Positions 1 to 49,623 of a stretch of 49,623 nt of DNA are shown piece after piece. The stretch covers positions 1 to 49,623 of the forward strand of contig VGSS01000006.1 in NCBI GenBank assembly GCA_016874935.1. The letters are read 5' to 3'. Under the pieces are notes generated by a model. It made no database searches. It had not been told where the DNA came from and worked only from the letters and a program-made list of their open reading frames with translations. Each line of letters begins with the position of its first letter. Within the stretch, counting starts at the first letter, position 1. The position numbers and the translations under genes were made by a program. This DNA is from Deltaproteobacteria bacterium. GTDB lineage: Bacteria > Desulfobacterota > BSN033 > UBA1163.

Positions 1-135
1 ATCGATCAAGGCAACAAAGAAAATGGAGAAGGTGGTCCGGAAGGCGTACCAGAATGCCATGGAGATCATGGCCAGCCCTACAACCACCCAGCCATAGTAA
101 AATCGCTTTTGAATGATGGCGATCAATTTTTCCAT
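1..135 (-). CDS. MFS-type transporter, N-terminal fragment (runs off the window)
   Basis: Reading the minus strand from an ATG at 135 gives 45 open codons to the window edge. The peptide starts MEKLIAIIQKRFYYGWVVVG and continues as a long hydrophobic helix. A short basic N-terminus, the RFYYGWVVV motif and a first membrane segment are typical of the oxalate/formate-antiporter-like branch of the major facilitator superfamily, which are 12-helix inner-membrane carriers. Only the first helix is visible, so the substrate cannot be given. It is divergent from the TPR gene at 401, with a repeat cluster between them. Confidence 0.6.
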   Translation of the reverse strand, partial: MEKLIAIIQKRFYYGWVVVGLAMISMAFWYAFRTTFSIFFVALID

Positions 136-158
136 ATACCAACGATTTCCAAAACGTT

Positions 159-278
159 CGTCATTCCGGCGAAAGCCGGAATCCAGTTCTTTGAGATGGT
201 TCCCGACTTTCGTCGGGACGGCGTCTGGATACCCCCGTATTAAGTACGGGGCAGGCTCCTCATGTCCGGCATGACGGA
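159..278. repeat. cluster of short palindromic intergenic repeats
   Basis: Three small palindromes sit side by side: a CCGGCGAAAGCCGG hairpin with CGTCATT flank (159-186), CCCGACTTTCGTCGGGA (about 208-224) and CCCCGTATTAAGTACGGGG (about 234-252), ending with a TCCGGCATGACGG half. The same units recur at 29615-29697 and 38513-38640. They look like a REP-like dispersed family and carry no ORF. Confidence 0.7.
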
Positions 279-400
279 AAAGACATAAGACTCTATTTAA
301 TGTATTTTTTTCATCGAGGTCAAGTTCAAGAATGAAATTCCTTGATTTGCATCTCATTTTTTGTTAATGATTCAAAAAGTTTTTAGAAAGGAGAGGCCAT

Positions 401-1153
401 TTGAAAACCTTAGCGAGATCATCTTTCATCTTTATCATTATGCTTCTTTTGATTGCGTGCGGGTCGTCGTCTAAAACCAAAAAAGAGGACAAGGCTTTGG
501 GCGTAGAGGAACACTTTCAATTGGCGTTTAAGGCAGCGGAGCGGGGAAACCTGGAGGAGGCTGTTGACCAATACCAACGGGTTCTGAAATTGGACCCAAA
601 GCATTCGAGAGCGCACCTCAATCTCGGATTGGCTTATGGAAGACAGGGAAAGTGGGACAAGGAGATTTCCCAATATAAAAAAGCGATTGGCTTTGATCCT
701 AATTTTTCAGAGGCCTATTTCCATTTAGGGGTGGCATATGGAGAAAAGGGAAAACTCAGTGAGGCAGTGGCCCAATATCAAAAGGCCCTTCAGATCAATC
801 CGAATTATGTGGAGGCTCATAACAATCTGGGGAATATCTATTTCAGAAGAGGAAAGATAAGTGACGCCCTTTCAACCTATGCGAAAACGATTGAGATCAG
901 GCCGGATTATGCGAGAGGCTATTTTAATATCGGAAGCCTCCATCGCCAGCAGGGAAGGGTGGAGGAAGCCATCGCCAATTTTAAGAAAACCCTGGAGATC
1001 GACCCTAAATATGCATGGCCGCATTATCATCTGGCTTTGATCTATTTTGAGAAGGGCGAATTTAAACTCGCCATCGAGCACTGCGACCTGGCCGGAAAAT
1101 TAGGGATCGTCGTTGATCCAAAACTGCTTGAACGACTTAAACCCTATCGTTAA
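401..1153 (+). CDS. TPR-repeat lipoprotein
   Basis: This is a 250-residue exported protein. A basic start and hydrophobic stretch end in a lipobox, Leu17-Ile18-Ala19-Cys20, so it is probably lipidated at Cys20 and held at a membrane. Six consecutive 34-residue tetratricopeptide repeats fill about 36-239, with the usual small residues (G/A) and terminal D/N-P turns (LDPKHS, FDPNFS, INPNYV, IRPDYA, IDPKYA). TPR superhelices are protein-docking scaffolds; similar lipoproteins act in outer-membrane assembly, secretion or pilus systems, but nothing here says which. The start is TTG at 401, about 8 nt after AAAGGAGAGG. The next gene follows 50 bp later on the same strand and may be co-transcribed. 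Confidence 0.88.
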   Translation: MKTLARSSFIFIIMLLLIACGSSSKTKKEDKALGVEEHFQLAFKAAERGNLEEAVDQYQRVLKLDPKHSRAHLNLGLAYGRQGKWDKEISQYKKAIGFDPNFSEAYFHLGVAYGEKGKLSEAVAQYQKALQINPNYVEAHNNLGNIYFRRGKISDALSTYAKTIEIRPDYARGYFNIGSLHRQQGRVEEAIANFKKTLEIDPKYAWPHYHLALIYFEKGEFKLAIEHCDLAGKLGIVVDPKLLERLKPYR

Positions 1154-1204
1154 AACCGGGAAAAAGAGGCGAAGGAGGAGAGACGAGGGACGTTATATAG
1201 GGAC

Positions 1205-1567
1205 ATGATGAATACTAAAGAGGCGATTTATCATTTTCAACATTCGGAGAAGATGAAGTCCGGGCTGATCATAGGGGCCGGCCTGCTCGAACTTTTGGCT
1301 ACCTTCAGAAATGAAGCTGAGTCTTTAGGAGGAAAGAAAATTCTGATCTGGTATCTCGAAGGTTTGCTCAGAGAACTCCGGATCGCTCAGAATGTGATCG
1401 GCTTGAATCACTATGTCGACCTGGAGAGGAAATTGATGGAGGTCATCGGAAGGATCCAGATGTGCCAATTCGAGGAGGCCCTGAGGTCCTTATCCGAAGG
1501 GATTTCTATGGCCACCACGTCATGCCAGGCCTCGATGAATTTTCTAATGGAGAAAAAACTGGTTTAG
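1205..1567 (+). CDS. small hypothetical helical protein
   Basis: This 120-residue protein is not recognised. It has no signal peptide or clear membrane segment and looks mostly alpha-helical: residues 1-60 and 70-115 are amphipathic, and three Cys/Met-containing patches lie towards the C-terminus. ATG is doubled at the start (MMNTKEAI), preceded by a purine-rich stretch (AGGAGGAGAGACGAGGGA) that could supply a ribosome site. It sits 51 bp after the TPR lipoprotein in the same orientation and is followed by a strong hairpin repeat, so the two may form a short transcription unit. No function is proposed. Confidence 0.6.
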   Translation: MMNTKEAIYHFQHSEKMKSGLIIGAGLLELLATFRNEAESLGGKKILIWYLEGLLRELRIAQNVIGLNHYVDLERKLMEVIGRIQMCQFEEALRSLSEGISMATTSCQASMNFLMEKKLV

Positions 1568-1590
1568 CCGCAACACGTTCGGTTAAGCAA

Positions 1591-1629
1591 AAGCCGTTCA
1601 TCCTTCGAGAACCTCAGGACGAACGGCTT
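1591..1629. repeat. hairpin repeat, possible terminator of the preceding unit
   Basis: AAGCCGTTCATCCT and AGGACGAACGGCTT form a long stem with one mismatch around an 11-nt loop. There is no T-run, so an intrinsic terminator is not certain. The core resembles the widespread GTTCATCCTTCGAG/CTCAGGACGAAC intergenic repeat of many environmental genomes. Confidence 0.65.
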
Positions 1630-1631
1630 AT

Positions 1632-2444
1632 ATGAACAGCATTAGATCTAATCAGCGGGAAAGGAGGAAAGGAAAGAATAAAAGATATTGGGTCATCTTA
1701 TTAGGATTCTTGGTTTTGTTTCCTTCGCTTGCCCATTCATAACCCATTCCCCCATTGGATAAACTTTTTGAGAGATGGGGGCCGCGGATTCATCCCAACG
1801 ACCTCCGGGTTCAACCCCATCCCTTTAAAGAGATCGATGCCGCCTCGAAGGAATATCAAATGGTGAAGCTGACCGGGATGATGAACTTCCATATTGATCC
1901 GGCTTATGTGAATATCCTCTACCAGAAGATAGGGCATGATTTTGCAAACAAGGTCATTGATCCGGCGTTCAATGACTTTGTCAAAGAAGTGGTGCCCAAT
2001 TACCCGATCACCGAGATTCTTCCCAAAAGAGAAGAGATTCGGAAAAGGGCCATGACCAAGCTTGGGGATAATCTGGCCCGATACCATATCATCGTGGATG
2101 ACATCTACATCTCCAATATCCGGTTCTCCCCCGAATACGAAAAGGCCATCGAGGCCAAACAGGTTGCCCAGCAGCAGGTAGAGACACAACGGCAGGTCCT
2201 TGCCCAGCGGGAAATTGAGGCCCAGCAGAAAGTAGTTACGGCCAAAGGGGAGGCTGAGTCGATCCTGGTGGTCGCTCAGGGACAGGCCAAAGCCAACGAA
2301 GCCCTTGCACGCTCAATCAGCGCCATCCTGGTCGAGTATAAGGGCATTGAGAAGTGGAATGGGATTCTGCCCCAGGTGTCCGGTGGAGCCGTTCCCTTTA
2401 TCGACCTCGGGAAGATGGGAGGAGCAACGCCAGGTAAAAAATAG
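1632..2444 (+). pseudogene. SPFH/prohibitin-family protein, N-terminally damaged
   Basis: From 1755 (TTG) the frame is open for 229 residues. It shows the middle and end of a prohibitin/stomatin SPFH domain (AASKEYQMVKLTGMMNFHID, then a helical Ala/Gln/Glu-rich stretch with AKGEAESILVVAQGQAKANE). The usual N-terminal part, a membrane anchor followed by a GLHF-type beta segment, is missing. In the same frame, ATG 1632 starts a basic plus hydrophobic anchor (RYWVILLGFLVLFPSLAHS) that stops at TAA 1740-1742, 12 nt before the TTG. The simplest reading is a gene that lost about 60-80 codons and gained a stop. A short, cytosolic, TTG-started product remains possible. Intact relatives form ring-like membrane scaffolds around proteases such as FtsH. 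Confidence 0.65.
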
Positions 2445-2456
2445 TTGGGAGTATTT

Positions 2457-3641
2457 TTATTTCTCCGAACTCTGAACTCCCCGCCTGCCAAAGAACTTGT
2501 TCGGCGGGCAGGCGAACTCCGAACTGGTAATCTTTTTTGGAAGCATGACCGAAAAGACGGTTCCTTTCCCCTGTTCGCTCTCAATCTTGACCTCTCCGCG
2601 ATGGAGTTTTACGATCTCCTGTACCAGCGAGAGTCCGATCCCAAGCCCCTTGGAATCTCCGAGGGGTTTTGTTTCTTCCTGAAAGAAACGGGTGAAGACT
2701 TCATTCAGGGATTGGTGGGAGATCCCAATACCCGTATCCATAATGTGGGCAAAGGCAAACCGATCATCCTCCCCAAGGGTGACAAAAATCTTTCCTCCCC
2801 GGCGGTTGTATTTGACGGCATTGATGAGAAGGTTATCGAAAAGCTGGTCAAGTTTGTCCGCCATGCCATCGATGGTCAACGGCCCAGCAGGAAGTTGAGT
2901 CTCCATTTCTATCTGATATTCCTTTGCCAGAGGTTCAACGGTTGAACAGGAGAATTGGATGACCTTCACCAGATCGACCGGCTCGAACGTATAGACCTCT
3001 TTCCGAATTCCGAGCTCTGCAAGATCGAGAAGATTGTCGATATTCTTTCCAAGCTTAAGGAGGTTTTTATAGGAAATCTCCAAAAACTTCTTTTGCTGTT
3101 CGGTTAAGGAACCCGCTTTCTCTTTGAGGATCATCCCGATATATCCCATCACAGAGATCATGGGGGTCTTTAATTCATGGCTCACATTGGACAGAAAATC
3201 GTCCTTCATCCGGTCTAAACGGAGCAATTCCTGGTTTGCCGATCTCAGTTTTTCCAGCGCCTCTTTAAGTTCATCCTCCGCCTTTTTTCGTTCCGTCACT
3301 TCCTGTGTGACAATGATTACTCCTAAATATTCATTCCCCGGGCCCCAGACCGCCGAATAGGTATTGTCATAAAATTTTCCTTTGACCAGCTGGAGGTTCA
3401 TTCGGTGATGACCCTTGATCTTTCCTGATCTCAAATCTTCGATAATTTTCAACACCTTCGGATGGGTATTTTTCGGGTGACATTGGAGAATGGACTGGCC
3501 CAGCATCTCACGGAGAGGGGTGTTTCGGAGCTTTTCAGCGGCCGGATTGAAATAGGCAATCCGGCTTTGGTCATCGATGTAGACCACCCCCTGTTCCATC
3601 GAAGCAAAGATCTCATTTAAGATCGATAGATTCATCTTCAT
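2457..3641 (-). CDS. PAS-domain sensor histidine kinase
   Basis: This 394-residue kinase has no membrane segment, so it is probably cytoplasmic. A PAS domain covers about 5-118 (VVYIDDQSRIAYFNPAAEKL, ending VTQEVTERKKAE). A short coiled coil (118-145) leads to the HisKA helix pair with the phospho-acceptor His155 in SNVSHELKTP. A HATPase domain follows with the N box (DNLLINAVKYN), G1 box (DTGIGI) and G2 box (KGLGIGLSLV). No receiver domain or adjacent regulator is present, so it is an orphan kinase. The last ~20 codons run into a palindrome (CGCCTGCC 2482-2489 with GGCAGGCG 2507-2514), so the native C-terminus after VMLPKK was probably extended by a repeat insertion. It faces the damaged SPFH gene tail to tail. 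Confidence 0.88.
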   Translation of the reverse strand: MKMNLSILNEIFASMEQGVVYIDDQSRIAYFNPAAEKLRNTPLREMLGQSILQCHPKNTHPKVLKIIEDLRSGKIKGHHRMNLQLVKGKFYDNTYSAVWGPGNEYLGVIIVTQEVTERKKAEDELKEALEKLRSANQELLRLDRMKDDFLSNVSHELKTPMISVMGYIGMILKEKAGSLTEQQKKFLEISYKNLLKLGKNIDNLLDLAELGIRKEVYTFEPVDLVKVIQFSCSTVEPLAKEYQIEMETQLPAGPLTIDGMADKLDQLFDNLLINAVKYNRRGGKIFVTLGEDDRFAFAHIMDTGIGISHQSLNEVFTRFFQEETKPLGDSKGLGIGLSLVQEIVKLHRGEVKIESEQGKGTVFSVMLPKKITSSEFACPPNKFFGRRGVQSSEK

Positions 3642-3733
3642 GGCTTGGTAAAAAATAACACAGGATCAGATCTGAGACAAGAGGAATAAAATAAAAACTT
3701 GATTTTGGGGTCAAGATGGAGTAGTTTAACTAT

Positions 3734-4063
3734 ATGAAATCGGTGTGGATTTTTTTAATTCTTGCCTTCGCTTGTTCGATCGCTATGGCTGAGGCCGCAC
3801 CTTCCCGCCCAAAGAGAATGGCTTCCTGAATCTATGCTTATGAAGGCAGACTGTTTATTGGACCACAAGACCCCGACTACGAAGACTACGATTTAGCATT
3901 ACGAAACCATCTCGTCAGACGAATCCATAAACGGTTTGGGATAGAGCTTGACCATAAAACCTATTCCGGATTTGATCTGCTTGAAATCGAGGCACTCATC
4001 AAGTTTAAGAAGTCGAATGAACCCCTTCATCTTTTCCTAAAAATGTTTCCCAGATCTCATTGA
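3734..4063 (+). pseudogene. small secreted protein ORF interrupted by in-frame UGA
   Basis: ATG 3734 opens a frame with a convincing signal peptide (MKSVWIFLILAFACSIAMAEA). It is cut at TGA 3827-3829 (codon 32) and then continues open, in the same frame, for 77 codons to TGA 4061. The downstream part looks coding (IYAYEGRLFIGPQDPDYEDY, then a basic helix LVRRIHKRFG). The family is not recognised. Because this genome evidently recodes UGA elsewhere in the window, selenocysteine was considered. The only nearby hairpin (3835-3848, loop AUGA) lies closer to the UGA than bacterial SECIS loops normally do, so a nonsense mutation is the more likely reading. Confidence 0.45.
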
Positions 4064-4220
4064 TGATCTTTCATCCCCTTTTAACCCCTCATCCCTGCGC
4101 CTCATTTTCCAATACCGAAAAATTTAAGGAAAGCTTGCGGTAAATTCCATAAATCTGTTAATATACTAACGTTTTTTAATACAACCCGAAACATTCACCC
4201 CTTAATTCTTTTAATACCAC

Positions 4221-4248
4221 TTGACAAAGAAAGGTTTTCTTTTATATT
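4221..4248 (+). promoter_or_regulatory. sigma70-type promoter of the yceD-rpmF-plsX-fab block
   Basis: TTGACA (4221-4226) and TATATT (4243-4248) are separated by 16 nt in an A/T-rich region. A start site near 4255 would leave a short leader before ATG 4285 and argues against the TTG at 4261 as translation start. Confidence 0.65.
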
Positions 4249-4284
4249 TAACAATCTAATTTGTCGAATCTTAACGGAATCGGT

Positions 4285-4821
4285 ATGTTGACTCTAAAAC
4301 TGGATGAGATTCCCGATGAGGGGTTGGAACTGAAATGGAAAGAAGAGCCGACGGCTCTCTCAGGCTATCTCGAAAGCCTTTCCGAGATAGACTTCGAGTT
4401 CGAAAGCCCGCTTCAATCCGAAGCAAAAATCAGGAGAGTAGGACAATCGGTCCTGATCAAGGGGGAAGTGCAGGCCGTCCTGCAATTACGATGTTCGAGG
4501 TGTCTTAAGGAATTTTCCTATCCGCTTGCCTCCTCATTCGATCTAACCCTCCATCCTTTAAAGGGGACGGGTTTTACGGAAGAGACGGAACTATCCGCAA
4601 ACGAGCTAGAATCGAATTTCTTTGAAGGGGGAGAACTCCATCTCTCTGAGATCGCATGCGAGCAGGTCTTTTTAGAGATTCCCATTCAACCCCTTTGTCA
4701 GGAAGCATGTAAGGGGCTATGTCCTAACTGCGGGAAAGATTTGAGTCTCTCCGCCTGCGACTGTATGGAAAAGGAACTTGAGACAGGGTTTAGTGTTCTG
4801 CAAAAATTGAAGCTTCATTAA
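4285..4821 (+). CDS. yceD: YceD/DUF177 family protein, large-subunit/L32-associated
   Basis: The protein has 178 residues from ATG 4285. It belongs to the DUF177 (YceD) family, which sits before rpmF and plsX in most bacteria and is linked to 23S rRNA/large-subunit maturation. Visible marks are the N-terminal LDEIPDEG strand, the LRCSRCLKEF Cys-pair motif in the middle, and a C-terminal Cys-rich tail (CKGLCPNCGKDLSLSACDC) that probably holds zinc. An in-frame TTG at 4261 would add eight residues, but the promoter spacing makes that start unlikely. It is first gene of the run yceD-rpmF-plsX-fab; a perfect 15-bp inverted repeat separates it from rpmF. Confidence 0.88.
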   Translation: MLTLKLDEIPDEGLELKWKEEPTALSGYLESLSEIDFEFESPLQSEAKIRRVGQSVLIKGEVQAVLQLRCSRCLKEFSYPLASSFDLTLHPLKGTGFTEETELSANELESNFFEGGELHLSEIACEQVFLEIPIQPLCQEACKGLCPNCGKDLSLSACDCMEKELETGFSVLQKLKLH

Positions 4822-4843
4822 AAGGAATAAAGAATTTAGAATG

Positions 4844-4881
4844 GAGCCTTAAGAGTTTGGATTTAAAAACTCTTAAGGCTC
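4844..4881. repeat. perfect 15-bp inverted repeat between yceD and rpmF
   Basis: GAGCCTTAAGAGTTT (4844-4858) is matched exactly by AAACTCTTAAGGCTC (4867-4881) around an 8-nt loop. No T-run follows, and the essential rpmF and plsX lie downstream. RNA processing, partial attenuation or a protein-binding site are more plausible than full termination. Confidence 0.7.
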
Positions 4882-4924
4882 AACATCCTCTTAACTAAAC
4901 TATTTAGAGAAAGGATATTTTAAG

Positions 4925-5110
4925 ATGGGAGTTCCAAAAAGAAGACAATCCTCTTCGAGAAGGGATAAACGACGAGCCCATGATCGATTGAAATCTCCGG
5001 GCTTTTCACTCTGCCCCCAATGTCATGAGCCGGTTTTGCCTCATCATGTTTGCCCGCATTGCGGGACATATAAGGGAAAAGAGATTGTCAAAGTAGAAGA
5101 AGAGAAATAA
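4925..5110 (+). CDS. rpmF: 50S ribosomal protein L32
   Basis: A 61-residue basic protein opening [20 protein letters not shown], the standard L32 signature, followed by the zinc knuckle Cys-x2-Cys (CPQC, 30-33) and Cys-x2-Cys (CPHC, 43-46). This is therefore the zinc-binding form rather than the Cys-less paralogue. L32 is a late-assembling component near the peptidyl-transferase region of the large subunit. The acidic tail KVEEEK is slightly longer than in many homologues. An AGAAAGGAT site lies upstream of ATG. It is 20 bp before plsX, the conserved order in most bacteria. Confidence 0.96.
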
Positions 5111-5130
5111 GGGGGAAAGAGAAAGAGGCG

Positions 5131-6183
5131 ATGAAGATTGCAGTTGATGCGATGGGAGGGGATTTTGCTCCCCAGAACATTGTCGAAGGGGCTTTTAGGG
5201 CGGCCAAGGAACATGGGGTGAAAGTCGTTCTGGTGGGGGATGAAGACCAGGTGAGCAAAGAACTCTCGAAATATCCCACCTCCAAACTGCCTATCTATAT
5301 CCACCATACCTCCCAAGTCGTCGCCATGCATGACTCCCCTTCCACAGTTCTCAGGAGAATGAAAGAAAGTTCGGTCAAGGTGGCCATCGACCTCGAAAAA
5401 GAAGGCCAGGTCAATGGAGTGGTTTCTGCGGGAAATTCCGGAGCGGCCATGGCTCTGGCCATGTTCATCTTTAAAAAACTGGAGGGAGTAGACCGGCCTG
5501 CGATTGCCACGATCCATCCGGCGATAAAAGGCTCGACTGTACTCGTTGACTCCGGCGGGAATGTCGATTGCAAACCCGCTCATCTCGTTCAATTCGCGCT
5601 CATGGGAGACGCCTATGCCAAATATATCCTTGGGGAAAAGGAGCCGAGAATCGGTCTCCTGAGCAATGGAGAAGAGGAAGGGAAAGGGAACGAATTGACG
5701 AGAGAGGTCCACGAGATCCTGTCGGAGATGGATATTAACTACATCGGTTATGTTGAGGGAAGAGCTCTCAACAGCGGCGAGGTTGATGTCATCGTCTGCG
5801 ACGGTTTTGTCGGAAATGTGGCTTTGAAGATCAGCGAAGGGCTTTGGGAGACGGTCCACGGGATTCTGAAATGGGAGGCGAAGGATAATTTTAGAGCAAA
5901 AGTGGCCTATTTTTTTATGAGACGGGCAATCCTCCGCCTGGAGAAGCGGTTTGACTATTCGGAGTATGGCGGGGCTCCCCTGCTCGGGGTGAACGGAAAT
6001 TGTGTCATCTGTCATGGTGCCTCCAATGCCAAGGCGATTATGAATGCCATTGTTCTGGCTGCCGGCCTTGCAAAGAATAAACTGAATGAGCATCTAATTC
6101 AGGAATTGAAAGAGAAGCAAGACCTGCTTCGCCTTGGGCAGAGATCGAGGAACGGGTTAATAAAAGTAAGTAACTCTAAGTAG
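5131..6183 (+). CDS. plsX: phosphate acyltransferase PlsX
   Basis: The protein has 350 residues, normal for PlsX. It makes acyl-phosphate from acyl-ACP and phosphate, the substrate that PlsY uses to acylate glycerol-3-phosphate; plsY is also in this window at 18795-19406. Signature segments are MKIAVDAMGGDFAP at the N-terminus, VSAGNSGAAMA (about 95-105), LVDSGGNVDCKP, and the C-terminal GGAPLLGVNG with GHGAS-like CHGASNAKA. The enzyme is a peripheral inner-membrane protein. ATG 5131 is preceded by a purine-rich GGGGGAAAGAGAAAGAGG. It stands in the usual rpmF-plsX-fab context. Confidence 0.95.
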   Translation: MKIAVDAMGGDFAPQNIVEGAFRAAKEHGVKVVLVGDEDQVSKELSKYPTSKLPIYIHHTSQVVAMHDSPSTVLRRMKESSVKVAIDLEKEGQVNGVVSAGNSGAAMALAMFIFKKLEGVDRPAIATIHPAIKGSTVLVDSGGNVDCKPAHLVQFALMGDAYAKYILGEKEPRIGLLSNGEEEGKGNELTREVHEILSEMDINYIGYVEGRALNSGEVDVIVCDGFVGNVALKISEGLWETVHGILKWEAKDNFRAKVAYFFMRRAILRLEKRFDYSEYGGAPLLGVNGNCVICHGASNAKAIMNAIVLAAGLAKNKLNEHLIQELKEKQDLLRLGQRSRNGLIKVSNSK

Positions 6184-6207
6184 GTGAGCAGATAGGAGGG
6201 AGTGAAC

Positions 6208-7371
6208 TTGGATTATTTTTTAACGCCTGAGCAGAAGTCGATCCAGGATTTGGCACGAAAGATCGCCATTGAGAAAGTGTTGCCGGTTCGAGCCGAACTG
6301 GATGAGAAAGAGGAGTTTCCATGGGAGATCATAAAGGTCTGCGCGGATGCGGGTCTCATGGGAATCTCCATTGAAGAAGAATACGGAGGCTTCGGAGGAG
6401 GAGTCCTTGAAAACTGTCTGGCCGTAGAAGAAATGAGCCGGATCTGTTTGGGAGTGGCCACCAGCTATGCAGCCAGTGGTTTGGGAGCCCATCCCATCAT
6501 GATCTACGGGAGCCCTGATCAGAAGAAGAAGTATCTTCCGGATATTGCCAGCGGAAAGAAATTAGCCGCCTTTGGATTGACCGAAGCCGATGCAGGAAGT
6601 GACGCCGGCTCCATCCGCACGACCGCCATTCGGGCAGAGGGCGGCTATATCTTGAACGGGACAAAGCAATGGATCACTAATGGAGGGGAGGCGGAGACAT
6701 ACACCGTCATTGCGATGACCGATCGTTCCAAGGGGCCGAGGGGGGCAAGCGCCTTCATTCTTGAAAAAGGAATGCCGGGATTCACCTTCGGGAAGAAAGA
6801 GAACAAGATGGGGATTCGCGCCTCTACCACAAGGGAGCTGGTTTTCCAGGACTGTTTCATTCCAAAAGAGAATCTCATCGCCAAAGAAGGGATGGGATTC
6901 ATCGTCACCATGAGAACCTTCGACCGGACACGGCCCGGGGTGGGAGCTCAGGGCGTTGGTCTGGCTCAGGGAGCCCTTGATGAAGCGGTTCGATATGCGA
7001 GAGAGCGGGAACAGTTTGGAAAGAAAATCATCTCCTTTCAGGCTGTCCAGCATATGCTGGCGGATATGGCCACTCAGGTGGAAGCCGCACGAGCTCTGGT
7101 CTATTCCGTGTCACGATACATCGACCAATCCGAAAACCCAAAAGAGATATCAAAGGTCTCGGGTATGGCAAAAGTCTTTGCCAGTGATACCGCCATGAAG
7201 GTGACAACCGATGCCGTTCAGATATTTGGCGGTTACGGTTATATGAAGGAGTATCCCGTAGAGAAGATGATGCGCGATGCCAAGATCCTCCAGATTTATG
7301 AGGGGACCAATCAGATCCAGAGAAATGTCATCGGCCTCGAATTGAGCAAAGAATACGCGGGGAAGAAATGA
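6208..7371 (+). CDS. acyl-CoA dehydrogenase within the fatty-acid synthesis operon
   Basis: This is a standard FAD-dependent acyl-CoA dehydrogenase of 387 residues: all-alpha N-terminal domain (DYFLTPEQKSIQDLARK), beta middle domain (FGLTEADAGSD, GTKQWITNG) and C-terminal domain (REREQFGKKI, FGGYGYMKEYPVE). The catalytic Glu is kept in IYEGTNQIQR (Glu365 from the chosen start), so alpha,beta-dehydrogenation of an acyl-CoA is expected, with electrons passed to Etf. TTG 6208 is preferred over GTG 6202 because AGGAGG (6194-6199) is 8 nt before the TTG but only 2 nt before the GTG. The stop overlaps fabD (ATGA). It occupies the slot between plsX and fabD where fabH is usual. The true acyl substrate is unknown. 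Confidence 0.9.
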   Translation: MDYFLTPEQKSIQDLARKIAIEKVLPVRAELDEKEEFPWEIIKVCADAGLMGISIEEEYGGFGGGVLENCLAVEEMSRICLGVATSYAASGLGAHPIMIYGSPDQKKKYLPDIASGKKLAAFGLTEADAGSDAGSIRTTAIRAEGGYILNGTKQWITNGGEAETYTVIAMTDRSKGPRGASAFILEKGMPGFTFGKKENKMGIRASTTRELVFQDCFIPKENLIAKEGMGFIVTMRTFDRTRPGVGAQGVGLAQGALDEAVRYAREREQFGKKIISFQAVQHMLADMATQVEAARALVYSVSRYIDQSENPKEISKVSGMAKVFASDTAMKVTTDAVQIFGGYGYMKEYPVEKMMRDAKILQIYEGTNQIQRNVIGLELSKEYAGKK

Positions 7372-8294
7372 TGCCATCGAAGGTGGCTTTTGTTTTTCCA
7401 GGACAGGGTTCCCAGGCAGTTGGAATGGGCAAGGAGTTTTTCGACCATTTCAAGGCGGCAAGGGAGGTCTTCGAAGAAGCCGATGATACCCTTCGCTTCT
7501 CCATTTCAGGGCTCTGTTTTGGAGGACCGGAAGAGAGTTTGAAGTTGACCGAAAATACCCAGCCTGCCGTGTTGACCACGAGCATTGCAGCGCTCAGGGT
7601 TTTTCAGGCAGAGAGAGGGATTCAGCCAGAGCTCACGGCCGGACATAGTTTGGGAGAGTATAGCGCCCTGGTCGCATCAGGTGCGCTCTCTTTTGCAGAG
7701 GCGGTTCAGATCGTCCGGCTCCGCGGAAGATTCATGCAGGAGGCAGTTCCGGTAGGAGAAGGAACCATGGCAGCCATTCTCGGTATGGAGCGCGAAGAAG
7801 TGGAGAAGGTCTGCGAAGAAGCCTCTTCAGGAGAAGTTCTGTCCCCTGCCAATTTCAACTGTCCGGGGCAGATCGTCATTGCCGGGCATACAAAAGCGGT
7901 CGAACGGGCAATTGAGATTGTGAAACAAAAGGGGAAAAAAGCCATGTCCCTTCAGGTCAGCGCCCCTTTCCATTCTCCCTTGATGAAACCCGCAGGGGTT
8001 CGGCTGAGCGAAGCCCTTCAAAGCACCACCGTAAAAGAACTACAGGTTCCGGTTGTGACGAATGTTGAAGCGAAAGCCAATTCGGCGTCGGAAAGAGTCA
8101 AACCCCTATTGGTGAAGCAGGTATCGAGCCCTGTCCGCTGGGAGGAGTCAATGCGACGGATGATTGAAGAAGGGATCGAACGGGCTCTGGAAATTGGCCC
8201 CGGAAAGGTTCTTTCAGGCCTGATGAAACGGATTGATCCGAAAGTGGAAACAGGAAATTTAGAAGATATTCAGTCATTGAAGAAGATTACATGA
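7368..8294 (+). CDS. fabD: malonyl-CoA:ACP transacylase FabD
   Basis: The protein has 308 residues, the usual length. FabD moves malonyl groups from CoA to acyl-carrier protein for chain extension. Seen are the N-terminal FPGQGSQAVGMG (oxyanion region), the nucleophile Ser94 in AGHSLGEYSALV, and the catalytic His202 in APFHSPLM. The start is doubled (ATGATG at 7368/7371); the first overlaps the preceding stop, which implies translational coupling. It overlaps fabG by four bases at its own end. It is the third gene of the fab block and its neighbours fabG, acpP and fabF confirm the role. Confidence 0.96.
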   Translation: MMPSKVAFVFPGQGSQAVGMGKEFFDHFKAAREVFEEADDTLRFSISGLCFGGPEESLKLTENTQPAVLTTSIAALRVFQAERGIQPELTAGHSLGEYSALVASGALSFAEAVQIVRLRGRFMQEAVPVGEGTMAAILGMEREEVEKVCEEASSGEVLSPANFNCPGQIVIAGHTKAVERAIEIVKQKGKKAMSLQVSAPFHSPLMKPAGVRLSEALQSTTVKELQVPVVTNVEAKANSASERVKPLLVKQVSSPVRWEESMRRMIEEGIERALEIGPGKVLSGLMKRIDPKVETGNLEDIQSLKKIT

Positions 8295-9049
8295 TCGCGG
8301 AGAGTAAAGTGGAACTTTCAGGGAAGGTGGCTTTGGTCACAGGAGCGGCGCAGGGAATCGGGAAGGCGATCTCATTGCTTCTTGCGAGAAGTGGAGCGGA
8401 GGTGGTCGTTTCGGATATCAATCTCGAAAAAGCTCAAGAGACCGCTGATGAGATTCAGGGGCTGGGAAGAAGATCCCTTGCGATCCAGTCCAATGTGGCC
8501 GACCTAAAAGACGTAGAACAAATGGTTGAGACGATTATTGAGCAGTTTGGACGGATCGACATCCTGGTCAACAATGCAGGCATCACCCGCGACCGGTTGA
8601 TCTTGAGGATGACAGAGGAAGACTGGGATGCGGTCCTCGACGTCAATCTGAAGGGGACTTTCAACTGCACGAAGGCGGTCATCCGGCATATGTCGAAGCA
8701 CAAGAGCGGAAAGATCGTCAGCATTGCCTCGGTGTCCGGCGAGATGGGGAATCCGGGACAGGCGAACTATGCGGCCTCCAAGGCAGGGGTGATCGGTTTT
8801 ACCAAAACCATCGCCCGGGAATTTGCGGGAAGAGGAATCAACGTAAATGCGATTGCCCCCGGTTATATTCAGACTCCCATGACCGATGCCGTTCCGGAAA
8901 AGGCGAAAGAGGCGATGAAGCAAATGATTCCAATGGAGCGGCTGGGGCAGCCTGAGGATGTGGCCCAGGCTGTGCTCTTTCTCGTTTCAGATAGTTCGAG
9001 TTATATCACTGGACAGGTATTAAATGTCAATGGTGGAATCTATATGTGA
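8291..9049 (+). CDS. fabG: 3-oxoacyl-ACP reductase FabG
   Basis: A 252-residue short-chain dehydrogenase that reduces beta-ketoacyl-ACP with NADPH in each elongation round. The Rossmann glycine motif TGAAQGIG lies at 17-24, NNAG at about 94-97, and the catalytic triad is Ser147, Tyr160 and Lys164 (YAASKAG). The C-terminus GQVLNVNGGIYM is typical of FabG. ATG 8291 overlaps the fabD stop (ATGA), so the two are translationally coupled. acpP follows after 12 bp with a GAGGTAG ribosome site. Members of this family act on other substrates elsewhere, but the operon settles the assignment. Confidence 0.95.
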   Translation: MIAESKVELSGKVALVTGAAQGIGKAISLLLARSGAEVVVSDINLEKAQETADEIQGLGRRSLAIQSNVADLKDVEQMVETIIEQFGRIDILVNNAGITRDRLILRMTEEDWDAVLDVNLKGTFNCTKAVIRHMSKHKSGKIVSIASVSGEMGNPGQANYAASKAGVIGFTKTIAREFAGRGINVNAIAPGYIQTPMTDAVPEKAKEAMKQMIPMERLGQPEDVAQAVLFLVSDSSSYITGQVLNVNGGIYM

Positions 9050-9061
9050 GGAGGTAGATCA

Positions 9062-9298
9062 ATGGACATTGAAAAGAGAGTAAAGGAGATTATTGTTGAA
9101 CAGTTGGGGGTGAATGAAAGCGAGGTCAAACCGGAAGCCAAGTTCATCGACGATCTGGGAGCGGATTCTCTCGATCTGGTGGAACTGGTGATGGCTCTTG
9201 AGGAAGAGTACAATATGGAGATCTCCGATGAGGATGCGGAGAAGATCCTGACCGTGGGCGATGTTATTGAGTATATCCGTGCACATGTGGCTCAATAG
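9062..9298 (+). CDS. acpP: acyl carrier protein
   Basis: A 78-residue acidic protein with the phosphopantetheine attachment site Ser36 in [10 protein letters not shown]. The four-helix pattern and length match bacterial AcpP. It carries growing acyl chains as thioesters between FabD, FabG and FabF, and feeds PlsX. It starts at ATG 9062, about 6 nt after GAGGTAGATC. It lies between fabG and fabF as in most bacteria. Confidence 0.97.
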
Positions 9299-9365
9299 GA
9301 GAATGCGCTCACTTCATCTCTGCCTATGGACGGATCAGTAAAATCGGTAAAAGGGGGGAGATGTT

Positions 9366-10607
9366 TTGGGAAGAAGAGTTGTTGTTACAGGAATGGGATT
9401 GGTAGTCCCTATTGGAATCGGAACCGAAATAGCCTGGAAGAATGTCTGTGAGGGGAAATCGGGCATTGGGCGGCTTACCCGGTTCGACCCGGAAGGGTTC
9501 GACACCAGGATTTCCGCTGAGGTAAAGGGCTTTAATCCAGAGTTATATATTGAGAAGAAAGAGGTCAAGAAGATGGACCTCTTTATCCAGTATGCCCTTG
9601 CTGCAACCAAAGAGGCGGTAGAGGATTCCGGACTGAGCATTACCTCCGAAAATGGCGACCGGATCGGCGTCATCGTCGGGACAGGATTGGGAGGACTGCC
9701 CACCATTGAGAAGTATCACCAAATCCTCATGGAAAGGGGGCCGGGAAGGATCAGCCCCTTCTTCATTCCCATGCTCATTGCCAATCTTGCCTCCGGACAG
9801 ATTGCCATTCAATATGGCGCCAAAGGGCCCAACACCTGTGTAGTAACCGCCTGCGCCACAGGGGGCCACTGTATCGGTGACGCTTTTCGCGCTATCGTTT
9901 ATGGAGATGCAGACGCTGTCATCGCCGGTGGAACCGAGTCAAATATCACACCTCTGACCATCGGCGGGTTTAATGCGATGAAAGCCCTCTCCACGCGAAA
10001 TGACGAACCAGAGAAGGCCTCTCGTCCATTCGAAAAGAACCGAAATGGCTTTGTCATTGCCGAAGGAGCAGGGATTGTCATGCTGGAAGAGCTTGAATTT
10101 GCTCGAAAAAGAAATGCAAAGATTTACGCCGAATTGATCGGCTATGGTTATACCGGAGACGCTTACCATATCACCGCACCTTCACCGGATGGGGATGGTG
10201 CCATCCGGTGCATGAAAATGGCCATCAAAGATGCGGGATTGAAACCAGAGGAGATTGATTATATCAATGCCCACGGAACCTCCACACAGCTCAATGATCT
10301 GACTGAAACCATTGCCATTAAAAAGGTCTTCGGCGACTACGCCAAAAGGATACCCATCAGTGCAACCAAGTCAATGACCGGCCATCTTCTCGGAGCGGCT
10401 GGAAGCACGGAAGCCATCTTCACCATCCTCGCCCTACGGGATGGGATCCTCCCCCCCACAATCAACTATGAGGAACCGGACCCGGAATGCGATCTGGATT
10501 ATGTCCCCAACGTGGCGAGACGCCAGCACTTGAATACGGGGATGTCCAACGCCTTCGGTTTCGGTGGAACGAATGCGACCCTCATCTTTAAAAAGTTCAC
10601 AGGATAG
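9366..10607 (+). CDS. fabF: 3-oxoacyl-ACP synthase II FabF
   Basis: The protein has 413 residues with a thiolase fold and two half domains. The catalytic triad is intact at the same numbers as in the E. coli enzyme: Cys163 (TACATGGHC), His303 ([11 protein letters not shown]) and His340 ([10 protein letters not shown]). It condenses malonyl-ACP with acyl-ACP. The start is TTG at 9366, about 6 nt after a GGGGGGAGA ribosome site. The 67-bp gap after acpP holds no obvious signal. With no fabH between plsX and fabD, the priming condensation must come from this enzyme, a distant FabH, or another route. Confidence 0.96.
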
Positions 10608-10612
10608 CAGTG

Positions 10613-11065
10613 ATGCAGATCGGCTTGGCCTGCGACCACGGCGGTTTTGAACTCAAAGAGGAGTTGAAGGCCTATCTCCAATCGATTGGCCATGAGGCCA
10701 TTGACATGGGAAGCTTCAATGAGGATTCAGTGGACTACCCTGATTACGGTGTTCTGGTCGCCGAGAAGATATCAAGGGGAGATATGGAGAGAGGGATCCT
10801 GATCTGCGGGACCGGTATCGGGATGTCGATCGTTGCCAACAAATTCCGGGGTGTAAGAGCCGCTCTTGCCAATGATCTTTTCTCCGCACGTTTCTGCCGT
10901 GAACATATCGATGCCAATATCCTGGTCATCGGAGGAAGAATCGTCGGAAGAGAATTGGCCAAAGAGATTGTCCGTGTCTGGTTGGAAACCGTATTCGTTG
11001 GAGGAAGACATCAGCGACGCCTGGAAAAGATCGAGACGCTGGAAAAAGAGAAGTTCAAAGGGTAA
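10613..11065 (+). CDS. rpiB: ribose-5-phosphate isomerase B
   Basis: The protein has 150 residues of the RpiB/LacAB family, interconverting ribose-5-phosphate and ribulose-5-phosphate. Visible signatures are the N-terminal GLACDHGGFELKE, and the catalytic Cys with the phosphate loop in ILICGTGIGMSIVANKF. HDVxxR-type His residues occur at EHIDAN and the C-terminal GGRHQRR arm is typical. GTG 10610 is an alternative start three bases earlier. It lies 5 bp after fabF, so it is likely read in the same transcript. An rpiB near fab, nrdR and rib genes is a common arrangement in deltaproteobacteria. Confidence 0.93.
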   Translation: MQIGLACDHGGFELKEELKAYLQSIGHEAIDMGSFNEDSVDYPDYGVLVAEKISRGDMERGILICGTGIGMSIVANKFRGVRAALANDLFSARFCREHIDANILVIGGRIVGRELAKEIVRVWLETVFVGGRHQRRLEKIETLEKEKFKG

Positions 11066-11190
11066 ATAATCAAATTCCAAATTTCAAAACCCAAATGTCA
11101 AATAAAATGTCAAATTTTCAAATTGAAAATATTTGGACTTTGGATTTCAATTGGCATTTGAACTTTGTCATTTGACATTTATACTCCTCT
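11066..11190. repeat. A/T-rich dispersed repeat spacer
   Basis: The spacer is built from near-copies of TTCCAAATTTC, CAAATGTCAAAT and their complements (CATTTGACATTT near its end), giving a long imperfect palindrome. It resembles the spacer at 16418-16553. No ORF is seen. Confidence 0.55.
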
Positions 11191-11211
11191 ATCCTCTTGG
11201 ATGGCTTATCC

Positions 11212-11718
11212 TTGAAAAGAAAAGAGAAAAAAAAGATACGCCCCCAACGGCCTTCCTGGGATGAGTATTTCATGGACATCACTCATCTCGTGGCCAAGCG
11301 TTCCACCTGTCTCCGGAGGCAAGTGGGAGCCATCCTCGTCAAAGATAAGAAGATTTTAGCAACAGGCTATAATGGTGCCCCTTCTCGTCTGGAGCATTGC
11401 CTCGAAATCGGATGCCTTCGAGAGAAATTAAAGATTCCTTCCGGAGAACGACACGAACTGTGCCGAGGCCTGCATGCGGAACAGAATGCCATTATTCAGG
11501 CGGCTTATCATGGGGTGGGGATTCGCGGGGCCATCCTTTACTGCACCAATCATCCTTGTATCATCTGTTCAAAAATGATCATCAATTCAGGGATTGAGAG
11601 GATCGTCTATGAAGAGGGCTATGCCGATGCATTGGCCAGAGGGATGTTAAGGGAGTCGGGAATCAAAGTCGGAAAATTTACTCGAAAGTGGAAAGTGGAT
11701 GGTCGAAAGTCGATTTAG
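11212..11718 (+). CDS. dCMP deaminase family protein (ComEB-like)
   Basis: A zinc-dependent deoxycytidylate deaminase of about 168 residues. The catalytic zinc site is clear: HAEQNAI (His ligand and catalytic Glu) and PCIIC (two Cys ligands). The preceding [19 protein letters not shown] is typical of bacterial dCMP deaminases, which supply dUMP for thymidylate synthesis. Extra Cys/His residues in the inserted segment ([23 protein letters not shown]) fit the second structural zinc of this family. TTG 11212 is chosen because it keeps the full N-terminal motif; a TTG at 11197 is also in frame. nrdR follows after 39 bp, a sensible pairing for deoxynucleotide supply. Confidence 0.9.
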
Positions 11719-11757
11719 AAACCACCCTCCACCTTCCGCCTGCTACCTTCAAATGAT

Positions 11758-12231
11758 ATGAAATGTCCTTTCTGTAATCATCTCGAAAGCAAGGTTGTTG
11801 ACTCCCGTCTGGGCAAGGACAAAGAAACGATCCGGCGGAGGAGGGAGTGCCTTAAATGCCAGAAGCGTTTTACCACAAGCGAGAGGGCAGAGGATTCCCT
11901 TCCCCTGGTCATTAAAAAAGACGGAAGAAGGGAACCCTTCAACCGGATCAAAATCTTCAATGGCTTGAAGAAAGCCTGCGAAAAGAGGCCCATCAGCATC
12001 AATGTGATTGAAAAGAGCGTCAACCGGATCGAGTCCTATTTCCAGGAAAAAGGGGAGAGGGAGATCAAAAGCTCTGAGATCGGGGAGAAGGTGATGGAGG
12101 AACTCCACCGGCTCGATGGCGTGGCCTATGTCCGTTTCGCCTCTGTCTACAGACAATTTAAAGATATCCATGAATTTATGGATGAGTTGAAGGACCTCCT
12201 TGGAAATAAGGAAGAAGGTAAAAAGAAGTAA
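11758..12231 (+). CDS. nrdR: transcriptional repressor NrdR
   Basis: The protein has 157 residues, the standard length. The N-terminal zinc ribbon is formed by Cys3, Cys6, Cys31 and Cys34 (MKCPFC and CLKC), followed by the FTTSERAE segment. An ATP-cone domain covers about 48-138 ([17 protein letters not shown]). NrdR binds ATP/dATP and represses ribonucleotide reductase genes by binding NrdR boxes. No ribonucleotide reductase gene is in the window. Its position before the riboflavin genes is the common arrangement in Gram-negative bacteria. Confidence 0.96.
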
Positions 12232-12250
12232 ACGCGACAGGTGGGAATCA

Positions 12251-12377
12251 GGTTATCAGGAAATCAGGATGCAGGATAGCAGGCTATCAGGATATCAGAA
12301 AACGGAAAAAGATAATTTTAACCTGATACTCGGATGTCCTGATATCCACTACCTGGTAGCCTGATACCCCGATAACC
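12251..12377. repeat. ATCAGG-unit inverted repeat element, copy 1
   Basis: The spacer starts GGTTATCAGG and ends with GATAACC. It has many half-sites ATCAGG on the left and CCTGATA on the right, so the whole can fold on itself. A second copy with the same end sequences and layout is at 36800-36957. No ORF is seen. Confidence 0.7.
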
Positions 12378-12442
12378 GCTAAAACGTGTATCGAAGTGGC
12401 CCCTTCGCAAACCCTTGCTTGATACCTGACTTTGAGTTTTTT

Positions 12443-13549
12443 ATGAAGGATGATGAACATTGGATGAGGCGCGCCCTTCGGCTTGCCGAAGGGGGAAGGG
12501 GGAGGACATCGCCCAACCCCATGGTGGGAGCTGTCCTCGTAAAAGACGGGAGGGCAGTCGGAGAAGGGTATCATGCTCGGGCAGGGGAGGATCATGCCGA
12601 GATCGTTGCCCTGAGAAAAACGGGGGATGAGGCAGAGGGGACCACACTTTATATCAACCTCGAACCCTGCAGCCATTATGGAAAGACGCCTCCCTGTGCT
12701 CCTGCCCTGATTGAAGCAGGAGTGAAAAGGATAGTGGTAGGGATGGAAGACCCCAACCCCCTGGTGAAAGGGAGAGGGCTGGAGATGCTTCGGATAGCCG
12801 GCCTCGATGTCGAAGTCGGAATTTTAGAAGAAGATTGCCAAAAACTGAATGAAGCCTTCTGCAAATATATTCGGACAAGAGAACCCTTCGTCATTCTAAA
12901 AATTGCAGCGACGCTGGATGGCAAGATTGCAACGCAACACGGAGAATCCAAATGGATTACCGGAGAAAAATCGAGGCGACTCGTCCAACATTTAAGAAAC
13001 GAAGCGGATGGCCTTCTCGTGGGAATCGGCACCATTCTCAAAGACGCCCCCCTGCTGACGGCGCGCATCAGAGGGGGAAAGAATCCCTATCGAATTGTTC
13101 TCGATAGCAAGTTGAGGATTTCCGAGAATGCGAGGGTGCTGGATCAGAGCCCGGAGAAGACAATCCTTGCCACAACCGAATTGGCACCAAAAGAAAAAAT
13201 CGAGAATCTTGAGAAGAAAGGGGTCCGGGTTTTGGTCCTTGATTCCATGCAAGGGAGGGTCAACCTGAGGTCTCTCCTCTCAAGGTTAGGTGAGATGGGG
13301 ATGATGAGCATTCTGGTCGAAGGGGGAAGCGAAGTAAACGGTTCATTCCTGAATGAGGGGTTGATCGACAAGATCTTCCTCTTTCTCTCCCCAAGATTGT
13401 TGGGTGGGCAGGCATTGGGAATTTTCGGAGGAAGAGGTATGGAAAAACTTGAAGAAGCTCTTTCCCTGAATCAGCTTAAGATAAAAAGACTGGGAGAAGA
13501 CATTCTTCTCGAAGGATATCCGAGGAAATTATGTTCACAGGAATTATAG
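12443..13549 (+). CDS. ribD: bifunctional riboflavin biosynthesis deaminase/reductase RibD
   Basis: The protein has 368 residues from ATG 12443. The N-terminal deaminase domain has the zinc motifs DHAEIVAL and PCSHYGKTPPC. The C-terminal reductase domain carries ATLDGKIATQHGESKWITG and the LVEGGSEVNGSF loop. It performs the second and third steps of flavin synthesis: pyrimidine deamination, then ribosyl reduction with NADPH. A GTG at 12386 would add 19 residues lying inside repeat-like sequence, so it is not used. The 3' end overlaps ribE by 19 bp, implying coupling. A flavin supply near Etf, acyl-CoA dehydrogenase and HdrA genes fits a flavin-heavy metabolism. Confidence 0.93.
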   Translation: MKDDEHWMRRALRLAEGGRGRTSPNPMVGAVLVKDGRAVGEGYHARAGEDHAEIVALRKTGDEAEGTTLYINLEPCSHYGKTPPCAPALIEAGVKRIVVGMEDPNPLVKGRGLEMLRIAGLDVEVGILEEDCQKLNEAFCKYIRTREPFVILKIAATLDGKIATQHGESKWITGEKSRRLVQHLRNEADGLLVGIGTILKDAPLLTARIRGGKNPYRIVLDSKLRISENARVLDQSPEKTILATTELAPKEKIENLEKKGVRVLVLDSMQGRVNLRSLLSRLGEMGMMSILVEGGSEVNGSFLNEGLIDKIFLFLSPRLLGGQALGIFGGRGMEKLEEALSLNQLKIKRLGEDILLEGYPRKLCSQEL

Positions 13550-14199
13550 AAGGGAAGGGAAAGGTTTTAAGGATTGAACGCCGAGGCGAAGCGAGAAGGC
13601 TCACAATCGAATTCCCCTCCCATTTGACAGATGTGCAACTTGGTGATAGTATTAGTATAAATGGGGTCTGCCTGACTATTGTAGAAAAAAAGGATCAAGC
13701 CTCAAAATTTGATCTATCAGAAGAGACGATCAAGAGGAGTGGACTGGGTGAGTTAAAAGAAGGTGATCCTGTTAATCTGGAGAGGGCGTTGGGGCTCAAC
13801 GGCCGTTTGGGAGGCCATTTCGTTACAGGGCATATTGACGGCATAGGCGTGATCACAGAGAAGATAAAAGAGAGGGATTTTGTCAATCTGAGGGTAAGGG
13901 TTCCGGAAAATGTATCGAAATATGTCGTTTCCAAAGGGGCGGTTGCAATCGACGGGATCAGTTTAACAGTTAATGAATGCAGGGGCAATGAGATTTTGCT
14001 CACGCTTATTCCATATACCCTGGAGAAGACGACCCTGATGGATCAAAGAGTAGGAGATCATGTCAATCTTGAGGCTGACATTTTAGGCAAGTATGTGGAG
14101 CAACTAATCAGCCATAAGAGCGCAAAGCCCAAAGGATTGGACCGGTCTTTCTTAGAAGAACATGGTTTTTTAAAAGGAGATGGGGGTTCAGATGGTTAG
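13531..14199 (+). CDS. ribE: riboflavin synthase, alpha chain
   Basis: The protein has 222 residues with two tandem lumazine-binding domains. The first opens [12 protein letters not shown]; the second begins near residue 98 with [12 protein letters not shown]. It dismutates two 6,7-dimethyl-8-ribityllumazine molecules to riboflavin. Both repeats contain the expected [10 protein letters not shown] and [10 protein letters not shown] strands. It starts inside the end of ribD and its stop lies within the start region of ribBA. The four genes ribD-ribE-ribBA-ribH form one tight unit. Confidence 0.95.
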
Positions 14200-15403
14200 C
14201 ACCATTGAAGAGGCACTGGAAGATATCCGACAGGGAAGGATGGTGATTCTGGTCGATGACGAAGATCGTGAGAATGAGGGTGATCTCACCATGGCCGCGG
14301 AGAAGGTGACTCCTGAAGCCATCAACTTTATGGCGAAATACGGAAGGGGACTGATCTGTCTATCATTAACCGAGGAACGGTTGAACGAGCTCCGGCTTCC
14401 CATGATGGTCTCGGATAATACCTCTCGGTTCCAGACCGCTTTTGCCGTGTCGATCGATGCGAGAAAAGGAACGACCACCGGCATTTCAGCGGCTGACCGG
14501 GCGACCACCATTCTCACGGCCACTGATGACAGCAAAACGTTTGAAGATATTGTCTCTCCGGGACATATCTTTCCCCTGAGAGCCAGAAACGGCGGGGTCC
14601 TGGTCAGGACGGGTCAGACTGAAGGATCGGTCGATCTGGCAAGACTATCGGGCCTCAAGCCAGCCGGAGTGATCTGTGAGATCATGAACGAGGACGGCAC
14701 GATGTCCCGTATGCCTGATCTCCTGGTCTTTGCCGAAAGACATGGGTTGAAAATTGTCACGATTGCCGATCTCATCAAATACAGGCTTCACAAGGAAAGT
14801 TTGGTCCGAAGGATCGCCGAAGCGAAAATCCCGACGAAATACGGAGGCCTTTTCACCGCTATTGCCTATGAAAACGATGTGGATCCTTTTCACCATCTTG
14901 CGCTGGTTAAGGGAGATATCCAACCGGATGACGAGGTCCTGGTGAGGGTGCACTCACAGTGTCTGACGGGGGATGTGTTCGGGTCAAAGCGATGCGATTG
15001 TGAGGAACAGCTCCATAAGGCGATGGCCATGGTGGAAAAAGAGGGGAAGGGGGTCATCGTTTACATGAGACAGGAGGGCAGAGGAATCGGACTGGTCAAT
15101 AAATTGCGGGCTTACTGCCTCCAGGATCTTGGAAGGGATACGGTGGAGGCCAATGAGGCGCTCGGATTTCAGGCAGACATGAGGGATTATGGAATCGGAG
15201 CCCAGATCCTTGTGGATCTGGGCCTTCATAAGATCCGGCTGCTGACAAACAACCCGAAAAAGATTAAAGGGCTGGAGGGATATGGGATTGAAGTGACCGA
15301 AAGGGTTTCCATTGAGTCGAAACCCAGCCAGGAGAATATCGAGTATCTGAAAACGAAAGCGAAGAAGATGGGTCACATCCTCTCCATCAAATCAGGGGAT
15401 TAA
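14192..15403 (+). CDS. ribBA: 3,4-dihydroxy-2-butanone-4-phosphate synthase / GTP cyclohydrolase II
   Basis: A fused enzyme of about 403 residues. Residues 1-200 are the DHBP synthase domain ([17 protein letters not shown] acidic loop, [19 protein letters not shown]). Residues 205-400 are GTP cyclohydrolase II with the zinc triad Cys-x10-Cys-x-Cys ([14 protein letters not shown]) and RQEGRGIGL. It supplies both precursors of lumazine. ATG 14180 lies in frame but would overlap the AGGAG site. ATG 14192, preceded by GGGGG, is favoured. It is between ribE and ribH, as expected. Confidence 0.95.
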
Positions 15404-15410
15404 AAGAATT

Positions 15411-15451
15411 GCGGATTTCGGATTGAAGACTAAAATAACTGAAATCCGAAT
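15411..15451. repeat. GGATTTCGGATT-type dispersed palindrome
   Basis: CGGATTTCGGATT is followed after a short loop by CTGAAATCCGAAT, an imperfect hairpin. Related sequence lies at 18190-18265 and 42664-42690. It occupies the ribBA-ribH spacer. Confidence 0.5.
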
Positions 15452-15511
15452 CATTATAGGGGTGGACACGTAATAACACGGTCACGTTCTTAATTATGAA
15501 AGGAGAAGAAG

Positions 15512-15985
15512 ATGGCTAAAACCATTGAAGGCAAATTGATGGCAAAAGGACTTAAATTCGGGATCGTCACAAGCCGATTTAACAATTTCGTCAGCGATCG
15601 GCTGCTGGAGGGAGCGCTGGATGCGTTGCGAAGAAGCGGGGCAGAAGAGGGAGATTGCTCTGTGGTCCGTGTTCCGGGGTCCTTTGAAATTCCGCTGGCG
15701 ACCAAGAAGATGGCGAAGAGCGGACGTTATGATGCCCTCATCTGCCTCGGATGTGTCATCCGGGGTTCAACGCCCCATTTCGAATATATCGCCACAGAGG
15801 TCACCAAAGGGATTGCCAGCATCACCCTGGAGAGCGAAATTCCCATCTCTTTTGGAGTCCTCATCACCGACACCATCGAACAGGCTATTGAAAGGGCGGG
15901 CACAAAAGTGGGCAATAAGGGGTTCGATGCCGCCATGTCAGCAATCGAAATGGCCAACCTCATGAAGGAGATCGGAAAGGGATAA
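15512..15985 (+). CDS. ribH: 6,7-dimethyl-8-ribityllumazine synthase
   Basis: The protein has 157 residues, the length of RibH subunits that build pentamers or 60-mer capsids. Signatures are [19 protein letters not shown] at the N-terminus (phosphate/aryl site), [26 protein letters not shown] with the catalytic His in the TPHF segment, and [19 protein letters not shown]. It condenses the RibB and RibD products to lumazine. It starts at ATG 15512 after a GAAAGGAGAAG site. nusB follows after 6 bp, the classical ribH-nusB order. Confidence 0.96.
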
Positions 15986-15991
15986 AAATCT

Positions 15992-16408
15992 TTGGGAAAG
16001 AGAAGAAGATCGAGGGAGTTTTCCCTGCAGGTTCTTTACCAGATCGAAATCACAAAACAGAACGCTCTTCAGGCGATGGTTCAATTGAGAGAAAATATTT
16101 CGCCAGAAGGAGGAGAAGGTGAGTTTGCCAAACGGATTGTCCTGGGGGTGATGGAGCACCGTCAAGAGATTGACCGGTTGATTGAAGAGCGTTCCGAAAA
16201 CTGGCGACTCGATCGCATGACCATGATCGACCGGAATATCCTTCGCATCGCCATCTTCGAACTTCTATACTGCAGTGAGGTTCCCCCCAAAGTGACCCTC
16301 AATGAAGCGATTGACCTCGGGAAACGATTCGGATCTGAAGAATCAGGAAGTTTTATCAATGGGGTCTTGGACCGAATTCAGAATGAAGTGATCCGAAAAC
16401 CCCTATGA
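15992..16408 (+). CDS. nusB: transcription antitermination factor NusB
   Basis: The protein has 138 residues of all-alpha NusB type. Seen are the basic N-terminus GKRRRSREFSLQVLYQIE, the central RLDRMTMIDRNILRIAIFEL motif and the EAIDLGKRFGSEESGSFING C-terminal helices. NusB with NusE (S10) binds boxA RNA and supports rRNA transcription antitermination. The start is TTG 15992, in keeping with other TTG starts here; the site AAGGGA is 10 nt upstream. It is translationally close to ribH. Confidence 0.93.
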   Translation: MGKRRRSREFSLQVLYQIEITKQNALQAMVQLRENISPEGGEGEFAKRIVLGVMEHRQEIDRLIEERSENWRLDRMTMIDRNILRIAIFELLYCSEVPPKVTLNEAIDLGKRFGSEESGSFINGVLDRIQNEVIRKPL

Positions 16409-16417
16409 GAGAAAGAT

Positions 16418-16553
16418 AATGACCAAACTTCACGCACCAATCACCCAATAATGACCAATATTTCAATGACCAAAACTTTAGTCCCCTTGCTCCATCCTTC
16501 TCCTATTGGGATATTGGAATTTGGTTATTGGAAATTATCAGGAATTTGATGAT
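16418..16553. repeat. ATTGGAATTTGG-type dispersed repeat spacer
   Basis: The left half carries TGACCAA/ACCAATA units and the right half TTGGGATATTGGAATTTGG, TTGGTTATTGG and GATTGGAATTTG units. The spacer is therefore an imperfect inverted repeat. The style is the same as 11066-11190. No ORF is seen. Confidence 0.5.
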
Positions 16554-16568
16554 TGGAATTTGAATAAT

Positions 16569-17171
16569 ATGAATGTCATCATTTCTAAAGAAGCAGTTGA
16601 TCTTCAAGAAAGCGATCTGTTAATCACCACTCTTTTTCGGGATGAGAGGCCCTTGAGAGACTCGATAGGCTGGATCGATTGGAGGCTCAACGGGATGTTG
16701 TCCCGTTTTCTGATCGAAAACAAACTGACAGGCGAATGGAAAGAGAGGACATTGATTCCTTCGCAAGGCAGAGTCTCTCCGAAACTAATTCTTCTTTTCG
16801 GCCTAGGCAAAGCCAAGGAGTATAGTTATTTATCCGTAAGGGAGATTATTCCCTTTATGGTTGAAACCCTCAAAAATCTGAGGGCCTCCAACCTCTGCTT
16901 ATCCCTTCCGTACGGCAATGAGTATAATGTGGACTGCGGTAAGCTTGCAGAAGTTCTCCTCGAGGGAATAAGAGACGGGATGGATCAATATCCATCGGAC
17001 CGCAAATGGATAGAGAGCCTTACCCTCTTTTTCGGCGAGGGTGAAGAGCGATTTTCTGAAATTCTCCTCGGAGTTCAAACAGCCAAATCAATCTTATCAG
17101 ATCGGCTTCAAATCAGAATTCTAACTCCTTCCGAAAGGCTCCCAAAGGAGAGCCTGACCCGCAACATCTAA
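16569..17171 (+). CDS. stand-alone M17 peptidase N-terminal-like domain protein
   Basis: This 200-residue protein starts at ATG 16569; an upstream ATG in frame reads through repeat sequence and is not used. The fold hints are those of the N-terminal macro-like domain of leucyl aminopeptidases (M17): an opening VDLQESDLLITTLFRDE strand, LTGEWKERTLIPS, KLILLFGLGKAKEY and the SLPYGNEYN segment. The catalytic metal-binding C-terminal half of M17 enzymes is absent and the frame stops cleanly, so no peptidase activity is expected. Proteins of this shape are annotated in deltaproteobacteria as peptidase M17 N-terminal domain proteins of unknown role. The identification is by motif only. Confidence 0.65.
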   Translation: MNVIISKEAVDLQESDLLITTLFRDERPLRDSIGWIDWRLNGMLSRFLIENKLTGEWKERTLIPSQGRVSPKLILLFGLGKAKEYSYLSVREIIPFMVETLKNLRASNLCLSLPYGNEYNVDCGKLAEVLLEGIRDGMDQYPSDRKWIESLTLFFGEGEERFSEILLGVQTAKSILSDRLQIRILTPSERLPKESLTRNI

Positions 17172-17267
17172 ATCACTTGTCTCTTCCACATTATTTTTGA
17201 CAATTGTCCTGAAATAGGATAAAAGGGATACCCATATCATTAAATCTTTGTCAGGAGGGCCTTCGCT

Positions 17268-18185
17268 ATGGTGCAGAAGATGGAGAAGATATGGATGGAT
17301 GGGAGATTGATCCCCTGGGACGAAGCAAAAGTCCATGTATTAACCCATACGCTCCACTACGGGTTGGGGATCTTTGAAGGGATACGCTGCTATCTCTGCG
17401 ATGACGGGAGATCCGCTGTCTTCAGATTGAGAGAGCATATCGACCGGTTTTTCGATTCCGCCCACATCGGAGGACTCAAAATGCCCTATTCGAAGAAGGA
17501 ACTCGTAGGGGCCTGTAAAGAGACCTTGCGAGCCAACGGCCTAAAGGCGGGATACATCCGACCGCTTGCCTTCATCGGGGAAGGGGTGATGGGGGTTTAC
17601 CCCGGAGATAATCCGATTCAAGTGGCCATTATCACCTGGTCGTGGGGAGCCTACCTTGGAGAAGAGGCCATCGAGAAAGGCATTCGTGCAAAGTTTTCTT
17701 CTTATACCCGTCACCATGTCAATGTCATGATGACCAAGGCAAAAATTTCCGGGAATTATGTCAACTCCGTTCTCGCCAAAAGAGAAGTGATGAAATTGGG
17801 GTATGAAGAGGCCATGATGCTCGATACGGAGGGTTATGTTTCGGAGGGCAGCGGGGAGAATATCTTTATCGTAAAAAACGGAGTGGTGAAAACCACCCCT
17901 CTCACCTCAATCCTCTCCGGAATCACAAGGAACTCAGTGATTCAGATTGCGAAATCGAGAAAGATTCCTGTCGTTGAAGAAAAATTCACACGGGATGAGC
18001 TCTATACGGCCCAGGAAGCTTTTTTTACAGGGACCGCCGCTGAGATCACGCCCATCCGCGAAGTGGATGATCGTCAGATCGGCGAAGGAAAACCAGGCCC
18101 CGTCACCAAAGAGCTTCAGGCAGTCTTTTTTGATATTGTGAAAGGAAAGAACCCAGAATTCAGGGAATGGCTCGACTATCTGTAA
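17268..18185 (+). CDS. ilvE: branched-chain amino acid aminotransferase
   Basis: A 305-residue class IV PLP aminotransferase. The PLP lysine lies in [19 protein letters not shown]. The [11 protein letters not shown] motif and the [18 protein letters not shown] segment mark the IlvE subgroup, which interconverts Val, Leu and Ile with their 2-oxo acids using glutamate. Start ATG 17268 is 9 nt after AGGAGGG. The 97-bp upstream gap contains a TTGACA (17197-17202) with only a poor -10, so promoter evidence is weak. There is no ilv operon next to it. Confidence 0.93.
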
Positions 18186-18189
18186 TGAA

Positions 18190-18265
18190 CATATTTCGGA
18201 ATTCGGAATGCGGGTTTCGGATTTAAACCTATTCCGCATTCCGCAATCCGAAATTCGAAATTCGA
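18190..18265. repeat. CGGAATTCGGAATGCGG-type palindromic spacer
   Basis: TTTCGGAATTCGGAATGCGG and GGTTTCGGATTT on the left are mirrored by ATTCCGCATTCCGCAATCCG and AAATTCGAAATTCGAA on the right, giving a long imperfect hairpin. It relates to the repeats at 15411-15451 and 42664-42690. Confidence 0.6.
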
Positions 18266-18772
18266 ATGCTTCTCCTCATCGATGGTTATAATCTCCTCCA
18301 TTCCGGTCGCACCCTTGTCAAACTGAATTCCATCGAACTTCAATGGGAAAGGGAACGTCTCATCGAGAGGCTGTCTCTCTACCGTCAGGTCAAACCCTCG
18401 GAGATCCTCGTTGTCTTCGACGGATGGCAGGGAGGGTGGGCCACGGAGAAAAGAGAAAAGAAGAAAGGGATAGAACTGATCTTCTCAAGAATCGGCGAGA
18501 AGGCGGATGAGGTGATCAAGAGGCTGATCAAAGAGAAAGGCTCTGGAGCCGTTGTCGTCACCTCCGACAGGGAGATAGCAAGCTATGCGGGTAGGCTGTC
18601 GGTTCCGGTCATTCCATCCGACCAGTTTCAGGCGAAGTTAGATAGTACAGACTTCAGAGCTGAAGAAGAGACAAAGGAGAGCGAAGAGGGAAGAGGTTTA
18701 AAGAAAAAGGGTCCCTCTCGAAGGCCTTCCAAAAAAGAGAAAAGATTGAAATTAGCGCTTAAAAAACTTTAA
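18266..18772 (+). CDS. NYN (YacP-like) domain protein, predicted RNase
   Basis: The protein has 168 residues. The fold motifs of the PIN-like NYN/YacP family are clear: MLLLIDGYNLLH at the start (first acidic residue), ILVVFDGWQ (second Asp), EKADEVIKRLI and VVVTSDREIASYA (the third and fourth acidic positions). Family members are metal-dependent ribonucleases; the Bacillus relative Rae1 cuts mRNA on the ribosome. The last 35 residues are Lys/Glu-rich (KKKGPSRRPSKKEKRLK) and probably bind RNA or ribosome. It starts directly after a palindromic spacer with no clear ribosome site; ATG 18266 is the only sensible start. Confidence 0.8.
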   Translation: MLLLIDGYNLLHSGRTLVKLNSIELQWERERLIERLSLYRQVKPSEILVVFDGWQGGWATEKREKKKGIELIFSRIGEKADEVIKRLIKEKGSGAVVVTSDREIASYAGRLSVPVIPSDQFQAKLDSTDFRAEEETKESEEGRGLKKKGPSRRPSKKEKRLKLALKKL

Positions 18773-18794
18773 ATATTTTCATTCCGCATTCGAA

Positions 18795-19406
18795 TCAGGT
18801 TTTCCACTTACTTTCAGTTCCCTGTAGAAGCCTCGCGATATTCGATTGATGCCGGTAAAGGATCAGTGCGGCGATGATAACGCTTAAGATAAAATAAGCC
18901 TGGGAATCGCTCCGGAAGTAGGCGATGAGGATCGGAATCGTTGTTGCACAGGAGATCGATCCCAGGGAGATATACCTCCATTTCCATACCATCCCCAAAA
19001 AAACAAAACATTCAATCAGCACGGAAATCAACGAGATCGGAAGATAGACGCCCAAAGCCGTAGCCACCCCTTTCCCACCTTTAAACCCGAGGAAGATGGG
19101 AAAGACATGCCCGAGGATCGGGCTCATTCCTACGATGGCGATCCAGGCGTGACCGGAAAGACCCCACTGATCTGTTAGCCCCCACTTCATGGCAATCACA
19201 ACCGGTGCCATTCCTTTTAACAAATCTCCCATAAGGGTCAAAACGCCAAGGGTTTTTCCAGCCGTACGGAAGATATTGGTCGCCCCGATATTTTTGCTTC
19301 CTTTCTCCCTTGGATCAATTCTGGAGAAGAGTCTGGTAAGAAGGAGACCGGTGGGGATGGAACCCAGAAGATATCCGAAAAGTCCGATGAAGATTCCGAC
19401 AGGCAT
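18795..19406 (-). CDS. plsY: glycerol-3-phosphate acyltransferase PlsY
   Basis: A 203-residue integral membrane enzyme with about five to seven hydrophobic helices. It transfers the acyl group from acyl-phosphate (made by PlsX, 5131-6183) to glycerol-3-phosphate at the inner membrane. Conserved loops are present: GYLLGSIPTG at the N-terminus, the GSKNIGATNIFR catalytic loop, and GHVFPIFLGFKGGKGVATALG, which contains the phosphate-binding glycine loop. It converges on the NYN gene and is followed upstream on the minus strand by tRNA-Pro. Confidence 0.95.
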   Translation of the reverse strand: MPVGIFIGLFGYLLGSIPTGLLLTRLFSRIDPREKGSKNIGATNIFRTAGKTLGVLTLMGDLLKGMAPVVIAMKWGLTDQWGLSGHAWIAIVGMSPILGHVFPIFLGFKGGKGVATALGVYLPISLISVLIECFVFLGMVWKWRYISLGSISCATTIPILIAYFRSDSQAYFILSVIIAALILYRHQSNIARLLQGTESKWKT

Positions 19407-19421
19407 AGCTTTAAATAAAGA

Positions 19422-19498
19422 TGGTCGGGGAGAGGAGACTTGAACTCCCGGCCTCTTGGTCCCGAACCAAGCGCGCTACCAGGCTGCGCTACTCCCCG
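19422..19498 (-). tRNA. tRNA-Pro(CGG)
   Basis: On the minus strand a complete cloverleaf can be drawn. The acceptor arm is CGGGGAG/CTCCCCG. The D arm carries AGCGCAGCCTGGTAGCGC. The anticodon stem CTTGG/CCAAG surrounds loop TTCGGGA, giving anticodon CGG. The T arm contains GGGAGTTCAAGTCTCC. CCA is encoded at the 3' end (19422-19424). Length is 77 nt. It stands alone between plsY and the mobile-element-flanked region. Confidence 0.95.
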
Positions 19499-19623
19499 AT
19501 GGATAAAACTAAATTAAAAGATTTCTCATCAAATGTCCAGTCCTTTATTCGCATCGTTTTACAAAACACTTTTGTTGACAATTGATCAAAAAATGGGTTA
19601 AATGAGAAAACACTTTTAGGAAG

Positions 19624-19797
19624 GAATTGAACTACCACCAGCTACAAGCGGGTGGATTCTCTACCGACTGAAGTCGGCTAAAGAAAAAACAGACCAGCAC
19701 AGAAATTCTCACGAGGGAAAACCTGAAAAACCTGCACACAGTGTGCATTCTAAAGTCTTCGCCTAAAGGCGAGGGTTTTCCTCCCCGAGCGAGACAA
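19624..19797 (+). mobile_element. ORF-less palindrome-rich element, copy 1 (IS200/IS605-end-like)
   Basis: This stretch of about 174 bp contains four short hairpins in a row: CCACC...GGGTGG, CCGACTGAAGTCGG, GCACACAGTGTGC and TCGCCTAAAGGCGA. It is repeated nearly exactly, in inverted orientation, at 21676-21850. Both copies have the AATTGAACTACCACCAGC end and the GAGGGTTTT/CTC end. There is no transposase ORF inside. Such strings of small hairpins resemble the ends of IS200/IS605-type elements or palindrome-associated non-autonomous derivatives. The rest of the 19499-19812 gap shows nothing else except an A/T-rich stretch with TTGACA at 19573. Confidence 0.7.
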
Positions 19798-19812
19798 TAA
19801 GGAGGAAGGGTT

Positions 19813-20964
19813 ATGGATTTCATTCTATCGACCGAACAGCAGATGATCAGGGATCTATGCAAAAACTTTGTAAAAAATGAGATCGCTCCCATCGCTGAAG
19901 AGATGGATGAGACCGGTCATTTTCCTTATGAGGTCTGGAAGAAGATGGGGGGCCTGGGGATTGTCGGCATTCCCATTCCGGAACAATACGGCGGGGGAGA
20001 AATGGACTGGGTTTCCATGATCATCGCCATTGAGGAGATCAGCCGGGGAGATGCCTCCCTGGGCGTCTCCCTCCTGGACTCCGTCACCCTTCCCATGAAT
20101 CTGATCAACACCTTTGGAACGGAAGAACAGAAGGAGAAATGGTTGACCCCATTGGCCACAGGAGAGAATATTGGGGCTTTCGGCTTGACCGAAGCCCAGG
20201 CTGGATCCGATGCCAACGCCATTCAGACAAAAGCGGTTCTGAACGGGGAGGAGTGGCTGATCAATGGAACGAAGCAGTTTATCACCAATGCCGGATTAAA
20301 ACATAACAGCCTAGTGGTCATCGCCGCCGTGACAGGGGAAGGATCGGGTACGAAAAAGAGGATCTCCAATATCATCGTTCCTACCGGTGTGGGAGGTTAT
20401 AATTTCGGAGAAAAATATAAGAAGATCGGGTGGAAGGCATCCGAGACCAGGGAACTGATCTTTGATGACTGCCGGGTCCCCAAGGAGAACATTCTGGGCA
20501 ATCCGGAAAAGGGATATAATCAATTTATGTTGGCTCTTCAGACTAGTCGCATCGGTTTCGGCGCCCATTCCGTGGGTCTGGCTCAGGCCATCTTCGACGT
20601 CTCCTTGTCCTACGCTAAGGAGAGAGAGCAATTTGGCAAAACGATCAGTAAATTTCAAGCCATACAGTTTAAGCTGGCCGATATGATCATGGAGATTGAA
20701 CTGGCCAGATTGATGGTTTACAAGGCGGCCTGGCAGAAGGATCAGGGAGAGAACTACTTTGCCACTTCCACCTATGCCAAGATCTTTGCCTCTGAGGTAG
20801 CAAAACGATGCGCGGACAAGGGAGTCCAGATCCACGGCGGATATGGATTAATGGATGAATATCCCATCTCCCGTTACTGGCGTGAGGTGAAGTTTGAGGA
20901 GATTCTCGATGGGACTTCGGAAATACAAAGGCTCAATATTGCGCAGAAGGTTCTTAAACTCTAA
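19813..20964 (+). CDS. acyl-CoA dehydrogenase, candidate cyclohex-1-ene-1-carboxyl-CoA dehydrogenase
   Basis: A 383-residue FAD acyl-CoA dehydrogenase with normal domains (FILSTEQQMIRDLCKNF; FGLTEAQAGSD; REREQFGKTISKFQ; IHGGYGLMDEYPI). The usual catalytic Glu of YEGT is replaced: the segment reads EEILDGTSEIQR, putting Asp366 there. An Asp at position 89 (SLLDSVTL) replaces the common hydrophobic residue in the N-terminal substrate loop. Published work on the 1,4-eliminating cyclohex-1-ene-1-carboxyl-CoA dehydrogenase describes loss of the Glu base and a new Asp base at residue 91. The numbering and the downstream Bam-like genes make this function likely, but it is inferred. Start ATG 19813 follows AAGGAGGAAGG. 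The gene is bracketed by inverted copies of a mobile-element end. Confidence 0.85.
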   Translation: MDFILSTEQQMIRDLCKNFVKNEIAPIAEEMDETGHFPYEVWKKMGGLGIVGIPIPEQYGGGEMDWVSMIIAIEEISRGDASLGVSLLDSVTLPMNLINTFGTEEQKEKWLTPLATGENIGAFGLTEAQAGSDANAIQTKAVLNGEEWLINGTKQFITNAGLKHNSLVVIAAVTGEGSGTKKRISNIIVPTGVGGYNFGEKYKKIGWKASETRELIFDDCRVPKENILGNPEKGYNQFMLALQTSRIGFGAHSVGLAQAIFDVSLSYAKEREQFGKTISKFQAIQFKLADMIMEIELARLMVYKAAWQKDQGENYFATSTYAKIFASEVAKRCADKGVQIHGGYGLMDEYPISRYWREVKFEEILDGTSEIQRLNIAQKVLKL

Positions 20965-20979
20965 TGAAGGGGAGGAGGT

Positions 20980-21141
20980 TTAAATCCGAACAATTTTCCC
21001 GCATTTCCCACCATAAGGAGAATCATCGTCCATGCGAAACTTTCCTTCTTGACCTCTTTCTTTTTTCAGAAGAACAGCCTTCAGACCATGACCGATCAGT
21101 TGAGAAATCCAGAATTCCAAGTTTACGACTTTCATGACCAT
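20980..21141 (-). other. 53-codon ORF in a decayed stretch
   Basis: From ATG 21141 (minus) a 53-residue frame reads MVMKVVNLEFWISQLIGHG and ends at TAA 20980; the family is not recognised and no ribosome site is seen. Further upstream on the same strand, 21159-21374 is open but looks like frame-shifted sequence with better-looking pieces in different frames. The 20965-21675 interval is best regarded as degenerate remnants of one or two lost genes between the two mobile-element copies. 21400-21670 is very A/T-rich with nothing recognised. Confidence 0.3.
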
Positions 21142-21675
21142 TTAACCAGCTTTACAGATCAAGAGAAAAAAGCGTTCGTACCGTAAGAGGAGTATCTTCT
21201 CCCGCTTCTGTTGTTCGTATCGGAGCGGGTGATACAAATCAATAGAGTCATCCGCATCTCTTCCTTTGCCGTAGTTTCTGTGGAAATGTCCGGTTTCCAA
21301 GGTTGAGATTCGATGGGTTTTGCTCGCTCATAACGATATTTGCCATACTTCAAACTCCTCCAGGGATGATCCATGAGGGAAATTGATTTTCTGTTTCCCC
21401 AACCAAAATCCCATCCACAAAAACCCGAGAAGGTGTAAAAAAATTATATCATGTTGAGAATCGACATTGTTCTGGCTCAAGGATTGGTGGGATTGTAGAA
21501 GGTTTAGGGCGGAACCTCAAATTGTGCCTGAAATTTGTTCGATTAAGAAGAAATGTTTATAAAACTATAAATATCAATAGGTTATCCTTAATTAAACTTT
21601 TTTCTTGACAAGCTTTTTATTTCTCATTATGATTACATTATAGCTATCTTATAATTAAAAACAGTTATTTATTTT

Positions 21676-21850
21676 TTGTCTCACTTGGGGAGAAAAACCC
21701 TCGCCTTTAGGCGAAGACTTTAGTGTGCGCACTGTGTGCAGGTTTTTCAGATTTTCCCTCGTGAGAATCTCTGTGCTGATTTGTTTTTTCTTTAGCCGAT
21801 TTCGGTCGGTAGAGAATCCACCCGCTTGTAGCTGGTGGTAGTTCAATTGA
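21676..21850 (-). mobile_element. ORF-less palindrome-rich element, copy 2 (inverted)
   Basis: This is the reverse-complement partner of 19624-19797 with only a handful of mismatches, for example TTCGGTCGG for TGAAGTCGG-type changes in one hairpin. Its outer end is CTGGTGGTAGTTCAATTG. Together the two copies delimit a 2.2-kb segment holding the acyl-CoA dehydrogenase and decayed sequence. No target duplication could be confirmed by eye. Confidence 0.7.
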
Positions 21851-21936
21851 AAATTATGACTTGACAACTTTATAAGCGCTCTATTATGAATGGATTGCAA
21901 TTGTGAAATAGTTAACTTGTAATTAACAGTCCTCTA

Positions 21937-22131
21937 ATGGATGGCATGATGAAAAAAAAAGAACCCAGCCTTGATCCTTTACTTTCTATAAACATACAGA
22001 ACAAATCTAAGTTCGAGGTCTATGGTGAGGAGATGATCGAGAAGGAAGTTAAACAGAGTGGAAATAGCGGGCGGGTTTATCTTCCTCCGGAATGGGTGGG
22101 GAAACGCGTAAAGATCATCCGGATTGACTGA
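21937..22131 (+). CDS. DUF2080-type (putative transposon-encoded) small protein
   Basis: The ORF has 64 residues. Its C-terminal half MIEKEVKQSGNSGRVYLPPEW, ending GKRVKIIRID, matches the pattern of DUF2080, a small AbrB-like beta family described as transposon-encoded in archaea and bacteria. ATG 21937 or 21946/21949 could serve; there is no strong ribosome site. It lies just after the second mobile-element copy and just before the GNAT gene, fitting an element-associated origin. The GNSGRVYLP motif is also the core of AbrB-type antitoxins, so a DNA-binding role is possible. Confidence 0.6.
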   Translation: MDGMMKKKEPSLDPLLSINIQNKSKFEVYGEEMIEKEVKQSGNSGRVYLPPEWVGKRVKIIRID

Positions 22132-22138
22132 GAAGAAA

Positions 22139-22579
22139 ATGGAAAAAGAGATCAAAATAAGAAAGATTAGGGCTGAGGATCTTTTTGAGATCGTTGGTAT
22201 TCAGGAATCCATATTACAGAAAAAAGTATCGAAAAAGTGGGTTCAAATGGTAGAGCATCGTCTTAAAAAACAAGAAGCTTTGGGTTTTGTTGCTCTAAAG
22301 GACGATCGGGTGGTGGGTTTCATCATAGGAGAAATGAAAGGAGAAGGTTTTGGTCTGGAGCAAAGCGGTTGGATCGATGTGGTAGGAGTTCATCCAAGAC
22401 AGATGGGTGTTGGAATTGGTCGAATCTTAGCCGGGAAACTTTTTGCATTTTTTAAAAAGGAGGGAATCCGGGACATCCATACCTCTGTGCGCTGGGATGC
22501 CGGTGATATGCTTTCCTTTTTTAAGGCGATTGGTTTTGACCGTTCCCCATTTATCAATCTTAGGAAACATTTGGATTGA
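22139..22579 (+). CDS. GNAT-family N-acetyltransferase
   Basis: A 146-residue single-domain GNAT. The acetyl-CoA-binding motif A is VVGVHPRQMGVGIGRILAGK (Q/R-x-x-G-x-G/A pattern), after the strand GFVALKDDRVVGFIIGE; motif B follows at LSFFKAIGFDRS. ATG 22139 is used; a TTG at 22124 overlapping the preceding stop is an alternative. It lies about 100 bp ahead of the BamB-like gene. In some aromatic-acid degraders a GNAT enzyme acetylates and silences the acyl-CoA ligase that starts the pathway; a similar control role here would be reasonable but rests only on position. Confidence 0.8.
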   Translation: MEKEIKIRKIRAEDLFEIVGIQESILQKKVSKKWVQMVEHRLKKQEALGFVALKDDRVVGFIIGEMKGEGFGLEQSGWIDVVGVHPRQMGVGIGRILAGKLFAFFKKEGIRDIHTSVRWDAGDMLSFFKAIGFDRSPFINLRKHLD

Positions 22580-22680
22580 AGTCTTCCACCTAAACGGGGG
22601 ACTTTTAGATGCGACAGAGACAGAAGCAACCTGTGCAGGGAATGGCTATGCCTGCGGAAATACCATAGAGGGGCTAAAAA

Positions 22681-24684
22681 ATGAGGTACACAGAGACAGG
22701 ATATCATTTGGAAATTGATCTATCCCGTGGAAATATTGAAAGGGTGGAAACTGATCCAAGATTAACCGAACTTCATCTTGGGGGTCTGGGGACGAACGCC
22801 AAGATATTGTGGGATAGGGTTCCTCCTGAAACAGAACCCTTTTCTTCTGATAATCTACTCATATTCAGCGCCGGTCTTTTATGTGGCACGCCCGCTCCCG
22901 GTGCGAATCGTACCATTATTTCCACCTATTCTCCTCAGACTTTGTACATGGGCTATTCCATGATGGGTGGGTTTTTGGCGCCGGAACTGAAGTATGCCGG
23001 TTATGACAAGGTGATCTTTCGCGGCAAGTCTCCCAATCTGGTCTATGTGTGGATAAACAATGACAGAGTGGAAATACGGGATGCCTCTCATCTCCGGGGC
23101 AAAGGCGCTGTTGAAACTTCAGAACTTATTAAGCGGGAGTTGAAGGAGCCGAAAGCCCAGGTGGCGGCCATCGGCCTGGCCGGTGAAAACAGGGTCTATA
23201 TGGCTTCCATTGAGCAGGGACGGTCCAGTGCCAGCCGGCTCGGACTGGGCGCCGTCATGGGGGACAAAGGGTTAAAGGCCATCGCCGTTCGAGGAACGAA
23301 GGATATCAACATTGCCCGACCTGCCGAATATATGCAGCTCTGCAACGACGTGCTGCAGTATATAAAAGTCCGGGCCCCAAACCTTATTCCTGAGGTCATG
23401 CCCATTTTAGCAGGGCTTGGGTCGCCACAAGAGATGTTACACACTGATGAGAAGTGGCACACCGAGAATTTCATGTGGGGGAATGCCCGCGTCCGGAGAA
23501 AAGATTTCTGGAACAAGGAAATCGAAGAGAAGTGGAAGGACTCTCTTGAGACCGTGAGGACGCGGCTCATCAGTTGCTACAACTGCCCGATGAAGTGCGG
23601 GGCCATCATTTCCGCCCCGGGAGTTTCAACCTACATGATGAAATGCTTCTCGAAACTGACTTATACCATGGCGGCCTTTGTAGAAGACTTGGATTTTGGT
23701 TTTAAGATCGCTCAGCGGGCTACGGAGTATGGAGTGGACGGATTCTCCATGCCGCAAGCGATGGCTTTTGGCTTTGAGCTTAAAGAAGCAGGGATTTTGA
23801 CGGATGCGGACTTTGCGGGTTGCCCTTCGGATAACGAAGGGAAATTTTACTGGTTGCTTGACCGAATCGTTCGGCGAGAAGGGATAGGAGACGTTTTAGC
23901 CAACGGCACCTATTGGGCGGCCAAGCAGATCGGCAAGGGCGCGGAAGCCTATGCGCATAACAACATTAAGAAACATGAGCAGCTCCCTCTCAAGCTGGGA
24001 ATGCTGAATCCCATTTATTTCCTGATGTATTGTACCGGCGAGAAGGCCAACATTACACAAATCGAAGGGAATTTCCCCCAGGCACCCTTTTCCACGATGG
24101 AGCTGAAACAAGGGTTTGTAAAAGACTGGGTCCAGGCTCCTGACGAGAAATTTAAGAAATATGTTCTGGACTGGGAACTGCGGGGAGAACGCTCCATGCC
24201 ATTTTACCCCCCGGTTGAAGCCTGTTGTGAAATTGTCGACTGGCAAGAGAAGATGCACCACATCGATGACGCTCTCGGATTGTGCGCCGGGTTGTCGTCC
24301 TTTCCCCTGAAACCTCCCTACCACATACACAATTTGCCGGCGTTCATCTCCGCGGCGACCGGAATGGATATGGATGAAGCCGGACTGACGCAAATATTCA
24401 ACAGGAACCGAAATCTGGTCAGAGCCATTAATGTCAGAAGAGGCTTGAGAAGAGCCGATGAGAAGCCGCCGGAGGACCATTGGAAGAAACGATTTCCCGA
24501 GCTTGAAACTCAGCTCCTGGATGCCTACTACAAATTCAAGGGGTGGAATCATGAGGGAATTCCCACGAAGGAATATTTGCATGAATTGGGGTTGGATTAC
24601 GTAGCGGAGGACTTCTTTCGGAGGGGCATCTTGACGAACAACGAAGGCACTCCCTCCACTTCTGCGGAAACAGAAAAGAAATAA
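22681..24684 (+). CDS. bamB: BamB-like tungsten-dependent benzoyl-CoA reductase subunit (AOR family)
   Basis: A 667-residue aldehyde:ferredoxin oxidoreductase-family protein, close to the ~650 of class II benzoyl-CoA reductase BamB. The [4Fe-4S] ligands are Cys299, Cys302 and Cys306 (SCYNCPMKCG), with a further Cys late (DALGLCAGL). Cys322 (MMKCFSKL), Glu251 and His260 (EMLHTDEKWH) fall at the numbers I recall for the metal ligand and proton-transfer residues of Geobacter BamB. Pterin-binding loops (GANRTIISTYSPQ, SRLGLGAVMGDKGLKA) are intact. The expected role is reversible two-electron reduction of an aromatic CoA thioester to a dienoyl-CoA at a tungsten-bis-pterin. Start ATG 22681 follows GAGGGG. 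A paralogue acting on another ring substrate cannot be excluded. Confidence 0.85.
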   Translation: MRYTETGYHLEIDLSRGNIERVETDPRLTELHLGGLGTNAKILWDRVPPETEPFSSDNLLIFSAGLLCGTPAPGANRTIISTYSPQTLYMGYSMMGGFLAPELKYAGYDKVIFRGKSPNLVYVWINNDRVEIRDASHLRGKGAVETSELIKRELKEPKAQVAAIGLAGENRVYMASIEQGRSSASRLGLGAVMGDKGLKAIAVRGTKDINIARPAEYMQLCNDVLQYIKVRAPNLIPEVMPILAGLGSPQEMLHTDEKWHTENFMWGNARVRRKDFWNKEIEEKWKDSLETVRTRLISCYNCPMKCGAIISAPGVSTYMMKCFSKLTYTMAAFVEDLDFGFKIAQRATEYGVDGFSMPQAMAFGFELKEAGILTDADFAGCPSDNEGKFYWLLDRIVRREGIGDVLANGTYWAAKQIGKGAEAYAHNNIKKHEQLPLKLGMLNPIYFLMYCTGEKANITQIEGNFPQAPFSTMELKQGFVKDWVQAPDEKFKKYVLDWELRGERSMPFYPPVEACCEIVDWQEKMHHIDDALGLCAGLSSFPLKPPYHIHNLPAFISAATGMDMDEAGLTQIFNRNRNLVRAINVRRGLRRADEKPPEDHWKKRFPELETQLLDAYYKFKGWNHEGIPTKEYLHELGLDYVAEDFFRRGILTNNEGTPSTSAETEKK

Positions 24685-24705
24685 AGTGAAGAGGTGGTCA
24701 GAGTC

Positions 24706-25248
24706 ATGGGCGAGACAAAAAAGAAAATGGTTAAAACAATAAAAATTGATCTTGATAAATGCAACGGTTGCCGGGCCTGTGAGGTCGTGTGCTCGGCCTT
24801 CCACGCTAAACCGAAATACAGCAGCAATAACCCGGCGAGGTCCCGTATTCGGGTCGTTTTTGACCCACTCAAAGACGTCTATCTCCCTGTCTATGCGGGG
24901 GAGCATGCTAAAGCCGAATGTATGGGCAGAGACAAGTATGTGATTGATGGAAAGGAATACGGCGAGTGCGATTTCTGCAGGGCTTCCTGCCCATCGAGAG
25001 ATTTATTCAAAGAACCCGATTCGGGCCTTCCTCTAAAATGTGATATGTGTGAAGACGATCCGCCGTTAGAAAAGCCCTTGTGTGTTCAGTGGTGCTTAAA
25101 TGATGCCCTGGTTTACGAAGAGAAAGAAGAGGAAGTCGAAGAAGAGGTGAAGATGGAGGACGTGGAGATAGGGTTGGAGTCTATGGTCGATAAATATGGA
25201 ATGCAGAAGGTGATGGATACCGTTGCCCGAATGGCAAAGAGAAGTTGA
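24706..25248 (+). CDS. bamC: BamC-like multi-cluster ferredoxin subunit
   Basis: A 180-residue polyferredoxin of the DmsB/HycB type. Cys motifs in order: CNGCRACEVVC (about 17-27), an isolated CMGRDK, CDFCRASC, and CDMCEDDPPLEKPLCVQWC, enough for three [4Fe-4S] clusters. A Glu-rich tail (KEEEVEEEVKMEDVE) follows. It is the usual small electron-transfer partner of BamB and would join the AOR-like subunit to the Hdr-like proteins downstream. ATG 24706 is favoured over GTG 24694, since GAGG at 24691 is 11 nt before the ATG but directly abuts the GTG. It is 21 bp after bamB, same operon. Confidence 0.83.
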   Translation: MGETKKKMVKTIKIDLDKCNGCRACEVVCSAFHAKPKYSSNNPARSRIRVVFDPLKDVYLPVYAGEHAKAECMGRDKYVIDGKEYGECDFCRASCPSRDLFKEPDSGLPLKCDMCEDDPPLEKPLCVQWCLNDALVYEEKEEEVEEEVKMEDVEIGLESMVDKYGMQKVMDTVARMAKRS

Positions 25249-25307
25249 GATTACGCAGATTTTAAAAACGATTACAAAGATTTAAAAGAAGAGGATTGAA
25301 AACGAGC

Positions 25308-26465
25308 ATGGAGATTGTACCTTTAACCCCCTTTAAGATGGTCATCGATGGCCTCAAAGAGGCGGGTGGAGACGCTGCCAAATTATGCTATCAATGCGGA
25401 AAATGCGATACGGTATGCCCCTGGAATCATGTAAGAAAATTTTTTCTTCGCAGAATGATCAATCAGGCAAAATTTGGCGTGGTTCCTTTCGAATCCGAAG
25501 ACCTATGGCTATGTGCCAGCTGCGGGAATTGTGTTCAGCGGTGCCCCAGAGGCGTGGAAATCATTGACGTCATGAGGGCTATGCGCAGACTGTTGGTGCC
25601 GGATGGTGTGGTTCCTGCGAGCATCCCCAATCTTCGGAGCGTCATGACGAGCATTGCCAGTGTCGGCAATCCCTGGGGGCAGGACCCCGTGGACCGGGCA
25701 AATTGGGCTAAAGACCCAGGGGTAAAAGAGTTCGGCGAGGACACGGAGCTGCTCTATTTCCCCTGCTGCTATCCCAGCTACGACCCAAGATTAAAGAAAG
25801 TCTCTGTTGCCACAGCCAAACTCCTCAACAAGGCAGGGGTCGATTTTGGAATACTCGGACCCAAGGAGAATTGCTGCGGGGAGAGTGTGCGCAAGGCGGG
25901 CAACGAGACATTATTCAAGCACCTTGCCAGGGAAAACATCAAGACGTTTGTCGAAAACGGGGTGAAAAAGATCCTTGTCTCTTCCCCTCATTGTTACCAC
26001 ACCTTCAAGAACGAGTATCCTGAATTCAAAGTGAACTTCGAGGTGGTCCATATCACCCAGTATTTATTCGAGCTGATCCAAAAGGGAAGGCTCGACTTCA
26101 CGAAGGAGTATGGAAAGAGAGTCACTTATCATGACCCCTGTTTCCTGGGTCGGCACAATGGCATCTATGACGAACCCCGGGAGGTCCTGAAAAAAATACC
26201 CGGTTTGGAACTGAAAGAGATGACTGATGCGCGGGAAAATAGCCTCTGCTGCGGCATGGGAGGAGGCAGAATCTGGATGGAAACGGCAAAGGGCGAAAGA
26301 TTCTCCGACCTCAGGCTGCAACAAGCGATCGGGGCTGGGGCGGAGGTGCTGGTCACTTCCTGCCCTTATTGCATCGCCCAATTTGAGGATAGCAGGTTAA
26401 CCCTGAAGGACAGCGAGGTCATCCAGATTAAAGACATCACGGAAATTCTACAGGAAGTCATTTAG
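25308..26465 (+). CDS. bamD: BamD-like HdrD/GlpC-type FeS protein
   Basis: The protein has 385 residues from ATG 25308; TTG 25296 is an in-frame alternative. Two ferredoxin motifs, CYQCGKCDTVCP and CASCGNCVQRCP, are followed by two CCG domains: CCYPSYDP with NCCGES, and DPCFLGRHN with LCCGMGGGR. CCG domains hold the noncubane clusters of heterodisulfide-reductase HdrB/HdrD, and here replace HdrB and HdrC in one chain. The protein lacks a membrane segment. In the Bam complex this subunit lies between HdrA-like BamE and the reductase. The short spacer before it carries a GATTAC repeat also seen at 34124-34160. Confidence 0.83.
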   Translation: MEIVPLTPFKMVIDGLKEAGGDAAKLCYQCGKCDTVCPWNHVRKFFLRRMINQAKFGVVPFESEDLWLCASCGNCVQRCPRGVEIIDVMRAMRRLLVPDGVVPASIPNLRSVMTSIASVGNPWGQDPVDRANWAKDPGVKEFGEDTELLYFPCCYPSYDPRLKKVSVATAKLLNKAGVDFGILGPKENCCGESVRKAGNETLFKHLARENIKTFVENGVKKILVSSPHCYHTFKNEYPEFKVNFEVVHITQYLFELIQKGRLDFTKEYGKRVTYHDPCFLGRHNGIYDEPREVLKKIPGLELKEMTDARENSLCCGMGGGRIWMETAKGERFSDLRLQQAIGAGAEVLVTSCPYCIAQFEDSRLTLKDSEVIQIKDITEILQEVI

Positions 26466-26488
26466 ACATCCGATGAGGTCATAGGGAA

Positions 26489-29400
26489 GTGGAAGAAGAA
26501 CAAATGGAACAACCCTTTAAAAGTCTCTCGGCAAAGAATTTTGGGGATGTGATGATCGTTGGTGGAGGGATCAGCGGGGTTCAGGCCGCACTCGATCTTG
26601 GCAATGCGGGCTTTAAGGTTTACCTCGTCGATAAAAACCCTTCCATCGGCGGCAAGATGGCCCAGCTGGACAAGACCTTTCCGACCAACGAGTGCTCCAT
26701 CTGAATACTTTCGCCCAAACTGGTCGAGGTCGGCCGGCATCCCAACATCGAGGTCATGAGCTATACGGAAGTGGATCGTGTGGAAGGAGAGGCAGGGGAC
26801 TTTAGGGTAACGCTGCTGAAAAAGGCCAGGTACGTGATCGAAAGCCAATGCACGGGTTGCAACACCTGCGTGGAGTACTGCCCTGTGAAAGTCCCTGATT
26901 CATTTAATCAAGAGATCTCCAAGAACAAAGCCATCCACATCTATTTTGCTCAAGCCATCCCCCTGATCACCTATATCGATGAAAACTGTCTTTACCTGAA
27001 GGAGAAGAAATGTCGGATTTGTGAAGCCGTGTGCGAGAAAAAGGCCATCCATTTTACGCAGACGCCGGAGAAGGTGGAAATAAAGGCGGCCGCGATCATT
27101 CTCGCCCCGGGCTTTGATCCCTTTGACCCTAAGGTGAGGGATGAATATGGCTACGGAAAGATGCAGAACGTGGTCACGAGCATGGACTATGAACGGTTGT
27201 TAAGCTCCACCGGGCCATACGAAGGTGAGATCAGGCGCACTTCTGATTTGAAGCATCCCCATAAAGTGGCCTGGATTCAATGCGTCGGTTCCAGACAGGT
27301 GATCCCGGGCGGCAATAGTTATTGTTCAACCGTATGCTGCACCTATACCCAGAAACAGGTCATTTTAACAAAAGACCATCACCCGGAAGCGGAGTGCACG
27401 ATATTCCATAACGATATTCGATCCTATGGAAAGGATTTTGAGCGGTTCTACGAAAGGACGGAGAGGCTTCCCGGGATTCGGTTTATTAGAAGCTACACCT
27501 CCATCGTTAAAGAGAATCCGGAAAGCAAGGATGTCACCATACGATATTCGACTCCAGAGGATGGAGTCAAAGAAGAGGAATTCGATATGGTGGTATTATC
27601 CGTTGGATTGAATCCTCCCGGTGATGCGAGGGAACTGGCAAATAAGTTCGGCATTGAGCTCAGTTCGCACGGATTCTGTATAATCCATCCGACCCATCCC
27701 ATGGAGACGACACGACCCGGGATCTTTGTAAGCGGGGCCTTCCAGGGTCCTATCGATATTCCCGAGTCGGTTTTTACCGCAGACGGCGCAAGTTCCCAAT
27801 GCGGTGAACTCCTTGACTACCGGCGAGACAAGCTCACCACAGAAAGGGTTTATCCACCCGAAAGAGACGCCTCACAAGAAGAGCCAAAAGTCGGCGTATT
27901 TGTATGTCATTGCGGAGCCAATATTGGAAGAATAGTCAATGTTCCTTCTGTCGTTCAATATAGCCTAAGATTACCTCATGTTGTTCATGCCCAAGAACAG
28001 CTCTTCTCATGTTCCACTGAATCCACCAATCAAATCATGGACGTGATCAGGGAAAAAGGGCTAAACCGCGTAGTGGTCGCCGCCTGTACTCCCAAGACGC
28101 ATGAGCCTACCTTCCGTTATTCGCTTCGAGAAGGAGGGATTAATCAATATTTCTTCGATATGGCCAATATCAGGGAACATTGCTCCTGGGTCCACTCTAA
28201 AGAAAAAGAAGAATCCACCCAAAAAGCAAACGATATCGTCCGGATGTCATTGGCACGATCTTGTCATCTGGAGTCCTTACAGGATTTTGACCTGCCGGTC
28301 AATAAGACGGCGTTGGTGGTGGGAGGAGGCATCGCCGGCATGACGTGCGCTCTCTCCATTGCCAACCAGGGACATGAGGTTTATCTGGTGGAAAAGGATG
28401 CGGGCCTTGGGGGAATCGCACGAAAAATCCATTCCACGTTGGAAGGACTGGATGTTCAGGCCCATTTGCGTGACCTCATAAGAAAGGTGTATCAACATCC
28501 CCTCATCCATGTCTATACGGATGCAACCATCGCGGAGGCTACCGGTTATGTTGGAAATTTCATCACCAGGGTGACGTCCGAGAGAGGGGTTATCGAGATA
28601 AAGCACGGCGCAGCCGTCATCGCCATAGGTGCGGAGGTCTATCAACCTACGGAATACCTTTATGGAGAAGATGACCGGGTGATGACTCACCTTGAGTTGG
28701 AGGAGCAGATCCACAAAGGAGAAGAAAAGGTCATTAAGGCGGAGAGTCTCGTGATGATCCAGTGCGTTGGCTGCAGAAATGAAGAGAGAAATTACTGCTC
28801 CAGAATATGTTGCGGCGAGTCGATCAAGAACGCATTAAAACTGAAAGAGATCAACCCCAAAATGGATATTTACATTCTCTTTCGGGATATGAGAACGTAT
28901 GGGTTTAGTGAAGATCATTACAGGAGGGCGGCGGATAAAGAGGTCAGGTTTATTCGCTATGAGCCTCAGGATAGACCTCAAGTGGAAACGGGTGAGTCGG
29001 AGGAGGGTCGGCCCGTCCTAAAAGTAAAGGTGACGGATTATATTTTAGGAAACAAGCTTGAAATTGATGCCGATATCGTTGCTTTAGCGGCTGCTACGAT
29101 TCCCTCCGCGGGCAGCAAGGAAATATCCAAACACTTCAAGGTGCCTCTGGGTCCGGACGGTTTCTTCCAGGAAGCCCATGTCAAATTGAGGCCTGTTGAG
29201 TTTGGCACCGACGGGGTTTATCTTTGCGGAATCGCTCACTATCCCAAGCATCTCTCTGAAGCGATCAGCCAGGCCTATGGAGCTTCGGGACGGGCCTTAA
29301 CGCTTCTCTCGCATGATACCGTCATCGCCTCCGGCTCTATTTGCGAGGTGGATGAGAAGAAGTGTATGGGATGCGGGGCGTGTGTTGATGCCTGCACCTA

Positions 29401-29575
29401 TGGCGCTATAGAGCTTTATGAAACACGGCAGGGGAAAAAGGCAAAGATGAACCCGGTTCTCTGCAAAGGGGACGGTCTCTGTAACACCAAATGCCCGACA
29501 GGGGCGATCCAATTGAAACACTATACCGATGAAGAGCTGATCGCCCAGATCGATGCGGCGGTTGGAGACGTGTAG
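26489..29575 (+). CDS. bamE: BamE-like HdrA selenoprotein (UGA-recoded, 1028 residues)
   Basis: The frame opens at GTG 26489 (ATG 26504 possible), meets TGA at 26702-26704 and continues open to 29575. The UGA falls in KTFPTNECSI(Sec)ILSPKLVE, where HdrA proteins have Cys in CSMCILSPK, so Sec72 substitutes a cluster-ligand Cys. The N-terminal module has an FAD motif (IVGGGISG, about 25-32), CTGCNTCVEYCPVKVP (about 121) and CRICEAVCEKKAIHF (about 175). A second, complete HdrA-like module follows: VGVFVCHCGANIG (about 469), ALVVGGGIAGM (about 609), CVGCRNEERNYCSRICC, and terminal ferredoxin motifs CMGCGACVDAC (about 960) and GLCNTKCPTGA. Flavin-based bifurcation/confurcation is the known HdrA role. 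A hairpin at 26720-26737 fits a SECIS. Without recoding the gene would appear as two ORFs. Confidence 0.88.
26720..26737 (+). promoter_or_regulatory. candidate bacterial SECIS after UGA 26702
   Basis: CTGGTC (26720-26725) pairs with GGCCGG (26732-26737), six pairs including two G-U, around loop GAGGTC. The loop starts with G and begins 21 nt after the UGA, inside the range known for bacterial SECIS elements. Stability was judged by eye only. Confidence 0.6.
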
Positions 29576-29614
29576 AGATCTAAGAATGAGTGTCTATCCG
29601 TGAAGGGCCTTTTC

Positions 29615-29697
29615 CGTCATGCCGGACTTGATCCGGCATCCAGTCCCGCCTTTAGCGGGTTTGAAAGCACTGGATTCCGGCTTTCGCCGGAATGACG
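29615..29697. repeat. palindromic repeat inserted between the two selenoprotein genes
   Basis: It consists of CGTCATGCCGGACTTGATCC / GGCATCCAG, CCCGCCTTTAGCGGG and CCGGCTTTCGCCGGAATGACG hairpins. It is the same family as 159-278 and 38513-38640. It ends 22 bp before ATG 29720. Confidence 0.75.
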
Positions 29698-29719
29698 ATT
29701 TTGATCGAGGTGAACACGA

Positions 29720-30574
29720 ATGAGCGCGGCCATTAAGTTTAAACCGAGAATCATCGGCTTCGTATGCAATTGGTGAGGATACGGCGCTGCTGACCTCGCT
29801 GGAGTTTCCAGACTACAATATTCAAATGAAATTAGAATCGTACGCATGATGTGTACCGGAAGGGTGGACCTTGCGTTTATACTCCGGTCTTTCTATAACC
29901 GGATCGATGGAGTTTACATCGCTGGCTGCCGTCTTGATGAATGCAAATACATTACTCATGGCAATTACCATGCGCTGAATACGGTGCTTCTATTTAAAAA
30001 AGTGATGGAACACATAGGATTGAACCCGGAAAGGTTAAGAATCGAATTTATGTCTTCCGCTGAAGGGAGCCGTTTTGCAGAGACGGTAAACGACTTTGTC
30101 AGAAAGGTCAGGACAATCGGACCCATCGGAAAGGGTGAAGGATTAAACGGAAACGAATTAACGTCCAGACTGAATCAAATGATGATGTTGATTCCCTATC
30201 TGAAGATAGCCAAAAGAGAGAAACTCTCCTCCCATCTTAAAGACCGGGAAGCGTGGGATCAGCTTTTTACCAGAGACGAGATAGAAACCTTATTCCGAGA
30301 ATTGCCCTCGTACTATATCGATCCGGATAAATGTCAGGCCTGTATGACCTGCGCCAAACGATGTCCCGTAGATGCGATTTTAAGCGGCAAAAACCTGATC
30401 CATATTGTTGATCAGGGCAAATGTGTGAAATGCGGAACGTGTCTTGAGGTCTGCCCGCCCAAATTTGGTGCGGTGACGAAGATTTGCGGAGAGCCTGTTC
30501 CACCTCCTATTCCTGAAGAGAAAAGAACGATCGTCAGAAAGAAGAAAGAAAAAGGACAGACGGATAAGGAGTAA
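29720..30574 (+). CDS. bamF: BamF-like MvhD/ferredoxin selenoprotein (UGA-recoded, 284 residues)
   Basis: ATG 29720, after GAGGTGA, opens a frame whose codon 19 is TGA (29774-29776), continuing to 30574. The UGA lies in GFVCNW(Sec)GYGAADLAG, exactly the CNWCxYxGADLAG motif of MvhD/FrhD delta subunits, where several methanogen and Bam proteins have Sec. The MvhD domain ends near 135 (RVDLAFILRSF, AGCRLDECKYITHGNYHA). A linker leads to two [4Fe-4S] motifs, CQACMTCAKRCPVDAI and CVKCGTCLEVCPPKFG. MvhD mediates electron entry to HdrA, so this pairs with the preceding gene. BamF of Geobacter metallireducens is a reported selenoprotein. A perfect SECIS-like hairpin lies 22 nt after the UGA. A non-recoding gene caller would start it at 29846 and lose the N-terminus. 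Confidence 0.88.
29799..29811 (+). promoter_or_regulatory. candidate bacterial SECIS after UGA 29774
   Basis: CTGGA (29799-29803) and TCCAG (29807-29811) form five Watson-Crick pairs around loop GTT. The loop begins with G, 27 nt after the UGA, matching the bacterial SECIS pattern of a small stem with a G early in the apical loop. Confidence 0.65.
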
Positions 30575-30584
30575 AGGGACTAAA

Positions 30585-31079
30585 ATGATGAAGATCAATC
30601 CGGACTTTATTTCCCCTTGCGGCCTTTATTGCGGAGTCTGTGCCATTTATATCGCGCACCGTGACAATAATCAAAAACTCAAGGAAGCGTTAGTGAATCT
30701 TTACAAGGGAGGAGTTTCCGGGAAAGGGATCCTTCCTAATTGTGAAAACCTTTCGATAGAAGATATCAAATGCCGTGGCTGTTTATCTGATGAACAGTTT
30801 ATGCACTGCCGACAGTGTGAGATCAGGAAATGCACAAGGGAGAAAAGTTATGCCGGATGTCATCAGTGCGATGAATTTCCTTGTCAGTATATTGAACATT
30901 TTCCCATGACTGTTGGCAAAAAGGTTATTTTGCGGGCTATTCCATATTGGCGAGAGGTGGGTGCTGAAAAATGGATTCGAGATGAAGAAACCCGCTACGT
31001 TTGTCCTGAATGCGGCAATAGAGTTTTTCGGGGAGCGGTTAAATGTAATCAGTGTAAAGTGAGTTTGGATCTGGACTAA
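30585..31079 (+). CDS. DUF3795 protein with C-terminal zinc ribbon
   Basis: The protein has 164 residues and is Cys-rich. The N-terminal half has the DUF3795 pattern SPCGLYCGVCAIYIA, then IKCRGCLSDEQFMHCRQCEIRKC and GCHQCDEFPCQYIE. The C-terminus is a zinc ribbon, CPECGNRVFRGAVKCNQCK. DUF3795 proteins are common in anaerobes and have no settled function; metal binding is clear from the motifs. It is 10 bp after the BamF-like gene and just before the membrane FeS oxidoreductase, so it belongs to the same operon and could assist assembly of metal sites, but that is inference. Confidence 0.82.
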   Translation: MMKINPDFISPCGLYCGVCAIYIAHRDNNQKLKEALVNLYKGGVSGKGILPNCENLSIEDIKCRGCLSDEQFMHCRQCEIRKCTREKSYAGCHQCDEFPCQYIEHFPMTVGKKVILRAIPYWREVGAEKWIRDEETRYVCPECGNRVFRGAVKCNQCKVSLDLD

Positions 31080-31103
31080 TGTTTATCTCCATAGGAGGTC
31101 ATC

Positions 31104-33197
31104 GTGTCACCAGTTAGCGCAACCTATTGGGGCATACCGGGCTATGTAATCTTCTGGGCCTTGTTTGCCATCGCCTTCGGAATATTTATTAGGAGGGTTT
31201 ATTTCCTCATTCGCCTTTTGGGTCTGGGAAAACCCGAAAACCGGTTCGATCAATTGCGACAGAGAATCATAGACATGTTAGCCATTAATTTATCCCAATG
31301 GTGCTCCTTAAAGACGGTTAGCTTCAAAGACCTATCTGGAATTGGACATGCCCTTATGTTCTGGGGGTTCGGCGTATTCTTGATTGGCTACGTTCTCTTC
31401 ATGGGTCTGCGGGAGGGGTTTGGTATCTCTGTATCGTCTGCTGGTAGCCTATTTGAGAAAATCTACCTTTCCCTCATGGACCTATCTGCTTTGCTGATTA
31501 TCTTAGCGGTGATCCAGGCAGCCATCAAGCGGTATGTCACGAAACCTGAGAGGCTGGAGAGAAAAGAAGATCCCAAAGAGGCACTTATCGAAAACATTAA
31601 AATGATCTCGCTCTTTACCACAATGATTCTTCTGATGTTGTTTTATTACTGGATGGAAGGCATTCGATATGCTTTTAACAATATCACCACTTCCTGGCCT
31701 CCTATCACGGGGGCTCTGGCAAGTTTTCTCGCTGGATCAGGAATATCTCAGGAATCGTTGTCAGCAACCTACAAAACGATTTGGTGGCTCAATTATCTTC
31801 TCCTTCTTGGTGCTGTCGTTTATACCCCTCATTCCAAGCATCTACACCCCCTTTTCTCCTCGGCCAATATTCTTTTCAAACCATTCGGGTCCAAAGTGGT
31901 GTTAGAACCCATACCGCTTGAGGCACTTGAAGCTCCTGAAGGCTCTGTGACCCTTGGTGTATCGAAGATTCAGGACTTTTCCTGGAAGCAACTCCTGGAT
32001 CTCTATGCCTGTACCTGGTGCGGTCGGTGTCATGTCAATTGCCCCGCTCAGTTGACGGGGAAAACGCTTTCGCCCAGAGAGATCATTCTGAATCTGAAAG
32101 AGCATTTAATGGAGGCGGGCCCTGAATTGTTAGCCAACAAGGGGACATCCTCTCCAGAGGTTCAGCCCAAGACCATGTCAAAAACAATGATCGGTGACGT
32201 CGTAGCAGAGGAGGAGATCTGGGCCTGCACGACCTGTGCTGCCTGTCAAGAGGTGTGTCCATCCAACATCGAACATATACGCAAAGTGATCGAACTCAGG
32301 CGAAACCTGGTGTTAGAGCAAAGCAAGATGCCAGAGAGTGCTCAGTTGATGCTCAGAAATATGCAGCAGAGAGGACACCCTTGGGCTGGAGTCCAATCCA
32401 TGAGGTTGAGGGGCGACTGGACATCGGATCTGGACATTAAAGTATTGACTGATGGTGATAGCGTCAACACCCTATTCTGGGTAGGTTGTACTGGAGCGCT
32501 TGTGGAGCGGAATGTCAAAGCAACCCTTGCCATGACAAAGGTATTGAAAGCGTCTGGAGTTGATTTTGGGGTATTGGGCGATGCGGAAACCTGTTGTGGA
32601 GATCCAGCGCGGAGAGCAGGGTATGAGTTCCAATTTCAGATGATGGCAGAGCAGAATATCGAAATGTTCAAAAGCTTCAACATTAAGGAAATCATCACCA
32701 CCTGCCCTCACTGTTTTAATACGATGAAACACGAATATCCAAAATTCGGTGGCGATTTCAAAGTGGTTCACTACACCGAGTTGATCGCTGATTTCGTCCG
32801 ACAGGGAAAACTTAATCTAACTCAAGCCTTAAATGCCAAACTCACCTACCATGATCCCTGCTATTTGGGTCGTTATAATGGGATCTATCACGACCCGCGT
32901 CAGATTTTGGAGGCTATTCCCAAGGCTAAGCTTGAGGAGATGGAACGATCGAAAGAACAGGGTTTTTGCTGTGGCGGGGGCGGCGGGCTCATGTGGATTG
33001 AAGAGCAGCCTGGCACAACAAAGATTAGCCACATGCGTATTGAAGAGGTTCATAAGAGCGGGGTTGAAATGGTCGTTAGCGCTTGTCCCTATTGTTTACA
33101 GATGTTCGAGGATGCCATTGACCATAAAGGCATGAAGGAATCGCTGAAGGCAAGAGATATTGTTGAACTCGTGGAAGAATCCATGAAGAAATCTTAA
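31104..33197 (+). CDS. EMO-type membrane FeS oxidoreductase (Etf:menaquinone oxidoreductase candidate)
   Basis: The protein has 697 residues. The N-terminal ~250 form about five membrane helices (near 10-30, 85-105, 125-145, 168-188, 225-245) with candidate haem His residues in GIGHALMFWG and HSKHLHPL, like NarI-type cytochrome b. The cytosolic part has CTWCGRCHVNCP and CTTCAACQEVCP ferredoxin motifs, then two CCG domains (GCTGALVERN/TCCGDPA and DPCYLGRYN/CCGGGGG). This architecture next to etfBA is that of the EtfAB:menaquinone oxidoreductase reported for syntrophs and Geobacter. It would take electrons of acyl-CoA dehydrogenases from Etf to menaquinone. Start GTG 31104 is 6 nt after ATAGGAGGTC. 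The CCG part is clearly related to the BamD-like protein upstream. Confidence 0.88.
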   Translation: MSPVSATYWGIPGYVIFWALFAIAFGIFIRRVYFLIRLLGLGKPENRFDQLRQRIIDMLAINLSQWCSLKTVSFKDLSGIGHALMFWGFGVFLIGYVLFMGLREGFGISVSSAGSLFEKIYLSLMDLSALLIILAVIQAAIKRYVTKPERLERKEDPKEALIENIKMISLFTTMILLMLFYYWMEGIRYAFNNITTSWPPITGALASFLAGSGISQESLSATYKTIWWLNYLLLLGAVVYTPHSKHLHPLFSSANILFKPFGSKVVLEPIPLEALEAPEGSVTLGVSKIQDFSWKQLLDLYACTWCGRCHVNCPAQLTGKTLSPREIILNLKEHLMEAGPELLANKGTSSPEVQPKTMSKTMIGDVVAEEEIWACTTCAACQEVCPSNIEHIRKVIELRRNLVLEQSKMPESAQLMLRNMQQRGHPWAGVQSMRLRGDWTSDLDIKVLTDGDSVNTLFWVGCTGALVERNVKATLAMTKVLKASGVDFGVLGDAETCCGDPARRAGYEFQFQMMAEQNIEMFKSFNIKEIITTCPHCFNTMKHEYPKFGGDFKVVHYTELIADFVRQGKLNLTQALNAKLTYHDPCYLGRYNGIYHDPRQILEAIPKAKLEEMERSKEQGFCCGGGGGLMWIEEQPGTTKISHMRIEEVHKSGVEMVVSACPYCLQMFEDAIDHKGMKESLKARDIVELVEESMKKS

Positions 33198-33244
33198 CCC
33201 CCCTCTATTCCCCCCCTTAGCTTAAGGGGGGAGGAAGGGGGGTT
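33196..33244. repeat. C/G-run palindrome between EMO and etfB
   Basis: CCCCCCTTAGCTTAAGGGGGG is nested in an outer AACCCCCCTC / GGGGGGTT pair, so the whole can fold into one long stem. There is no T-run, so readthrough into etfB is likely. It belongs to a common intergenic palindrome type. Confidence 0.65.
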
Positions 33245-33298
33245 ATCAATCTTTATGGTTTACATGTACCCACAAAGTATAAGGAAGGAGTGACTCGT

Positions 33299-34093
33299 AT
33301 GAATACCATCGTCTGTGTAAAACAAGTACTTGATCCAGAAATTCCGCCAGCCAAATTCAAGATTGACCCCGGGACCAAACAGGTGATCCCTCCTCCGGGA
33401 GTGCCGCCTGTCATCAGCGTATTCGATGAACGGGCTGTGGAGGCTGCCTGCCGGCTTAAGGATAAGCACAAAGGAAAGATTACCGTGATCAGCATGGGGT
33501 CAGCCAAGGCGGTTGATGTGATCAAACACGCCATCTCCATGGGAGCCGATGATGGATATGTCCTCCAGGATCCGGCTTTCGAAAACCTGGACAGCTTTGG
33601 AACGGCCTATGTCTTGGGAAAAGCCATCCAAAAAATTGGCAACTATGATCTCATCCTGTGTGGCCGATATTCTGCTGACTGGGGCGCTGGTCAGGTGGGG
33701 TCTATATTAGCTGAAATACTCAGCATTCCGGTCGTGACTTTTGCCTGTGATATTCAGGCTGTGAACAAGAATCTGAGGATAAAGAGGATAATGAAGGACG
33801 GTTATGAAGTTGTGGAAGCACCCATGCCCAGCCTGATTACCGTCAGCGGAGAAATCGGTCTTCCCCGACTTCCTGGTGGAATGGGTCTGATGCTTGCTCG
33901 AAAGAAACAGATTCCAATCTGGAAGGCACAGGATATTGGAGCTGATCCCTCGCCGTTGGACAAGGCGAACGCCCACATCGAGGTCACCAGCCTCTCTTTA
34001 CCGACACGAAAGACCGAGTGTGAGTTTGTTACCGGGAATACACCAGGTGAGGCGGCAGTCAATTTAGCCCAAAAGCTTGTCAGGCTGATGTGA
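33299..34093 (+). CDS. etfB: electron transfer flavoprotein, beta subunit
   Basis: The protein has 264 residues, normal for EtfB. N-terminal NTIVCVKQVLDPEIPPAKFKI, the nucleotide-binding ISMGSAKAVDVIKHAISMGAD, and CGRYSADWGAGQVG are family marks. The IDPGTKQVIPPPGVPPVISV insertion is the form seen in anaerobe Etfs paired with EMO. ATG 33299 is chosen because AAGGAAGGAG (33281-33290) is 8 nt before it and overlaps the GTG at 33290. EtfAB ferries electrons from acyl-CoA dehydrogenases to the membrane oxidoreductase directly upstream. Whether this Etf bifurcates was not determined from sequence. Confidence 0.94.
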   Translation: MNTIVCVKQVLDPEIPPAKFKIDPGTKQVIPPPGVPPVISVFDERAVEAACRLKDKHKGKITVISMGSAKAVDVIKHAISMGADDGYVLQDPAFENLDSFGTAYVLGKAIQKIGNYDLILCGRYSADWGAGQVGSILAEILSIPVVTFACDIQAVNKNLRIKRIMKDGYEVVEAPMPSLITVSGEIGLPRLPGGMGLMLARKKQIPIWKAQDIGADPSPLDKANAHIEVTSLSLPTRKTECEFVTGNTPGEAAVNLAQKLVRLM

Positions 34094-34226
34094 TGAGAGC
34101 TCAAAATACTTTTTTCACTCTCTGATTACTCAGATGATGAAGCGATTACACCGATTAGAACGGAAAAATCTCAGTAATCATTTTTTAAAAACACTGTAAT
34201 CAAGAATTGAAATGGAGGGATATACC

Positions 34227-35228
34227 ATGGCTAATCATAAAGGTATTTTGGTTTGTGGAGAAATCGCTCAGGGGAAATTAGCACCAATCACGATAGAACT
34301 CCTTGGGGTCGGAAGAAAACTGGCCAATGAATTGGGCGAAGATCAGAGCGTCCTTTTGATGGGTAGCCAAGCAGGTGGCCTGGGCCAGGAGGCAATTGCT
34401 TACGGAGCCGATAAAGTCTATGTTGCAGGAGAGGGTCTCTTAGATGATTACAATTCCGATGCCTACACTCAGGTCGCGGCAGACCTTTGCCGGAAAGAAC
34501 TTCCCTCGATTGTTCTTTTGGGCCATACCGATGTCGGTTGCGATTTGGCCCCTCGACTCAATGGACGCTTGGGAGGGGGGCTTTCCATGGATTGCGTGGC
34601 CTTGTCCATTGATCCGTCAACAAAACTCCTTGTCTCGACCAGACCTGTTTTCGGTGGGAACGCTCAAGCCACCATGATGTCCAGATCCGCAAGGCCTCAG
34701 ATGGCAACTTTAAGACTGAAGACCGTTCCGCCAGCAGAACGGAATGAATCCCTCCAAGGCCAGGTCATTCCGGTAGACAGTAAGATTGATCCTTCGGCGA
34801 TTAAGGTGAAGGTTGTCGAGCGGATCAAAGAAGAGGTGGAGGGTGTGAAACTTGAGGACGCTGAAGTCGTTGTTGCTGGTGGACGTGGAATGGGTAGTGC
34901 CCAAAACTGGGAGATGATCAAGGAATTAGCTCGTGTTTTGAACGGCGCAGTTGGGGCAACGAGACCTCCATGTGATGAGGGTTGGGCACCGGTGTCGCTC
35001 CAGATCGGTCAGAGCGGAAAGGTAATCAACCCCAAACTCTACATCGCCGTGGCTCTCTCCGGGGCCATGTCGCACATCTCTGGCTGTTTGGGATCGAAGT
35101 GCATCGTGGCTATCAATAAGGATAAGGAGGCCAACATCTTCAACGTAGCCCACTTCGGTATCGTCGGAGACTATAAAGAAGTCTTGCCTGCTCTGACCGC
35201 GAAACTAAAGGAGCTGAAATTAAAATAA
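34227..35228 (+). CDS. etfA: electron transfer flavoprotein, alpha subunit
   Basis: The protein has 333 residues. The C-terminal FAD domain shows [57 protein letters not shown] and [10 protein letters not shown], all canonical. The N-terminal domain begins [19 protein letters not shown] 34227 is favoured because GGAGGG (34214-34219) is 7 nt before it and lies inside the alternative ATG 34212. The 133-bp gap from etfB holds GATTAC-type repeats and no gene. It is the last gene of the catabolic run; no terminator is evident after it. Confidence 0.94.
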
Positions 35229-35399
35229 GCCGCAGGTTTTCCAGGCAACAGCAGGGGGTCAATTCTTCAATCGCTACATTTTCCAAGAAGATGTTTGAAT
35301 AAATTCTAAGCATTTCGATCAATGCTCAGGCGATCCCTCAATCTCCTTCACTCTTGGCTCACCGACATTTTTGATCAACCCTAAAATTAACTTCTACCC

Positions 35400-35620
35400 A
35401 AATTGAGCGATTTTTTCATCCTTCACAAGGGGGGCGGGGAGGCCGAAAAGCCTTTTAGAGCGATCTCCTTTGATTGTTTGAATCAACCATGGGGAGTGTT
35501 CAATGATCACCTGTTTGGTGAAAGCTAATGGTCAATTGCCCAAACTTTCAACGTATCGCATTCTAAAGGGGTTTGAGGCGTCTCTGCCTCCCTTGTGAAA
35601 TAGGATGAATCGCTCAATTT
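35400..35620. mobile_element. MITE-like element with ~65-bp imperfect terminal inverted repeats
   Basis: AAATTGAGCGATT at 35400 is answered by GAATCGCTCAATTT ending at 35620. The two arms (35400-35464, 35555-35620) match over most of their length, including CACAAGGG and TTTAGA-GCGAT blocks. About 90 bp between them carries no ORF. The remainder of the 35229-35629 gap shows nothing recognisable. Confidence 0.65.
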
Positions 35621-35629
35621 AGGTTCTAA

Positions 35630-36403
35630 TCACTCCTTGGAATTCCTCTCCACGAAGGCATAGGCGCTGTGGTTATGGATCGATTCGAAGTTCTCCGACT
35701 CCACCGTAAACCAGGTAATGTTCTTATCTTTCTTTAATCGCTTCGCAATCTCCCGCACCACATCCTCGACAAACATCGGTTTCTCATAGGCCCTTTCCGT
35801 CACAAATTTTTCATCAGGCCTTTTTAAGATAGAGTAAAGATCACAGGAAGCGCATTCCTCAACGAGACGGATGATGTCTTCGATCCAGATAAATTTTATG
35901 AACCGGAGGTTTACCGTAACGACGGAACGCTGGTTGTGAGCCCCGAATTCGCTGATCTCTTTGGAGCAGGGGCACACCGTTGTGATGGGAACAACGATGC
36001 CCACATGAAAGTCATCTTTTTCATTGCTTGAACCGCAGAATCGACAGATATACTCCATCAGGCTCTTCGCACGGGTGACAGGGGCCTCCTTTTCAATAAA
36101 GTAGGGAAATTCGATTTCGAGATGGGCGGTCTTGGCTCTCAGCTTATTTTTCATCTCGGATAGAATCTTGGAAAAGTTTTTGATTGCGATATTGCCCCTA
36201 TATCTGTTGAGGATCTCAACAAAACGGCTCATATGCGTGCCTTTAAAACGGTGAGGGAGGTCCACAAACATATTGACGCTCGCCACCGTATGCTGAACCC
36301 CTTTTGCCTTGTCGAGCACAGTAATGGGATAACGGATGTTCTTAACCCCCACTTTATTGATCTCAATTTTTCGATGGTCCCGCTGGCTCTGAATATCGTT
36401 CAT
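35630..36403 (-). CDS. folE2: GTP cyclohydrolase FolE2 (type IB)
   Basis: The protein has 257 residues from ATG 36403; a longer frame exists, but GGGAG lies 7 nt before this ATG and the previous gene stops at 36406. COG1469 marks include KVGVKNIRYPITVLDK, SVNMFVDLPHRFKGTHMSRF, the catalytic Cys/metal region ITTVCPCSKEISEFGAHNQRS, and the C-terminal SIHNHSAYA. It converts GTP to dihydroneopterin triphosphate for folate and queuosine and does not depend strictly on zinc. It is two bases from queD, which uses the product, forming a two-gene operon. Confidence 0.93.
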   Translation of the reverse strand: MNDIQSQRDHRKIEINKVGVKNIRYPITVLDKAKGVQHTVASVNMFVDLPHRFKGTHMSRFVEILNRYRGNIAIKNFSKILSEMKNKLRAKTAHLEIEFPYFIEKEAPVTRAKSLMEYICRFCGSSNEKDDFHVGIVVPITTVCPCSKEISEFGAHNQRSVVTVNLRFIKFIWIEDIIRLVEECASCDLYSILKRPDEKFVTERAYEKPMFVEDVVREIAKRLKKDKNITWFTVESENFESIHNHSAYAFVERNSKE

Positions 36404-36405
36404 TC

Positions 36406-36777
36406 TCATCTCCCGAAATAAGTGGCGCAGGCGTTCTCCGACTCCCATGCGGTTACCTTTTTAAGGTTGGCAGGGGACCCCTTTAATTCCCTCTTTAAGT
36501 GATCAAAGATATATTTGGCGATGTTTTCGGAAGAAGGTTCTACTCCTAAAAAATAGGGGAGGTCGTTGAGATAGGTATGGTCCAGCGTCTTTAAGACCTT
36601 CTCCATTTTCTGTTTCAACACCTTGAAGTCGATCACCACCCCCTCCTGATTCAGTTTGGAAGAAGTAACTGAAACCTCCACCTTCCAGTTATGGCCATGG
36701 AGCTCCTCACACTTGCCTTGGAGATAACGCAGTCGATGAGCGCCTGAAAAGTGAGAAGTGACTGTCAGTTCATACAT
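36406..36777 (-). CDS. queD: 6-carboxytetrahydropterin synthase QueD
   Basis: The protein has 123 residues of the PTPS/QueD family. Zinc ligands are the His residues in TSHFSGAHRL and ELHGHNW; the catalytic Cys is in GKCEELHGHN. Further marks are VVIDFKVLKQ, LDHTYLND, PSSENIAKYI and the terminal AWESENACATYF. It turns dihydroneopterin triphosphate into carboxytetrahydropterin, the first committed step to queuosine. It is directly upstream of folE2 on the minus strand. No queC/queE is present nearby. Confidence 0.94.
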   Translation of the reverse strand: MYELTVTSHFSGAHRLRYLQGKCEELHGHNWKVEVSVTSSKLNQEGVVIDFKVLKQKMEKVLKTLDHTYLNDLPYFLGVEPSSENIAKYIFDHLKRELKGSPANLKKVTAWESENACATYFGR

Positions 36778-36799
36778 CGTATTTTCCTTTCATATGAAA

Positions 36800-36957
36800 G
36801 GTTATCAGAATATCAGGGTATCAGGATGCAGGATTCTGGTATCAGGATACCAGGGGGAAAGATCATTCTTATAGCCGTGTTCATTCTGGTATTTTCATTT
36901 CCTGATACTCTAATATCCTGATGCCCTGCTTCCTGGTTCTCTGGTCTCCTGATAACC
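36800..36957. repeat. ATCAGG-unit inverted repeat element, copy 2
   Basis: GGTTATCAG (36800-36808) and CTGATAACC (36949-36957) are perfect inverted ends; inside are ATCAGG units on the left and CCTGATA units on the right. The layout matches 12251-12377. Confidence 0.7.
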
Positions 36958-36968
36958 TTATTTTTGGC

Positions 36969-38321
36969 TCAGTCTATCAAAACCATCCTCACGTCCATCA
37001 CGTTGGTGCGTGTGGGTCCGGTGATGAGGAGATCGTCCAGTCTTTTAAAGAATGGGTAAGAGTCGTTATTTTCAAGAGACTTAACTGGGTTCAGCCCCTT
37101 CTGACTTGCCCTAATGAGCGTTGTATGGTCAGCAATGGCTCCCGCAGCATCCGTAGGTCCGTCCGTCCCATCCGTTCCACCGCTCAGGAGGACCGCCTTT
37201 TCCAATCCATTGATCTCAAAAGCCCCCGCTAAAGCAAACTCCTGGTTTCTTCCGCCTTTACCACTGCCGCGGATGGTCACCGTCGTTTCGCCGCCAGAGA
37301 GAATACAGGCCGGACGATTCAGGGGGATGCCTGTGGAGGCCACTTCCCTTGCGATGGCTCCGTGAAATCGTGCTGCTTCTTTGGTTTCGCCGATGATGGA
37401 AGATGAGAGGATCATCGTATTGAAACCCGCTGATGAAAATTCCTTCTCTGCAGCCCTTAGGGCAATGATATTCGAACCGATGACCATATTATGGACTTTT
37501 TCAAAGACATCTTCCCCGGCTTTAGGGGTCTCCTCTTTTTTACCCTCTCTCCCTGCTTGAAGATGGTCCCGGATTGATATAGCAATCTCATTGATTAAGC
37601 TATATTTCTTAAGGATCTCCCAGACATCCTGAAAAGTAGAAGTATCTGGGACAGTCGGGCCAGAGGCGATCACATCGAGCGGGTCTCCAACCACATCTGA
37701 AAGGATGAAGGTGATGACTGTCGAGGGAAATGCCCATCGGGCAAGCCAACCTCCTTTGATCTGCGAGATGTGTTTCCGGATGGTATTGATCTCCTTGATA
37801 TCGGCCCCACAATCCAGGAGAAGTTGGGTTAGTTCCTGTTTCTCTTCAAGCGTGATTCCATCAACAGGAAGTGGCAGCAGGGCAGAACCTCCTCCTGAGA
37901 TGAGGAAGATAACGAGATCTCTTGGCCCGGTCATCTTGAGGAGGTCTTTGATCTTTCGGGCTCCCTCGAGCCCTTTGAGATCGGGCAGGGGATGGCCTGC
38001 CTCTATAATTTCTGTATATTTTAAGGGAAGTCCATGTCCGTATTTCGTCGTGATCAATCCTTTTGTGATTCGATTTCCGAATATCTCCTCAATGGCCTGT
38101 GCCATGGATGATGAGGCTTTCCCGGTTCCAACGAGGTAGACCCTTTCGAAATCGCTCAGATTGAAGACTTTTTGGGAAGTTCCATTTTCCTCGATGATCA
38201 AGCGATTTCTATCAATGCGAGCAATCGTTTTAAGCCTTTGATAAGGATCAACCGCAGAAACAGCCTTTAAAAAGATGGTTTTAGCCATCTCCCGCATCTC
38301 TTCAATCGTAAATCGTCCCAT
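36969..38321 (-). CDS. glycerate 2-kinase (DUF4147/MOFRL family)
   Basis: The protein has 450 residues of the GckA/TtuD type. An N-terminal DUF4147 domain includes VYLVGTGKASSSMAQAIEE, VIFLISGGGSALLPLPV, INTIRKHISQIKGG and FILSDVVGDPLDVIASGPTV. A C-terminal MOFRL domain includes ACILSGGETTVTIRGSGKGG and LLSGGTDGTDGPTDAAGAI. The reaction is ATP-dependent phosphorylation of D-glycerate to 2-phosphoglycerate, joining serine or glyoxylate breakdown to glycolysis. It is alone; its promoter region (38322-38400) is A/T-rich. Confidence 0.93.
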   Translation of the reverse strand: MGRFTIEEMREMAKTIFLKAVSAVDPYQRLKTIARIDRNRLIIEENGTSQKVFNLSDFERVYLVGTGKASSSMAQAIEEIFGNRITKGLITTKYGHGLPLKYTEIIEAGHPLPDLKGLEGARKIKDLLKMTGPRDLVIFLISGGGSALLPLPVDGITLEEKQELTQLLLDCGADIKEINTIRKHISQIKGGWLARWAFPSTVITFILSDVVGDPLDVIASGPTVPDTSTFQDVWEILKKYSLINEIAISIRDHLQAGREGKKEETPKAGEDVFEKVHNMVIGSNIIALRAAEKEFSSAGFNTMILSSSIIGETKEAARFHGAIAREVASTGIPLNRPACILSGGETTVTIRGSGKGGRNQEFALAGAFEINGLEKAVLLSGGTDGTDGPTDAAGAIADHTTLIRASQKGLNPVKSLENNDSYPFFKRLDDLLITGPTRTNVMDVRMVLID

Positions 38322-38431
38322 TAAAACTCTCCTTCAAAACTTGTGAATTTTATAACTAAATTGCCTTTAAGTGTCAATCCTTTTTAACCCATTTGAACAT
38401 TTCGTAACCTAATGAAATAAAAAGAATTTAC

Positions 38432-38458
38432 TTGCAATTTATTAGGTTGTGATATAAT
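38432..38458 (+). promoter_or_regulatory. possible promoter upstream of the regulator remnant
   Basis: TTGCAA (38432-38437) and TATAAT (38453-38458) are 15 nt apart, a short but usable spacing. The next plus-strand start is the damaged ORF at 38682. Confidence 0.35.
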
Positions 38459-38512
38459 TTGATAGAATAAGTTTTTACAACCTCATAAGGAAACCTCTAA
38501 TAATTCTAAATT

Positions 38513-38640
38513 CGTCAATCCCGCCCCGTATCAAAGTACGGGGTAAACTCCAGCGGGAGTCCAGTGATTTCAATCCCGCCAAAAGCGGGGTCCAGTCTTT
38601 TCAATGCGGTCTGGATGCCGGATCAAGTCCGGCATGACGG
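38513..38640. repeat. cluster of short palindromic intergenic repeats
   Basis: Units CCCCGTATCAAAGTACGGGG, CTCCAGCGGGAG, CCCGCCAAAAGCGGGG and GCCGGATCAAGTCCGGCATGA follow each other. It is the same family as 159-278 and 29615-29697. The rest of the 38322-38681 gap is A/T-rich without a gene. Confidence 0.75.
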
Positions 38641-38681
38641 CAAAAGGAGTTTATAAACAGACTCTAAATAAGGGGTAAGCA

Positions 38682-38976
38682 ATGTTTAGGATGAAAGACC
38701 TGGCGGGCCACATCCGATCTTACTATCTCCTTATTCTATTTCTAACAATAGGGGTATGCCTTCCGGGCCCGGATATAATGGCCAGCGATCGAAAAACGCT
38801 CGTTTGCCGCAGAGCTGAAAAAACATCCTGAACTTGCAGGTATTCCCGTCATTGCTGTGACCTCCTATGCCATGATGGGAGATCGGGAAAGGATTCTGGC
38901 CGCAGGCGCCACAGGCTATATTGAGAAGCCGATTAACCCGGAGACCTTTGTAGAGGAGATAGAGAGATACCTTTGA
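38682..38976 (+). pseudogene. response-regulator receiver remnant fused behind a foreign signal sequence
   Basis: ATG 38682 opens a frame with a signal-like stretch (SYYLLILFLTIGVCLPGP), which soon ends at TGA 38826. In another frame, from about 38790, the sequence encodes the last half of a CheY receiver: LKKHPELAGIPVIAVTSYAM, GDRERILAAGATGYIEKP, ending EIERYL and TGA 38974. It carries the conserved Thr/Ser and Lys of the receiver but not the phospho-acceptor Asp half. A deletion probably joined the beginning of one gene to the end of another. It stands ahead of a hybrid kinase that has its own receivers. Confidence 0.7.
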
Positions 38977-39056
38977 GAGTAGGAGGAAGGACGATGGACG
39001 AGAGACGAGGGACGAAGGACGAGGGATGAGGGGTGATGGACGAGAGAGGAAGGAAG

Positions 39057-39491
39057 ATGGATGAGAGGCGAGAGGCAAAGAGAATAAATAGTGTGAGAGA
39101 GTTGAATGTTTATCGTCTTGCATTTGAGACAGCTATGGAAATTTTTGAATTGTCTAAAAGATTTCCCCCGGAAGAAAAATTTTCATTAACGGATCAGATC
39201 CGAAAATCTTCAAGATCGGTTTGCACAAATCTCGCCGAAGCTTGGCGAAAGCGTAGATATAAGGCGATGTTTATCAATAAATTAACAGACTCTGAGCAAG
39301 AAGCAGCGGAAACACAGACATGGCTGGAATTTGCATTAGCATGTAAATACATTCATCAGGTCACATTTAAGGCATTGGATGAAAAGTATGAGCACATATT
39401 CGCACAAATTGTTACGATGGAAAGAAGGGCTGACTCGTTCTGCAGATCGTCCACCGTCCCTCGTCCATCATCCATCGCAAAAAAGGAGTAA
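39057..39491 (+). CDS. four-helix-bundle protein (23S rRNA IVS-encoded type)
   Basis: The protein has about 144 residues. The core VRELNVYRLAFETAMEIFEL, FPPEEKFSLTDQIRKSSRSV and SEQEAAETQTWLEFALACKY is the four-helix-bundle family first seen in 23S rRNA intervening sequences; free-standing members, including the Avd proteins of diversity-generating retroelements, are common. No reverse transcriptase is present. The first ~15 and last ~14 codons run into GACGAGGGACGA-type repeats on both sides, so the native ends are uncertain and the gene looks like a cassette set inside inverted repeats. Basic residues suggest nucleic-acid binding. Confidence 0.8.
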   Translation: MDERREAKRINSVRELNVYRLAFETAMEIFELSKRFPPEEKFSLTDQIRKSSRSVCTNLAEAWRKRRYKAMFINKLTDSEQEAAETQTWLEFALACKYIHQVTFKALDEKYEHIFAQIVTMERRADSFCRSSTVPRPSSIAKKE

Positions 39492-39494
39492 ACC

Positions 39495-42400
39495 ATGAAC
39501 ATTCTGATCGCAGACGACAAGGAAGAGGGGCATTATTTATTGGAGGCTTTGCTTAAAGCAAACGGGCACCAAGTTACCGCCGTTGCCAATGGGGCTGAAG
39601 CGCTTGAGAGGCTAAAATCCGGCGAATTCGATTTGATCATCAGCGATATCCTCATGCCGGTCATGGATGGGTTTGAGTTGTGCCGAAGAGTCAAGACAGA
39701 TGAGACCCTACGAACCATTCCGTTCATTATTTATACGGCTACCTATACTGACCCTCAGGATGAGACATTTGCCCTCAAGATCGGTGCAGACCAGTTCATT
39801 TTGAAACCTTGTGAGCCAGAGGAGTTTATGAAGGCCGTTGGAGAGGTCGTGGAGGCTGGAAAACTTGGCAAAGTATCCACCTTTTCGCCCCCAGAAAAAG
39901 AGGATCAGGAGATCTTTAAGCTTTATAGTGAACGTTTGGTTAAAAAGCTGGAAGATAAGATGATACAATTGGAACGAGAGGTTCAGGCACGGGAGGAGGC
40001 TGAAAAGAGAATTCAGACTACTTCTGAACTCTGGCAGAAGACCTTTGATGCGATGCTCGATCCGGTCGCATATCTGGAAACTGATGGTACGGTTAGGCGA
40101 TGCAACCAGGCCTTTGCCGACTCCTTCGGGCTGGATAAGAGTAGCATCGAAGGGCAGAAATGTTACCGGTTGGTTCATAAGACCGAAGACCACATTGAGG
40201 GTTGTCCACTTCTTCTTTCACTCAAGAGCCATACCCGTGAAACAATGGAGATGACATTTGGCGACAAGGTATTTTATGTGGTTGCGGATCCCATCAGAAA
40301 TTCTAACGGGCGAATCAATGGTTTTGTCCACATCATGCACGACATCACCGAAGGTAAGCGGACTGAGGAGGGACTCAGGCTCTCGGAGGAGAAATTTTCA
40401 AAAGTATTCAGGTTAAGCCCTGCATGGGTGCTGGTAAGTTCTCTTAAAGAAGGGCGATTTATTGAAGTTAACAAAGCTTTTCTTAAAAGTACTGGTTTCC
40501 AACGTGATGAGGTCATTGGTAAAACGGTCTTCGAACTGAATATTTGGGTAGACTTAGAAAAACGAAAATGGATCGTTTCTGAATTGAAGGAGAAAGGATC
40601 GGTTAGAAACCAAGAGGTGAAAATCCGGATAAAATCAGGCGAGATGACAGATGTTCTTCTTTCCGCAGAACTGATTGAGATTGGGGGCGAGAAATGCATG
40701 CTATCTACTTCGCTCGACATCACCGAGCGAAAAAAGATGGAGGAGGAGGTCAAAGCGTCAGAGGAAAGGTATCGGACCCTGTTTGAGAGTTCTACGGATG
40801 CCATAATTACGCTGGATACGGAGCGAAGAATTACCTCATGCAATCAGGGGTTCTGCAATCTATTTGGGTATAGCCGAAATGAGATTGAAGGGAAATCAAT
40901 ACGTCTCCTTCATCCTTCAGATGAAAGTTTTCGTTCGTTTGGAGAGTTGGCCTATCCGATTTTGAAGGAAGTAGGTTTTTATAGAGGGGAGAAGAATCAG
41001 GTTCGTAAGGATGGTACAGAGATTACGGTTGAGATGGTCCTTTCAATGATCAGATCTTCTGATGGATTGATGACTGGGTATGTGAGTATTATGCGGGACA
41101 TCACCGAGCGCAAAAAGATGGAGGAGGCGTTCAGAAAAAGCGAGGAGAAATTCAAAGATCTTTTCGATTATGCCCCTGTTGGCTACCACGAGTTAGATAA
41201 GGAGGGGAGGATTATTAATGTCAATCGGAGAGAGTTGGAGATGTTAGGTTATACATACGAAGAGATGATGGGCCAATATGCCTGGAAATTTGTGGTGGAG
41301 GAAGAGACGAGCCATCAATCGGTTTTAGGGAAATTGGCTGGGGTCATACTACCCTCAAAAACTTTGGAGCGTATTTTTCGTAGAAAGGATGGGACGACCC
41401 TTCCAGTTCTCATCGAGGATCAACCTATACGAGATTCAGAAGGAAAAATCATAGGTATGCGCTCCACACAACAGGACATCTCTGAACGAAAAAAGGTGGA
41501 GCAAGAGGTGGCTTCTCTTCAAGAGCAGCTTCGTCAATCCCAGAAAATGGAAGCTATCGGAATCCTATCTGGGGGTATTGCCCATGATTTTAACAACATC
41601 CTGACGGTCATTTCAGGAAATGTCCAGCTCTCCATGATGGATCTTCAGGAAGGAGACCCTTTAAAGGCCAGCCTCGAAGAGATCAAAAAGGCGTCGGATA
41701 GGGCGGCTGACCTCACCCGCCAGCTCTTAGCCTTCAGCCGCAAGCAGATCCTTGAGATGAAGGTATTAGACTTAAACTTGGTTCTTCAAAGGCTTGATAA
41801 GATGCTTCGGAGGATCATCGGAGAAGATATCGAATTAGAGGTTATTGGCGCCGAACCGCTTGGGATGGTGAGGGCTGATCCGGGGCAGATCGAGCAGGTG
41901 ATTCTGAACCTTTCAGTCAATGCGAGGGACGCCATGCCCGAGGGAGGCAAACTGACCATCGAGACAGCCAATGTGGAATTGGATGAGGCCTACGCTCGAA
42001 AGCACATTGCTGTTAACCCGGGCCCTTATGTGATGTTAGCCATCAGCGATACGGGAACGGGGATACCACCGGAGATAAAAGAGCGGATTTTTGAACCTTT
42101 CTTTACGACCAAAGAGATAGGCAAGGGCACAGGGTTGGGGCTATCCACGGTTTATGGGATTGTGAGGCAGAGCGGAGGAAACATCTGGGTTTATAGTGAG
42201 CCTAAAAAAGGGACCAGTTTCAAGATCTATCTTCCGAGGGTAGATGAGCCGTTGGATGAACTGAGGGAGGAGATCGTCAAAGAGATTCCTTGTGGAAACG
42301 AGACCGTATTGATTGTAGAGGATGAGGAGACGGTGAGGAAGCTTGCGATCAGGATATTGAAGAGGCAGGGATATCGGATATTGGATGCCTCACAGGGAGG

Positions 42401-42662
42401 AGAGGCCTTCCTTCTCTCTGAGAAATACAAGGAGCCGATTCATTTGATTCTAACCGATGTGGTGATGCCGGGGATGAGCGGCCGGCAGTTGGCGGAGCGG
42501 CTCAGAGAGATCCATCCGGAGGCCAAGGTGCTTTACATGTCGGGATATACGGACAATGCGATTTTACATCATGGGGTTTTGGAGCCTGGGCTTCAGTTTT
42601 TACAGAAACCCTTCACCATGGAGGGATTGTCACGGAAGGTGAGGGAAGTGCTGGACAGATGA
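39495..42662 (+). CDS. hybrid sensor histidine kinase with two receiver and four PAS domains
   Basis: A 1055-residue cytoplasmic kinase. Order: receiver 1-125 (phospho-acceptor Asp51 in [12 protein letters not shown]), coiled coil about 130-170, PAS domains at about 175-290, 300-415, 425-545 and 550-675 (each ending in a [11 protein letters not shown]-like linker), HisKA with His697 in [11 protein letters not shown], HATPase about 790-915 ([35 protein letters not shown]), and a C-terminal receiver with Asp988 ([13 protein letters not shown]). The HDFNN type fits phosphorelay to its own receiver. No output domain or partner regulator is adjacent. The repeat-rich 83-bp region before the four-helix gene and the 3-bp gap after it put this gene close behind that cassette. 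Confidence 0.93.
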
Positions 42663-42860
42663 AATGCGGATTTCGGAATGCGGAATGAAAAAATTAGTGG
42701 ACGAAAGACGATGGACGAGGGATGGGGGATGAGAGACGATGGACGATAGATGAGATAAAGAATAACAGATAAGATAAGTTGAAGCCTATGTGTGCAGGCA
42801 GAAACTCCATTAAGATACTTCTTATACTCCGTTTTACACCCTGAATCCTTTCTGTTATAA

Positions 42861-42925
42861 AATTGGGGACGGGTTCATAATCCAGGGGTTATTCGACAGT
42901 CTGGAATAGGAACCCGTCCCCAATT
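42861..42925. repeat. REP-type 16-bp perfect inverted repeat (GGGGACGGGTTC)
   Basis: AATTGGGGACGGGTTC (42861-42876) and GAACCCGTCCCCAATT (42910-42925) are exact complements with a 33-nt spacer. A CTTTTT run follows at once, so it might also end transcription. The motif is the kind linked with REP/TnpA-REP systems. The rest of the 42663-43005 gap holds GACGATGGACGAGGGATG purine repeats (about 42695-42765) and a GCGGATTTCGGAATGCGG repeat. Confidence 0.7.
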
Positions 42926-42934
42926 CTTTTTCGA

Positions 42935-42963
42935 TTGACAAAAAATTTTTAAAGTTATACATT
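42935..42963 (+). promoter_or_regulatory. candidate promoter of the VapBC pair
   Basis: TTGACA (42935-42940) is followed after 17 nt by TACATT (42958-42963). The antitoxin ATG is 43 nt downstream with AAAGGAGGTTGG as ribosome site. Confidence 0.5.
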
Positions 42964-43005
42964 TATGAATAAACGTTAAACCTAATAAAAGGAGGTTGGA
43001 TATTT

Positions 43006-43233
43006 ATGACAACTGTTAGAACCCTGTCCAAGGGGCAAATCGTCATCCCTGCAGGGATCAGAAAGAGACATCGTATCGAACCCGGAACAGAGATGCAGGT
43101 CATGGAGTATGACGGAATCATTTATCTCATCCCTCCTGTTGATGACCCGATCAAGGCAGCCTCTGGAATCCTACCCTCTAAACCGTCTCTTTCGGAAAGA
43201 CTACTCAAAGAGAGAAAAAAGGAGTTTAAATAA
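43006..43233 (+). CDS. vapB: AbrB-type antitoxin (VapB-like)
   Basis: The protein has 75 residues with an AbrB/SpoVT swapped-hairpin DNA-binding domain at 1-48 (VRTLSKGQIVIPAGIRKRHR, then GTEMQVMEYDGIIYLIPP). A C-terminal tail with LSERLLKERKKEFK would bind and block the toxin. The stop overlaps the start of the PIN-domain toxin (TAATG), the usual coupling for VapBC. A strong AAAGGAGGTTGG site precedes the ATG. Autoregulation through its own promoter is the family rule. Confidence 0.88.
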   Translation: MTTVRTLSKGQIVIPAGIRKRHRIEPGTEMQVMEYDGIIYLIPPVDDPIKAASGILPSKPSLSERLLKERKKEFK

Positions 43234-43637
43234 TGCAGAAAGGTCCATGGGTGTTCGACAGTTTTGCTTTATTGAAGTTTTTTCAGAAAGAGAAGGGTTA
43301 TGAAAAAATCGGTCAGCTTCTGGAAGAGATCAAAAAATCGGGTGGAATTAAATACATCAATGCAGTCAATCTGGGTGAAATCATTTACTCAACGAAAAGA
43401 GAATTCGGCGACCAGAAAAAGATAGAGGTCCTTGCTAATATTGAAAGATTAACGTTTGTTGTTTTGCCGGTTCCCAATATTTTGATATTCCAGGCAGCAG
43501 AATATAAGGCTCAGTATGGCATCTCTTATGCCGATTGTTTTGTCCTTGCATCGGCTGTAGAACACAATGCCAAGATCGTCACGGGTGACCCAGAATTTAA
43601 GAAAGTGAAACATTTAGTCGAAGTGGTTTGGGTGTAG
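43233..43637 (+). CDS. vapC: PIN-domain toxin (VapC-like)
   Basis: The protein has 134 residues of PIN ribonuclease type. Acidic positions of the active site are seen at FDSFALLKF (first Asp), NLGEIIYS (Glu), SYADCFVLASA (Asp) and VTGDPEFKK (Asp). VapC toxins cut tRNA or rRNA when the antitoxin is degraded. It overlaps vapB by one base. It is followed by a second toxin-antitoxin pair only 114 bp downstream. Confidence 0.9.
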   Translation: MQKGPWVFDSFALLKFFQKEKGYEKIGQLLEEIKKSGGIKYINAVNLGEIIYSTKREFGDQKKIEVLANIERLTFVVLPVPNILIFQAAEYKAQYGISYADCFVLASAVEHNAKIVTGDPEFKKVKHLVEVVWV

Positions 43638-43686
43638 CACTGGACAATAACAAAGGATTTTGAAGATACCCGTTCTCAATTCCTTC

Positions 43687-43729
43687 TTGACAAAGAGGGA
43701 AAAAAACGTTAGATATCTTTACAGTAAAG
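43687..43729 (+). promoter_or_regulatory. promoter and palindromic operator of the second toxin-antitoxin pair
   Basis: TTGACA lies at 43687-43692, with a weak TAGATA 17 nt later (43710-43715). The perfect palindrome CTTTAC-A-GTAAAG (43717-43729) overlaps the predicted start point, followed by a third half-site AAGTAAAG. It is a natural operator for the AbrB-type antitoxin encoded 21 bp downstream. Confidence 0.55.
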
Positions 43730-43750
43730 AAGTAAAGCAGGAGGAAATTC

Positions 43751-44032
43751 ATGCAAATTACAAAAGTTAGTCCAAAGCACCAAATCACCATTCCAAGAGA
43801 GGCCTTTAAAAGGTTAAACTTAGAAGTGGGAGATTATCTGGAAGTGGATGTAACGGAAGAAGGTTTACTTCTTATTCCCACAAAACTCATTTCCAAAGAT
43901 CAAGCTTGGTTCTGGACCAAGGAGTGGCAAAAAAAGGAAAAGGAGGCTGACGAAGCAATCGCCAAGGGAGAAGTATCGGGTCCGTTCAAGAACACGAAGG
44001 AATTGGTCCGGCATCTCCAAAAACGTCGATGA
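43751..44032 (+). CDS. AbrB-type antitoxin of a RelE-like pair
   Basis: The protein has 93 residues. An AbrB/MazE-like DNA-binding domain covers 1-45 (QITKVSPKHQITIPREAFKR, LEVGDYLEVDVTEEGLLLIP). The C-terminal half KEADEAIAKGEVSGPFKNTK is of the kind that wraps RelE-type toxins. AGGAGG sits 8 nt before ATG. It overlaps the toxin by four bases (ATGA), so the two are coupled. A perfect palindrome just upstream is a probable operator. Confidence 0.85.
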   Translation: MQITKVSPKHQITIPREAFKRLNLEVGDYLEVDVTEEGLLLIPTKLISKDQAWFWTKEWQKKEKEADEAIAKGEVSGPFKNTKELVRHLQKRR

Positions 44033-44286
44033 AAATTCAGACAACCAGGCCATTTGACGAAGATTACCGTTCTCTGCCAGAAGCCCTTCAGGAGAGGACC
44101 GAGAAACAACTTGCTTTACTTCTGGAGAATCCGCATCATCCATCCCTCCGAATCAAAAAAATCAAAGGACACCCAAGTATATGGGAGGGCAGGGTAACAA
44201 GGAGTTATCGGTTCACTTTTCAGATTTCAGGAGAAATATATTTGCTGAGAAGGATCGGAACCCACGATATCCTGAAGACCCCATAA
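44029..44286 (+). CDS. RelE/ParE-superfamily toxin
   Basis: An 85-residue basic protein with the RelE/YafQ fold signature: TTRPFDEDYRSLPEALQERT helices, then SLRIKKIKGHPSIWEGRVTR, SYRFTFQISGEIYLLRRIGT and the C-terminal HDILKTP (His-Asp near the end, typical of ribosome-dependent mRNA interferases). It is the toxin partner of the AbrB-type protein that overlaps its start. A RelE-fold toxin with an AbrB-fold antitoxin is a less common but known combination. Confidence 0.85.
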   Translation: MKIQTTRPFDEDYRSLPEALQERTEKQLALLLENPHHPSLRIKKIKGHPSIWEGRVTRSYRFTFQISGEIYLLRRIGTHDILKTP

Positions 44287-44396
44287 AGTACAATTGGGTA
44301 CAGATTCCTATTTCAGACTATCGAATAAGATCTTAAATTTCCCCCCAGTTCCTATTTGTCTTTCGTCGAGGGCGACCCTATCAGTAAAAATTCGGG

Positions 44397-44482
44397 GTCA
44401 GACTTGTTTCTTGCAATTAATGCTATGTTCCATTTCCAAAGAAGGGTAGGTGGCCCCTTTAAAGTCAATAAGCAAGTCTGAC
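44397..44482. repeat. REP-type inverted repeat (GTCAGACTTG)
   Basis: GGGGTCAGACTTG on the left and CAAGTCTGAC (44473-44482) on the right are inverted copies about 66 nt apart. The right copy directly abuts the end of a truncated ATPase ORF (44485). The rest of 44287-44822 contains that remnant and its promoter only. Confidence 0.6.
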
Positions 44483-44484
44483 TC

Positions 44485-44649
44485 TCAGGGTGTCCATGCG
44501 ATGAGGATAGTCTTCCCGGAGCCCGCAGGGGATGAAAGCCATACAACGGGACTTGCACGGGCGCGGTCGAGAAGGGAGAAGAGACGCTTTCGTGGAAAAA
44601 CCTCCCTGATAACGGGGCTGCTTATCTTGGCAAAAGAGAACTTTGCCAT
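44485..44649 (-). pseudogene. truncated MalT-like/STAND ATPase N-terminus
   Basis: On the minus strand ATG 44649 begins 54 codons reading MAKFSFAKISSPVIREVFPR and then KRLFSLLDRARASPVVWLSS, PAGSGKT (Walker A) and AWTP. This is the start of LuxR/MalT-type regulators or bacterial transcriptional activators with a STAND ATPase, which normally exceed 800 residues. It stops exactly where a REP-type repeat begins, so the gene was cut by deletion at the repeat. A good promoter lies upstream (44712-44740). Confidence 0.7.
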
Positions 44650-44711
44650 GCCCACCCCCAATATAACAAGGCCAGTTAAGTCGGAACACGTTCAATTCGG
44701 AAAGTGATAGT

Positions 44712-44740
44712 AGACTATTAAAACCGCAGGGAGAAGTCAA
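44712..44740 (-). promoter_or_regulatory. sigma70-like promoter of the ATPase remnant
   Basis: On the minus strand TTGACT (44740-44735) and TAGTCT (44717-44712) are separated by 17 nt. It would drive the truncated ORF starting at 44649, and is divergent from xseA. Confidence 0.5.
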
Positions 44741-44822
44741 GATAAAGATTTTTTTTGTCAAGAATTTTTTCATTTTTAAAATTTTACACTTCGTCTTTTC
44801 TTCTGTTATATTTAGAGGCATC

Positions 44823-46163
44823 ATGGAACTTCCTTTTCGATATATTCTCACCGTCTCTGAACTGACCCGTGAGATTAAGGACATTCTTGAAGACCGATTC
44901 CCGGACATCTGGGTTGAAGGAGAGATTTCCAATCTTCGAATTCCCCCTTCCGGCCACATCTATCTCATTTTAAAAGATGAACATTCACAGATCCGGGCTG
45001 TCCTCTTTAAGATGCAATCCCGGAGCCTCCGCTTTGTTCCCGAAGACGGCCTGCATGTCATCTGCCGCGGAAGGGTGACGCTCTATGAGAAGAGGGGAGA
45101 TTATCAACTTATCCTGGAAGGGATGGAGCCCAAAGGGATCGGCGCCCTTCAACTGGCCTTTCTCCAGTTGAAAGAGAAACTCGAAAAGGAGGGATTTTTT
45201 GATACGAGTAGAAAGAAACCGATTCCAACTCTTCCACAGACCATAGGAATCGTCACCTCTCCTACCGGAGCTGTGATCCAGGACATGATCCAGATCATCC
45301 AGAGAAGATTTGAGAATGTTAGGCTGCTTCTCTATCCTGTCCGGGTTCAAGGGGAGGGAGCAGCAGTCGAGATCGCAGAAGCAATAAGATACTTAAATAA
45401 GAGAGGAAATGTTGACGTCATCATTGTGGGAAGGGGCGGAGGTTCTCTGGAGGATTTGTGGGCATTCAACGAGGAAGAGGTGGCAAGGGCGATCTTTCAT
45501 TCAAAGATACCTGTCATCTCTGCGGTGGGACATGAGACCGATTATACCATCTCCGATTTTGTGGCTGATCTCAGGGCGCCCACACCCTCTGCTGCAGCAG
45601 AGCTGGTGGTCAGGGATAAAAGGGAACTATCAAGAAATCTTAATCGTCTGACAACCATCCTGGAAAATCAGATGACACAATATTCCCAGGATTTGAAAAC
45701 CAGCCTGGCTCATCTCAAGAAAGGTTTAATCGATCCCCGGAAGATGATAGGGGATCATCTTTTAAGGGTGGATGACTTGGTCAACCACTCCCGGAGGCTT
45801 CTTCAGTGGAACGTGACAAGGAAGAAGGAAAAAAGAGGATTCCTTACCGAAAGACTGAATCTTCAGAGTCCCTTTCAGAGAATAAGAAATATGGAAACAT
45901 CCCTTTCGGAAGCAAAGAAGTGGTTAGCGCAGAATATGAGATATAAGATTCAAATCAATAAACAAAATTTGAAAGGAATTTTAGGAAAACTTGACTCATT
46001 GAGCCCTCTTGCCATCCTTCAGAGAGGTTATAGCATCACCCGAAAACTTCCTTCTCTTAAAATCCTGAGAGATTCAGATGAAGTCATGGTCGGAGACCAG
46101 GTAGAGGTAAGACTGCACAGGGGAATCCTGTCCTGCAGTGTTGATGGAAAAGGGAGACCTTGA
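44823..46163 (+). CDS. xseA: exodeoxyribonuclease VII large subunit
   Basis: The protein has 446 residues. An N-terminal OB fold (ILTVSELTREIKDILEDRFP, VWVEGEIS-like DIWVEGEISNLR) is followed by the catalytic core with IGIVTSPTGAVIQDMIQII, VIIVGRGGGSLEDLWAFNEE, PVISAVGHETDYTISDFVAD and RAPTPSAAAEL, then a coiled coil and the terminal LSPLAILQRGYSI. With XseB it degrades single-stranded DNA to oligonucleotides. An A/T-rich leader with TTATATTT just before AGAGGCATC-ATG suggests a nearby promoter, but spacing is tight. Confidence 0.96.
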   Translation: MELPFRYILTVSELTREIKDILEDRFPDIWVEGEISNLRIPPSGHIYLILKDEHSQIRAVLFKMQSRSLRFVPEDGLHVICRGRVTLYEKRGDYQLILEGMEPKGIGALQLAFLQLKEKLEKEGFFDTSRKKPIPTLPQTIGIVTSPTGAVIQDMIQIIQRRFENVRLLLYPVRVQGEGAAVEIAEAIRYLNKRGNVDVIIVGRGGGSLEDLWAFNEEEVARAIFHSKIPVISAVGHETDYTISDFVADLRAPTPSAAAELVVRDKRELSRNLNRLTTILENQMTQYSQDLKTSLAHLKKGLIDPRKMIGDHLLRVDDLVNHSRRLLQWNVTRKKEKRGFLTERLNLQSPFQRIRNMETSLSEAKKWLAQNMRYKIQINKQNLKGILGKLDSLSPLAILQRGYSITRKLPSLKILRDSDEVMVGDQVEVRLHRGILSCSVDGKGRP

Positions 46164-46222
46164 CGATAACCGCCTCAAAAAGATACTATTATACATTACA
46201 TTAAAACTATTGGAGATTTCCA

Positions 46223-46540
46223 ATGCCAAGAGAAAAGAAGGAGAAGTTTGAAGACGCCCTTCAAAAGTTGGAGAAGATCGTTTCTCAATTAGAAGAAGGG
46301 GATATCTCCCTTGAAGAATCTTTAAAGCTCTTTGAGGAAGGGATTCGTCTTTCCCGTTTTTGCAGCCAGAAACTGGATGAGGCGGAAAAGAGAGTGGAGA
46401 TTCTTCTCAAGGACAAGGATGGCGAGTTAATAAGAGAGCCCTTTGATCCTTCCAAAAACACGGGGCAGAGGTCTTCCAATAACCCGGGGCAATTTTCTTT
46501 CGAGTATTCAACTGATAACGAATCCGAAGAAGATGAGTAA
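46223..46540 (+). CDS. xseB: exodeoxyribonuclease VII small subunit
   Basis: The protein has 105 residues. The core FEDALQKLEKIVSQLEEGDI, LEESLKLFEEGIRLSRFC and LDEAEKRVEIL is the conserved XseB helical hairpin. About 30 extra C-terminal residues rich in Ser/Asn and ending in ESEEDE are longer than in E. coli XseB (80). Multiple copies bind the XseA coiled coil. It lies 59 bp after xseA and 6 bp before ispA. Confidence 0.95.
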   Translation: MPREKKEKFEDALQKLEKIVSQLEEGDISLEESLKLFEEGIRLSRFCSQKLDEAEKRVEILLKDKDGELIREPFDPSKNTGQRSSNNPGQFSFEYSTDNESEEDE

Positions 46541-46546
46541 GATTTA

Positions 46547-47446
46547 ATGGACATTAAAAAATATCTCCAGGAGAAAAAAGAGGTCGTAGATAAAGCCCTG
46601 GAGAGCTATCTGCCCAAACAGTCAGAAAAAAAGGACAACGAAGAATTTCCAGTCTCTCTTCGACAGGCTATGAGGCATAGCCTTTTCAGCGGAGGGAAAA
46701 GGATTCGACCTATCCTGTCCATTGCCGCTTATGAGGCCGTAGGGGGCAAAGGAGATAAAATCCTTCCTTTTGCCTGTGCCCTGGAGATGATTCATACTTA
46801 CTCCCTCATCCACGATGACCTCCCAGCCATTGATAATGACGACTACAGAAGAGGAAATCCCACCTGCCATAAGGTTTTTGGAGAAGCCATGGGAATTTTA
46901 GCAGGAGATGGGCTCTTGACAGAAGCTTTTAGATTGATGACGAAACAGTCTATGAATGATCCGCGGGTTGTCCTCGATGTTGTAAATGATATTGCCCGGG
47001 CTTCAGGTATTTCCGGGATGGTCGGAGGGCAGGTGGCTGATATCGAATCAGAGGGAAAGGGTGTTGATTTTCCGACCGTAGAGTACATCCACACCCACAA
47101 GACCGGCGCGCTGATATTGGCCTCGGTTCGTTCAGGGGTCAAATTAGGCGGAGGGAATGATGAGACCCTAAAGGCTTTTACGGGGTATGGAGAGAAAATC
47201 GGCCTTGCCTTTCAGATCGTTGACGATATTTTGAATGTGGAGGGGAAGGCTGAATTATTAGGAAAGAGTACAGGCAGCGATCTATTTAAGAAAAAGGCAA
47301 CCTACCCATCTTTGTTAGGGATCGAAGAGTCAAGAAAGAGGGCGGGAGAATTGATGAAATCCGCCATCGATGCTCTACAGCCTTTTGGATCGGAAGTCGA
47401 ACCACTTAAAGAGATTGCCCGATTCATCGTCCTGAGGGAATCCTGA
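46547..47446 (+). CDS. ispA: (2E,6E)-farnesyl diphosphate synthase-type prenyltransferase
   Basis: The protein has 299 residues. First aspartate-rich motif Asp90-Asp91...Asp96 (HDDLPAIDNDD), second motif VDDILNVEG, plus GGKRIRP, GNPTCH and AFQIVDDIL are intact. The residues before the first motif (MIHTYSLIHDD) are those of short-chain (C15, possibly C20) synthases. It condenses IPP with allylic diphosphates. It is directly followed by dxs, which begins the MEP pathway, so the operon supplies isoprenoids such as menaquinone side chains, the acceptor for the EMO-type enzyme in this window. Confidence 0.94.
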   Translation: MDIKKYLQEKKEVVDKALESYLPKQSEKKDNEEFPVSLRQAMRHSLFSGGKRIRPILSIAAYEAVGGKGDKILPFACALEMIHTYSLIHDDLPAIDNDDYRRGNPTCHKVFGEAMGILAGDGLLTEAFRLMTKQSMNDPRVVLDVVNDIARASGISGMVGGQVADIESEGKGVDFPTVEYIHTHKTGALILASVRSGVKLGGGNDETLKAFTGYGEKIGLAFQIVDDILNVEGKAELLGKSTGSDLFKKKATYPSLLGIEESRKRAGELMKSAIDALQPFGSEVEPLKEIARFIVLRES

Positions 47447-47449
47447 TCG

Positions 47450-49330
47450 ATGACGAAATTATTGGACAAGATCAAACATCCGCACGACCTTAAAAATCTT
47501 GACGGAGAGGAACTGGGGGGGCTCTGCGAAGAGGTCCGCAAAGAGATTCTTTCCACCGTCTCAAAAAATGGGGGACATCTTTCCTCCAACCTGGGCACGG
47601 TGGAGCTGACCGTCGCCCTTCACTATGTCTTTGACCTTCCCAGGGACAAATTAATATGGGACGTGGGTCATCAGAGCTATGCGCATAAATTGCTTACAGG
47701 AAGGAGGGACCGTTTCCATACCCTGAGGCAGTATGAAGGGGTGAGCGGCTTTCCCAAGAGGGATGAGAGTCCCTATGACACCTTCGATTCAGGACATAGC
47801 GGCACTTCCATCTCGGCCGCCCTCGGAATGGCAGAGGCCAAAAGGCATAAGGGTAACGAGGGAAGGCCAATCGCCATTATTGGAGATGGATCGATGACCG
47901 CAGGCCTCGCCTTCGAGGGCCTCAATCAGGCAGGCCACATCGACCAGGATCTGATCGTCGTCCTGAATGATAATGAGATGTCGATCTCCCACAATGTGGG
48001 CGCCCTTTCTTCCTATCTCAACCGATTGATGACCGGCCAGTTCGTCAACCGGTTCCGGGATGAGATGAAGGACTTTCTCGAGACCATCCCGGGCATCGGG
48101 AAATCGGCCCTCCGTTTTGCTAAAAAGGCTGAGGAGTCGCTCAAAGGCCTTCTCATGCCAGGCCTTCTCTTTGAAGAACTGGGCATGAAATATATTGGAC
48201 CGATTGATGGTCACCGTCTCGATCATCTGATTGAAAATTTTCAGAATATTAATAAATTGAGAGGCCCCTTCCTCGTCCATGTGATCACCAAAAAAGGAAA
48301 GGGCTACGGTCCTTCGGAACGAAATCCCTCCCTTTACCATAGTGTGCCGCCTTTTGACATCGAGACCGGAGAGATCCGGAAAGGACAAGCTCCCCTTCCT
48401 CCCACCTATACCGAAGTCTTTGGAGAGACGCTCTGCACATTGGCTGGAGGGAATAGAAGGCTCATCGCCATTACAGCGGCCATGCAGAGTGGGACAGGCC
48501 TGGAAGAGTTTGCAATAAGGTTCCCTGACCGGTTCTATGACATCGGGATTGCAGAACAGCATGCGGTCACGTTTGCCGCAGGTCTTGCCCTCGAGGGCAT
48601 GAAACCGGTCGTGGCCATTTACTCCACCTTTCTTCAGAGGGCGTACGATCAGATCGTTCAGGATGTCTGTCTTCAGAACCTTCCGGTTGTTTTTGCACTT
48701 GACCGGGGAGGAATTGTGGGGGAGGACGGGCCTACCCATCACGGCCTCTTCGATTTCTCTTACCTCAGGCATATCCCGAACCTGATCGTGATGGTGCCCA
48801 AAGATGAAGAGGAGTTCCGGCACATGATTAAAACCGCCGTGGATTGTCCTGCGCCTGTGGCCTTCCGGTATCCCAGATCAAGGGGGATAGGATTGAAGAA
48901 AGGTGAAAGTTTTAAATCTCTCGAGATCGGTAAAGGAGAGGTACTCAGGGAGGGGAAGGATATCCTGATCATTGCCATCGGTTCCACGGTCTATCCTTCG
49001 CTCCGGGCCGCACAGAAACTTGAAGAGGTTGGAATCGATGCCGCCGTCATCAACAGCCGGTTTCTGAAACCTCTGGATGGAGACCTCCTCTGCCACTGGG
49101 CAAAAAGAACAGGGAGAGTCCTCACCGTTGAGGAGAATGTCCTGATGGGGGGGTTTGGAAGCGCCATCCTCGAACTCTTTCAGGAGAAAAAGATCGTATC
49201 CATTCCGGTGAAGCGTCTGGGCATCCCTGACTGTTTTATCGAACACGGACCCCAATCGCTTCTGCGGGAGAAGTACGGGATCGATGAAAACGGGATATTC
49301 AGGGAGGCGAGGGCGATGGTTGAGAGATGA
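47450..49330 (+). CDS. dxs: 1-deoxy-D-xylulose-5-phosphate synthase
   Basis: A thiamine-diphosphate enzyme of 626 residues joining pyruvate and glyceraldehyde-3-phosphate. N-terminal domain: [36 protein letters not shown], and the ThDP/Mg motif [15 protein letters not shown] with later NDNEMSIS. Middle domain: [17 protein letters not shown] (catalytic Glu) and [16 protein letters not shown]-terminal transketolase domain: [24 protein letters not shown]-like [12 protein letters not shown]. It is 3 bp after ispA and overlaps tlyA (ATGA), so all five genes from xseA on look like one operon. Confidence 0.97.
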
Positions 49331-49623
49331 CCGGGAAAGAAAGGTTGGATAAACTTCTCCTGGAGAAGGGCCTTGTTCAAAGCCGTGAAAAAGCGAGAGC
49401 GCTTATCATGGAGGGAAAGGTTCTCGTCGATGGAGCGATGATCGATAAGCCCGGAGTGAATGTGAATCCAGAGGCCGATATCAGACTTCAGGAAGGAGAT
49501 TCACCCTATGTGAGCCGGGGAGGGAAGAAGTTAGAGGGGGCGGTCGTTACTTTTGGAATTGATCCTGCTGGGATGGTGGTGATGGATGTCGGCGCCTCAA
49601 CAGGTGGATTTACGGACTGCATT
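49327..49623 (+). CDS. tlyA: TlyA family rRNA 2'-O-methyltransferase, N-terminal part
   Basis: ATG 49327 overlaps the dxs stop (ATGA) and stays open to the window end, 99 codons. An S4 RNA-binding domain occupies the start ([38 protein letters not shown]). The [15 protein letters not shown] linker and the SAM motif [15 protein letters not shown] follow, as in TlyA/hemolysin A proteins, which methylate 16S/23S rRNA ribose. The C-terminal two thirds lie outside the window. The xseB-ispA-dxs-tlyA order is common in bacteria. Confidence 0.93.

Follow-up and report, generated by a model that had tools for sequence, protein, structure and literature searches.

The occurrence of selenocysteine (Sec) in the FrhD and HdrA proteins of Deltaproteobacteria, also within one operon, was reported in 2006 (PMC1794560); the available parts of that paper list four Sec FrhD and four Sec HdrA proteins for Syntrophus aciditrophicus and one Sec FrhD for Geobacter metallireducens. 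Adjacent genes encoding Sec-containing HdrA and MvhD proteins were described in 2009 (PMC2702500, as far as its available text goes), and the accessible sections of PMC13188914 list both PF02662 proteins with a CxxU motif and a frhA-frhD-hdrA selenoprotein operon. Concerning class II benzoyl-CoA reductases, excerpts of the literature mention a BamE containing Sec (PMC5109826), a predicted selenite binding by the BamF of Geotalea daltonii (PMC13119186), and a bifurcation model for the Bam complex (PMC12096430); the [2Fe-2S] cluster of MvhD is stated to hand its electrons over to the FAD of HdrA (excerpt of PMC6019823). Neighbouring genes for Sec-containing HdrA and FrhD/MvhD proteins in bacteria were already published in 2006–2009, and BamF is a known kind of selenoprotein. 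The Sec FrhD of G. metallireducens is presumably its BamF, and Peters et al. 2004 reportedly dealt with Sec proteins in benzoate metabolism.

The window, i.e., the whole stretch of 49,623 nucleotides analysed here, harbors a seemingly broken gene that is most likely intact, its in-frame UGA being predicted to be read as Sec. With a probability of about 0.95, this gene is bamF, coding for an MvhD-type electron-transfer subunit embedded in a class II benzoyl-CoA reductase cluster (bamBCDEF), whose UGA at codon 19 would be decoded as Sec (Table 1). The identity of the cluster is indicated by bamB, whose product matches 4z3w ("Benzoyl-CoA reductase, putative") with 1137.5 bits over residues 1–652, the next solved match being 1aor with 206.7 bits. 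We take 4z3w to be BamB itself. The same upstream neighbours are found in many relatives with enough flank. The repeat element lying between bamE and bamF has matches in the bacterium's own genome that are 75–100% identical.

Table 1. Features of the bam region, with positions in the window.
Feature	Position	Strand	Basis
bamB, AOR-family (tungsten-type) catalytic subunit	22681..24684	+	best solved match 4z3w
bamC-like 4Fe-4S protein	24694..25248	+	Fer4 domains; adjoins bamB
bamD-like HdrD protein (CCG domains + 4Fe-4S)	25296..26465	+	PF02754, 1e-36
bamE-like HdrA protein gene	26504..29575	+	HdrA2 model, 949 bits, under the curated cut-off of 1100; PDB HdrA chains
in-frame UGA of bamE, codon 67, CSI-U	26702..26704	+	58 distinct aligned homologues: 45 TGA, 12 Cys, 1 misaligned
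SECIS-type hairpin of bamE, loop AGGT	26720..26737	+	fold; 18-mer identical in 38/45 UGA forms
dispersed repeat element, bamE–bamF intergenic	29610..29700	+	43 matches in own genome, itself included
ribosome-binding site GAGGTGA	29707..29713	+	sequence letters
bamF/mvhD, putative selenoprotein gene	29720..30574	+	PF02662, 5.7e-45, and Fer4; PDB MvhD chains 5odc_D etc.
UGA codon 19, predicted selenocysteine (CxxU)	29774..29776	+	distinct homologues: 57/68 TGA, 11 Cys, 0 other
SECIS-type apical hairpin of bamF, CTGGA-GTT-TCCAG	29799..29811	+	overlying 15-mer identical in 50/57 UGA and 0/11 Cys forms
DUF3795 protein	30585..31079	+	PF12675, 2.2e-18
HdrD/HdrF-like Fe-S protein, hydrophobic N-terminal part	31104..33197	+	CCG and Fer4 domains
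EtfB	33290..34093	+	PF01012
EtfA	34212..35228	+	PF00766, PF01012

The order bamB-C-D-E-F and the types of proteins encoded are those of the class II benzoyl-CoA reductases of G. metallireducens and G. daltonii (locus-tag order in the accessible part of PMC1924859, bam subunit types in that of PMC12016498). Unlike in these organisms, where bamGHI come after bamF, the gene is here followed by those for the DUF3795 protein, the HdrD/HdrF-like protein, and EtfBA, and no NuoE/F/G-type domain (BamGHI) was listed among the 29 window proteins scanned. The HdrD/HdrF-like protein has four hydrophobic stretches, starting from residues 9, 80, 116, and 160, and might possibly be a membrane electron outlet; a bifurcating Bam complex would probably have its high-potential partner in the pair of Etf and Fe-S proteins. 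EtfB and EtfA were seen behind bamF solely in the window and in the loci L059–L063 and L065, many other loci ending too soon to tell. The gene for the DUF3795 protein is also located behind bamF in L028, L032/L065, and L033. In two distant relatives (L072 and L092), six ORFs out of the 20 listed downstream of bamF were scanned, and none of the six showed an electron-outlet domain.

The locus resembles that of Desulfococcus multivorans in having a BamE with UGA and ETF genes (bamOP in that organism) in the bam cluster; it differs in that BamF is absent from the five selenoprotein genes named in the available excerpt of PMC5109826, which include an mvhD gene. With the hdrA-mvhD loci of Desulfobacterium autotrophicum it shares the Sec HdrA and MvhD encoded by neighbouring genes, but the genes associated with those loci are for hydrogenase, formate dehydrogenase, or sulfite reductase (PMC2702500, in its available text) and not bamB. 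In the same way, BamF is similar to the FrhD/MvhD/VhuD selenoproteins of the PF02662 family in its domain, its CxxU motif, and the adjoining Sec-containing HdrA, and departs from them in the two additional C-terminal 4Fe-4S motifs and in being linked to bamB, not to a hydrogenase.

The initial annotation had placed the start of the gene at ATG 29720, behind a GAGGTGA site, with a frame broken only by TGA 29774–29776, and the sequence letters bear this out: the frame runs up to the terminal stop at 30572–30574, comprises 284 residues when the UGA is read as a residue, and contains no in-frame stop before the terminal one other than this TGA, which lies within CNW-U-GYGAADLAG. A purine-rich stretch resembling GAGGTGA was recognized by eye at the same place in many of 41 homologous rows. 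The protein consists of an FlpD (MvhD) domain at residues 11–134 (PF02662, 152.7 bits with a cut-off of 22.3) and of two 4Fe-4S motifs within residues 198–250. Its nearest solved chains are the MvhD-type subunits 5odc_D, 8rvu_F, and 7bkb_F, and the three alignments shown place the UGA residue opposite the second Cys of CNWC. The assignment to an MvhD/BamF-like family with Sec or Cys in this motif, also made at the outset, thus agrees with the domain, with the PDB chains, and with the codons of the homologues.

BamF loci were gathered from 40 genomes, including that of the bacterium itself; 21 of these genomes gave a match at E 1e-40. Named genome contigs contributed 58 loci. The codon 19 counts are based on the 78 match rows that span residues 17–45 and have a readable letter at this codon, with TGA in 67 rows, TGT in nine, and TGC in two; once repeats were removed, 68 distinct sequences were left, 57 with TGA, 11 with a Cys codon (TGC/TGT), and none with any other codon. 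L031 and L063, which seem to represent one and the same gene, were excluded from the codon 19 and hairpin counts because a short run of N covers codon 19 in the assembly of one relative. The UGA forms include Thermodesulfobacteriota, Bacillota (Pelotomaculum, Desulfotomaculum, Peptococcaceae), and Chloroflexota, and a second bamF copy in the own genome (G000:C30) has the UGA too. The neighbouring cysteines are conserved, with C16 in 68/68 readable rows and C45 and C75 in 69/69. The idea that the UGA arose by chance as a nonsense mutation, or through an assembly error, in a decaying gene is already refuted by the TGA found at codon 19 in 57 of 68 distinct homologues across phyla; a frame without any further stop and a protein-level selection acting on either side of the UGA also speak against it, and even though a tRNA-Sec was not seen in the own assembly (see below), we regard it as extremely improbable. 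The opinion expressed at first, that chance nonsense mutations are very unlikely, is shared here on the basis of a TGA kept across phyla.

A different possibility is that translation truly starts at ATG 29846, where the ORF listing made with table 11 does give an ORF, yielding a 242-residue protein without the CxxU motif; it had been named in the initial annotation as the case in which the homologues would contradict its reading. The dN/dS comparison comprised 41 rows with at least 60% identity, all of them UGA forms and six of them repeats of an already counted genome. Over bamF codons 1–18, dN ranges from 0.02 to 0.34 and dS from 0.40 to saturation, with dN < dS in 41/41 rows; the same holds after the UGA (hairpin omitted), except for L033 (dN 0.28, dS 0.21). 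The codons upstream of the UGA are kept as protein in every one of these rows, and a start at 29846 is therefore to be excluded; in addition, the 11 Cys forms align across codon 19 into the same N-terminal part, and the FlpD domain already starts at residue 11. The shorter protein is, in our opinion, scarcely credible, and the frame starting at ATG 29720 is retained in the following.

The bamF hairpin was recovered on the letters just as initially described, with the loop G placed 27 nt past the UGA; the stem of 5 bp begins after a gap of 22 nt and carries the loop GTT. The bacterial SECIS model, in the available text of PMC13188914, has a loop of 3–9 nt carrying a G within its first two positions, a stem of 4–16 bp, a distance of 16–37 nt from the UGA, and a folding energy of −7.5 kcal/mol or below. 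The hairpin fits this model in loop size, in the loop G followed by U, in the stem, and in the distance; the 61-nt fold, at −13.8, lies below the energy limit (z = −1.37; 21 of 200 shuffled sequences do no worse), and the 39-nt fragment, which folds at −5.3 kcal/mol, misses it. Praised as "excellent" from one sequence, the hairpin does not stand as an argument in that form: when bamF was synonymously recoded 20,000 times with the codon usage of the window, 31% of the recodings yielded a stem-loop that satisfies our own loose rule for bacterial SECIS elements, which asks for five pairs.

As a putative SECIS element, the hairpin is convincing through its conservation across homologues and not through its single-sequence appearance. 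The exact 15-mer GCTGGAGTTTCCAGA lying over it is present in 50 of the 57 UGA forms and in none of the 11 Cys forms. The stem is complete, with five pairs, in 52 of the UGA forms and retains at least four pairs in all 57, the loop G being present in 57/57; the four forms with GCTGGCGTGTCCAGA (L074, L081, L100, L103) keep four stem pairs and fail the five-pair rule, and L036 possesses its own hairpin in a shifted register. The 11 Cys forms comprise one with five stem pairs (L104), perhaps a remnant, and five with at least four. The loose rule is passed by 53/57 UGA forms and 5/11 Cys forms. The residues under the hairpin, AGVSR, are the same in 57/57 UGA forms and in 4/11 Cys forms, so that only four Cys sequences allow a comparison with identical residues, and GCTGGAGTTTCCAGA is found in 0/4 of them. 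Its expected frequency per AGVSR-coding sequence, calculated from the codon usage of the window, is 0.0012, which is no formal probability because the sequences are related, yet synonymous sites elsewhere are often near saturation. Queries of the open-licence literature, not aimed at nucleotide conservation alone, found no published description of a constant bamF hairpin; the near-frozen hairpin is possibly new.

The decoding of UGA as Sec calls for a dedicated machinery, of which the initial annotation had proposed to look for SelB. SelA, SelB, and SelD were all found in the own genome over the curated cut-offs (626.1, 371.4, and 388.1 bits, respectively). The internal TGA of the own selD (one, at L018, G000:C187:1840-2766) suggests that SelD is probably a selenoprotein itself. 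No tRNA-Sec exceeded the 47-bit cut-off among the 150 of 412 candidates scored in the own assembly, the best of 13 weak matches reaching 43.1 bits; ARAGORN recognized ordinary tRNAs only at the eight best candidate loci, a hand-made T-arm pattern gave 46 matches and no candidate, and Rfam did not find a tRNA-Sec at the selA, selB, and selD loci. A match over the cut-off was obtained in 34/40 genomes, with 76–83 bits in G001–G008 and no more than 47.0 bits in G009, all nine being genomes of the same genus; matches barely over the cut-off may be tRNA-Ser. The own assembly is 90.9% complete and consists of 206 contigs, and the absence of tRNA-Sec is most likely due to a gap in it. The same absence might favour a reading of the UGA as Trp or Cys, by suppression or through a changed code, rather than as Sec; however, the residue of the BamF family at this place is Cys, replaced solely by TGA, SelA, SelB, and SelD are present, and the 15-mer hairpin accompanies the UGA, all of which make such a reading very improbable compared with Sec.

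With its UGA translated, the upstream bamE encodes 1023 residues, counted from ATG 26504, which we chose as the start. In the two HdrA alignments shown, the UGA residue is paired with the second Cys of a CxxC motif (CSMC in 8rvu). Like that of bamF, the bamE hairpin, CTGGTCG-AGGT-CGGCCGG, begins with CTGG and has a G early in the loop; otherwise the two are unlike. The loose SECIS rule is passed by 45/45 UGA forms and 0/12 Cys forms of bamE. An upstream HdrA-type gene was seen for 53 of the 68 distinct BamF genes, and none within reach for the other 15. These 53 pairs are UGA/UGA in 43 cases, Cys/Cys in six, and mixed in three, one being unusable (L121, poor local alignment); Sec is predicted in BamF only in two mixed pairs (L072, L105) and in the HdrA-type protein only in one (L118). 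The association is strong in the 52 usable pairs (Fisher p 9e-6, uncorrected for kinship). On a BamF tree of 64 rows, from which four of the 68 were left out as too short (L118–L121, Sec70 forms among them), the pair types need 5 changes vs a shuffled mean of 8.8, the 12 rows without a seen partner being omitted. The paired Sec sites postulated at the beginning are thus usual (43/52 UGA/UGA) but not strictly so, and a strict coupling of the two sites was rejected on account of the three mixed pairs out of 52. In the bam-type clusters of L094, L102, and L104, both BamE and BamF have Cys, and these represent natural selenium-free versions; no bamB was seen within the locus of L104.

A second place for selenium emerged from residue 70 of BamF, which is Cys in 66/69 rows and TGA in 3/69. 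The three are remote homologues (L043, L119, L121) in which codon 19 specifies Cys and TGA occurs at codon 70, the place of another family Cys; the states of the two codons in the 68 readable rows are U19/C70 in 57, C19/C70 in eight, C19/U70 in three, and U19/U70 in none. The apparent use of codon 70, and not 19, for Sec in these homologues is possibly new; this place may be known in archaea, since some archaeal FrhD/VhuD proteins are mentioned as carrying multiple Sec residues (accessible part of PMC13188914). It may be, although we consider it rather doubtful, that selenium occurs at codon 19 or 70 and never at both, and that the SECIS nucleotides belonging to codon 19 are almost frozen across phyla.

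On the basis of these data, the following scheme can be proposed. SelB would decode UGA codon 19 of bamF as Sec with the aid of the hairpin starting after 22 nt, and Sec19 would take the place of the second Cys in the CxxC motif of MvhD chains; that Sec is actually inserted at this residue we infer, and Sec19 might act as a ligand of the [2Fe-2S] cluster. By analogy with HdrA–MvhD, the MvhD domain of BamF would exchange electrons, in one direction or the other, with the flavin of BamE, itself probably Sec-bearing, and BamE, BamD, and BamC would connect these electrons to the tungsten site of BamB. The direction of electron flow in the Bam complex and its use for aromatic acids we infer likewise.

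Judging from bamB, the reduction of aromatic rings, or the same path in reverse, is a probable trait of this bacterium. Two of its genes, which an ordinary annotation would split or truncate, are rescued by this reading. The 57 UGA and 11 Cys homologues of BamF offer a natural experiment on the importance of individual SECIS nucleotides, in that 4/11 Cys forms share the residues of the UGA forms under the hairpin with differing codons. If the pattern tentatively outlined above for codons 19 and 70 were true, one selenolate would suffice in MvhD/BamF proteins and either place could serve, and the SelB of these bacteria would read a near-fixed sequence here, not any hairpin.
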